Source: Verrucomicrobiota bacterium (GTDB taxonomy: Bacteria; Verrucomicrobiota; Verrucomicrobiia; Opitutales; Opitutaceae). From it: 43,544 nt of DNA. A model generated the notes under the pieces. The model had not been told where the DNA came from and searched no databases. It worked only from the letters and a program-made list of their open reading frames with translations. The first letter of the stretch is position 1. Each line of letters starts with the position of its first letter. This document shows positions 1 through 43,544 of this stretch, piece after piece. The position numbers were made by a program, and so were the translations under genes. Where the stretch lies: the NCBI GenBank assembly GCA_016871775.1, contig VHCI01000017.1, positions 1 to 43,544 of the forward strand. Reading direction: 5' to 3'.

Positions 1-930
1 TTCCTGGGGCACGCGCACGCGCAGCGCGCCGTTGGCCACCCGGAAAACGTTGGTCCGCTGCTGCACGATGATGGAGACATTGGCCGTCATCCCGGGCTTC
101 AGCCGGAGGTCCTCGTTGGCCACGTCGATCATGGTGGCGTAGGAGACCACGCTTTGCTGCACGCTGGCGGCGTTGCGGACCATCCGGACTTTACCAGGGA
201 AGGTACGGTTGGGGAACGCGTCCACCGTGAATTTGACCTCCTGCCCTTCGGAGATCGTGCCGATGTCCGCCTCGGCCACAGCGGCGTTGATCTGCATCCT
301 CGTGAGGTCGTTCACCAAAACGAAAAGCACGGGCGCGTTCATATTCGCGTTGACCGTGCGGCCCTTGTCCGTGCGGCGGTCGAGGATCATCCCTTCGATC
401 GGAGCGGTGATGACGCAGCGGGAAAGGTCCACCTTGGCGTTCTCCACGGCTGCCCCGCGGGTCAGGAGCTGGGCGTTGGACTGCGCCAGCTGAGCGAGGA
501 CGTTGTCGAGCTCCGCCTGTGAGACAAGATTTTGGCGGTGCAGCCCGGTGGTGCGTTCCACATTGAGCTTGAGGAGCTGGTTGTTCGCCTTGGTCGACTC
601 AAGGTCGGCCTCAGCTTGGCGCAGGCGCTGAATAAAGGTCGACTCGTCGATCTTGGCCAGCACATCGCCGGCCTTCACCTTGGAATTGTAGTCTACTAGC
701 ACCTCCTTGATCTGGCCGGAGACCTGGGCGCCGACGTCCACGGTCACTACGGGTTGAAGGTCGCCGGTGGCAGTGACCGACTGGACAATGTCGCCCCGGG
801 CCACCTTCACCGTCTGGAACTCGGGCTTCTTCTCGGTCTTGGCGCCGAGGAAATACCAGGTGCCTCCGCCACCCGCGGCGAGCAGGAGGAGAACGAGCAT
901 GAGACCAGCGTAACTTTTGGATTTGGCCAT
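1..930 (-). CDS. Periplasmic adaptor (HlyD/MacA-like membrane fusion protein), partial
   Basis: The 5' 310 codons of a membrane fusion protein are present; the 3' end lies beyond the left edge. The reading frame is open from ATG at 928-930. It starts MAKSKSYAG, followed by a single hydrophobic segment (about residues 9-27) that acts as an uncleaved anchor or signal. A biotinyl-lipoyl half-motif comes next (V-D-V-G-A-Q-V-S-G-Q-I-K-E-V), then a long charged, Gln/Leu-rich stretch fitting the alpha-helical hairpin. The second lipoyl half (I-T-A-P-I-E-G-M-I) and a beta-barrel domain with the family-typical G-M-T-A-N-V follow. Such proteins link an inner-membrane pump (ABC MacB-type or RND) to an outer-membrane channel. 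The lipoyl spacing and short N-terminal anchor resemble MacA, but the pump gene would lie outside the window, so ABC versus RND is undecided. No purine-rich ribosome site is seen upstream. Confidence 0.9.
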   Translation of the reverse strand, partial: MAKSKSYAGLMLVLLLLAAGGGGTWYFLGAKTEKKPEFQTVKVARGDIVQSVTATGDLQPVVTVDVGAQVSGQIKEVLVDYNSKVKAGDVLAKIDESTFIQRLRQAEADLESTKANNQLLKLNVERTTGLHRQNLVSQAELDNVLAQLAQSNAQLLTRGAAVENAKVDLSRCVITAPIEGMILDRRTDKGRTVNANMNAPVLFVLVNDLTRMQINAAVAEADIGTISEGQEVKFTVDAFPNRTFPGKVRMVRNAASVQQSVVSYATMIDVANEDLRLKPGMTANVSIIVQQRTNVFRVANGALRVRVPQE

Positions 931-1030
931 GGGGAAGGGAGCGGGCAGTGGAGGGAAGGACGCTTACAGAAGCGCAGGCTGCAACACCAGAGTGTCGGCG
1001 TAGGGCCCTGACGGGCGGACTGGGGAAAGG

Positions 1031-2026
1031 TCACGCGGAATCCGCGGAATAACGCGCCGCCAGGGCGGTGGCGGCGGCGGCGAGGCGGCGCCGCAGTTCC
1101 GGCGGGCGTACCACCTCAGCGTCGGGCCCCCACGAAAGGATCCAACCCGCGACCTCGGCTAGGGCCCCCAGCCGGATGGAGAGCTCCACGCCTCCCTCTG
1201 GTCGTGGGCTGAGTTCCTGGGATTCATGCCACTCCCGCTCTCGGACGCGGTCGGCGACGGCGGCAGAAAAGCGCACGACGACTCGGAAGTTCCCGGCTCC
1301 ACCCAGCACCCCGAGGGCGGAGGCGAAGAAACGCTCGGGGGAGAAGTCGGACGGCCGGGTGAAGCGGGCGTGCAGGACCTTCACGCGCCCAATGCGCGGC
1401 AGGGCGAAGGTGCGGAGGGCGCCACGCTCCGGGTCGTGGGCGACGAGGTACCAGAGGTTTTCGCGGTGCGCGAGGTGGTAGGGGTCGACGCGGCGGCGCG
1501 CCGCTCGGGATTCCCCTGGCTTGCGGTACTCGAACTCTACCGCCCGTTGGCGCAGGACGGCGGTGCTCAAAGCATTGAACACGACAAGGTCCGCGCGGCC
1601 GAGTCCAGTGTTGCGAAAGGACACGGACTGCAGCTCGTCGGCGGGGGAAAAGGAGATCCGATCCTTGAGCCCGCCGGTCAGCTTGTCGAACGAGGCCTCC
1701 AGCTGCCGGTGGAACGGGGTGCCGCGGTACTGCTCAAGTGCCTTACGGGCAACGAGGAGGGCGAGCAGCTCGCCCTCAGTGACGTTGATGGTGGGGAAGG
1801 CGGCGACCGGGTGCGTGTAGCGGTAGGCGTTGATGAGGGGGTCGAACTCGACCGGAAGGTCGAGGCGGTCGCGCATAAAGGCGATGTCGCGCACGATGGT
1901 CTTGCGGGAGACCTCAAGGGCGGCGGCCAGCTTGGTGCAGTTCGTAAAGGCACCGCGGCGCAGCTCGTCGTGGATTCGCAGCATCCTTTCCATCGGGGGC
2001 CGGGAAGTGTGGTAGGGGGCGGGCAC
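1031..2026 (-). CDS. HTH/WYL-domain transcriptional regulator
   Basis: 331 codons from a GTG at 2024-2026; ATG codons at 1993 and 1984 are alternative starts just before the conserved M-L-R-I-H-D-E-L helix. Residues about 12-65 form a DeoR-like winged helix-turn-helix, with the recognition helix around S-R-K-T-I-V-R-D-I (40-48). Residues about 140-320 match a WYL domain: R-V-D-P-Y-H-L near 179-185, the W-Y-L triplet at 192-194, and a C-terminal WCX-like part ending in W-I-L-S-W-G. WYL domains are thought to sense ligands such as nucleic acids or small molecules. The gene is divergent from a hypothetical gene and an amino-sugar cluster. An inverted repeat lies in the 67-bp gap, so it may regulate itself and the rightward genes. 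The regulatory link is inference; the family call is firm. Confidence 0.92.
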   Translation of the reverse strand: MPAPYHTSRPPMERMLRIHDELRRGAFTNCTKLAAALEVSRKTIVRDIAFMRDRLDLPVEFDPLINAYRYTHPVAAFPTINVTEGELLALLVARKALEQYRGTPFHRQLEASFDKLTGGLKDRISFSPADELQSVSFRNTGLGRADLVVFNALSTAVLRQRAVEFEYRKPGESRAARRRVDPYHLAHRENLWYLVAHDPERGALRTFALPRIGRVKVLHARFTRPSDFSPERFFASALGVLGGAGNFRVVVRFSAAVADRVREREWHESQELSPRPEGGVELSIRLGALAEVAGWILSWGPDAEVVRPPELRRRLAAAATALAARYSADSA

Positions 2027-2053
2027 GCGGGAAGCCGGACAGGTTTTGCCGGC

Positions 2054-2072
2054 TGGGACAAGCTATGTCCCA
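2054..2072. promoter_or_regulatory. Inverted repeat TGGGACA-N5-TGTCCCA, candidate WYL operator
   Basis: A perfect inverted repeat with 7-bp arms and a 5-bp spacer (AGCTA) lies in the short gap between the divergent WYL regulator (start 2026) and the hypothetical gene (start 2094). Position, symmetry and size fit a dimeric repressor or activator site controlling both directions. Binding by the neighbouring WYL protein is inferred, not shown. Confidence 0.5.
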
Positions 2073-2093
2073 CCCGGGGGGTACACTGCGGTC

Positions 2094-2726
2094 ATGAACT
2101 CCCCCCGCCGCGCTTCCGGCCTCGCCGCCGCCCCCGGATTCCTGCACTGGATCCACGATGGTTACCGCTACCGTGTTACCGCTTGGCCCGAGGCGGCGTT
2201 TCACCGCGAGGTGATCCCCGGCCACTGGGAGGCGGAGGATCCGTCCCCGGGAGCGCTGGCCTCGGCGGCCCTCGGGGTAGGCGGGGCGGCCTGGCGGCGG
2301 TTCCTGGAGTTCGTGCCGCCGGAGGTGCGTGGGTTGCTGCCCCGTTACGTGCACGGCCGGATGGCGGCGCTGCTGGTGGCCCTGCGGTGCCCAGATCTTC
2401 TCTCGGAACTGCATCAGACGCCTGTACTAACGTGCTTCCTCGCCGCGCATTCGGAGTTACGGGGTGGAGGCGCCGCCGCGTGGGCGGAGATCTCGGCGGT
2501 GCACGAGCGGGAGGGCACCTTTGGGCTTCTGCAATGGCTCGGCCTGCCAGCCAGTCGCCAGGCACTCGCGATCCTGCGCCGGGTGGCTGAGCCAGACCTG
2601 CCGCCGCGGCTACTCGCCCCCCTTCGGGCGTCCCTCTGGGAACCGATGGTCTGCTCGCAGCTCGCCCGAGTGCCCGCCCTCGACGACGAGGAACTCTTCC
2701 TCGCGTGCCACGCGCTCGCGGCCTGA
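2094..2726 (+). CDS. Hypothetical protein next to WYL regulator
   Basis: 210 codons from ATG at 2094 (M-N-S-P-R-R); an upstream in-frame ATG at 2046 would run through the inverted repeat and is less likely. I do not recognise the family. The protein has no signal peptide and no clear membrane segment. It is rich in Leu, Ala, Arg and Trp and looks like an alpha-helical cytosolic protein. The C-terminal half has a regular L-x-x-L-R pattern (G-L-P-A-S-R-Q-A-L-A-I-L-R-R, then L-P-P-R-L-L-A-P-L-R-A-S-L-W-E-P) suggestive of helical-repeat packing. It starts 22 bp after the inverted repeat that lies opposite the WYL gene and ends 40 bp before the kinase-NagB fusion gene. It could be the first gene of that operon or a partner of the regulator. 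The coding call rests on codon use and position. Confidence 0.75.
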   Translation: MNSPRRASGLAAAPGFLHWIHDGYRYRVTAWPEAAFHREVIPGHWEAEDPSPGALASAALGVGGAAWRRFLEFVPPEVRGLLPRYVHGRMAALLVALRCPDLLSELHQTPVLTCFLAAHSELRGGGAAAWAEISAVHEREGTFGLLQWLGLPASRQALAILRRVAEPDLPPRLLAPLRASLWEPMVCSQLARVPALDDEELFLACHALAA

Positions 2727-2766
2727 CCCGAAAACTCGTGTTGCGCCGGCCGCGGCGGGTCCTTGG

Positions 2767-5700
2767 ATGTTTCGGATGTCCTCCGCGACCATCGACGCCG
2801 CCGCCCTCCGTTCGGTCGCCGCCGCCTTCCGGCTCAGCGGCACCTACTGCGGCGGGGCGCCTCACGGCAACGGGCACATCAACGACACGTTCGCGGTCAC
2901 CTTCGAGCAGGCCGGCGTCGCCACCCGCTACATCCTCCAGCGAATCAACGAGCACGTCTTCCGCGATGTGGACGCCGTGATGGCGAATGTCGCTCGGGTT
3001 ACGGCCCATGCCGGGCGGCGGGCGCTAGCCGCCGGGGTGCCGGACCCGCAACGGCGGGTCCTCACGCTAATCCCGACCCGGGGTGGGGAAAACCTCCTTC
3101 GGGACGCGACCGGCGCGTGGCGCTGTTATGTGTTTATTGCGGACGCGACCTCGCACGACGTGATCCGGAGCCCGGAGATGGCGCGGGAGGCGGCGCGTGC
3201 GTTCGGGGAGTTCCAGCGGATGCTCGGCGACCTTCCCGGGGAGCGCCTGCGGGAGACGATTCCAGACTTCCACCACACGCGGCGCCGCTTTGACGTCCTG
3301 ATGAAAGCCGCAGCCGAGGACCGGCGGGGTCGGACGGCGGGGGTTGCCGCCGAACTGGCCTTTGTCCGCAGGCGTGAGCCGATGGTCGACCGGCTGCTCG
3401 ATCTCCATGCCCAGGGGCAACTGCCCGAACGCGTCACCCACAACGACACCAAGCTTAACAACGTCCTGATCGATGACCGGACCGGCGCTGGACTCTGCGT
3501 CATCGACCTCGATACGGTGATGCCGGGGCTGGCGCTCTACGACTTCGGCGACTTGGTGCGTTCTGCGACGAACGCCGCGCCGGAGGACGAGCGTGACCTT
3601 GCGAAAGTGCGTGCGCGGCCGGAGATCTTCGAGGCCTTGGTCGAGGGCTACCTCGCGGGCACGAGTGGGTTGCTGAACGAGGCCGAAATGGGGCAACTCG
3701 CGTTCGCGGGCCGGCTGATTAGTCTCGAGATCGGGATGCGCTTCCTCACCGATCACCTCGAGGGCGACGCCTACTTCCGCATCCATCGCGACAGCCAAAA
3801 CCTTGATCGGGCCCGCAGCCAGTTTGCGCTGGTGCGGAGCCTCGAGTACCAGCGCGAGGCGATGGAGGCGGTGGTCTGGCGCCTCGCCGCCCGCACCCGC
3901 CGCAGCTCAACCGCCACCGCTTCCGCTCCCATGATCCCTACCTCCAGCGAGTCCCAGCAGCGCGAGCGCATCGCGACCGAAATTTTCCCGGGGGCCGATG
4001 ACGCCTGCGCCCGTTTGGCGGGCGAGATCGCCGAGTTGATCCGCGCCCATGACCAAGCCGGCAAGCCGACGGTGCTTGGCCTCGCCACCGGTTCCACCCC
4101 AGTCCGGCTGTACCGGCAGCTGATCCGGCTACATCGCGAGGAGGGCCTGAGCTTCCGCAACGTCATCGCATTTAATCTCGACGAGTACTACGGGCTCCCG
4201 CGTGAGCACCCGGAGAGCTACTGGCGCTTCATGCACGAGCAGCTCTTCAACCACGTCGACATCCCGGCGGCCAACGTGAACGTGCCGGACGGCACCGTGC
4301 CGCGCGGCGAGGTGTTCGCGTCGTGCCGCCGCTACGAGGAGCGGATCCGCGCGGCGGGTGGCCTTGACCTGCAGGTGCTCGGCATTGGCCGTACGGGCCA
4401 CATCGGCTTCAACGAGCCCGGCTCCAGCCGGGAATCCCGCAGCCGCCTCGTCACCCTCGACGGTCTCACTCGGCGCGACGCGGCCCGCGACTTCCTCGGA
4501 GAGGCTAACGTGCCCCGTCACGCGATCACGATGGGTGTCGGTTCCATTCTCGACGCGCGCCGCATCGTGCTGCTCGCGTGGGGTGAGTCCAAGGCTGCCG
4601 TCGTCGCCGCCGCGGTTGAGGCTCCGCCGTCGGACGCGCTACCGGCTAGCTTCCTCCAGGGGCACCCGCAGGTTCGTTTCCTGCTCGACGCGGCCGCGGC
4701 CTCCGCGCTCACCCGCGTCCGCCACCCGTGGTTGGTCACCTCGGTCGAATGGAGCCCGGCGCTCGCCCGCCGCGCCGTAATGTGGCTCTCGCAGGCCGTC
4801 GGGAAACCGGTGTTGAAGCTGCTTGACGAGGACTACAGTGAGCACGGGATGGCGGACCTCCTGACCGAGCAGGGCCCCAGCTACGGGTTGAACATTCGGA
4901 TCTTCAACGAGATCCAGCGCACGATCACCGGTTGGCCCGGCGGCAAGCCCAACGCGGACGACAGCTCGCGCCCCGAGCGGGCCCTGCCGTTCCCAAAGCG
5001 GGTCGTGGTCTTTAGCCCGGAGCCCTCCCACGATGTGCTCGGGATGGGAGGCACGCTGCGCCGGCTCAAGGACCAGGGTCACGACGTCACGGTCGCCTAC
5101 CTGACCTCCGGGAATCTCGCCGTGCCAGACGAGGAGGCGGTGATGGCAGCGGACCTCGTGGGCGACATTGCGGAGACTGTTGCGCGTTCCGAAGGGCGGG
5201 TGGCAGAGTTTGCGCGGACCACCCGCCAGGAACTGCTCGAGAAGGCGGCTTTCGCCGCGGACTCGACGTCGATCCGTCGGCTCAAGGGTTTGCTGCGTCG
5301 CGGGGAGGCGCGCGCCTCGCTGCGGGACTGCGGCTACGCTCCGGGCCAGGCCCGCTTCCTCGACCTCGCGTTCTACGAGCGTGGGCGCTACCGCCAGTTC
5401 GCGCCCGGCGCGGAGGACCTGGCAGCGGTGGCTAAGCTGCTGCGCGAGCTGACGCCAAACCAGATTTTCCTCACGGGCGAGCGGGACGACCCAAGCTCAA
5501 TTACCGCGGTTGGCTACCACTTGGTCCAGCAGGCGTGGCGGCAGGTGGCTGGCGAGGCATGGGCTAAAGACTGCCGGATCTGGGCGTACCGCGGGGTCGA
5601 GCAACCGTGGGAGGCGGCGGAAATCGAGATGGCAGTGCCGCTCAGCCCGCGTGAGCTAGCGCAGAAGATCCAAGCCGTGTTCCACCACAAGTCCCAGCGC

Positions 5701-5844
5701 AGCCAGACGCCTGTGGCCGCTGGTCTCCGCGAGCCCTGGCAGCAGGCGGAGCAGGAGAACCGTGCCCTAGCGGCCAATTACGACAAGCTGGGGTTGGCCG
5801 ACTACGAGGCCCTCGAGGGCTTCTCCCGTGCGCGCCTCGGCTGA
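2767..5844 (+). CDS. nagB: APH-family sugar kinase / GlcN-6-P deaminase (NagB) / PIG-L-like three-domain protein
   Basis: One open frame of 1025 codons from ATG 2767 (ATG 2776 is equally possible). Residues about 10-375 are an aminoglycoside-phosphotransferase-fold kinase resembling N-acetylhexosamine 1-kinases, with catalytic H-N-D-T-K-L-N-N (225-232) and I-D-L-D-T (246-250). A Ser/Thr/Ala linker leads to an internal Met389. Residues about 395-650 are a glucosamine-6-phosphate deaminase domain: A-T-G-S-T-P, F-N-L-D-E-Y (469-474), and R-T-G-H-I-G-F-N-E-P (542-551). In that last motif the usual catalytic Asp (E. coli Asp141) is Thr543, while His545 and Glu550 remain. Residues about 740-1000 are a PIG-L-type domain as in long Bacteroides NagB-like proteins, but H-P-D-D is replaced by E-P-S-H (752-755) and the later histidine motif is D-P-S-S-I-T (908-913), so the metal site looks lost. 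A TGA in another frame overlaps the internal ATG (3931-3934). Separate kinase and NagB genes joined by an indel therefore remain possible. Confidence 0.85.
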   Translation: MFRMSSATIDAAALRSVAAAFRLSGTYCGGAPHGNGHINDTFAVTFEQAGVATRYILQRINEHVFRDVDAVMANVARVTAHAGRRALAAGVPDPQRRVLTLIPTRGGENLLRDATGAWRCYVFIADATSHDVIRSPEMAREAARAFGEFQRMLGDLPGERLRETIPDFHHTRRRFDVLMKAAAEDRRGRTAGVAAELAFVRRREPMVDRLLDLHAQGQLPERVTHNDTKLNNVLIDDRTGAGLCVIDLDTVMPGLALYDFGDLVRSATNAAPEDERDLAKVRARPEIFEALVEGYLAGTSGLLNEAEMGQLAFAGRLISLEIGMRFLTDHLEGDAYFRIHRDSQNLDRARSQFALVRSLEYQREAMEAVVWRLAARTRRSSTATASAPMIPTSSESQQRERIATEIFPGADDACARLAGEIAELIRAHDQAGKPTVLGLATGSTPVRLYRQLIRLHREEGLSFRNVIAFNLDEYYGLPREHPESYWRFMHEQLFNHVDIPAANVNVPDGTVPRGEVFASCRRYEERIRAAGGLDLQVLGIGRTGHIGFNEPGSSRESRSRLVTLDGLTRRDAARDFLGEANVPRHAITMGVGSILDARRIVLLAWGESKAAVVAAAVEAPPSDALPASFLQGHPQVRFLLDAAAASALTRVRHPWLVTSVEWSPALARRAVMWLSQAVGKPVLKLLDEDYSEHGMADLLTEQGPSYGLNIRIFNEIQRTITGWPGGKPNADDSSRPERALPFPKRVVVFSPEPSHDVLGMGGTLRRLKDQGHDVTVAYLTSGNLAVPDEEAVMAADLVGDIAETVARSEGRVAEFARTTRQELLEKAAFAADSTSIRRLKGLLRRGEARASLRDCGYAPGQARFLDLAFYERGRYRQFAPGAEDLAAVAKLLRELTPNQIFLTGERDDPSSITAVGYHLVQQAWRQVAGEAWAKDCRIWAYRGVEQPWEAAEIEMAVPLSPRELAQKIQAVFHHKSQRSQTPVAAGLREPWQQAEQENRALAANYDKLGLADYEALEGFSRARLG

Positions 5845-5846
5845 TC

Positions 5847-7253
5847 GTGTCTCCGATGCTCCCCTTGGCCCCCTCCCTGCGGCCGTCTCTGGAACGGGAC
5901 TTTGTCCCAGCCGCCCTATGGAACCGCGCCTATGGGTCGCTGGTCGCTCGGGATCCCGGATCCCGGCCCTTTGCGCTGGTGCTCCGCTCCCCAGGCGGCG
6001 CGGTCTCGCGGCGCGACAGTCGCGTGCTGGGCGCGGGTCACCCGCAGGCGGCGCTGACCCTAATTTTCGCTGAGCGCTTGCTGAAGTTCCTCCTCTGGCA
6101 ACGAGGCGGCTGCCACGTCTCCGTAGGTGGAGCCGACGAGGTAGCCCGCCATCTCGCGACGGTGTACGCCTCCACCGGCGCGCGCGCCTTTGACCACGCC
6201 TTCATGGGTGAGCACACCTACCAGGCCGGGTTCCGGATCGAGGCGTGCCCGCTCGCTGAACTGCCCGCGGAGGCGGTCGCCGTCCTGCCGGTCGGGCGCC
6301 ACCTCGATGGGTGCCGGATCGGCTTTGATCTCGGCGGCAGCGACCGCAAGGCCGCCGCGCTCATCGACGGCAAAGTGGTCTTCTCGGAGGAGATCGCCTG
6401 GGAACCCTATTTCCAGCAGGATCCCGCCTACCACCTTGAGGGGATCCACGACTCCCTCGTCCGGGCGGCCCGCCACCTGCCAAGGGTGGACGCGATCGGC
6501 GGCAGCGCCGCAGGCGTTTACGTGAACAACGAGGTGCGGGTCGCCTCCCTGTTCCGAGGGGTGCCGGCCGCGGCGTTTGACCCGCACGTGCGCCGGATAT
6601 TCTTCACCCTTCAAAACCGCTGGGGAGGCGTGCCCTTCGAGGTCGCCAACGACGGCGAGGTTACTGCGCTCGCCGGCTCGTTGAGCCTCGGCGACGGAGC
6701 GGTGCTCGGCATCGCGATGGGCACCAGCCTCGCCGCGGGCTACGTGACGCCCTCCGGCGGCATCACCCCGTGGCTGAACGAGCTGGCCTTCGCGCCGGTC
6801 GACTATCACCCGGATGCCCCGCGGGACGAATGGTCCGGTGACGCCGGTTGTGGCGCGCAATACTTCTCTCAGCAGGCGGTCGGTCGGCTCGCCCCCGCCG
6901 CCGGGCTGGATTTTCCCGCCAGCTTGACCCTGCCGGAAAAGCTGATTCGCGTGCAGGAGGCGATGGCGGCCGGGGACGAGCGGGCCGCCCGAATCTACGA
7001 GTCGATCGGCACCTCCTTCGGCTACGCGATCGCCCACTACGCCGACTTTTACGCTTTGCGCCACCTCCTCGTACTGGGCCGCGTCACCTCCGGCGCCGGC
7101 GGCGACCTGTTGCTGCAGCGTGCCCGCGAGGTCCTCCGCGCCGACTTTCGGGAACTTGCCGCGCGGGTCCGCTTGCTCACCCCGGACGAGAAGGACAAAC
7201 GCCACGGTCAGGCGATCGCGGCCGCGAGCCTGCCCGCCCTCCGCTCCGCCTGA
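5847..7253 (+). CDS. ROK-type sugar kinase with long N-terminal extension
   Basis: 468 codons from GTG at 5847, two bases after the preceding stop; ATG at 5856 is an alternative. The first ~155 residues precede the kinase fold and match nothing I can name. The ROK/hexokinase-type ATPase then begins: phosphate-1 motif G-F-D-L-G-G-S-D-R-K (159-168), adenosine/catalytic region V-A-N-D-G-E-V-T (266-273) with Asp269 as probable base, and phosphate-2 motif G-I-A-M-G-T-S (288-294). The C-x-C-G-x-x-G-C zinc cluster of classical ROK proteins is absent; only G-C-G-A-Q-Y-F (334-340) is present, so this is an atypical subgroup. A 6-kinase for GlcN or GlcNAc feeding the NagB domain upstream is the natural guess from context. 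The spacing says it is in the same operon as the fusion protein and the PIG-L gene. Confidence 0.82.
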   Translation: MSPMLPLAPSLRPSLERDFVPAALWNRAYGSLVARDPGSRPFALVLRSPGGAVSRRDSRVLGAGHPQAALTLIFAERLLKFLLWQRGGCHVSVGGADEVARHLATVYASTGARAFDHAFMGEHTYQAGFRIEACPLAELPAEAVAVLPVGRHLDGCRIGFDLGGSDRKAAALIDGKVVFSEEIAWEPYFQQDPAYHLEGIHDSLVRAARHLPRVDAIGGSAAGVYVNNEVRVASLFRGVPAAAFDPHVRRIFFTLQNRWGGVPFEVANDGEVTALAGSLSLGDGAVLGIAMGTSLAAGYVTPSGGITPWLNELAFAPVDYHPDAPRDEWSGDAGCGAQYFSQQAVGRLAPAAGLDFPASLTLPEKLIRVQEAMAAGDERAARIYESIGTSFGYAIAHYADFYALRHLLVLGRVTSGAGGDLLLQRAREVLRADFRELAARVRLLTPDEKDKRHGQAIAAASLPALRSA

Positions 7254-7261
7254 CCCTACCG

Positions 7262-8113
7262 ATGAAGCTCTCCCAACCTCAGGCCGACATCCTGTTTTCC
7301 GCTGCCGACTCGAGCGCCGCGGCGGCGCTCGGCCGGGTCACGCACCTCTGCTTCGGCGCGCACCAGGATGACATCGAGATTATGGCGCACGCGGGCATCA
7401 GCGATTGCCTCGACCAACCCGGGTTCGCGTTCGGCGGCGTCGTGGTCACCAATGGAGCGGGTTCCCCGCGCACTGGCCCCTACGAGCTCCTCGATGACGC
7501 GCAGATGCAGAGGATCCGCGCCGAGGAGCAGCGTGCGGCCGCGCGCTTGGGACAGTACGCGATCCAGCTCCAGCTCGCGCATCCCAGCAGCGCGGTGAAG
7601 TCACCCGGGCACCCAGGCGTCTCGGCCGACCTCGACCTGATCTTCGGGGGCTGTTTGGCGCAGATCGTCTATCTGCACAATCCGGCCGACAAGCACGACA
7701 CTCACGTGGCGGTATTCCTGCGCTGCCTTGAGGCGCTGCGCCGCCTGCCGGTCGCCCGACGGCCCCGCCGCGTGCTCGGCTGCGAGGTCTGGCGCGACCT
7801 GGACTGGCTGGTGGATGCCGACAAGGTCGCTCTGGACGCGGGCCGCCATCCCTCCCTCGCCCTCGACCTGCTCAAGGTCTTCGATTCCCAAGTCGCTGGC
7901 GGCAAGCGCTACGACCGCGCTACCGTCGGCCGCCGACAGGCGCACGCTACGTTCCACACCTCGCATGCGACGGACCGTATGGCAGGTATTACTTGGGCGA
8001 TGGACCTGACCCCGCTGATTCGAGATCCCGCGCTGTCTCCGGAGGCGTACACGCTGGGTTACCTGGAACGGCTACAGACGGACGTACGGGACCGGATGCG
8101 GCGTTTTGCCTGA
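7262..8113 (+). CDS. PIG-L family deacetylase
   Basis: 283 codons from ATG 7262, eight bases after the ROK stop. The zinc motif is intact here: A-H-Q-D-D-I-E (33-39) supplies the first metal ligands and catalytic Asp. The second motif, L-H-N-P-A-D-K-H-D-T-H (138-148), supplies the third histidine. PIG-L enzymes remove N-acetyl groups from GlcNAc-containing lipids, thiols or sugars. There is no signal peptide, so it is cytosolic. It follows a NagB/pseudo-PIG-L fusion and a sugar kinase, and no nagA is visible. A role in removing acetate from GlcNAc or a GlcNAc derivative before deamination is a reasonable inference. A 5-bp hairpin follows the stop directly. Confidence 0.9.
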   Translation: MKLSQPQADILFSAADSSAAAALGRVTHLCFGAHQDDIEIMAHAGISDCLDQPGFAFGGVVVTNGAGSPRTGPYELLDDAQMQRIRAEEQRAAARLGQYAIQLQLAHPSSAVKSPGHPGVSADLDLIFGGCLAQIVYLHNPADKHDTHVAVFLRCLEALRRLPVARRPRRVLGCEVWRDLDWLVDADKVALDAGRHPSLALDLLKVFDSQVAGGKRYDRATVGRRQAHATFHTSHATDRMAGITWAMDLTPLIRDPALSPEAYTLGYLERLQTDVRDRMRRFA

Positions 8114-8116
8114 TTC

Positions 8117-8130
8117 GGGACCCGAGTCCC
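8117..8130 (+). terminator. Small hairpin after the amino-sugar cluster
   Basis: GGGAC-CCGA-GTCCC (5-bp stem, 4-base loop) begins three bases after the PIG-L stop. There is no following T-run, so it is at best a weak or factor-dependent terminator, or a 3'-end stabilising hairpin. Confidence 0.3.
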
Positions 8131-8174
8131 TCGGCCGGCGCAAGCACCGAGGAACTCCCGAAGGTCGATCAAGC

Positions 8175-8448
8175 TTAGACGTGGGGATCGCGGTTTGCCT
8201 GAACCCCGGGAAAGAGCGCGTAGCCGGCAAGTCCCAGCGTCGCGCCCACGCCCCCGCGAGCCCGAGCCGCAGATTTCCGGCCGCGATCGTAGCCAACGCG
8301 GCGAATAGAATCTATCCGCGGGGCCCAACTGCTCCGCGCATGGGAGGCCCGCGCCCGCGGCGATCAGCAGCACTAGGCCTACCAAGCACGCACCCAGCGG
8401 CCGGGCGCACCATTGCAGGGTGAACCAGGTGGACGGATCGTACGACAC
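8175..8448 (-). pseudogene. Decayed small two-TM membrane protein gene
   Basis: A minus-strand gene can be read from GTG 8448 to TAA 8175, but only by changing frame twice in the same direction. Frame one gives M-S-Y-D-P-S-T-W-F-T-L-Q-W, a first membrane helix (L-V-G-L-V-L-L-I-A-A-G) and R-F-Y-S-P. Near 8298-8305 it must shift to read A-L-A-T-I-A-A-G-N-L-R-L-G-L-A-G-A-W-A. Near 8238-8246 it shifts again to read T-L-G-L-A-G-Y-A-L-F-P-G-V and ends N-R-D-P-H-V. Restoring one base at each point would give 91 codons. The composite looks like a coherent small two-helix membrane protein. The two missing bases mean either a pseudogene or two sequence errors. The remainder of the 8114-8566 gap holds no other gene I can support. 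Confidence 0.5.
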
Positions 8449-8566
8449 GCTTCGTTGCGGACGCGTTCGGTGCCGACGCGCCAAGGCAAGAAATCAGGGA
8501 GAAGGATACCTTTGGCGTGGACGCTGCCGCGGTGTGCGCCACTCTCATGAAGGTTTTTCGTGCCCG

Positions 8567-9901
8567 ATGCGCATGCCCCTGCTGCTTCTCACCCTCCTGC
8601 TACCGTCCCTGTTCGCCGCCGCCCCCGCGGGCGACGCGCCCCGTTGGTACAAGGGAAACACCCACACCCACTCGCTCTGGAGCGACGGGGATGACTACCC
8701 GGAGATGATCGCCGACTGGTACAAGCGCGCTGGCTATCACTTCCTCGCGCTGTCGGACCACAACATACTGTCCGAGGGCACCTTCTGGTTCGAGTTGAAG
8801 GCCCCGGTGTCCCTCATGGGTGAGGTGGTGCAGCGTGGCGGCGGGGAGGTCCTGCAGAAGTACCTGCGGCGCTTCGGCGCGGATTGGGTGGAGTTGCGGG
8901 AGAACTCGGGCCGCCGCGAGGTGCGGCTGAAACCGCTGGCGGAGTTCGCGCCGCTTCTCAACGAGCCGGGCAGGTTCCTGCTCATCCCCGCGGAAGAGAT
9001 CAGTGGCGCGTGGTCCCGGCCGAAGTCAGAGACGGCCGCCGCGCTCACCAGTCCAGTCCACATCAATGTGACCAACCCCCGCGATCTCGTGCCCGCGGTG
9101 AACGCCGCGGACGCGATCACTGTGATGCAGCGCACGCTCGAGGCGGTGGATGCCCAGCGCGAGCGGACTGGCCAGCCGATGTTCGCCCACCTCAACCACC
9201 CGAACTTCCGCTGGGGCGTAACCGCCGAGGAGATGATGCGCGTTGAGCGGCTTCGGTTCTTCGAAGTCTACAACGGCCATCCCGGAGTCGAGAACGCGGG
9301 TGACGCCACCCGCCTCAGCATGGACGCGATGTGGGACGCGATCCTCGCGTTCCGCCTCTCCGAGCTCAATTTCAGCGTGGTCTACGGCGTGGCCACGGAT
9401 GATTCGCACCACTACCACAAGGTTGGTCCCGGCCGGAGCAGTTCCGGGCGCGGCTGGGTGATGGTGCGGGCCCGCCACCTGACCGCGGAGTCGCTGATTC
9501 GCGCGCTGGAGGCGGGTGATTTCTATGGCTCCTCGGGGGTGGCCCTGCGGGAGGTGGTGCGCGAATCAGGGCGGCTTGCCGTCGAGGTGGAGCCGGAGGC
9601 GGGGGTGTCGTACCGCATCCAGTTCATTGGCACCCGGCGCGGTTTCGAACGTCGCAGCGAGGAGATGACGGCACCCGCCGATGAGAAACCGGCCCGCCGC
9701 ACCCTCGCTCACCGCCGATATAGCCCGCAGGTAGGGGCCGTGCTTGCGGAGAGCACTGGCGCGCGCGCTGAATATCGCCTGCAGGGGGATGAACTCTACG
9801 TCCGCGCGAAGGTGATCTCTTCCAAGCCCAAGGCGGACGGGAGCGTGCCCGGCGAATGGGAGACGGCGTGGGTGCAGCCCATCGTCGGTGCCCGGCCCTG
9901 A
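8567..9901 (+). CDS. Exported PHP-domain metallohydrolase (CehA/McbA-like)
   Basis: 444 codons from ATG 8567; the frame is open further upstream but only this start gives a signal peptide (M-R-M-P-L-L-L-L-T-L-L-L-P-S, cleavage near A-A-A-P-A-G-D-A). The mature N-terminus carries the PHP metal motif N-T-H-T-H (31-35) with S-D-G-D (39-42). A-L-S-D-H-N (61-66), P-A-E-E (141-144), H165, N-H-P (210-212) and T-D-D-S-H-H (277-282) follow. These are the expected metal-binding positions of a polymerase/histidinol-phosphatase-type trinuclear site. The family contains phosphoesterases and amidohydrolases; the substrate is unknown. Residues after about 330 form a beta-rich tail. It is convergent with a sulfatase operon and probably works in the periplasm on a phosphorylated or glycan-derived substrate, though that is inference. 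Confidence 0.85.
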   Translation: MRMPLLLLTLLLPSLFAAAPAGDAPRWYKGNTHTHSLWSDGDDYPEMIADWYKRAGYHFLALSDHNILSEGTFWFELKAPVSLMGEVVQRGGGEVLQKYLRRFGADWVELRENSGRREVRLKPLAEFAPLLNEPGRFLLIPAEEISGAWSRPKSETAAALTSPVHINVTNPRDLVPAVNAADAITVMQRTLEAVDAQRERTGQPMFAHLNHPNFRWGVTAEEMMRVERLRFFEVYNGHPGVENAGDATRLSMDAMWDAILAFRLSELNFSVVYGVATDDSHHYHKVGPGRSSSGRGWVMVRARHLTAESLIRALEAGDFYGSSGVALREVVRESGRLAVEVEPEAGVSYRIQFIGTRRGFERRSEEMTAPADEKPARRTLAHRRYSPQVGAVLAESTGARAEYRLQGDELYVRAKVISSKPKADGSVPGEWETAWVQPIVGARP

Positions 9902-9907
9902 CGGGCC
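9894..9907. terminator. Short hairpin between convergent PHP and sulfatase genes
   Basis: GGCCC-TGAC-GGGCC, a 5-bp stem whose loop contains the PHP gene stop. It is followed by CTTAATT and lies at the convergent junction. It is weak as an intrinsic terminator but correctly placed. Confidence 0.3.
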
Positions 9908-9908
9908 C

Positions 9909-11342
9909 TTAATTCCGCTTCTGCTTTGCCTGCTTGGCGTCGGGATCAATCGCGCGGGGACGGTTGGCGGGGCCTGGTTTGGGCGCAGGCAGCTTTGCCA
10001 GCTGGGCGCGGGCCTCCGCCAGCGTGGAGGTGAGGGCGGGATCGGCGATCCGGTTGTGGTACTCCTCTGGGTCGTCGGCTCGCCAATAGAGCTCGCGGCC
10101 GAATTCGCCACCGCCCCATTCGGTGTAGCGCCAACGAGGCCCGATCACGGTGCGGCCCGCCACATCGAGCCGGCGGCCAAGGTCGTAGTGGTAGACGAGG
10201 CTGTGGGCGTGTCCGGTGCTGCTGGGGTTGGCGAGGAGCGGTCGCAGGGAGCGACCCTCGAGGCCCGCTGGCTTCGGCAAGCCGGCGAGGTCGACCAGCG
10301 TGGGGTAGACATCGAGCAGTTCTACTGGGGTGGAAACAACCGTGCCGTGGGGTATGCCGGGGCCCGCAGCGAGGAGCGGCACGCGGGTGGAGGCGTCAAA
10401 GGCGGTGAGTTTCGCCCACAGGCCCCCGTGGTCCCCGAGGTGGAAGCCGTGATCGCTGAAGAGCACCACGATCGTGGTCTCCGTGAGTTTTAAGCGGTCC
10501 AACTCATCGAGGACCAACCCCAGTTGCTCGTCGATGAACGAGACGCATGCGAGGTAGCCCTGGATCGCGGCGGCACGAGAGTCAGGCTGGGCGAAACCGG
10601 TTAGCTCCGTCTGCAACGCGATCGGCGGAACCTCGCGCAGCGGCAGCTCCGCGGGGAGGGGGATGCTGGCGGGAGGGTAGAGATCGAAGAACCGGCGGGG
10701 CGCCGTCCACGGGAGGTGCGGCTTGTGGAAGCCGAGGGCGAGGAAGAAAGATCCGCCCGCGGCCGCGCGCTCCCCGAGCAGGCGGCGAATGGTGCGGGCG
10801 TTCAGGCCGTCGCGCGTGCGGGAGCCGTCCGAGCTGAGGACGTGCGCGCGGGGCCGGCCGTCCCCGCCGCCATACCGCGACTCGATTGCCGCCTTCTCCT
10901 CCGGGTCCTCACCTGCACCGTCCTCGTATTGATCCCACGCCGCGGGGTCACTCGTGCGCACACTGTGGAAGACCTTCCCCACGCCGGCCGTGAAATAGCC
11001 CTGACGGCGGAAGTGTTCCGGCAACAGCACCGCGTCCGGAAGCGCGGTCCGCGCGGGGGTACCGAGGATGTAGACCCCGCTGGTCTCCGGCCGGCGCCCG
11101 CTTAGGAAGGACACCCGGCTCGGATTGCAGAGCGTGTACTGGGCATACGCGCGATCAAAGCGGGCGCCCCGCGCCGCCAGGCGGTCGATCGCCGGGGACT
11201 TGACGTGCCCGTGCCCGTAGGCGCCCAGCAGAGTGTTCAGGTCGTCGACAACGACCAGTAGCACGTTCGACGGGGTCGGTGCCGCTGCCCCGCTGGAGGC
11301 GAGGACAAGACCGAGCGGAAGCAGGCGCAGGAGGCGAAGCAT
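9909..11342 (-). CDS. Exported sulfatase, iduronate-2-sulfatase-like (third in operon)
   Basis: 477 codons from ATG 11340-11342; this start gives a signal peptide (M-L-R-L-L-R-L-L-P-L-G-L-V-L-A-S-S). The alkaline-phosphatase-superfamily core follows: V-V-D-D-L-N (31-36) for calcium, and C72-N-P-S-R, the C-x-P-x-R signature where Cys is converted to formylglycine. G-F-H-K-P-H-L-P-W and F-S-D-H-G-F-H-L-G-D-H-G are the later active-site motifs. The H-K-P-H-L-P and D-H-G-F-x-L-G-D-H patterns are those of the iduronate-2-sulfatase-like subfamily (S1_7). Such enzymes desulfate glycosaminoglycans or algal/fucose-rich polysaccharides in the periplasm. It starts 11 bp after the stop of the preceding sulfatase gene, so it is co-transcribed. 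The Lys-rich C-terminus (K-Q-A-K-Q-K-R-N) is low-complexity. Confidence 0.93.
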   Translation of the reverse strand: MLRLLRLLPLGLVLASSGAAAPTPSNVLLVVVDDLNTLLGAYGHGHVKSPAIDRLAARGARFDRAYAQYTLCNPSRVSFLSGRRPETSGVYILGTPARTALPDAVLLPEHFRRQGYFTAGVGKVFHSVRTSDPAAWDQYEDGAGEDPEEKAAIESRYGGGDGRPRAHVLSSDGSRTRDGLNARTIRRLLGERAAAGGSFFLALGFHKPHLPWTAPRRFFDLYPPASIPLPAELPLREVPPIALQTELTGFAQPDSRAAAIQGYLACVSFIDEQLGLVLDELDRLKLTETTIVVLFSDHGFHLGDHGGLWAKLTAFDASTRVPLLAAGPGIPHGTVVSTPVELLDVYPTLVDLAGLPKPAGLEGRSLRPLLANPSSTGHAHSLVYHYDLGRRLDVAGRTVIGPRWRYTEWGGGEFGRELYWRADDPEEYHNRIADPALTSTLAEARAQLAKLPAPKPGPANRPRAIDPDAKQAKQKRN

Positions 11343-11353
11343 CGGGGAAGATC

Positions 11354-12826
11354 CTAGCGAGGGAGGGCGCCACGCCAACCGGTCCGCCATTGCGTCATCA
11401 GGCGTTGGACGAGCGTCTGCTGCCCAGGCTCGGCCGCAAGGTTCTGGTTCTCCTGCGGATCAGCCTGATGATCGTAGAGCTCGATGGCCTCCACCTTCGC
11501 GGGGTTGCCCCGCTCGACCCAGACCGTGAAGCGATGGCGCTCGGTCCGCATCGAGTAGCCCATTAGGTTACGGCCGCCATTCGAGCGCGGATACTGGCTG
11601 AAGGCGGCGGTCTTCCACGGACGATCGGGCTGCTCGAGGACGGGTTTTAAGCTCCAACCCTCGAGGTGGCCGGGCAGTGGCAAACCAGCGAGGTCGGCGA
11701 GGGTGGGATAGATGTCGACGAACTCCACCAAGGCCCGCGACTTGGCGCCGGCCGTCCCCAGCCAAGGGGCGGAGAGCAGGAGCGGGGCGTTGGTGTCGTT
11801 CTCGGAGTTCGAGTGTTTGCACCAAGCATCATGCTCCCCGAGCTTCCAGCCGTGGTCGCCCCAGAGAACGATCATCGTGTTCTGCCTCAAGCCGGAGCGC
11901 TCAAGCTCGTCGAGCACGCGGCCGAGTTGCGCGTCCATATAACTGATGGCAGCATAGTAGCCGTGCTTAAGCTGGCGAGCGAGGTCATCGGGGATCGGGC
12001 CCTCGGGAATCCCGTGGTAGGAGCGCAACTCCCCTCCGGGTAAAATCGCGTACTCGGGCGCTCCACGGGGCCGGAAGCGGTTGGGTGCGAGGGTGATCTT
12101 CGCGGGATCGTAGAGGTCCCAGTACTTCTTGGGCGCCACGAACGGGAGGTGCGGCTTGGCGAAGCCGACGGCGAGGAAGAAGGGGGCGCTCTTCTTCCCG
12201 AGTTCGCGCAGGGTCTCCACCGCGAGATCCGCGGTGCGGCCGTCAGTGTAGTAATTATCAGGAACGTCCGCCGACTCGAAAGCCGGACCGCGGGGGCCCT
12301 TCGCCGCCTTCCGCGCGGCCCTCCGGTCGCCAGGTGCGGCCGCGGCCGGCGCCCGCTGCGTGAGGGCCACGTTCTCAGGCCGCGCGTAGGCCCCGCTGGC
12401 CCTCGGCGTTTGCCACGGCACGGACCAAGTGGGTGCGTCGTCAAAGCCCCCGTGGAAGATCTTGCCCATCCCCTGCACGAAGTAGCCATGCTGCTTGAAG
12501 TGCTGGCCGACCGTCACGACGTCCGGCAGTGCCTTGCGGAAGTGCGTCTCGAGATCCCAGACCTTGCTGGTGTCGGGACGGGTACCGGTCATCACGGCGG
12601 TCCGGGACGGGGAGCATACGGCCTGCTGGCAGTAGGCGCGGGTGAAGGTCACGCCCGCGCGGGCAAGGCGGTCGAGGTTGGGGCTGCGCACATAACCCGC
12701 GCCATAGGCGCCGAACTCCGGCCGGAGGTCGTCCACGGCAAAGAACAGCACGTTGGGCTTGGTCGGACGCTCGGCCGCGGTCGCAGCGAAGTTGCCGCAC
12801 AGGGTCAGGATGAGGAGGACACGCAT
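11354..12826 (-). CDS. Exported sulfatase, iduronate-2-sulfatase-like (second in operon)
   Basis: 490 codons from ATG 12824-12826. A signal peptide (M-R-V-L-L-I-L-T-L-C-G-N-F-A-A-T-A-A) precedes P-N-V-L-F-F-A-V-D-D-L-R-P. The formylglycine site is C71-S-P-S-R, with T-G-T-R-P-D-T just after. F-A-K-P-H-L-P-F and G-D-H-G-W-K-L-G-E-H are later active-site motifs. Overall it matches S1_7, iduronate-2-sulfatase-like, as the downstream gene does, but the two differ enough to suggest different sulfate positions or substrates. An Ala/Arg-rich insert around residues 150-180 has no obvious role. It starts 15 bp after the upstream sulfatase stop. A maturase (formylglycine-generating enzyme or anSME) is not in the window. 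Confidence 0.93.
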   Translation of the reverse strand: MRVLLILTLCGNFAATAAERPTKPNVLFFAVDDLRPEFGAYGAGYVRSPNLDRLARAGVTFTRAYCQQAVCSPSRTAVMTGTRPDTSKVWDLETHFRKALPDVVTVGQHFKQHGYFVQGMGKIFHGGFDDAPTWSVPWQTPRASGAYARPENVALTQRAPAAAAPGDRRAARKAAKGPRGPAFESADVPDNYYTDGRTADLAVETLRELGKKSAPFFLAVGFAKPHLPFVAPKKYWDLYDPAKITLAPNRFRPRGAPEYAILPGGELRSYHGIPEGPIPDDLARQLKHGYYAAISYMDAQLGRVLDELERSGLRQNTMIVLWGDHGWKLGEHDAWCKHSNSENDTNAPLLLSAPWLGTAGAKSRALVEFVDIYPTLADLAGLPLPGHLEGWSLKPVLEQPDRPWKTAAFSQYPRSNGGRNLMGYSMRTERHRFTVWVERGNPAKVEAIELYDHQADPQENQNLAAEPGQQTLVQRLMTQWRTGWRGALPR

Positions 12827-12841
12827 CGAGGGAAAGCGGGT

Positions 12842-14761
12842 TTAGTCCTTGGTGTTCTTGCGGCGGCCTTTGGCCTTGCGCACGCCCTCGCCCTCGGGGG
12901 CGGCGGCAGGCGCACCGGTGAGGTTGGCGATCTGGCGCGGGATGTACGAGTCGTAGCGCGTATCCGGGGCGGGACCCTGCGGATTCATCGTGCGCACCAC
13001 CTCGTGCAGCGGCGCGGCCTTGGCGCCGAGGGCCTCGACCGCGGCGAGGGCGGACGTAGAAACGAAAAACCCGTTTTGAGCGGGCGGGAGCAACTCGCGG
13101 AGCGCGGCCAAGGCACCCGGCAACTCCGCTGGGGGGCCGTCCTGCGCGAGCGCCTGTGCCGCCACGATCCGCACCAGACGGGAGCCGTCGCGGAGCGCCT
13201 CCCGCAGGGGGGCGACCGCGGCGTTGACGGCGAAGGGCCCCCGCATCAGCAGCCCGAGCGCGGCCCAGTGCCGTACCGCCGAGTCGCCGTCCGCGAGCAA
13301 CGCGCCCAGACGCGGAATCGCGGCCGGATCGAGCCCCGAGGCGAGGTCCGCTGCGGCGTAGATGCGACCGAACGGGAAGCGCGCCTCGTCGCGCGCGAAG
13401 TCATACGGAGTCGTGCCGGCGGCACGGCTGTGAATCTCTCCCTCCGGCAGGAAGCCGAGGTCGCGGACGCGCTCAGCGTGGCCGCGCATCTCCTCGCGCA
13501 ATCGCTCGAGGATGGCGCGGTGGACCGCCGAACTCGCGAGGTTGCGCACCTCGTCGGGATCGCCCTGCAAGTCGTAGAGCTCCTCCGGCGCCTTCGGCGT
13601 GCGCCAAAAGAGGGATTGCGCCTCGGTGGCCTGTCCGGCGTCGAAGCGCTCCCGCCAGATTTGGGTCGTCGGGGTCTGGAATTGGTAGTCCACTCGCTGG
13701 CCCTGGGAGACGTGCTGGTGGAAGTTGCGCAGGTAGACGTAGCGGCCGTCCGTGACGCTCCGCACCGCGTCCATCCGCTCGTCCATCCGCCCGCGCGCGC
13801 CGTGGAGGAATTTGGGGCCCGCGACCTGGTGCGGCCCGGCGAAGGCGTGTCCCTGCATATAGGCCGGCGGCTTCACCCCCGCAATGCTCAGCACGGTCGG
13901 CGCGAGGTCGACGAAGCTGACGAGGCGGTCCGAGCGCCCGCCGGGCTGGTACTCCTTCGGCGCGAGCGGCCGCCACTTGGGCGGGAAAAAGACGACCATC
14001 GGCACGTGCAGGCCGGAGTTCGAGGGCCAGCGTTTGCTGCGGGGCATCCCGCTGCCGTGGTCCCCGTAGTAGAACACGATCGTGTCCTCGGCTAGACCCG
14101 CCGCCTCCAGCTCGCGCAGGCGCGCGCCCGCGTCGGCGTCGGCCTCGCTCACCTTGTCGTAGTACTGCGCCCAGTCCTGCCGCACCTCGGGGGTGTCCGG
14201 GTGATAGGCCGGCACGCGCACCTTTGTCGGATCGGTGATCGCCTGATGCGGCCGAGTGCGGATCTGGCTCTCGTGGCTCTTGGTGGAGTTGAAGATGGCG
14301 AAGAACGGGCGCCCCGCAGGGCGGTTGCGCCAGTGGGCCTGCCCAGAGGAGTCATCCCAGACGCCCTCGGGCTTGCGGAGATTATAGTCCTCCTTGCTGT
14401 TGTTGGTCGCGTAGTAGCCTGTGTCGCGCAGGAACTGGGGATACATCCGCTGGCCGGCCCCCAGCGTGACCATCGAGCGCATATGCAGGCCGCCGCTGCT
14501 CTGCGCGTAAAGGCCCGAGATGATTGCGGTGCGCGCCGGAGCGCACACGGGATGTACGGACCACGCCCGGCGGAAGATCATCCCCTTGGCCGCGAGCGCG
14601 TCGACGTTGGGCGTCCGCGCCAGCTGGTCCCCGTAGCAGCCCATCTCGATTCCGTGGTCCTCGCTGGTCAGCCAGAGGATGTTCGGCCGATCCGCGGCGC
14701 GCGCGGGCAAGGCGAGCAGGAGGAGCCAAAGGGCGGGACGGACGAGGGCGGGGAGGATCAT
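12842..14761 (-). CDS. Exported sulfatase with C-terminal HEAT-like region (first in operon)
   Basis: 639 codons from ATG 14759-14761, which gives a signal peptide (M-I-L-P-A-L-V-R-P-A-L-W-L-L-L-L-A-L-P). The core begins R-P-N-I-L-W-L-T-S-E-D-H-G. The S-E-D motif replacing D-D and the C73-A-P-A-R site are typical of the heparan N-sulfatase-like group (S1_8). Y-G-D-H-G-S-G-M-P is the later metal/active-site motif. Residues about 470-610 are Ala/Leu-rich repeats (W-A-A-L-G-L-L-M-R-G-P, then V-A-A-Q-A-L-A-Q-D-G) resembling HEAT repeats, seen in some proteins of this group. The tail is basic (K-A-K-G-R-R-K-N-T-K-D). It is the promoter-proximal member of a three-sulfatase run; 80 bp separate it from the aguA stop, so an own promoter or read-through from aguA are both possible. 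Confidence 0.92.
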   Translation of the reverse strand: MILPALVRPALWLLLLALPARAADRPNILWLTSEDHGIEMGCYGDQLARTPNVDALAAKGMIFRRAWSVHPVCAPARTAIISGLYAQSSGGLHMRSMVTLGAGQRMYPQFLRDTGYYATNNSKEDYNLRKPEGVWDDSSGQAHWRNRPAGRPFFAIFNSTKSHESQIRTRPHQAITDPTKVRVPAYHPDTPEVRQDWAQYYDKVSEADADAGARLRELEAAGLAEDTIVFYYGDHGSGMPRSKRWPSNSGLHVPMVVFFPPKWRPLAPKEYQPGGRSDRLVSFVDLAPTVLSIAGVKPPAYMQGHAFAGPHQVAGPKFLHGARGRMDERMDAVRSVTDGRYVYLRNFHQHVSQGQRVDYQFQTPTTQIWRERFDAGQATEAQSLFWRTPKAPEELYDLQGDPDEVRNLASSAVHRAILERLREEMRGHAERVRDLGFLPEGEIHSRAAGTTPYDFARDEARFPFGRIYAAADLASGLDPAAIPRLGALLADGDSAVRHWAALGLLMRGPFAVNAAVAPLREALRDGSRLVRIVAAQALAQDGPPAELPGALAALRELLPPAQNGFFVSTSALAAVEALGAKAAPLHEVVRTMNPQGPAPDTRYDSYIPRQIANLTGAPAAAPEGEGVRKAKGRRKNTKD

Positions 14762-14841
14762 AGGGTGCTGGCGCGGCGACCGCCGCGCGGCACGATGAGT
14801 TTGCGTGCGGAGGCGACGCAAGTCCGGTCTCCGCGCCCTGC

Positions 14842-15924
14842 TCAGGCCGGCTGCTGCTGAGTCAGGCAGTGCAGGGTGCCGAAACCGAGCACGAGGTCGG
14901 CGGCGTGGATGCCGACCACCTTCCGCTCCGGGAACAGCTCGGCGAGCGTCCCGAGCGCGATCCGGTCGTTTGGATCATTGAAGGTGGGCACGAGCACGTA
15001 GGCGTTCCCGATGTAGAAGTTCGCGTAGCTGGCTGGCAGCCGCATCCCGTCGAACTGCTGAGGCCCGGGCATCGGCAGGGCAACCACCTCGGGCTTCGAG
15101 CCGTCCTCCAGCCGCAGATCTCGGATGCGTTCCCAGTTCTCAGCGAGCGGCCGGTAGTTTACGTCCCGGCGATTATCCTCGCGGATCAGCACGACCGTGC
15201 GCGGGTTCACGAAGCGGCACAGGTCGTCGACGTGTCCGTGGGTGTCATCGCCGACGAGGCCGTCGCCGAGCCAGAAGACGTTGGTGGCGCCGAGGTTCGC
15301 CTTCACCACCCGTTCGAACTCCGCGCGGCCAACGCCGGGGTTGCGCACCTGCACCCTGGGGTGGAGGTAGCACTCCTCAGTGGTGAGGATGGTGCCGCGC
15401 CCGTTCACGTCGATCCCTCCGCCCTCAAGCACGAAGGGGCGGCCGTCCTCGCGGGTCGCCTCGAAGAGGGTCTGGCCCAGCCGGCGGGCCGCGATCTCCG
15501 GCACCCGGTGGTCGTGCTGCCAATCCCGGTACTTGGCCCACGCGTTGAAGTGGAAATGCACGATCGCGGTCTCGCGGCCGCGGCCGCGGGGCCGCTGCAC
15601 GAAGATGGGGCCGCTGTCCCGGGTCCACCCGCGGTTGGTGCGGTGGGGGACGAACTCGATCCGCGTGAGGTCGACGTGCGCGCGGCTCAGCACCCGACGG
15701 GCCTGAAGCTCCTCCCGGTGGTCATTGACTAGGATGCGGACAATTTCCCCCGCGGTGAGCTTGCGGACCATCTCGCCGTAGACCCAGTGGATGGTGGAGA
15801 GCTTATCTGGCCAGTCGGTTGGGTGATGGGGCCAGCCGAGCCAGGTGGCCTCGTGGCGCTCCCATTCAGCGGGCATCGCGAATCCAAGCTGGGTGGGGGA
15901 AGGGGAGGCGGCGGGAGCGGGCAT
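14842..15924 (-). CDS. aguA: Agmatine deiminase
   Basis: 360 codons from ATG 15922-15924. All landmarks of the agmatine deiminase/peptidyl-arginine deiminase-like fold are present. They are M-P-A-E-W-E-R-H-E-A-T-W-L-G-W-P (17-32), W-T-R-D-S-G-P (100-106), E-G-G-G-I-D (167-172), D-T-H-G-H-V-D-D (227-234) and the nucleophile in L-H-C353-L-T-Q-Q-Q-P. It converts agmatine to N-carbamoylputrescine plus ammonia in the cytosol. No aguB (N-carbamoylputrescine amidase) or arginine decarboxylase lies beside it. It is divergent from a deoxyhypusine-synthase-like gene and an ornithine-decarboxylase-family gene, so a polyamine role is well supported by context. Confidence 0.95.
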   Translation of the reverse strand: MPAPAASPSPTQLGFAMPAEWERHEATWLGWPHHPTDWPDKLSTIHWVYGEMVRKLTAGEIVRILVNDHREELQARRVLSRAHVDLTRIEFVPHRTNRGWTRDSGPIFVQRPRGRGRETAIVHFHFNAWAKYRDWQHDHRVPEIAARRLGQTLFEATREDGRPFVLEGGGIDVNGRGTILTTEECYLHPRVQVRNPGVGRAEFERVVKANLGATNVFWLGDGLVGDDTHGHVDDLCRFVNPRTVVLIREDNRRDVNYRPLAENWERIRDLRLEDGSKPEVVALPMPGPQQFDGMRLPASYANFYIGNAYVLVPTFNDPNDRIALGTLAELFPERKVVGIHAADLVLGFGTLHCLTQQQPA

Positions 15925-16072
15925 GGCGGCCGCGGATATGGGCTCCCCGCGCGCCGGGGCTCAAGCCCGGAACGCGCGTGGGCGGGCCGCGACCCCGCGG
16001 CGCCCGGCTGAATGGTGTGCGCGGCGCGCAAAAAGGTTTGCATGAGGGAGCGCGCCAGCCGAAGTGATCGCG

Positions 16073-16078
16073 TACTAT
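16073..16078 (+). promoter_or_regulatory. Candidate -10 box for a leaderless transcript
   Basis: TACTAT lies six bases before the ATG at 16085. If used as a -10 element, transcription would begin at or next to that ATG, giving a leaderless mRNA. No convincing -35 hexamer is seen at 17 bp, so this rests on spacing and the -10 match alone. Confidence 0.3.
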
Positions 16079-16084
16079 TCATCT

Positions 16085-17296
16085 ATGGCGCGCACTGAAC
16101 GTCGGAACTTGAGGCAACGGGAGGAGCTTTTCGAGACCCCGGACTGGCTCAAGCAGAAGCAATGCCCCCACAAGGCCAGATACATGGCCGGGCCGCGGAT
16201 CCAGCCGCGCAACATCACCGGCAAGGAGAAGCTGTCCGACCTGATCGACGCCACCTTCCTCGCCTACAACGGCGCCCGGCTCCGCGAGGGGGTCCAACTC
16301 TTCACCAACCGGATGCTCGAGCCCGACGTCACCGTTGGCCTCAGCGTCTCCGGCGCGCTCACCCCCGCCGGCCTTGGCTGCTCCAGCATCATCCCGCTGA
16401 TCAAGGCGGGCTTCGTGGACTGGATCGTATCCACGGGCGCCAACCTCTACCACGACCTGCACTTCGCGCTGAACTTCCCAGTGCACGCCGGCAGCCCGAA
16501 GTTCGATGACACGGACCTGCGCGACAACGACCTTGTCCGCATCTACGACGTGGTCATCCCGTACAGCGACGGTCTGATGGCGACCGACGAGATTCTGCGC
16601 GAGATCATGCTCCAGCCGGAATTCCAGAAGGAGATGGGCACTGCGGAGCTGCACCACCTCATCGGCCGTTACGCAGCCGAGTGGGAGCGCAAGAACGGCC
16701 TGAAGGACGTCTCCGTGATGGCCGCCGCCTTCCGTGCCGGGGTGCCCTGCTATACCTCGTCGCCCGGCGACTCCACCATCGGGATGAACGTGGCGGGCGT
16801 GGAACTGCGCGGCAGCAAGCTCCGCATCAACCCATCGATCGACGTCAACGAGACGACCAGCTTCGTCCTCGCGGCCAAGCGCGGCGGCGGCCGCAGCGCC
16901 GTGGTCCTGCTCGGCGGCGGCAGCCCGAAGAACTTCATGCTGCAGACGGAGCCACAGATCCAGGAGGTTCTCCGCATCAAGGAATTCGGCCAAGACTTCT
17001 TCCTGCAGATCACCGATGCCCGGCCGGACACGGGCGGCCTGAGCGGCGCGACGCCCTCCGAAGCGGTCTCGTGGGGCAAGGTCGATCCGGCACGCCTGCC
17101 GGACGCGGTCGTGTGCTACACGGACAGCACGATCGCGCTGCCGCTGATGACCCACTACGCGCTTGCCCGTCGCAAGCGCCGCAAGCTGCGCCGGCTCTAC
17201 GATCAGCGTGCTGCCTGCATGAAGGCGCTCACCCGCGAGTATTTCGCGCACAACCGGGTGAAGATGATCGACGGCTCCGAGCCGGACCTGGACTGA
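16085..17296 (+). CDS. Deoxyhypusine-synthase-family protein (probable polyamine aminobutyl/aminopropyl transferase)
   Basis: 403 codons from ATG 16085; GTG 16064 is in frame but sits on a possible -10 box. The whole length matches the deoxyhypusine synthase fold. [14 protein letters not shown] (85-98), [11 protein letters not shown] (117-127), [10 protein letters not shown] (226-235) and [10 protein letters not shown] (275-284) are NAD and substrate regions. [13 protein letters not shown]332 holds the lysine that forms the enzyme-imine intermediate. Bacteria lack eIF5A, and bacterial members are known or proposed to make homospermidine or spermidine-type polyamines by the same NAD-dependent chemistry. 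The next gene is a decarboxylase able to supply putrescine, and aguA is divergent. Exact product (homospermidine versus another triamine) cannot be read from sequence. Confidence 0.9.
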
Positions 17297-17322
17297 GCCC
17301 GGGCTGACGACGCGCCCCCGCA

Positions 17323-17340
17323 GGCCGCCTCCGGGCGGCC
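17323..17340 (+). promoter_or_regulatory. 7-bp UCCG-loop hairpin before the decarboxylase start
   Basis: GGCCGCC-TCCG-GGCGGCC is a perfect 7-bp stem closed by a UCCG loop. It ends 11 bases before the GTG of the decarboxylase gene and has no T-run. It could slow read-through, stabilise RNA ends or affect initiation of the downstream gene. Confidence 0.4.
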
Positions 17341-17351
17341 CAGTCTCCACC

Positions 17352-18503
17352 GTGAATCCACGCCAGCTCCAGACCCTCGCCCGCCAGTACGGCACACCTC
17401 TTGTGGTCATCGATCACGCCGTGATCCGCCGCAACTACGCCGCCTTCCGGAAGCACTTCCCGAAAGTGCAGGCGTACTATGCCGTGAAGGCCAACGCGGA
17501 GCCAGAAATCATCCGCACCCTTTACCGAGCCGGCGCCAGCTTCGACGTCGCCTCGCTGCCGGAGTTCATGCTGGTTTATGAGAATATCCGGAGGCTGCCG
17601 GCGCGCGAGCGCCAGCAGTTCATCTGGGACAAGATCATCTACGCGAATCCGACCAAGCCGCGGCAGACCCTTGAGGCCCTCAACCGCTACAAGCCGCTGG
17701 TCACCTTCGATAACCTGACGGAGCTCCGGAAGATCCGCCGCTACGCGCCCGACGCGGGGGTGGTGCTACGGCTGCGGGTGCCGAACACCGGCTCGGTCGT
17801 CGAGCTTTCCTCCAAATTCGGCTGCGAGGCCTCGGAGGCGGTGGACTTGCTGGTCGCGGCCGCCGACCTCGGCCTCGTTGCCGAGGGCGTGAGCTTCCAC
17901 GTGGGTAGTCAGTGCTGCAATTTCGAGAACTACGTCCAGTCGCTGAACCTCGCGGCGGCCGTGATGGCGGAGGCCCGCAGCCGCGGGCAGCCGATGAAGA
18001 TCCTCGACATCGGTGGCGGCTTCCCTGCGCCCTACCACCGCGACGTCCCGCCGATCGAGCTGCTCGCGCGGAAGATCAACGCCGAGTTCGAACGGCTCTT
18101 CCCGCGGGACGTGGAGATTATCGCCGAGCCGGGTCGCTACATGGTGGCCAGTGCTGCGATGTCGGTGGCGAGCGTGATCGGCAAGGCGCGCCGAGACGGC
18201 AAGCCCTGCTACTACATCGACGACAGCGTCTACCACACGTTCTCAGGCATCATCTTCGATCACTGCAAATACCCGCTGCAGGCGTTCCGCAACGGGCCGA
18301 AGGAGATCTGCGCGGTGTTCGGCCAGACCTGCGACGGCCTCGACGTGCTCTCGCTGTCTGATGAGCTGCCCGAACTCGAGTTGGATGATTTGGTGTACGC
18401 CGAGAACATCGGCGCCTACAGCAATGCGTCGGCGACTTGGTTCAACGGGTTCTCGCCCGCGCGGGTTATTCACGTCAACGTGACGCCGGCGGCGCGCCGC
18501 TGA
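17352..18503 (+). CDS. Ornithine/DAP-decarboxylase family PLP enzyme (type III fold)
   Basis: 383 codons from GTG 17352. The alanine-racemase-fold motifs are all present. A-V-K46-A-N carries the PLP lysine, F-H183-V-G-S-Q stacks on PLP, and G-G-G-F-P (221-225) with E-P-G-R-Y (259-263) binds phosphate. C327-D-G-L-D supplies the catalytic Cys and substrate-binding Asp, and Y356-S-N-A-S-A-T-W-F-N-G-F closes the site. The C-D-G-L-D form and short length (383) favour an ornithine-type decarboxylase making putrescine over diaminopimelate or arginine decarboxylation; lysine is possible. It lies 55 bp after the deoxyhypusine-synthase-like gene and probably supplies its amine substrate. Its last 29 bases overlap the end of the convergent small membrane gene. 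Confidence 0.9.
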   Translation: MNPRQLQTLARQYGTPLVVIDHAVIRRNYAAFRKHFPKVQAYYAVKANAEPEIIRTLYRAGASFDVASLPEFMLVYENIRRLPARERQQFIWDKIIYANPTKPRQTLEALNRYKPLVTFDNLTELRKIRRYAPDAGVVLRLRVPNTGSVVELSSKFGCEASEAVDLLVAAADLGLVAEGVSFHVGSQCCNFENYVQSLNLAAAVMAEARSRGQPMKILDIGGGFPAPYHRDVPPIELLARKINAEFERLFPRDVEIIAEPGRYMVASAAMSVASVIGKARRDGKPCYYIDDSVYHTFSGIIFDHCKYPLQAFRNGPKEICAVFGQTCDGLDVLSLSDELPELELDDLVYAENIGAYSNASATWFNGFSPARVIHVNVTPAARR

Positions 18504-18732
18504 CCCGCGCGCCGCGGAGCGGCTTGCGGTCCCGGAACTTCTGGTTCCAGACCGCGAGGAGCACCGCGCCCACGATCACGTCCACGGTCCCCGCGAGCAA
18601 CCGGGCCGGCAGCGGCAACGGGCGGGCGAGAAACAGGAGGGCGAGCCCGGCTAGGACAAGGCCGAGGCCGAGCCAGAATAACTGCCGGGCGAGCCGGCGA
18701 CGGCGGGAATCGGGAGGGGAGGCAGGATTCAC
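18475..18732 (-). CDS. Small two-TM membrane protein
   Basis: 85 codons from GTG 18730-18732, which overlaps the stop of the upstream histidine kinase gene (GTGA), so it is probably translationally coupled. An Arg-rich N-terminus (P-D-S-R-R-R-R-L-A-R-Q) precedes two hydrophobic helices at about residues 15-37 and 43-63. The C-terminus is basic and likely cytosolic. No family is recognised. The gene shares its last 29 bases with the convergent decarboxylase gene. Tight coupling to a soluble histidine kinase makes a membrane partner or modulator conceivable, but that is only context. Confidence 0.7.
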   Translation of the reverse strand: MNPASPPDSRRRRLARQLFWLGLGLVLAGLALLFLARPLPLPARLLAGTVDVIVGAVLLAVWNQKFRDRKPLRGARVSGAPPASR

Positions 18733-20468
18733 GGCGCGGCAGGCAGGCTAATACGCATGGTCGTGCCCTCCGGGCTCGTGCGCAGCATGTGGATGTCTCC
18801 GCGGTGGGAACGCAGGATGCGCTTGGCGATGGCAAGGCCTAGCCCTGTGCCATCCGGGCGCCCGGACAGGAAGGAGTCGAAGATCCGCCCACGCAGCGCT
18901 TCCGGGACGCCTCCCCCCGTGTCCTCCACATCGAGCGTGACCGCAGGGCCGGCGGGGGCCGGATCCAATTCCGCGCGCACCGTGATGCGACCGCCCGCGG
19001 GCATCGCCTGCGCCGAGTTCAGCAGCAAGTTTAGCAGCACCTGCTGCAACTGCCCCTTGTGGCCTTCGACGAAAAGCGGACGCGGTGGCGGGGGAAACTC
19101 CACCATCACGTTCTGCTGCGCGAACTTAAGGCGCACCAGCGCCAGCGTGTCGGTGACGACGTCTGCCAGCGGCCAGCGGGAGTGCAGGTCGGTCGGCGCC
19201 TGCGCGAAGCCCAGCACCCGGGTGACGATGGCCTCCAATTGGACCAGCTTTTCGTCGATCACCCGCTGATCGGTGCTGCGGGGGTCACCCTCAGGATAGT
19301 CGATCCGGAGGCTGCCTTGGTATAGCAGTTTAATCACCGTGAGCGGATTGCGAATCTCGTGGGCGATCTCGGCCGCAAGCAGTCCCAGCGTGGTCAGGCG
19401 CTCGTTGCGGCGGAGGGCGTCCTCGGTCTGGAACACGCGCGAGTAAAGGCGGGCGTTCTGCACTGCCACCGCCCCGAGGGCGGCGAAGGCCGCACAGAGG
19501 CGCTTTTCGTCGTTGTCGAAGCGGTGCGTCCGGCCGCTGAACACGGCCATCACGCCGACGACCTCGCTCTCGAAGGTCAGCGGGGTGGCAAGCAGGGATC
19601 CGCGGGCAGGTTCACGGGGCAGATCCCGCAATTCGGCGTGGTCGAGGTCCGCCACCTCCGGGAACCAGACGGCGCGGCGCGTCTGGATGACGGTCGCGCA
19701 AAGGCAGTCCTCAAGCGGCACCTCTGCGGGTGCCTCCGGATCCCACGCCCCGCCTTCCAGCGACGCGCGCCGGAGGACGCCCAGCTCCGAATCATGCAGG
19801 TACAGCGCGCACGCGGACTCGGGGAACATCCGCCGCGCCTCCCGGGTGAACGCGCGGAATAGGTCGCCCGGCTCGAGTCGGGCAACGAGGGACTGTCCGG
19901 CCGCGATCAGGGATTCCAGTTGGCGGGCCTTGGTTTCGAGGTGCGCTTGGCGCCAGCGAAGCGCGAGGACCCGCGCGGCTTCCGCGGCCAGTTCCTCGAG
20001 GCGAGGGAGATCCGCAGCCTCGAAACCGCCGGGCCGGTCACTCTCGAGGTCGATCACGCCGATGAGTGATTCGCCGTCCAGCAGCGGGGCGGTGAGCTCG
20101 CAGCGGGCCCCGGGGCGCGCCGCGATGTAGCGGATTTCCGCGCGGACGTCCGGGACTAGCAGAGCACGCCGATTTTTGGCGCACCAGCCGGTTACACCGT
20201 GGCCCGCTGGCAGCGCGTAGGGGCCGCCGGCCTCGCCGAAGTCGCCCCGTTGCGCGGCGGTCTCCAGCGTGGCCGTCTCGGGATTGAAGAGCGAAATCGC
20301 GCCGGCATCGGCCGCGAAGTTCCGGACGCAGACGTCGAGCACAGACTGCAGAAGCGAATCCGGGGACAAGTCCCGGCCCGCGAGCGTGGCAATGGCGTGC
20401 AGGGCCGCGAGCCGGCGCGTGTTAGGCGGGCTGGAGTCGGGCGTTGGAGCTGCGGCGGAGTCAGGCAC
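18729..20468 (-). CDS. Soluble GAF-GAF sensor histidine kinase
   Basis: 579 codons from GTG 20466-20468, overlapping the glnD stop by eight bases. There is no signal or membrane segment. A GAF domain spans about residues 25-170 (G-V-T-G-W-C-A-K-N, then A-P-L-L-D-G-E-S-L-I-G-V-I-D) and a second about 185-340 (A-T-P-L-T-F-E-S-E-V-V-G-V-M-A-V-F). A short coil leads to the HisKA helix with E-I-A-H370-E-I-R-N-P-L. The ATPase follows: N-box L-N-L-L-L-N-S-A-Q-A-M-P (479-490), D-T-G-G-G-V-P and G-T-G-L-G-L-A-I-A-K (540-549). It is a cytosolic sensor of a small molecule or redox state that should phosphorylate an unlinked response regulator; none is adjacent. Coupling to glnD suggests a nitrogen-status link, which is inference. 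Confidence 0.93.
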   Translation of the reverse strand: MPDSAAAPTPDSSPPNTRRLAALHAIATLAGRDLSPDSLLQSVLDVCVRNFAADAGAISLFNPETATLETAAQRGDFGEAGGPYALPAGHGVTGWCAKNRRALLVPDVRAEIRYIAARPGARCELTAPLLDGESLIGVIDLESDRPGGFEAADLPRLEELAAEAARVLALRWRQAHLETKARQLESLIAAGQSLVARLEPGDLFRAFTREARRMFPESACALYLHDSELGVLRRASLEGGAWDPEAPAEVPLEDCLCATVIQTRRAVWFPEVADLDHAELRDLPREPARGSLLATPLTFESEVVGVMAVFSGRTHRFDNDEKRLCAAFAALGAVAVQNARLYSRVFQTEDALRRNERLTTLGLLAAEIAHEIRNPLTVIKLLYQGSLRIDYPEGDPRSTDQRVIDEKLVQLEAIVTRVLGFAQAPTDLHSRWPLADVVTDTLALVRLKFAQQNVMVEFPPPPRPLFVEGHKGQLQQVLLNLLLNSAQAMPAGGRITVRAELDPAPAGPAVTLDVEDTGGGVPEALRGRIFDSFLSGRPDGTGLGLAIAKRILRSHRGDIHMLRTSPEGTTMRISLPAAP

Positions 20469-23259
20469 TGGCCGTCAACGGGGCGGCGATGACCTCGTTG
20501 AGGGAGGTCCGGAGCGCCTTGAGGCGTTCCGGGCCCACCACAGGCTCTTGGTTCGCCCCTTCAATGTAGAAAGTGTCGATGGCCACGCCACGCTCGGTGC
20601 CGATGCGGGCGAAGGTGATGTCGAACCCGTGGTCCGAGATCGCCTTCGCAAGGCGATAGAGGAGTCCGATCTGGTCCCGCGCCTGCACCTCCACGATGGT
20701 CCGCTGCATCGACAGTTCATGGTAGACGTCGATCATCGGCGGGAACGAGCTCTGGAGGGTCTCCCCAGGGGTGACCTGCAGATAGCGAGAAGCCGCGATC
20801 TTGCGCGCCTGGGCCAAAATGTCAGGCAGGAGATCTCGGTTCGTCATCAGGGCTTCCTCGATGATCCGGGCGAACTTCTCCTGCGCCGGGATGCTCTGCA
20901 CGGGACCAAGGCCAGGCTCCGCCACGTGGAAGGTGTCGATCGCGATGTGGTCCGTGCGCGAAATTACCTTTGCGCCCAGAATGTTTAGTCCCGCGACGCT
21001 GAACGCGCCCGCCAGCTTGTAGAACAGCCCGGCCCGGTCCCACGTTACGACATTTACTACGGTGAGGGAGCGATTCAGATCGTCCTTCCACTCGATGACG
21101 GGGCGCAGCGAGCCGACGGAGTCCGCGGTGGTGATCGAGCGGAGGAGGCGGTTGACCATCTGCAGGTGGAGCGCGATCTCCGCTGCATCCGTATGCACAA
21201 AGTAACGGTCAGGCAGCAGGCCGAAGTGGGCAGTGATCTCGTCGGCGCTGATGCCCGGGATCGTCTGGGTGATGAGCTGCTGTTGCGTCATGGTTTTTCT
21301 TTGAATCAGGGCGGCGTCTGCCTCCTCGCCCAGCTTGAGCCGGTCAAGGGTGGCGCGAAAAAGGGCGGTGTGCAGCGTATCCTTGTAGCTGTTCCACAGG
21401 TCCGCTGCGGTGCCTCGGGCGTCGCAAAAGGTGTGGACATAAAGGTGCCGGAGACGCTCGGCGTCTCCCACGAGTTCGGCGAAAGCGGCGGCAGTACCGG
21501 GGTCATCAACGTCCCGCCTCTGCCAGAAGCGTGCCATCAGAAGGTGATTTTTAATAACGAACGCAACAAGCTCCCGATCAACGGGTTCCACTCCAAATCG
21601 CTCCAGAATCGGCAGGGCGAGGCGCATGCCGCTTTCAGCGTGCCCGCGGATGCCCTCCGCCTTGCCGATGTCGTGGAGCAACAGGGTAAGGTAGAGCAGG
21701 GCGGGGTCCTTGGTCTCGTGCAGGGCCTCGCGGTACTTTAGGGTGATCGGTTCCGCCGCGGTGAAGATACGGTCTAGCTCCCGGATCGCGCTTAGGGTAT
21801 GCACGTCGGCGGTGTACCGGTGATAGTACTCGTGCTGCACGAGGCAGGTGAGCCCGTCGAACTCGGGCACCAGCCGCCCGAGGACGCCGAGCTCGTGCAT
21901 TCGGGTGAGCACGGGTTCGACCGCGCCCACCTCGCCCAGAATCGCGCGGAAGCTGACGGTGGCGTCGGCGGAGGCCGCCACCTCGCGGGTGAGGAGGGCC
22001 AGGGATTCACGAATTAGTTCCCGCAGTTGTAAGTCGGGAGGAGAACCGAGCGTCTGGCTGTGGCGGAAGACCCGGACGAGCCGCACCGGATCTTCCTGAA
22101 AAACCGTCGGCTGGTAGGCCGCGAGTTCCCGCCCCCGGACGATGAAGCCGTCAAGGCGCCGGGCACGCTGGAAGCGGGCGGCGAGCAGGGTGTCCTTAAA
22201 AGAGCGCCGCTCGCCGCCGCCGCGGCCGATGCTGAGGGCGAGCCGGTCCTCCACCAGTTTGGAGACCCGGAAAACGGTCTGCGCGGCCCGGTAGTACTCC
22301 TGCATGAAGGCCTCGACCTGCGCGAGCGGGTCAGGGCCGGCGAAGCCGAGCGCCTCCGCGAGGCGGGGCTGCTGGTCAAGGCTCATCACGTCGGTCGCGC
22401 GTGGGCTGATAAAGTGCAGCTCGTTGCGCACCCGCAGCAGGAAGTCGTACGCCCGCTGGAACTCCGCCATCTCCTCCGCCCGCACGTAATTCAGGTCAGC
22501 CAGCTCCTCGATCCGCGTGAGGTCGAGGCGCACGCGAACCATCCAGACGGTGCTCTGGTAGTCGCGCAGGCCGCCGACGCCGTTTTTGATGTCCGGCTCC
22601 TGGTTGAAAACGGTGTCCGCGAACTTGGCCCGCCGTCCCGCTTGGTCATCGAGGCGGGCGGCGATGTAGTCCTTGGGGTTCTCGCCCGTGTAGTAGGCGC
22701 GGTAGGCCTGGGTAAAGGTGTCGAAAAGCTGCTGCGAGCCCGCCACGCGCCGCGACTCCAGCATCGCCGTCTTGGTCTGCATGTTGCGCCGGGCCTCCGC
22801 CACCGCCTCGTCGATCGTGCGGGTGGAATGGCCGACCTTCAGGCCGCAGTCCCAGAGGGGGTAGAGGATCTGCTGCGAAAGATGCTCGCGTAGCGGCAGG
22901 GCGGCGTTCCGCGCGATCTTTTGGCTGCAGAGGAACATCACGTCGACGTCACTCCACGGCGAGAGCTCCTCCCGCCCGTAACCGCCGAGGGCCACTAAAG
23001 TGACCGGCAAGGAGGATCCGGCCCCGGGGCCCGCGTACGAGCGCAACGCGTACTCGAATAGGTGACCAAGGAGGGCGTCCAACAGCCACGACTGCTCCCG
23101 GCAGATCTCCCGGCCACCCCCGCCTGCGGCGTGGCGCGCGCGCAGCCCCCCCTGCTCGCGGCGCAGGAACTCCCGGCAGGCCGCGACCCGCTCCGGCAAG
23201 GACACCTCCCCGGGGAAGGCGAGCTGCGCGGCGGCGCGGGCGGGGATCTCTTCGGGCAT
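20461..23259 (-). CDS. glnD: [Protein-PII] uridylyltransferase/uridylyl-removing enzyme
   Basis: 932 codons from ATG 23257-23259; an earlier in-frame start at 23304 is possible but adds an unlikely leader. Domain order is classical GlnD. The nucleotidyltransferase has G-G-Y-G-R-E-E-L-S-P-W-S-D-V-D-V, about residues 92-107. The middle GlnD region has G-G-L-R-D-Y-Q-S. The HD hydrolase has L-L-H529-D530-I-G-K and H-A-E-S-G. Two C-terminal ACT domains follow (D-R-A-G-L-F-Y-K-L-A-G-A-F and D-Q-I-G-L-L-Y-R-L-A-K-A-I). It uridylylates and deuridylylates PII according to glutamine, controlling nitrogen assimilation. It is the first gene of an operon with the GAF histidine kinase and small membrane protein, and is divergent from valS. 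Confidence 0.96.
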   Translation of the reverse strand: MPEEIPARAAAQLAFPGEVSLPERVAACREFLRREQGGLRARHAAGGGGREICREQSWLLDALLGHLFEYALRSYAGPGAGSSLPVTLVALGGYGREELSPWSDVDVMFLCSQKIARNAALPLREHLSQQILYPLWDCGLKVGHSTRTIDEAVAEARRNMQTKTAMLESRRVAGSQQLFDTFTQAYRAYYTGENPKDYIAARLDDQAGRRAKFADTVFNQEPDIKNGVGGLRDYQSTVWMVRVRLDLTRIEELADLNYVRAEEMAEFQRAYDFLLRVRNELHFISPRATDVMSLDQQPRLAEALGFAGPDPLAQVEAFMQEYYRAAQTVFRVSKLVEDRLALSIGRGGGERRSFKDTLLAARFQRARRLDGFIVRGRELAAYQPTVFQEDPVRLVRVFRHSQTLGSPPDLQLRELIRESLALLTREVAASADATVSFRAILGEVGAVEPVLTRMHELGVLGRLVPEFDGLTCLVQHEYYHRYTADVHTLSAIRELDRIFTAAEPITLKYREALHETKDPALLYLTLLLHDIGKAEGIRGHAESGMRLALPILERFGVEPVDRELVAFVIKNHLLMARFWQRRDVDDPGTAAAFAELVGDAERLRHLYVHTFCDARGTAADLWNSYKDTLHTALFRATLDRLKLGEEADAALIQRKTMTQQQLITQTIPGISADEITAHFGLLPDRYFVHTDAAEIALHLQMVNRLLRSITTADSVGSLRPVIEWKDDLNRSLTVVNVVTWDRAGLFYKLAGAFSVAGLNILGAKVISRTDHIAIDTFHVAEPGLGPVQSIPAQEKFARIIEEALMTNRDLLPDILAQARKIAASRYLQVTPGETLQSSFPPMIDVYHELSMQRTIVEVQARDQIGLLYRLAKAISDHGFDITFARIGTERGVAIDTFYIEGANQEPVVGPERLKALRTSLNEVIAAPLTASA

Positions 23260-23266
23260 AATCCCA

Positions 23267-23297
23267 TTTATCGGACAGGCTTCGCCCGCGCTTTCAA
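23267..23297 (-). promoter_or_regulatory. Candidate glnD promoter, near-leaderless
   Basis: Read on the minus strand, TTGAAA (23297-23292) and GATAAA (23272-23267) are spaced by 19 bp, and the ATG follows seven bases after the second hexamer. The start site would fall on or beside the ATG. Spacing is longer than the ideal 17, so this is a weak call. Confidence 0.3.
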
Positions 23298-23390
23298 CGT
23301 CCAAAGCCGGAATGCGCCGCTCGGGCGTAAACCACTTGCCACCCCCCCGCGCCGCCGGTTGGCTCTCCGCCCCCCGTTCTTACCGAGCCG

Positions 23391-26129
23391 ATGCCCGAAA
23401 TTTCCAAGAGCTACGAACCGCGTGACGTCGAGCGGAAGTGGTACGCCAGCTGGCTGGCGAGCGGCCAGTTCGCTGCCCACGACGAGCCCGGCCGCGAGCC
23501 CTACACCATCGTCATCCCGCCACCCAATGTCACCGGCGTGCTCACGATGGGCCACGTGCTCAACAACACGCTCCAAGACATCCTTATCCGCCGCGCCCGG
23601 CTTGAGGGGCGCGCCGCGCTCTGGCTCCCCGGCACCGACCACGCCGGAATCGCGACCCAGACCGTCGTCGAGCGCGAGCTGCGCAAGCAGAAGAAGACGC
23701 GCCACGACTTTGGCCGCGAGAAGTTCCTCGATCAGGTCTGGGCCTGGCGCCACGACAAGGGCAATATCATCCTCGAGCAACTCCGCCGCCTCGGAGCCTC
23801 CTGCGACTGGGACCGCACCCAGTTCACGATGGACACGCATTATTCCCGCGCGGTGCTGACCGTGTTCGTGGAGCTGTTCCGCCGCGGGCACATCTACCGC
23901 GGCAAGCGGATGGTGAACTGGTGCCCCGCCTCCCAGACCGCCCTGAGCGACGAGGAGGTCATCATGAAGCCGGTCAATGGCTTCCTCTACCGGGTACGCT
24001 ACGAACGGGTGGACGCGCCCGGCCTCTTCCTTGAGGTCAAGACCACCCGGCCGGAGACGATCCCCGGGGACACCGCCATCGCGGTGCACCCAGAGGACCC
24101 GCGGTACGCCGGCTGGATTGGCCGGAAGGTGCGTCGGCCCCTTGGTCCGCCCGCCGAGATCCCGGTCATCGCGGATCCCGCCGTGGACCGGGAGTTCGGC
24201 ACGGGCGCCCTCAAGATCACCCCCGCCCACGACAAGGCGGACTTCGAGATCGGCAACCGCCACCAGTTGCCGGCCGTCGAGGTCATCACCGCCACCGGGC
24301 AGATGAACGAACTCGCGGGCCCCGAACTCGCAGGGAAGGACCGGTTCGCCGCCCGCAAGCTTGCCGCGGAGCTGCTCCGAGCGTCCGGCGCGCTCGTCGC
24401 CGAGGAGCCCTACGGCAATAACGTCGGCTATTCCGAGCGCGCGGAAGTCCCCGTGGAGCCGCGACTCACCTGGCAGTGGTGGCTCCGTTATCCGCGGGTG
24501 GAGGAGGCCAAGGCGGCCGTCCGCGACGGCCACATCCGCTTCCACCCGGCGCGCTGGAGCAAGGTTTACCTGCACTGGCTAGAGAATATCCAAGACTGGT
24601 GCATCAGCCGTCAGCTGTGGTGGGGCCACCGGATCCCCGTATGGTACCGCCGAGGCTTGGACCGCGACGCGCTGACGGAGGCCGACCTGCGTGACCCCGC
24701 CAAGGTGCACATTTCGCTGGAGGGGCCCGCCGAACCCTCCTCCTGGGTCCAGGAAGAGGACGTCCTCGACACGTGGGCGTCGTCGTGGCTCTGGCCATTC
24801 GCGACCCTCGGCTGGCCCGACCCGGAGGCGCAGCGCGCAGCCGGCCTCGATCGCTTCTACCCGACCACAACGCTCGTCACCGGACCCGACATCATTTTCT
24901 TCTGGGTGGCGCGGATGATTATGGCCGGGCTGGAATTCATGCGCCCCGGGGAACCGATCGACCGGCGCATCCCTTTCCGGCACGTGTACTTCACCGGTAT
25001 CATCCGGGACGCGCAGGGCCGGAAGATGTCGAAGTCTCTCGGCAACTCGCCTGACCCGCTTGACCTTATCGAGCGCTACGGCGCCGATGGGCTCCGCTTC
25101 GGCATCGTCTCGATCGCGCCGCAGGGCCAAGATATCCGGTTCCAGGAGGAGCGGATCGAGAGCGGCAAGAACTTCTGCAACAAGCTCTGGAACGCCTGCC
25201 GCTTCCGCCAGTTGAGCGGGGTGACCGGCGACACCACGTCGCTGCGCGCCATCTTCGCGCGGATCGAACCGGCCCGTTTTGACGCCGACGACCACGCGCT
25301 GCTCGACCGGCTGTTCACCACTACCCGCGAGGTGAACCGGCAGTTTCAGGAGTTCGAGTTCAGCGCTGCCGCGCAGCAGTTGTACGGCTTTTTCTGGAAC
25401 GACTTCTGCGACTGGTACGTCGAAGGGTCGAAGGCCCGGCTCCAGGCGCCGGAGACGCGGGCCAACTGCCTTGCGCTCCAGGATCTCGTACTGCGGCAGA
25501 CGCTGCTGCTCCTTCACCCTTTCATCCCGTTCATCACGGAGGAACTTTGGGCGCAGCTGGGCTACGGTCCGGCGGGCACCTTCATCGAGGACGCTCGGTT
25601 GGAGAGTACTGCGCAAACCGTCTCTTCCTCCGCAGGCTACGAGATCCACCTTGACCCGGCGGCGGTCGCCGCGGTGGTGCGGCTCAAGGGCTGGGTCGCC
25701 GCGGTGCGCGCGCTGAAGGCCGAGCACCAGTTGGCGAGCCGGCGCGACGTGCGTTTCCTAGTGACCGCGCGGGACGCCGAGTGGGCGATCCTCGAGGCCA
25801 ACCTCGCCAAGGTGGCGCGCATGGTGGGCGCGGTGGAGGTGCTCCGCCGCGAACGCGTGGACGGCGCGCCGGCCGCGGTGACGCCGCTGGGCACGGTCTA
25901 TCTCGACCTCGCGAGTTCCGTCGATGCCGGCGCCGAGCGAGTGCGGCTGGAACGGGAGCTGGAGCAGATCGGCCGGCACATCGCCGCCACCGAGGCTCGG
26001 CTCGCGAACACTGCCTTTGTCAACAAGGCGCCGCCGGCAGTGCTCGAGGGCGCGCACCGTCAGTTGGCCGAGCAGCAGGCCAAACGCGCTGAGTTGAAGC
26101 GGCTCCGGCAGGCGCTTGGCGCCGGTTAA
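23391..26129 (+). CDS. valS: Valyl-tRNA synthetase
   Basis: 912 codons from ATG 23391. The class I synthetase landmarks are clear. P-P-P-N-V-T-G-V-L-T-M-G-H (43-55) holds the HIGH-equivalent T-M-G-H. The W-L-P-G-T-D-H-A-G-I-A-T-Q block is typical of ValRS. The editing domain region contains T-T-R-P-E-T-I-P-G-D-T-A and the K-I-T-P-A-H-D motif. K-M-S-K-S is at 545-549, and an anticodon-binding domain follows. The C-terminal arm (about 840-912) is a charged, Leu-heptad coiled coil. Length is normal for bacterial ValRS. The gene is divergent from glnD; an 8-bp stem-loop lies just after its stop. Confidence 0.98.
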   Translation: MPEISKSYEPRDVERKWYASWLASGQFAAHDEPGREPYTIVIPPPNVTGVLTMGHVLNNTLQDILIRRARLEGRAALWLPGTDHAGIATQTVVERELRKQKKTRHDFGREKFLDQVWAWRHDKGNIILEQLRRLGASCDWDRTQFTMDTHYSRAVLTVFVELFRRGHIYRGKRMVNWCPASQTALSDEEVIMKPVNGFLYRVRYERVDAPGLFLEVKTTRPETIPGDTAIAVHPEDPRYAGWIGRKVRRPLGPPAEIPVIADPAVDREFGTGALKITPAHDKADFEIGNRHQLPAVEVITATGQMNELAGPELAGKDRFAARKLAAELLRASGALVAEEPYGNNVGYSERAEVPVEPRLTWQWWLRYPRVEEAKAAVRDGHIRFHPARWSKVYLHWLENIQDWCISRQLWWGHRIPVWYRRGLDRDALTEADLRDPAKVHISLEGPAEPSSWVQEEDVLDTWASSWLWPFATLGWPDPEAQRAAGLDRFYPTTTLVTGPDIIFFWVARMIMAGLEFMRPGEPIDRRIPFRHVYFTGIIRDAQGRKMSKSLGNSPDPLDLIERYGADGLRFGIVSIAPQGQDIRFQEERIESGKNFCNKLWNACRFRQLSGVTGDTTSLRAIFARIEPARFDADDHALLDRLFTTTREVNRQFQEFEFSAAAQQLYGFFWNDFCDWYVEGSKARLQAPETRANCLALQDLVLRQTLLLLHPFIPFITEELWAQLGYGPAGTFIEDARLESTAQTVSSSAGYEIHLDPAAVAAVVRLKGWVAAVRALKAEHQLASRRDVRFLVTARDAEWAILEANLAKVARMVGAVEVLRRERVDGAPAAVTPLGTVYLDLASSVDAGAERVRLERELEQIGRHIAATEARLANTAFVNKAPPAVLEGAHRQLAEQQAKRAELKRLRQALGAG

Positions 26130-26148
26130 TCCCCTGCCTTGAGCCCCA

Positions 26149-26178
26149 GTGCGGGCACCCTTCTTGACGCGCCCGCAC
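26149..26178 (+). terminator. 8-bp stem-loop between valS and the next gene
   Basis: GTGCGGGC and GCCCGCAC form a perfect 8-bp stem around a 14-base loop, starting 19 bases after the valS stop and ending 21 bases before the next ATG. Only a weak pyrimidine stretch (CCTCCTTACC) follows. It could be a terminator or a leader hairpin of the following gene. Confidence 0.4.
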
Positions 26179-26199
26179 CCTCCTTACCCCGCTGCCCGC

Positions 26200-28446
26200 A
26201 TGCTTCCCTTCGCGCTTACGATCTTCACCGGCGCCTTCCTCCTGTTCCAGGTCCAGCCCCTGATCGGAAAGTACATCCTGCCCTGGTTCGGGGGCGGACC
26301 GGGGGTTTGGACCACCTGCCTGCTGTTCTTCCAGACGCTGCTGCTGGGCGGGTACGCCTACGCGCACTTCTCTACCTCGCGCCTGAGCTCGCGCCGGCAG
26401 GTGATCCTGCACCTCCTGCTGCTGGCCGTGGCCCTGGCGCTCCTGCCCATCACGCCCTCGGAGTCGTGGCGGGTGCGTACGGACGGTGACCCTAACCTCC
26501 AGATCCTCCTGCTGCTGGCCGCGTCCATCGGGGTGCCTTACTTCGTCCTCTCCTCGACCGGACCGCTAATGCAGCGCTGGTTTAGCCAGATACAACCGGG
26601 GGTGTCTCCATACCGGCTCTACGCGCTCTCCAATGTCGGCTCTTTGCTCGCGCTCCTGAGCTATCCCGCCTTCTTCGAGGTCCGGTTCACGCGCCAGGCG
26701 CAGGCGGCGATGTGGTCGTGGGGGCTGGTGGGCTTCGTGCTTTGCTGCGCGGTCTGTGCGTGGCTGGTGTGGCGCCTCGCGCCGGCGGCGGAGAGCCGGA
26801 GCGCGGAGCTTCCACCCGGGGAGGAACCGGCGCCCGCGGTCTCCGCGGTGGATCGTCTGCTCTGGGTTGCGCTGCCGCTGGTCGCATCCGTCCTGCTCCT
26901 GGCGGCCACCAACAAGCTCTGCCAGGAGGTGGCGGTTATCCCGTTTCTGTGGGTGCTGCCGCTGAGCCTGTACCTCCTGTCGTTCATCATCTGCTTCGAC
27001 CACGACCGCTGGTATCACCGCGGAGTCTTTCTCGCGCTGCTGGTCCCCGGGGCGGCCGCCGTCGCGCTGCTGATCCCGGCGGGCACCGACGCGCCGATGC
27101 GCCTGCAGATCATCCTCTATAACGCGGTGCTGTTCCTGGCCTGCATGGTCTGCCACGGGGAGCTGTATCGCCTGAAGCCGGCCCCGCGGGGGCTCACCTC
27201 CTACTTCCTGCACATCTCGCTCGGCGGTGCGCTGGGCGGCTTTTTGGTCGCGATTGTCGGGCCGGCCGTGTTCGACGACTACCGGGAGCTGCAGGTCGGC
27301 CTTTGGCTCCTAAGCTACCTGATCGGGGTGCTTTGCTTTAGGCATCGTAGCCGCGAGATCGCGCTCGCCGCCGCGGTTGGGGCGCTCGCCTTGCCTTTTG
27401 CCATTGCCGGGCTGCGCTCGGCCTTCGACGGCGGGGAGGGGCTTGGCACCGAGTTGCTGGCCCTCGCGCGAGACCGCTGGCCCTATCTCGCCGGCGGCCT
27501 GCTCCTGCAGTCGGTGATGCTGCTGGATTTCCGCCGGTGGCGCCCGCTGGATCCGTGGGCCCCCCGGATGGGTGGTTTCCTGATGGCGCTTTGCGTCGGC
27601 CTCGGGGCCGTGTTCGCGGCCGGGTGGAACGATCGCAGCGCCAACACGCTCAGCGCCTCGCGCAACTTCTACGGCACGCTCAAGGTGCTCGACTATAATC
27701 CCGGTGATGCCGAGGACAATTACCACCTGCTGCTGCACGGAGCCACCACGCACGGGCTCCAGTTCACCAAGCCGGAGAAGTCCGTCCTGCCGACCACGTA
27801 CTACAGCGAGTCCAGCGGCGTGGGGATCGCCCTGAACCTGCTCCCGCCCGGTCCGCGCCGCTTCGGCTTGGTGGGTCTCGGCACCGGCACGCTAGCAGCC
27901 TACGCGCGGAAGGGGGATTCGCTCCGCATCTACGAGATCAATCCGGCCGTGGAGCGCTTGGCGCGAGCGAACTTCAAGTATTTGGATTACTGCCTCGGGG
28001 CCGTGGAAGTCGCGATGGGCGACGCACGGCTCGTGATGGAAAGGGAAATTGCCGGCGGACAGCCGCCCGTCTTCGACCTACTCGCTCTTGACGCCTTCTC
28101 GAGCGACGCCATCCCGGTCCACCTGCTGACCCGCGAGGCGTTCGCGGTCTACGAGCGGTTGCTGCGTCCCGGCGGCGTGCTCGCAATCCACATCTCGAAT
28201 CGCTACCTCGACCTCCGCCCGGTAGTCGAGCGGCTCGCGGAGGAATTTGGGTATGCGGTCGCGGCGATCTCGGATGACCGGGAGCCCGAGTGGTGGGTCT
28301 ACGCCACCACCTGGATGATCCTCACGCGCGATCAGGCCTTCCTGCAGCAGGAAGGCTTGCGCTCCGCGGCCGATTCACCCTCGGACTACCGCAACGCCCC
28401 GCTCTGGACCGACGATTTCGCGAGCCTCTACTCCATCATGAAGTGA
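26200..28446 (+). CDS. Membrane-embedded spermidine-synthase-like protein
   Basis: 748 codons from ATG 26200. An upstream in-frame GTG at 26149 lies in the stem-loop and is less likely. The first ~480 residues hold many hydrophobic helices, in a transporter-like arrangement, starting F-A-L-T-I-F-T-G-A-F-L-L-F-Q-V-Q-P. The last ~260 residues are a soluble Rossmann aminopropyltransferase-like domain: G-L-V-G-L-G-T-G-T-L-A-A-Y (about 555-567), I-Y-E-I-N-P-A-V-E and L-L-A-L-D-A-F-S-S-D-A-I-P-V-H-L-L-T. Such fused membrane proteins are common in bacteria and annotated as spermidine-synthase-like, but a polyamine activity has rarely been shown for them. D-A-F is followed by S-S-D, as in this group. 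The window has other polyamine genes 8 kb away, but co-location may be accidental. Confidence 0.85.
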   Translation: MLPFALTIFTGAFLLFQVQPLIGKYILPWFGGGPGVWTTCLLFFQTLLLGGYAYAHFSTSRLSSRRQVILHLLLLAVALALLPITPSESWRVRTDGDPNLQILLLLAASIGVPYFVLSSTGPLMQRWFSQIQPGVSPYRLYALSNVGSLLALLSYPAFFEVRFTRQAQAAMWSWGLVGFVLCCAVCAWLVWRLAPAAESRSAELPPGEEPAPAVSAVDRLLWVALPLVASVLLLAATNKLCQEVAVIPFLWVLPLSLYLLSFIICFDHDRWYHRGVFLALLVPGAAAVALLIPAGTDAPMRLQIILYNAVLFLACMVCHGELYRLKPAPRGLTSYFLHISLGGALGGFLVAIVGPAVFDDYRELQVGLWLLSYLIGVLCFRHRSREIALAAAVGALALPFAIAGLRSAFDGGEGLGTELLALARDRWPYLAGGLLLQSVMLLDFRRWRPLDPWAPRMGGFLMALCVGLGAVFAAGWNDRSANTLSASRNFYGTLKVLDYNPGDAEDNYHLLLHGATTHGLQFTKPEKSVLPTTYYSESSGVGIALNLLPPGPRRFGLVGLGTGTLAAYARKGDSLRIYEINPAVERLARANFKYLDYCLGAVEVAMGDARLVMEREIAGGQPPVFDLLALDAFSSDAIPVHLLTREAFAVYERLLRPGGVLAIHISNRYLDLRPVVERLAEEFGYAVAAISDDREPEWWVYATTWMILTRDQAFLQQEGLRSAADSPSDYRNAPLWTDDFASLYSIMK

Positions 28447-28464
28447 GCCTCGGCGGGGTGCTCA
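28444..28464. terminator. Stop-codon hairpin between convergent genes
   Basis: TGAGC (28444-28448) and GCTCA (28460-28464) are complementary 5-bp arms around 11 bases. Each arm contains the stop codon of one of the two convergent genes. It is short, and terminator function is only suggested by position. Confidence 0.3.
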
Positions 28465-29388
28465 GGGCGCCTTCTTGGCCGCCTTCGCCTTCGCGGCCGG
28501 CTTCGGATCGAGGTTGGCCGCCAGATCCTCCGGCGTGACGCGCGACCCGACCCCGCCCGCCGGGACCTCCAGCTTCGCCAGCCAGACGATCGCGTTCAGC
28601 ACGAGCCGGCGGAAATCCTCGTGGCCCCAGTTGGCGTGGTAGTGCGCGCCGGTGAAACCAAAGCCCCGCCCGCCATCCGGGCGCTCGTGGGCCCAGGCGA
28701 CGACCGTCGCCTCACCACGCGCCACGAGGGCCCGGACGGCGGGGTTACCCGAGTGGCGGCCATCAGGCCGGGACACGGTCGACGTATCGGGAATCGCCAC
28801 CAGCAAGGGTGTCACGCCGGCCATTCCCGGTTTGAACCGCATATTGAAGTACCATTCGTCCCGGATTGTGAAAGGCTGCACGCCCCGGGTCACCGGGTGC
28901 ACGGGCAGCGACTTGAAGTGTGCGTCCCAGTGTGGGTTCACGGACCAGTCGGTTTCAAAGGCCCCCCCGATCAAATCAAGAAACTCGGCCTGGCCTTTTT
29001 CCTTGGTCGGCTCGACCCCGTAGTGGATGCACCCGATCCCGACGCTACGGCGGGCGAGGGCGCTGAGGACGCCGAGGCGGTTTTCCGCGAGAGCCAAATG
29101 CTTCACCCCGCCGTCGCAGTAGAGGATCACCGCGTCGACGGCGGCGAGCGCGGCCGAGTCCTTCGGCCAGCCGTTGAGGGAGACCTCCGTGCGGAGCCTC
29201 GGCACCCCCGCGAGACATTTCTGAAGCAGCAGGACGCCGGCATTGTGCTCGTGCGCGCCAGGACCGTGGCTCATCGTACCCGCGATCAGCAGGGCGCGTT
29301 TTTCCGCCGCCGGGGCGGCCGTGACGGCTGTCGAGTCGAACAGGGCAAGAACTAGGAGAAAGTGGAAGGGGCGGGGCAGAGGGCGCAT
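28462..29388 (-). CDS. Secreted ThuA-like domain protein
   Basis: 308 codons from ATG 29386-29388. A signal peptide (R-P-F-H-F-L-L-V-L-A-L-F-D-S-T-A-V-T-A) precedes the class-I glutamine-amidotransferase-like ThuA fold. R-A-L-L-I-A-G-T-M-S-H-G-P-G-A-H-E-H-N-A-G opens the fold. D-A-V-I-L-Y-C-D-G-G, G-I-G-C-I-H-Y-G-V-E and the H-P-V-T-R-G-V-Q-P-F-T-I-R-D-E-W-Y-F segment follow, then W-A-H-E-R and F-G-F-T-G-A-H-Y-H-A-N-W. ThuA-like proteins are abundant in Verrucomicrobia and Planctomycetes as sugar-associated exported proteins; the biochemical role is unclear. An Ala/Lys tail ends the protein. It stands alone, downstream of metH by 62 bp on the same strand. Confidence 0.85.
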   Translation of the reverse strand: MRPLPRPFHFLLVLALFDSTAVTAAPAAEKRALLIAGTMSHGPGAHEHNAGVLLLQKCLAGVPRLRTEVSLNGWPKDSAALAAVDAVILYCDGGVKHLALAENRLGVLSALARRSVGIGCIHYGVEPTKEKGQAEFLDLIGGAFETDWSVNPHWDAHFKSLPVHPVTRGVQPFTIRDEWYFNMRFKPGMAGVTPLLVAIPDTSTVSRPDGRHSGNPAVRALVARGEATVVAWAHERPDGGRGFGFTGAHYHANWGHEDFRRLVLNAIVWLAKLEVPAGGVGSRVTPEDLAANLDPKPAAKAKAAKKAP

Positions 29389-29450
29389 GGGGAAGGAAGG
29401 CCCGCAGGCTTTCCGCCTCCTGACTCTCGGTCAACCCCGACCGCGGAGGC

Positions 29451-32111
<2,661 letters not shown>

Positions 32112-32117
32112 GGCGGA

Positions 32118-33200
32118 TCAGGCGACCACCAGCGGTTCGAGCCCGCTCAGCCGCAACGCGCGGCGGGCGGCGGGTACCGCCCGAGGGGCGACGCCGCGTA
32201 CGGCGGCGGCAATGGCCGCAATGTGGGCCGGCGTCGAGCCGCAGCAGCCGCCCACGAGGTTCACCCAGCCCTGCCGAGCGAAATCCCCAAGCACCTTCGC
32301 CATATCCTCCGGCGTCTCGTCGTAACCGCCGAAAGCGTTCGGCAGGCCCGCGTTGGGATAACAGGATACGTAGCAGCCCGCGATGCGGGAAAGCTCCTCG
32401 ACGTAGGGCCGCATCGCCTCGCCGCCCAGCGCACAGTTAATGCCGACCAAGAACGGCTGCGCGTGCGCCACGCTGTGGTAGAACGCGCTAATCGTTTGGC
32501 CGGAAAGGGTCCGTCCCGAGGCGTCAGTGATGGTCACGCTCACGAACACCGGGACGCGCGCCGCGGCGCCGCGCTGCTCCTGCACCTCCGCGATCGCGTA
32601 GAGGGCGGCCTTCGCGTTCAACGTGTCGAAGATCGTCTCCACGAGCAGCGCGTCGACCCCGCCGTCCAACAGCGCCTCGATTTGTTCGGTGTAGGCGCCG
32701 ACCACCTGATCCCAGGTCACCGCGCGGTACTCCGGGCGATTCACGTCCGGTGACATCGAGAGCGTTCGGTTGAGCGGCCCGATCGCGCCTGCGACAAAAC
32801 AACGCCGTCCCGGCGTCGTCTGTTCCGCCGCCTCGGCCGCGCGCCGGGCGCACGCCACCGCGGCCAGATTAATCTCCCGCACCCAGGGCTCGCAGCGGTA
32901 ATCCGCCATCGCGATCGAGGTGCTGCTGAAGGTGTTGGTCTCGACGAGGTCGGCGCCCGCGTCGAAATAGGCCCGGTGGACGCCCTCGATTACGTCGGGC
33001 CGGGTCAGGCAAAGCAGGTCGTTGTTCCCCTTGAGGTCCTGCGGGTGCCCGGCGAAGCGCTCGCCGCGGAAATCAGCCTCCTCGAGCCCGTGGCCTTGGA
33101 TCAGCGACCCCATCGCGCCATCCAGCACCACAATGCGGCCCGCAAACAGGCGGCGGAGTCCATCGTCACGAGCAGCGGTGGGGGGAATGCGGGCGGGCAT
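32118..33200 (-). CDS. metH: Methionine synthase, homocysteine-binding part (split MetH, N-terminal piece)
   Basis: 360 codons from ATG 33198-33200; a farther start at 33239 would run into the AT-rich intergenic region. It is a homocysteine S-methyltransferase barrel. V-L-D-G-A-M-G-S opens it, N-D-L-L and N-T-F-S-S-T-S follow, and the zinc cysteines are C256 (G-I-N-C-A-L-G-G) and C319-C320 (G-G-C-C-G-S-T). It ends L-R-L-S-G-L-E-P-L-V-V-A, exactly the linker sequence that in full-length MetH runs into the pterin domain; here TGA stops it. The next start, GTG, follows after two more codons in the same frame. It acts in the cytosol with the downstream piece. The divergent gene is a BtuB-like receptor. 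Confidence 0.93.
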   Translation of the reverse strand: MPARIPPTAARDDGLRRLFAGRIVVLDGAMGSLIQGHGLEEADFRGERFAGHPQDLKGNNDLLCLTRPDVIEGVHRAYFDAGADLVETNTFSSTSIAMADYRCEPWVREINLAAVACARRAAEAAEQTTPGRRCFVAGAIGPLNRTLSMSPDVNRPEYRAVTWDQVVGAYTEQIEALLDGGVDALLVETIFDTLNAKAALYAIAEVQEQRGAAARVPVFVSVTITDASGRTLSGQTISAFYHSVAHAQPFLVGINCALGGEAMRPYVEELSRIAGCYVSCYPNAGLPNAFGGYDETPEDMAKVLGDFARQGWVNLVGGCCGSTPAHIAAIAAAVRGVAPRAVPAARRALRLSGLEPLVVA

Positions 33201-33254
33201 TTCGGAGCAGAGTCTGGCGTTCGCCGTCCCGCTTGGCAAGTATCATATCTACGT

Positions 33255-33270
33255 ATCAATATGGGTTGAT
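33255..33270. promoter_or_regulatory. Inverted repeat ATCAA-N6-TTGAT between metH and the TonB receptor
   Basis: The 110-bp gap between divergent metH (33200) and the TonB receptor (33311) is distinctly AT-rich. It carries ATCAA (33255-33259) and TTGAT (33266-33270), plus a direct repeat GTATCA at 33240 and 33253. This could be a regulator site for both genes. No cobalamin or SAM riboswitch fold is recognisable in so short a gap. Confidence 0.4.
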
Positions 33271-33310
33271 TCGTTCTTTACATCCAGATGAAGAGGGTTA
33301 TACCGAACCG

Positions 33311-35233
33311 ATGAGCGTCTCTAGCGAACTCTCCCAAGGCTTCCCCACCACGACTCGTGATCGCCAGAGGTTTGCGGTCAGGCGAGCCGGTTGGGGGGGC
33401 TCGGCGAGCGCGCTGGGAACCCTAGCCCTAGGGTTCGTGGCGGTGGCGGAGTTGCGTCCGCAGGCGCCAGAATCGTTGCCGCCCTTCGTCTTTCGCGAGT
33501 CCCGGGGTGCAGAGCCAGCGGGGCCCGCGAAGCCGAGCGCGGGCTGGCTGACGGCGGAGGAATTGGCGCGCCGTCAGGTCACTTCGCTCTCGGAAGCTTT
33601 GCGTCAGGTGGCCGGGGTTCCAGCCGTGACCTCCGGGGCGGCCGGGATGATCACCTCCGTTTTCACGCGGGGGGCGAACTCCAACCAGACGCTCCTACTG
33701 GTCGACGGCCTGCGGCTGAACGACCCCAACACGGACTACGCGGTTTTCTTAGGTGGCGCCTGCCTCGCGGCGTGCGACAGCCTAGAGGTTTCCCACGGCC
33801 CGCAGAGCACGCTTTACGGGGGAGAGGCGGTCGGCGGGCTGATTTCACTGCGGGCGTCGCGAGGGCAGGGTTCCCCTTCCGGACGCGTCGCGTTGGAGGC
33901 GGGGAGTTTCGGGACCTTCCAAGGTTCGGTGAGCACCCAGGGTACCCGCGGGATGGACGCTTGGAGCCTTTCACTGCGTGGCGGGCGCACGCGGAACGAG
34001 CGGGCGAACAATGCCTTCACCTCGCACAATGCGGTGCTGCGGCTGGACCGCACCCTGCGGCCCGGGCTCGAGGCGACGACCACGCTGCGCTGGTTCCGCG
34101 GGGCCTATGGTTCGCCCGGGGACCGGTTCACGAACGATCCCGACAATCGTGAGCGCGAGGACAACTTGCTGGCCACGGCGCAACTTCAGGTGAGCCGAGG
34201 GCCTTGGCAGACGCGTTTGCTCGCCGGTGGGCAGGATCGACGCTTCGCCGCGGTCAGCCCTTTTCCCGCTCCGCGTCCTACGGCGGAGACGCGGGTGACG
34301 AACCGGCGTGGAGTGCTTGATGCCCAGAGCACCTTTCGCGGCTGGTCCGGCCATCTCCTGCTCGGTGGCGCCACACTCGAAGCGAACCACACGCGCAACA
34401 CGGGCTTCGGCAACATCAACCGCCGCCAGCGCCTCGCGGCGGTGTTCCTCCACGACGAATTCCGTCCGCGCCCGGACTTGCACCTGAGCCTCGGCGTGCG
34501 GAACGACGACTTCGACACCTTCGGCCGCGCCTCCACTGGCCGGGCCAACGCTTCATGGGCGCCCGCCGGTTCGGCATTTCGGTGGGGGGCAGGTTTCGGG
34601 ACCGGCTTCCGTTCGCCGAGTTTCCTCGATCTCTACGGCCAAAGCGCGTTCTACCGCGGCAACCCCGGCCTTCGACCGGAACGCGCCCGCGGGTGGGAAC
34701 TCGGGGGCGAATGGCGCGGCGGCGGCGGGCGATGGACCGTGGGCTTGACACTTTTCGAGCTCGGCCTCCGGGACCTGATTGCCAGCACCCGGGACTTCCG
34801 CAGCGTCGAGAATATCCTGCGTGCCCACACCCGGGGCTGGGAGCTCACCTGGCGCCTGCGCTGGGCGGAAATCGCCACGATCTCCGGGCATTACGCTTAC
34901 TTGGAGGCGGAGAACCTCACGGCAGGGACCCGGCTGCTGCGCCGGCCGAGGCACCGCGGCGGGCTCGATGTGTGGCGGCCGTGGGGCGGCGGATTCAGCG
35001 CCGGCGCCAGTCTCGTCGCGACGGGCCAACGCGAGGATGTTCACGCCCGCACTTTCCGGACAATCGACGGCGAGGACTACGTGGTGGCGCGCCTGTACGC
35101 GCAGCAGCGCCTGAGTTCCGAATGGTATCTACGCGGGCGGCTCGAGAACGCGCTCGACGAGCGCTACGAGGAGGTGCACGGCTACCCGGCGATCGGGCGG
35201 GGCGTGTTCCTCGCCCTCGAGCGCGGATTCTGA
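33311..35233 (+). CDS. BtuB-like TonB-dependent outer-membrane receptor
   Basis: 640 codons from ATG 33311. A charged N-terminus followed by a hydrophobic stretch (S-A-S-A-L-G-T-L-A-L-G-F-V-A-V-A, about 31-46) could be a signal peptide, though it is atypically far in. The plug domain (about 80-185) has L-S-E-A-L-R-Q-V-A-G-V, F-T-R-G-A-N-S-N-Q-T-L-L-L-V-D-G-L-R-L-N-D and H-G-P-Q-S-T-L-Y-G-G-E-A-V-G-G. These resemble vitamin B12 receptors. The rest is a beta-barrel with the expected terminal aromatic (E-R-G-F). It lies back to back with cobalamin-dependent metH, which supports a corrinoid substrate, but siderophore or other uptake is not excluded. It lacks the carboxypeptidase-regulatory domain of the two TonB receptors at the right end. 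Confidence 0.85.
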   Translation: MSVSSELSQGFPTTTRDRQRFAVRRAGWGGSASALGTLALGFVAVAELRPQAPESLPPFVFRESRGAEPAGPAKPSAGWLTAEELARRQVTSLSEALRQVAGVPAVTSGAAGMITSVFTRGANSNQTLLLVDGLRLNDPNTDYAVFLGGACLAACDSLEVSHGPQSTLYGGEAVGGLISLRASRGQGSPSGRVALEAGSFGTFQGSVSTQGTRGMDAWSLSLRGGRTRNERANNAFTSHNAVLRLDRTLRPGLEATTTLRWFRGAYGSPGDRFTNDPDNREREDNLLATAQLQVSRGPWQTRLLAGGQDRRFAAVSPFPAPRPTAETRVTNRRGVLDAQSTFRGWSGHLLLGGATLEANHTRNTGFGNINRRQRLAAVFLHDEFRPRPDLHLSLGVRNDDFDTFGRASTGRANASWAPAGSAFRWGAGFGTGFRSPSFLDLYGQSAFYRGNPGLRPERARGWELGGEWRGGGGRWTVGLTLFELGLRDLIASTRDFRSVENILRAHTRGWELTWRLRWAEIATISGHYAYLEAENLTAGTRLLRRPRHRGGLDVWRPWGGGFSAGASLVATGQREDVHARTFRTIDGEDYVVARLYAQQRLSSEWYLRGRLENALDERYEEVHGYPAIGRGVFLALERGF

Positions 35234-35249
35234 GCCCGGGTCGCCGGGC
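35234..35249 (+). terminator. Hairpin after the BtuB-like receptor gene
   Basis: GCCCGG-GTCG-CCGGGC (6-bp stem, 4-base loop) begins directly after the receptor stop. It has no T-run but is well placed between this gene and ndk. Confidence 0.35.
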
Positions 35250-35298
35250 AACTCTAGGCTTCCCACCCACGGAGCCGCCGCTACCGTTCAGGGCTTTT

Positions 35299-35715
35299 AT
35301 GGAGAAAACGTTCATCATCCTGAAGCCTGACGCGATGGAGAAACGCTTGGTGGGCACGATCGTGGCCCGCTTCGAGGCGGCCGGTTTCGACGTCGTCGCT
35401 TGCAAGATGGGCCGGCTGTCGCCCGCGCTGCTCCGGGAACATTACGCGCACGTCGCGTCCAAGCCCTTCTATCCGGAAATCGAGGCCTTTATGAACCGCC
35501 GGCCCGTGGTCCTGTTGGCCCTCCAGGGCGAAAACGTGGTCCAGCGCGTGCGAGACCTGCTCGGGCCGACCGATTCGCGCAAGGCGGCCAGGGGCACCAT
35601 CCGCGGGGACTTCGGCACCGATATGATGGTCAACGTCGCCCACGCTTCCGACAGCATGGAAAACGCCCGGGCCGAGCTGGCCCGTTTCTTCCGCCCCGAG
35701 GAATTGTTCGCCTGA
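35299..35715 (+). CDS. ndk: Nucleoside diphosphate kinase
   Basis: 138 codons from ATG 35299. The protein is a normal-length NDK: T-F-I-I-L-K-P-D-A at the start (Lys ATP contact), R-P-V-V-L-L-A-L-Q-G-E-N-V, and G-P-T-D-S-R-K-A-A-R-G-T-I-R. The catalytic histidine is in N-V-A-H115-A-S-D-S, the expected position. It balances NTP pools in the cytosol. It stands alone between the TonB receptor and a convergent FAD-oxidoreductase gene, with hairpins on both sides. Confidence 0.97.
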   Translation: MEKTFIILKPDAMEKRLVGTIVARFEAAGFDVVACKMGRLSPALLREHYAHVASKPFYPEIEAFMNRRPVVLLALQGENVVQRVRDLLGPTDSRKAARGTIRGDFGTDMMVNVAHASDSMENARAELARFFRPEELFA

Positions 35716-35747
35716 GCGGCGCGCGCGGCGGGTGCGCCGCGCTCAGG
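35711..35747. terminator. Bidirectional hairpin carrying both stop codons
   Basis: CCTGAGC-GGCGC (35711-35722) pairs with GCGCC-(GC bulge)-GCTCAGG (35734-35747), a 7+5 bp stem around an 11-base loop. The TGA of ndk lies in one arm and the complement of the FAD-oxidoreductase stop in the other. It is the strongest convergent terminator candidate in the window, although no T-run is present. Confidence 0.55.
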
Positions 35748-37476
35748 GCCGGCGCTCCCACGCCAGCGGAATCCCGGCCGCCGACAATTGGGCCTGAAAA
35801 TCCGCCAACCGGCCCGGCGCCTTGCGAACGGACCGCGGCGCGTGCCGTCCGGCCAGGCAGAAGGCCGCCAGTTCCCCGGCGGCCTCACCGATGTTCCACT
35901 CCACGGGGTGGAGGCGATAGCAGCCATTCGTGAGGTGGGTGGTGCCGATGTTCTTGTTCGCGGCCAGGAGGTTCTCCATCCGCACGGGCAAAAGGCAGCC
36001 GAGCGGGATTTGGAAGGGCAGCGCGGGGAAATCGATGTAGTTGTCGCCGCCGCTGCTGGGGTGGAGGTCGATGTTGTAGCTGCCGATCCCGACGCTGTCC
36101 GGGAAGAGGGCCGCTGTGGTCTCGGCCGGGGTCTTCGGACCTGTCTCGCGCTGGCGGGCCTCCGTGCCGACGTGCAGCTCGCTCACGGTAAATTCCGCGC
36201 GGATCCGGCGGCTCTCGCGGATGTACGGGTACTTGGCGAGGCCGTCCGCCGTGCCGACAATGTCCGGGCGCAGCCGCAGCCCCTTCCAACCCGTGCCGCC
36301 GTCCGGGCGCGGGCACTCGGTCTGTAGCCAGTGAAGCCATGATAAGCTCAACTGCTTGCCTCCCTCGGTATGGCGCGCGGCCTCCGCGGGCGAAACGCCG
36401 GCGAGGTTACCCAGCATATAGTCGTTCTGGGGCCAGTTCACTAGGGTGATGTCCCCTCGGTAGGTACCGGGCGCGAACTGCGAGCGGTCGATGATCCGCC
36501 GGTACTTGAACAGTCCCGTGCCCTTCTCGGGGTCAAAGCCCATATTGAAGGGCTGGAGGGTCCGCGGCGACGAATAGAAGAGGCTCAGCAGCTTGCCCGA
36601 CCACGGCGGCCGAAGGGCGGGGACGTGATCGCGCCAGAAGGCGTAGTCGCGCGGGCGCTCGATCACGTGATCCTCCCCCGCGACGTAATCGATCGCGAAG
36701 CAGCAGGTGAAGGACTGGTGGTTGTCCGGCTCCGCCTGCTCCTTCGCGCGGGGCTCCCCGGTCTCCCGCCGCGACTCCGCCCCAGTAACGAACTCCGTGC
36801 CGGTGAGCGGCAGCAGGTCCCCGAGTTCGGTCGCATCGATGAAGTAAGGCGCGCGCAGCACGGTCTCGTGGCCGAGGTCGAGGCTGCGGACGGTTACGGC
36901 GTCGACCCGGTCCCCCGTGGTCTGGGCCGCGACCGGCACGTGGAACAGCAGGATCTCCACGCGACCCCCGGCCACGTGCGGGGCCAGGAGTTCCTGCAGG
37001 GCCGCGAGGGCGACACGCGGCTCGTGGCAGAGCCGGGAGACGCTGCCGTTGCCCGGGTTGAGCCGGGCATTCGCGTGCGCGGCGGGCGTCAGCGGAAAAT
37101 TGCGCCGGTAGTGGTCGCGGATGCGCTCCCGCAACTCGCGGTAGGACCGGGTTGCGCCGCCGGTCTCGATCTGAGCGTTCTCATCCGGCGGCACCGCCTG
37201 GGAGGTTAACTGGCCGCCGATCCAATCCGTCTCCTCAGAGAGGATCACCCGCCGCCCCCGGCGCGCCGCGGCCAGGGCCGCCGCGCAGCCGCCGAGTCCG
37301 CCGCCGATCACCACCACATCCGCCCGCAGTTCCTTCGCAGCTGGCGAGGTCCGGGCTGCTACGCCACTGAGGATCACGGGGCCGGCGGACGCCCCGCCCG
37401 CCCGCAGCGCGGACGGGGCCAGGGCGGCGGCGGGCAGGGCGCAGACGGACTGACGGAGGAAACGACGGCGGTTCAT
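35743..37476 (-). CDS. Exported FAD-dependent oxidoreductase
   Basis: 577 codons from ATG 37474-37476. The N-terminus M-N-R-R-R-F-L-R-Q-S plus a hydrophobic Ala-rich stretch is a Tat-type signal, apt for export of a folded flavoprotein. The dinucleotide motif V-V-V-I-G-G-G-L-G-G-C-A-A-A-L-A-A-A-R-R-G is at about 54-74, followed by E-E-T-D-W-I-G-G-Q-L-T-S-Q. Mid-protein, Y-F-I-D-A-T-E-L-G-D-L-L is the second FAD contact. The C-terminus has N-L-L-A-A-N-K-N-I-G-T-T-H-L-T-N-G-C-Y-R-L-H-P-V-E-W. This family (FAD_oxidored) is common beside glycan genes in Bacteroidetes and Verrucomicrobia; substrates are largely unknown. It lies 17 bp after a TonB receptor gene on the same strand and is probably co-transcribed with it. 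Confidence 0.9.
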   Translation of the reverse strand: MNRRRFLRQSVCALPAAALAPSALRAGGASAGPVILSGVAARTSPAAKELRADVVVIGGGLGGCAAALAAARRGRRVILSEETDWIGGQLTSQAVPPDENAQIETGGATRSYRELRERIRDHYRRNFPLTPAAHANARLNPGNGSVSRLCHEPRVALAALQELLAPHVAGGRVEILLFHVPVAAQTTGDRVDAVTVRSLDLGHETVLRAPYFIDATELGDLLPLTGTEFVTGAESRRETGEPRAKEQAEPDNHQSFTCCFAIDYVAGEDHVIERPRDYAFWRDHVPALRPPWSGKLLSLFYSSPRTLQPFNMGFDPEKGTGLFKYRRIIDRSQFAPGTYRGDITLVNWPQNDYMLGNLAGVSPAEAARHTEGGKQLSLSWLHWLQTECPRPDGGTGWKGLRLRPDIVGTADGLAKYPYIRESRRIRAEFTVSELHVGTEARQRETGPKTPAETTAALFPDSVGIGSYNIDLHPSSGGDNYIDFPALPFQIPLGCLLPVRMENLLAANKNIGTTHLTNGCYRLHPVEWNIGEAAGELAAFCLAGRHAPRSVRKAPGRLADFQAQLSAAGIPLAWERRP

Positions 37477-37493
37477 CGGGGTGACGGGGGACG

Positions 37494-40490
37494 TCAGTAA
37501 GTGCCCTTCAGGGCGAACGTCCAGCTCTGGCCCACGGTCTCGTTCCGCGTGAGCGCGGTCAGTCCGCCGGCGAAACGCTGCAGGTTGATGTAAGGCGTGT
37601 CGGTGAGGTTTCGCACGCTAACCGAAAGGCTATAGGCGGGGCTCAGGCGCCAGCCGGCTCCAGCGTCAACGTTGGTGCGATGCCTCCGGAAGGTCGTACC
37701 GGCGAGGTTCGTGTTCACGTCATCGGTCCAGTTCCAGTTCGTGTAGAGGTTGAGGCGGTTGTAGGAGTAATTGATCCCGCCGCTGGCGAGGTGGGGCGTC
37801 AGGTTCGCGCGCGGCACCTCCGCGTAAAGCCGGGTGTAGCTCGCCCGCACGGAGAGGCGCCGGAACAGCGCGCCAAGGAACGAGAGGCTCTGGTTGTACT
37901 CCCACTCCATGCTACGCATCTGGATGGTGCCCGGACCGTTGTCGGTGGTGATGAACTCGTAGCCAAGCAGCTCGTCGTCCCCGGTGTAGCCGAACTCCTG
38001 CGCGGTCAGACGGTCGGTGATGAACAGGTTGCGCACCTTGCGCTCCGTGAGGGTGACGGCGAGTTGGCCCACCGGCTCGAAATAATAGGCGAGCCGCGCG
38101 GCGTAGTTGTTTGCCGTCTCCGGCTTCAGGCGCGGGTTAGGCGAGGTGACCGTCAGCGCGGTGTCATTGACGATCCAGACGCCGGCGAGATTGACGTAGG
38201 AGGGCCGGCGGATCGTGGAGCTGTAGCCAAAGTGGAAATCGAGGTTGCGGGCCAGCCCGTACTTGACCGAGGCGCTGGGGAAGAGGTTGTCGTAGTCGCC
38301 GGTGCGCTTTACGCGCGGCTGGGAAAGGAACTGGTACTGAATGCCCGGGATGGTCGTGGCGCGGCCAGCGGCGCTCACCGGGAAGCCCGCCGCCCGAAGT
38401 TCCGCCGGGGTCCGCGTGTCCGCCTCACTCGCCTCGGTGCTGGTGCCTTCCCAGCGCAGCCCGGCCCGCAGGGTGAGCCCCCGTAGGCTGGCGGTCCCCA
38501 TCAGGAAGCCCGAGTCGACGCGCTCGTAATAGCGGCGCCGCCGGGCGACGTAGGACTCGTAGAAGTTGTCGCCGTTGGTGCCCCAGTTCTGCCGGAACGC
38601 GTCCGGGTTGGCGCGGTAGAGGTCCGCGATCGCGCGGAGGTTGGGCATAAAGACGTTCCCGCCCGAAAGGGACCGGATCGCCCCGCCGTTCATCCCGAGG
38701 TCGTACTCCCAGGGGGACCGGTAGTTGGCCCAGGCGCCGGCCCCCCCGCCCGGAAGGTAGTCAAACCGCTTCGCCAGCTGGTCGTCCTCGAATTTCTGGA
38801 ACTGCTGGCGCGACTTCACGCCGGATTTCCAAGTCACCGGGACGAACCGCGCGGTCTTCAGGATCGCGTTGACCTCGCCGCTGAAGAAGGTCGTGCGCCC
38901 GAAGCGGCCGTCATTGAGGGTGAACGAGGGGCTCGTGAAGCTCACGCCGTTGCTGATGTCCGGGCCGGCGACCTGGGTGAAACGCCAGTCGGCGGAAAGC
39001 GGCGAGGAGCGCTCGGCGCGGAAGGTGACGTTCGCCGCCGCAGGTGAGTTGCTGTCGCGGATCGACTGGCGGCGCCCAAGGGGGTCGTACCAGCTGGTCG
39101 AGTCAGTGTACGCGAACTTGCCCTCGACCTCGAGATTGCCCCGTTTGTAGCCGAAGCGGGGCAGGAGCGTGAGCGTCTCACCCATCTTGGAAACCGCCAC
39201 GGGATTCACCTGCACGGAGCCGGTCGGCGCGGACACGAAACTCAGAAGCGGGTCCGCCCCGGCCACGTTCACGCGGGTCCCGGCATTGAAGATCGTCGTG
39301 CGCTGCGGGGTCCACAGGTCCGCGTAATTGTAGACGACGCCCAGGCCGATGTTGAGCTCGGGGCTGATGCGGTAGTCGGCGGTGAGGGTGGTGGCGAAAC
39401 GCTTGTTGAAACGGGGCGCCCATTGGAAATTCAGGGTCGTCGGCACGAGCGGGCGCGGGTCGGTCGCGGTGGGCGTCGCGTTGTAGGCCTGGGAGGTGAT
39501 GAGCGCCTCCTGGTAGACGTTGGATTCGCTGACGTTAAGCACGATGCCGAGGGAGCGGTTCAGAAAGACGTCCGAGTACTCAAAGATGCCGCCGGGGCGC
39601 CACTTGCGGCTCGGGCGATCCTCGTCGGGCCCGAGCTTGGCGCGGAAGTCCATCTCCTCCGAGTGCGCGGTGACGTTCGCCTGCCACGAGACCCGCCGGC
39701 CCGCGCGGTCGAACGCCCGCTTCGTGCGCAGGTTGATCGTCCCCGCCGGCGCGTTGGCGTCGACATCGGCGCTGATCGTCTTGGACACCTCGATCGACTC
39801 CATCGAGTTCAGCGAGGCCATCTCCATCGTGAAGGAGCGGGCCGCACCCGAGCCGCTGTTGTTGGCATCCACGCTGGCGAGGGCGATGCCGTCCATCGTC
39901 ACCGAGGTGTACTCGGAGCCCAGGCCGCCCAAGCGCACGGTGCGCACCTCCCCGTAGAACAGGTCCAGCTCGACGCCGGGCAGATGCTTGAGGAACTCGC
40001 CCACGTTGCCCTCCGCGTTGTCGCCGAAGGAGTCCGAGGCGACCGTGTTGGTGATGTTCATCGAGTTGCGCTGGTCCATGATCGCCTTTGCCGCGCCCTC
40101 CCTTTCGGAGGAGACGACAAACGCGTCCAGCTTCAGCGCCTCGCCGGGCGCGGCCAGCGCGCTGACTAGGGCGAAGTCCTGCGTGACGGTCGCGCCCGCG
40201 GCGACGTTTACCGTGGCGCTCGCGTCCTGGTAGCCGGTATAGGTCACGCTGAGGTTCACGCGGCCGGTCATCACTGGGTAGAGCCGGTATTCGCCGCCAC
40301 CCCCGGAGACCGCAGCGACGCCGGTCTCGCGGACGACCACGCGTGCGTTCCGCACGTATTCTCCGGTCGCTGGGTTCGAGATTCGTCCCGTAACGGTCCC
40401 CCCGGTCGGCTGGGCGAGCAGCAAAGCGGGGCCAAAGGCGAGGACCAGCGCGAGGATTTGGCCTGCAAGCAGACGCGGAGTAGGGTTCAT
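37494..40490 (-). CDS. TonB-dependent receptor with carboxypeptidase-regulatory-like domain
   Basis: 998 codons from ATG 40488-40490; a good ribosome site (AAGGAG, minus strand, 40501-40496) supports this start. A signal peptide (L-L-A-G-Q-I-L-A-L-V-L-A-F-G) is followed by a carboxypeptidase-regulatory-like domain (T-V-T-G-R-I-S-N-P-A-T-G-E-Y to about 110). Next comes a TonB-box-like segment L-K-L-D-A-F-V-V-S-S-E-R-E-G. The plug contains G-E-F-L-K-H-L-P-G-V and V-T-M-D-G-I-A. A long beta-barrel ends in F-A-L-K-G-T-Y. The D-A-F-V-V plus E-R-E-G arrangement is typical of the large receptor families in Opitutaceae. The substrate is probably a glycan breakdown product or related large ligand; no SusD partner is visible. 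It is followed by the FAD-oxidoreductase gene, and an upstream receptor is divergent. Confidence 0.92.
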   Translation of the reverse strand: MNPTPRLLAGQILALVLAFGPALLLAQPTGGTVTGRISNPATGEYVRNARVVVRETGVAAVSGGGGEYRLYPVMTGRVNLSVTYTGYQDASATVNVAAGATVTQDFALVSALAAPGEALKLDAFVVSSEREGAAKAIMDQRNSMNITNTVASDSFGDNAEGNVGEFLKHLPGVELDLFYGEVRTVRLGGLGSEYTSVTMDGIALASVDANNSGSGAARSFTMEMASLNSMESIEVSKTISADVDANAPAGTINLRTKRAFDRAGRRVSWQANVTAHSEEMDFRAKLGPDEDRPSRKWRPGGIFEYSDVFLNRSLGIVLNVSESNVYQEALITSQAYNATPTATDPRPLVPTTLNFQWAPRFNKRFATTLTADYRISPELNIGLGVVYNYADLWTPQRTTIFNAGTRVNVAGADPLLSFVSAPTGSVQVNPVAVSKMGETLTLLPRFGYKRGNLEVEGKFAYTDSTSWYDPLGRRQSIRDSNSPAAANVTFRAERSSPLSADWRFTQVAGPDISNGVSFTSPSFTLNDGRFGRTTFFSGEVNAILKTARFVPVTWKSGVKSRQQFQKFEDDQLAKRFDYLPGGGAGAWANYRSPWEYDLGMNGGAIRSLSGGNVFMPNLRAIADLYRANPDAFRQNWGTNGDNFYESYVARRRRYYERVDSGFLMGTASLRGLTLRAGLRWEGTSTEASEADTRTPAELRAAGFPVSAAGRATTIPGIQYQFLSQPRVKRTGDYDNLFPSASVKYGLARNLDFHFGYSSTIRRPSYVNLAGVWIVNDTALTVTSPNPRLKPETANNYAARLAYYFEPVGQLAVTLTERKVRNLFITDRLTAQEFGYTGDDELLGYEFITTDNGPGTIQMRSMEWEYNQSLSFLGALFRRLSVRASYTRLYAEVPRANLTPHLASGGINYSYNRLNLYTNWNWTDDVNTNLAGTTFRRHRTNVDAGAGWRLSPAYSLSVSVRNLTDTPYINLQRFAGGLTALTRNETVGQSWTFALKGTY

Positions 40491-40495
40491 CGGGG

Positions 40496-40501
40496 CTCCT
40501 T
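40496..40501 (-). promoter_or_regulatory. Shine-Dalgarno AAGGAG for the 998-aa receptor
   Basis: On the minus strand AAGGAG ends five bases before the ATG. Most genes in this window lack such a site, so this one is informative in fixing the start. Confidence 0.6.
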
Positions 40502-40683
40502 GTGCTGCAGGTGAGGTGACCGAGAACCTCCAGCGCGGTCAAGGCCGCGTGTGTCAGGGGGGCGCCCGCTCCACGAGATGCGATGGAATCGCCTTGTTCA
40601 GGCGGTCCGCCGCGCTTTTCCTTTCGCTTCCGTCCTCCCGCCCCGGAAGCCGCCCCTGTATCCCCCGGGCCGCACCCATCCCC

Positions 40684-43544
40684 ATGACATCCCGCTCCCG
40701 CCGCTGCCCAACCTTCCTCCGATTGGTTCTTGTTGCCCTCGCGTTCGCCTTGCCGCTTACCGGCGCCGAGCCCGGCAGCGTGACCGGCACGGTCAGCAAT
40801 GCCGCCACCCGTAATCTGCTGCCCGGCGCCCGAGTCGAGATCGCCCCGCTCGGGCTCTCCGCGCTCACCGACGACACCGGACGGTACGTGCTTGCCGGCG
40901 TGCCCGCCGGCAGCACGAGCTCGTCGTCGCCTACATCGGTCTGGACGCCGTCCGGCGCGCCGTGACGGTCGCGGCGGGCCAGCGAGTGAACCAGGACTTC
41001 GACCTCACGACCGGCATCTACAAGCTGGACCAGTTCAAGGTAGTCGGGGAGCGGGAGGGGGACGCCGCCGCGATCACGGCCTACCGCAACTCGGAAAACC
41101 TGAAGAACATCGCGGCCACGGACTCGTTCGGGAATCTCCCGAACCTGAACGCCGGCGAGGTCGCGATCCGTTCGCCCGGAATTTACGGGGAGCTCGACGC
41201 GGGCGGGAACCTTGCGGGCTTCAACGTCCGCGGGATGGGCCCAGGGCTGAACAGCGTGACGATGGATGGCGGCCTGATGACCGGCCAAGGCGGGATGGGG
41301 CGGTCGATCTTCGTCAACAACATCACGGGCGCGATGTTCGAGCAGGTGGAGCTGGTCAAGGGCCACACGCCGGACAAGGGCGCTGATTCCCTCGGCGGTA
41401 CGATCAACTTCAAGAGCCGCTCGCCGCTCTCGATGCGCGAGAAGCGCCGCATCACCTACACCCTGACCGGCCGGCTCGCCCCGTCCTTCACTCAGCAGAT
41501 TCCCATCCGGGAGGACCGAAGGCTCCACGGGCTCTTCACCCTCGGCTACCAGGAGGTCTTCGACGTCCTCGGCGGCAGCCGCAACCTCGGCGTCTCGCTG
41601 ACCCTATTCAACAGCGAGACGGCGATTGGCTCCTTCTTCACCACGCGGGATTACCAGAACACCCTCACGCAGCCGGCCTTCCTTTGGGACTACCGCTGGG
41701 ATGACCTCTACAACCACCGGCGCCAGAAGAACGTGACGCTCAAGGCCGACTACCGGCTGACCCCCTCAACCAAGCTTTCCTTCCTGACGACGTACATCGA
41801 CCACTCGGAGGTCTACCGGCGCCAGTACGCCGTTCGTGCCTTCAGCAATGGTCAGGCGCAGGATACCGTGCCCAGCGCGACCACCAGCATCGTCCCGGGT
41901 TACACCTCCCGGATCACGACGGTCCGCCCCGTGGCTTCATCGGTCATTGACGTGACGATGACGGGACCGAACAACTTCTTCAACCGGCTGCGCCGCGTGG
42001 ACCTCGGCGTGGAGCACGAGCAGGGTCGGCTCCTGCTGGAAGCAAACGCCCGCTACACGCAGACTCACATCAACATCGGCAACGGCGAGGGCGCGGTGCT
42101 GACGAACCGCATCAGCGGCACCGGCTGGATCATCGACCGGACTCGCTCGGACCTCTACCCGCAATTTCTTGCCAATGGCGGGCTGGATTTCACCGATCCA
42201 GCCAACTACCGGCCGATCGCGAACGGCCTCTCCAATCAGAACGACCGCCAGATCCACGAGGTCGCCGAGGCCCGCATCGACGCCCGCTACACGCTGCCGC
42301 TCGCGGCCCCCGTTTTCGCCAAGGCGGGCGTTCACTGGCGGGAACAGCACGTCGGCGTCCGCAGCGCCTCCCGCCGCTGGAGCTACAACGGCACCGGCCC
42401 GCTACCGCAGGATCCCAACCTGCTGACGATGGACCGGCGGATGACCGGCCGGGCGATCCCGCAATGGGAAGCCTCTTGGTTTATGCGCTCGCGCGAGGTC
42501 GCCGACCCCTCGCTGTGGCGCGAGGATCTATATTTCCGCAACACCACCCGCTACACGGCTTATCGGGACGTCGTCGAGACAGTCACGGCGCCCTACGTGA
42601 TGACGCAGGGCAAGCTAGGCCGCGAGAGTTGGGCCGGACGTACCGGCTTCCTCGGCGGCGTGCGCTGGGAGAAGACGGAGAATGAGGCCGACGGCTGGGT
42701 GCGCGCCCGGGTACTCAGCACCGCCGCGCAGCAGACGGCCGACCCGGCTGGGACCGCCCAGCGCGACTACGCGAACAACCGGCGCCAGATCACCGGTGAT
42801 TATACCAAGGCATTCCCGAGCGTGCACGCCTGGCACGACTGGAGCGCCAACCTGAAGACGCGCCTTAGCTGGTCCTCGAGCTTCGGCCGGCCCGCCTTTG
42901 GCAACTTGTCGCCCGCGGAGACCCCGAACGAGAACCTGCGGACGGTCACGGTCAACAATCCCTCGCTCCTGCCCCAGACCGCCCGCAACTGGGACGCCAC
43001 TCTCGAGTATTACTTTGAGCCGGTGGGCAACCTCACGGTTGGCTGGTTCCACAAGGAGATCCGGGACTACATCGTGAGCGGCATCGATTCCGGCACGATC
43101 GGCACCGGCACGGACAACGGTTACAACGGGGAGTATGCCGGCTGGAACATCCTGAGCTCCGCCAACGCGGGCACCGCGATCGTGCAGGGCTGGGAATTCA
43201 GCTACCAGCAGCAGTTCACCTTCCTGCCGGGGGCGCTCAAGGGACTCAGCGGGATGATCAATTACACCCTCCTCGAGACCCGCGGCAACTATGGCGGTAC
43301 GACCCGCCGGGGCACCGGTCAGGTGGCCGGCTTCGTGCCGCGCACCGCGAACACGAGCCTTAGCTGGCGCTACCGCGGTTTTAGCACGCGGCTGCTCGTC
43401 AACTACGGGGGCGAGTACCTGCAGGCCTACGGCGCCGCCTCCGCCGCCCGGAACCTCTACCGGATGGCGCGCACGCTGGTGAACCTCGGCCTCGCCTACC
43501 AGCTGCGACCGACGCTGAGCTTCACCGTCGACGCCGACAACCTC
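40684..43544 (+). pseudogene. TonB-dependent receptor, frameshifted near 40915 and cut by the window edge
   Basis: ATG 40684 opens a signal peptide (F-L-R-L-V-L-V-A-L-A-F-A-L-P-L-T-G-A) and a carboxypeptidase-regulatory-like domain (G-S-V-T-G-T-V-S-N-A-A-T, then L-A-G-V-P-A-G-S-T). At about 40915-40917 the expected continuation E-L-V-V-A-Y-I-G-L-D lies in the next frame; inserting one base after the ACG codon restores it. The original frame stops at 40965. The second frame is then open from 40917 to the edge (876 codons). It has Y-K-L-D-Q-F-K-V-V-G-E-R-E-G, the plug with F-N-V-R-G-M-G-P-G-L-N-S-V-T-M-D-G, and a long barrel. The coherent reading on both sides says one gene. It is either a real one-base deletion, giving a receptor without signal, or a sequence error. 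Confidence 0.8.

Follow-up and report, generated by a model that had tools for sequence, protein, structure and literature searches.

Near the start of a 43,544-nucleotide stretch of an Opitutaceae genome (contig VHCI01000017.1, hereafter the window), one open reading frame appears to join a sugar kinase, a glucosamine-6-phosphate deaminase and a PIG-L domain. This raises the question of whether the fusion is genuine and, if so, which reactions such a chain would bring together.

Architecture of the fused gene

The gene spans 2767..5844 on the forward strand and encodes 1025 amino acids in a single frame with no internal stop, as an earlier note on this DNA had read it. Pfam, NCBIfam and PDB matches also bear out the three domains which that note had placed on one chain. 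A NahK-like, APH-fold N-acetylhexosamine kinase domain (2800..3882, residues 12-372; Pfam APH at 32-276, 69 bits) is followed by a linker (3883..3951, residues 373-395), a NagB glucosamine-6-phosphate deaminase domain (3952..4746, residues 396-660; Pfam Glucosamine_iso at 410-632, 81 bits) and a PIG-L/LmbE-fold domain (4972..5829, residues 736-1021; Pfam PIG-L at 748-908, 32.7 bits, cut-off 28.2). The NagB domain and its pairing with PIG-L are borne out by one model each, both above their cut-offs: TIGR00502 (nagB; 262.1 bits, cut-off 236.9) and PRK02122 (NF002557), the long NagB-like family (818.5 bits, cut-off 384, residues 383-1022). PRK02122 proteins likewise have NagB and then PIG-L, but the fused protein differs in its additional N-terminal kinase and in having lost the PIG-L zinc site. 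In the titles and opening parts of abstracts of the open-licence papers listed, no account was found of a kinase-deaminase fusion or of a dead PIG-L domain.

In the NagB domain, alignment to 1cd5 and 2bkv places D472, H545 and E550 at E. coli D72, H143 and E148, which we take to be catalytic; all three are preserved in 128 of 128 NagB/PIG-L loci. A threonine (T543) replaces E. coli D141, again in all 128. Bacillus subtilis NagB (2bkv, an entry whose title refers to the kinetics of this enzyme) has an asparagine at the same position, and the threonine is therefore compatible with activity. The structure model, which covers residues 390-1025 (NagB and PIG-L, with the kinase outside), matches 1dea and 3hn6 in its NagB part (VIA Z 37).

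Authenticity and spread of the fusion

The earlier note offered as an alternative that two adjacent genes, a kinase and a NagB/PIG-L gene with an ATGA overlap, only look fused because of an indel introduced in sequencing or assembly. The ATGA is indeed present at 3931-3934, and two relatives (L119 and L122) have the genes adjacent but separate. However, a search for relatives carrying the kinase-NagB junction in one protein found the same one-frame fusion in three other assemblies (L003/L118, L032 and L033), and an indel artefact is therefore rejected. In addition, no start codon remains at the junction in L032, and the protein aligns with that of a fused relative (G081) without gaps in the linker or any domain. 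In this one pair, the linker and all domains are under purifying selection, with dN/dS values of 0.062 for the kinase, 0.186 for the linker, 0.056 for NagB and 0.045 for PIG-L. An indel can thus scarcely be credited.

With the window's own genome included, fused genes are present in four genomes representing four species, and the fusion is rare within the Opitutaceae (2 of 150 family genomes, the same genome counted). In a 50-row NagB/PIG-L tree, L033 stands apart from the other fusions, and well supported branches force two changes. A single clade of fused proteins is not rejected in a 21-row tree (p-AU 0.28), and a kinase tree groups the four fused proteins with weak support (82/69). A genuine fusion inherited in the Opitutaceae is the first part of the explanation favored here, which as a whole is judged probable, if well short of certain.

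It might also be supposed that the frame is translated in two ways, as the whole chain and as extra free NagB/PIG-L from the ATG at 3931-3933 within the linker. This codon specifies M389, the point at which the separate NagB proteins of relatives start, and it is retained at that former start in the window's locus (L001), L118 and L033. It is gone from L032, however, and no Shine-Dalgarno-like match was found upstream of 3931, in a comparison where the other starts tested match three bases only. Dual translation is accordingly regarded as very unlikely, and the gene is treated below as encoding one chain.

A PIG-L domain without its zinc site

The PIG-L domain proposed in the earlier note is upheld by Pfam and by the modeled fold, but that reading overlooked the absence of the catalytic motifs. 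PEPSHD replaces PHPDDD at 5017..5034, removing the first two zinc ligands and the general base, and SSIT replaces HGTH at 5494..5505, removing the last zinc ligand (roles as given in Table 1 of PMC4101496). Because every catalytic position of HxDD...H is replaced (by E752, S754, H755 and T913), the PIG-L part reads as a pseudoenzyme and not as an intact deacetylase, and such proteins should not be annotated as deacetylases. The predicted structure (pLDDT 91.4) has the Rossmann-like LmbE fold, shared with LmbE/PIG-L deacetylases such as BshB, the archaeal diacetylchitobiose deacetylase and MshB (VIA Z 23.5 to BshB 6p2t, 22.9 to Dac and 18.4 to MshB), but it lacks their HxDD...H zinc site and general base. 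Constraint on the dead domain is like that on the neighboring enzyme domains in the one pair compared.

Both zinc histidines are missing from 54 of 128 NagB/PIG-L loci, whereas 72 have HDDHH and two are mixed (L176 and L101); 19 identifiers were left out of this count, 18 as duplicates together with the dead L016, whose inclusion would give 55 of 129. Bacteroidota and Planctomycetota are among the sources of the intact loci, as are 14 genomes of the Opitutaceae itself. A first sample of 110 loci (51 dead, 59 not) had suggested that the dead domains are split off exactly by phylum, an idea that was rejected after 20 further loci proved to include 14 intact ones from the same family, one mixed (L176) and five dead. 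In a quick 79-row tree, 45 dead loci make up one side of a branch (SH-aLRT 100); the tree holds 45 of the 54, with four left out on purpose and five falling beyond the sample of 45. Descent of the dead domain from NagB/PIG-L proteins of a Verrucomicrobiota clade would be the second part of the favored explanation.

A separate downstream PIG-L gene as compensation for the dead domain was also considered. Among loci with at least 3 kb of downstream sequence, such a gene follows 18 of the 38 dead loci and 3 of the 64 intact ones (L176 taken as dead and L101 as intact, duplicates L036 and the identical pair L039/L195 included). As proof of compensation this was rejected, because the dead and intact groups also differ in lineage, and the gene occurs in three intact loci of the same family as well.

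What the domain now does is a matter for conjecture; our best guess is that it is most likely a structural or ligand-sensing, regulatory module for NagB. In a more specific and decidedly tentative version, E752, Y875, F878 and S911 would form the core of a remodeled deacetylase pocket that binds a ligand derived from N-acetylhexosamine (e.g. UDP-GlcNAc, GlcNAc-6-P or GlcN-6-P) and controls NagB and, in the fused lineage, the kinase, so that a single chain would sense the pathway and regulate its first and last steps. Alternatively, the domain may still catalyze a reaction, though another one, at a site that has been remodeled or works without metal. The new residues are almost invariant in the dead group (E752 and F878 in 54 of 54 rows, Y875 in 53, S911 in 51), are found in 0 of 72 intact rows, and are accompanied by R837 and R849 in 52 of 54; the zinc ligand D755 is retained in 32 of the 54, though not in the fused protein, and the low dN/dS (0.045) fits an enzyme as well. 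However, none of the three zinc ligands survives in the fused protein, nor does the general base, and the dead rows differ from one another at positions 754, 755 and 913, as they would not at a catalytic site, which makes continued catalysis unlikely. With the pseudoenzyme reading, the PIG-L fold would allow the conversion of an enzyme into a regulator or scaffold to be tested, with the intact relatives as a control. The NCBIfam family of this clade is named for its deaminase-like part only, and its deacetylase domain is without a metal site yet constrained in the pair compared.

Specificity of the kinase domain

The kinase domain, which the earlier note had read as N-acetylhexosamine-kinase-like, most resembles Bifidobacterium NahK: in a phmmer search of the PDB the best match is 4ocu (E 9.5e-78, 265 bits, residues 12-372), and homology to NahK of Bifidobacterium longum (4ocj, 4wh1) is full-length. 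The HND...LNN and IDLD motifs are retained, presumably serving as the catalytic loop and the metal-binding site as in NahK. The loop is centered on D227 (3445-3447), which we take to correspond to the catalytic D208 of NahK, on an alignment read with an assumed 20-residue tag. Glucosamine kinases, of which actinobacterial SjGlcNK is an example, are absent from the 30 PDB sequences that match at E <= 0.001.

Separate kinases of relatives, 50-66% identical to the fused domain, were examined in 29 hand-picked loci from the family search, 11 identifiers (the window's own locus among them) having been excluded as duplicates. A UDP-HexNAc 4-epimerase-like gene adjoins the kinase in 19 of the 29, on the same strand and within 760 bases. 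An NTP-transferase-like gene, assigned by Pfam on the copy in L120, is near the kinase in 16, and in 15 of these lies within 1.3 kb. The closest PDB relative of the epimerase-like gene is 6wjb, followed by WbpP and WbgU among others; the family is broad, and its matches also include UDP-glucose epimerases and UDP-glucuronate decarboxylases.

The earlier note had left the specificity of the kinase open and doubted that a C1-type kinase could feed a 6-phosphate deaminase. The doubt is supported, and the specificity is now less open, since the homology to NahK and the neighboring genes favor phosphorylation of C1 of an N-acetylhexosamine; the epimerase-like neighbors would in turn make it improbable that the kinase feeds NagB directly. 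Against this, no orthologous epimerase was found in the four fused genomes, where the best match is 38-42% identical, against 63-87% among the cluster copies (completeness 96% for the window's genome and 93% for G081). In the window's genome, a nucleotidyltransferase gene is present but unlinked to the fused gene. An NDP-sugar route can therefore be extended to the fused genomes only with some reservation.

The Bifidobacterium LNB/GNB pathway pairs NahK with GalT and GalE (PMC8106489). The relatives are similar in clustering kinase, nucleotidyltransferase-like and epimerase-like genes, but several of them join these with NagB/PIG-L in one run, and the fused lineages lack the epimerase. According to PMC11992087, BT4240 of Bacteroides thetaiotaomicron is 39% identical to the Bifidobacterium kinase, prefers GalNAc and converts GlcNAc to its 1-phosphate. 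NahK and BT4240 are stand-alone proteins, whereas the kinase here is fused to a deaminase in genomes without an epimerase orthologue.

A proposed role in amino-sugar breakdown

Two genes downstream of the fusion, a separate PIG-L protein (7262..8113, forward strand; Pfam PIG-L, 39 bits) has an intact AHQDD...HDTH motif and is a candidate active deacetylase; all 17 rows of its alignment, which include two duplicates, retain HQDD and H..H. This protein bears on the possibility that the kinase has become a C6 kinase for glucosamine or GlcNAc: once the protein had deacetylated the sugar, the kinase would feed NagB on the same chain (GlcN to GlcN-6-P to Fru-6-P). The existence of the fusion, the intact PIG-L gene and the lack of an orthologous epimerase, beside the kinase or genome-wide, would all suit such a switch, and related-fold kinases of Actinobacteria, some misannotated as aminoglycoside phosphotransferases, make GlcN-6-P (PMC6520443). 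Set against it are the NahK C1 kinases as nearest solved relatives, the absence of glucosamine kinases among the 30 PDB matches, and the UDP-sugar-type genes that mostly adjoin the separate kinases; for BT4240, the position of the bound sugar in a model is argued to preclude O6 phosphorylation (PMC11992087). A C6 kinase is consequently thought rather unlikely.

With C1 phosphorylation, we infer a route in which the NahK-type domain would convert GalNAc or GlcNAc to the 1-phosphate, and separate enzymes (nucleotidyltransferase and epimerase, or a phosphomutase) would handle this product. An N-deacetylase, either NagA-like or the 7262..8113 protein, would act next, and the NagB domain would release Fru-6-P and ammonia from GlcN-6-P. 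The chain would thus couple the entry and exit of the route, and the benefit would lie in co-expression and fixed stoichiometry, not in direct channelling. If so, the fusion suggests which two steps cells profit from tying together. Together with the inherited fusion and the pseudo-deacetylase module, this route makes up the explanation graded as probable above.

As to NagA, three NagA-like genes of the window's genome score 196, 188 and 154 bits, under the nagA cut-off of 225.65. Such matches are weak evidence, because all 14 control genomes yield matches and seven of them exceed the cut-off.

Neighboring genes

The gene directly following the fusion (5856..7253, same strand) encodes a ROK-fold sugar-kinase-like protein. 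It has no match in Pfam or NCBIfam, and was assigned from its structure model (pLDDT 87.4), for which Foldseek returns ROK regulators and GlcNAc/ManNAc kinases (best E 8.7e-17). Divergent from the cluster, a WYL/WCX transcription regulator is encoded at 1031..1984 on the reverse strand (Pfam). Among the relatives, a GH20 hexosaminidase gene adjoins NagB in L124 and L128, and in L124 a symporter gene also lies beside NagB.

Domain structure and occurrence of the fused protein

The gene at 2767-5844 (+) is a stop-free frame encoding 1025 residues, and the earlier note's proposal of a kinase, NagB and PIG-L joined in a single chain is borne out. Pfam matches to APH, Glucosamine_iso and PIG-L follow in that order along the protein (P0001), Bifidobacterium NahK aligns with the kinase part over residues 12-372 (E 9.5e-78), and the NCBIfam model PRK02122, for long NagB-like proteins with NagB and PIG-L domains, spans residues 383-1022 (818 bits), with the nagB model also above its cut-off. 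When full-length P0001 was searched against the window's own genome, which is 96% complete, a single further match was listed, a weak one with the NagB part (30%, E 8.4e-5).

The fusion is real and rare, a variant on a known architecture. It occurs in two of 150 genomes of the family, the window's own and G081 (fused protein 93% identical to P0001), with matches at E <= 1e-20 in 118 of the 150. The same two fusions were listed in a draw of 372 genomes from the order, and only that of the own genome in a draw of 387 from the phylum, these being overlapping draws whose strict thresholds (1e-300 and 1e-230) a distant fusion would escape. Among the best 80 of 590 relatives in a GTDB scan, two loci are fused in one frame, L032 and L033, the latter filed as Opitutaceae.

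The alternative of two genes joined by an indel, raised in the earlier note along with a comparison of the locus in relatives, did not hold up: single-frame proteins cross the junction in G081, L032 and L033. An indel artefact is ruled out by these fusions, by the L032 junction, which lacks the ATG between kinase and NagB, and by the alignment with G081, which is gap-free in the stretches compared and gives low dN/dS (Nei-Gojobori, this one pair, dS 0.59-0.90): 0.062 for the kinase, 0.186 for the linker, 0.056 for NagB, 0.013 for the NagB-PIG-L interval and 0.045 for PIG-L. Loci L119 and L122, in which separate kinase and NagB genes are adjacent (61 and 76 bases between them by our own gene caller), likely preserve the state before fusion. 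The four fused sequences group together in a kinase tree with weak support (82/69). A 50-row NagB/PIG-L tree sets L033 apart from the other fused rows, and a single clade of fused rows is not rejected in a 21-row tree (p-AU 0.28).

Loss of the PIG-L zinc site

More interesting than the fusion is the clade of pseudo-deacetylases to which its PIG-L domain belongs. Zinc in the LmbE family is held by three residues, namely the His and second Asp of the HxDD motif together with a distant His; the first Asp of HxDD serves as the general base (PMC4101496, including its Table 1). P0001 has E752, H755 and T913 at the ligand positions and S754 at that of the general base, and S910 stands where intact proteins have the leading His of HGTH. 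The domain is dead, its catalytic site gone and its fold retained.

Both zinc histidines (752 and 913) are absent in 54 of 128 aligned loci, here called dead, while 72 have HDDHH (intact) and two are mixed (L101, HDDNH; L176, HDNHH); the alignment leaves out 19 ids, duplicates except L016, which was dropped in error, and still includes at least two identical pairs, L013/L038 and L039/L195. L176, from the window's family, has a half-changed site, with HDN for HDD and HGTH intact. E752 (54/54), F878 (54/54), Y875 (53/54) and S911 (51/54) are near-fixed in the dead group and found in none of the 72 intact rows. Of the 54 dead loci, one has D at position 754; at position 755, 32 still carry D, and 15 carry H, P0001 among the latter.

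A single branch (SH-aLRT 100) separates the 45 dead rows included in a quick tree of 79 rows from all the others; the named dead ones are all Verrucomicrobiota and the remaining dead ones are genomes of the window's family. Fourteen intact rows of that family cluster by themselves, in the part of the tree that holds Bacteroidota, Planctomycetota and Gemmatimonadota, and the dead and intact kinds therefore coexist within one family.

A structural model predicted for residues 390-1025 (pLDDT 91.4) shows that the PIG-L part resembles BshB (Z 23.5 over 205 residues, 2.5 A) and the diacetylchitobiose deacetylase of Pyrococcus (Z 22.9 over 216 residues, 2.9 A) in fold but lacks the zinc site. Selection on the dead domain is no weaker than that on the enzyme domains in the own genome/G081 pair.

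NagB domain

The NagB part of the model matches NagB structures with Z 37 and, from its sequence, is expected to be a deaminase. D472, H545 and E550, which correspond to the catalytic D72, H143 and E148 of E. coli NagB, are invariant in all 128 loci. All 128 have T where E. coli NagB has D141 and B. subtilis NagB has N. Ten further PRK02122 proteins, six with intact and four with dead PIG-L domains, all exceed the nagB cut-off. Changes in the NagB and PIG-L parts may have gone hand in hand. In a NagB loop (residues 476-483; 126 loci), H481 is E. coli-like in 54/54 dead versus 12/72 intact loci, and E483 in 52/54 versus 1/72.

Kinase specificity and proposed route

Phosphorylation of C1 by the kinase domain appears likelier, because of the gene neighbors of separate kinases, the Bifidobacterium route and the activity of BT4240. 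We hand-picked 29 loci of the family with a separate kinase, chiefly from the higher-ranking matches in the 150-genome draw; some of these loci have short flanks. Nineteen have an epimerase-like gene no more than 760 bases away on the kinase strand, with none nearby in the other 10, and a nucleotidyltransferase-like gene is present in 16, in 15 of them within 1.3 kb. The best PDB relative of the epimerase-like gene is 6wjb, followed, among others, by the UDP-GlcNAc 4-epimerases WbpP and WbgU; the matches further include UDP-glucose 4-epimerases and UDP-glucuronate decarboxylases. A GH20 hexosaminidase gene adjoins NagB in L124 and L128, as does a sodium:solute symporter gene in L124. This set of kinase, nucleotidyltransferase-like and epimerase-like genes follows the logic of the Bifidobacterium route, in which NahK acts with GalT and GalE (PMC8106489). 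Bacteroides BT4240 converts GlcNAc to GlcNAc-1-P, with a strong preference for GalNAc (PMC11992087). A same-genus genome (G122) has a kinase relative with an in-frame TAG (L156:1054-2139, -), a pseudogene or an assembly error.

Counting against C1 in the fused genomes, no epimerase orthologue was found in the four of them, nor in G104 or G049 (best 38-42% identity, versus 63-87% among cluster copies), and the own genome's nucleotidyltransferase (68% identical) is on a different contig from the fusion. These absences would be consistent with a fused kinase that has shifted to GlcNAc and works with a mutase and NagA. A shift to C6 phosphorylation, which the missing epimerase favors, is a less likely rival; NahK homology (E 9.5e-78) and the epimerase-like neighbors of separate kinases favor C1. 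The earlier note's doubt that a C1 kinase feeds a 6-phosphate deaminase is supported, but specificity is less open than it held, given NahK homology and the epimerase-like and nucleotidyltransferase-like neighbors of separate kinases.

With C1 as the likelier site and the domain anatomy established, we infer the chemistry of all steps of the most likely route as follows: the kinase domain would add phosphate to C1 of incoming HexNAc, separate enzymes would convert HexNAc-1-phosphate to GlcN-6-P, and the NagB domain would yield Fru-6-P, the route's exit. Since the kinase and NagB steps would not be consecutive, the benefit would lie in joint expression and a fixed ratio. The dead PIG-L domain possibly gives joint control of kinase and NagB.

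Neighboring genes

Directly downstream on the same strand, the protein at 5856-7253 (+) has no Pfam, NCBIfam or PDB sequence match, and its model (pLDDT 87.4) has a ROK fold, with Foldseek matches to ROK regulators and GlcNAc and ManNAc kinases. Its family is well conserved (55-75% in 19 relatives). A ROK-fold gene lies 3' of NagB/PIG-L in 12/38 dead versus 4/64 intact loci with at least 3 kb downstream. The G081 copy (L118:9333-10726) matches in two pieces in different frames and looks frameshifted in that assembly. The next gene, 7262-8113 (+), encodes a PIG-L protein whose AHQDD...HDTH site is intact. Three NagA-like genes in the own genome, all below the nagA cut-off, are weak evidence because the same search matches 14/14 control genomes, 7 above cut-off.

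The gene at 8567-9901 (+) encodes a PHP metallohydrolase of the CehA/McbA-like kind, scoring under the curated cut-off; G081 has a 91% identical counterpart at the corresponding position. Three consecutive sulfatase genes with SGSH_C matches (9909-14761, -) lie close to the cluster on the opposite strand. A protein of the Porphyromonas-type peptidyl-arginine deiminase family is encoded at 14842-15876 (-). Elsewhere in the own genome, contig C136 carries a second amino-sugar-like gene run (L151:3715-7517, -), with a NagA-like amidohydrolase, a Pfam-less protein and, by eye, a symporter-like gene.
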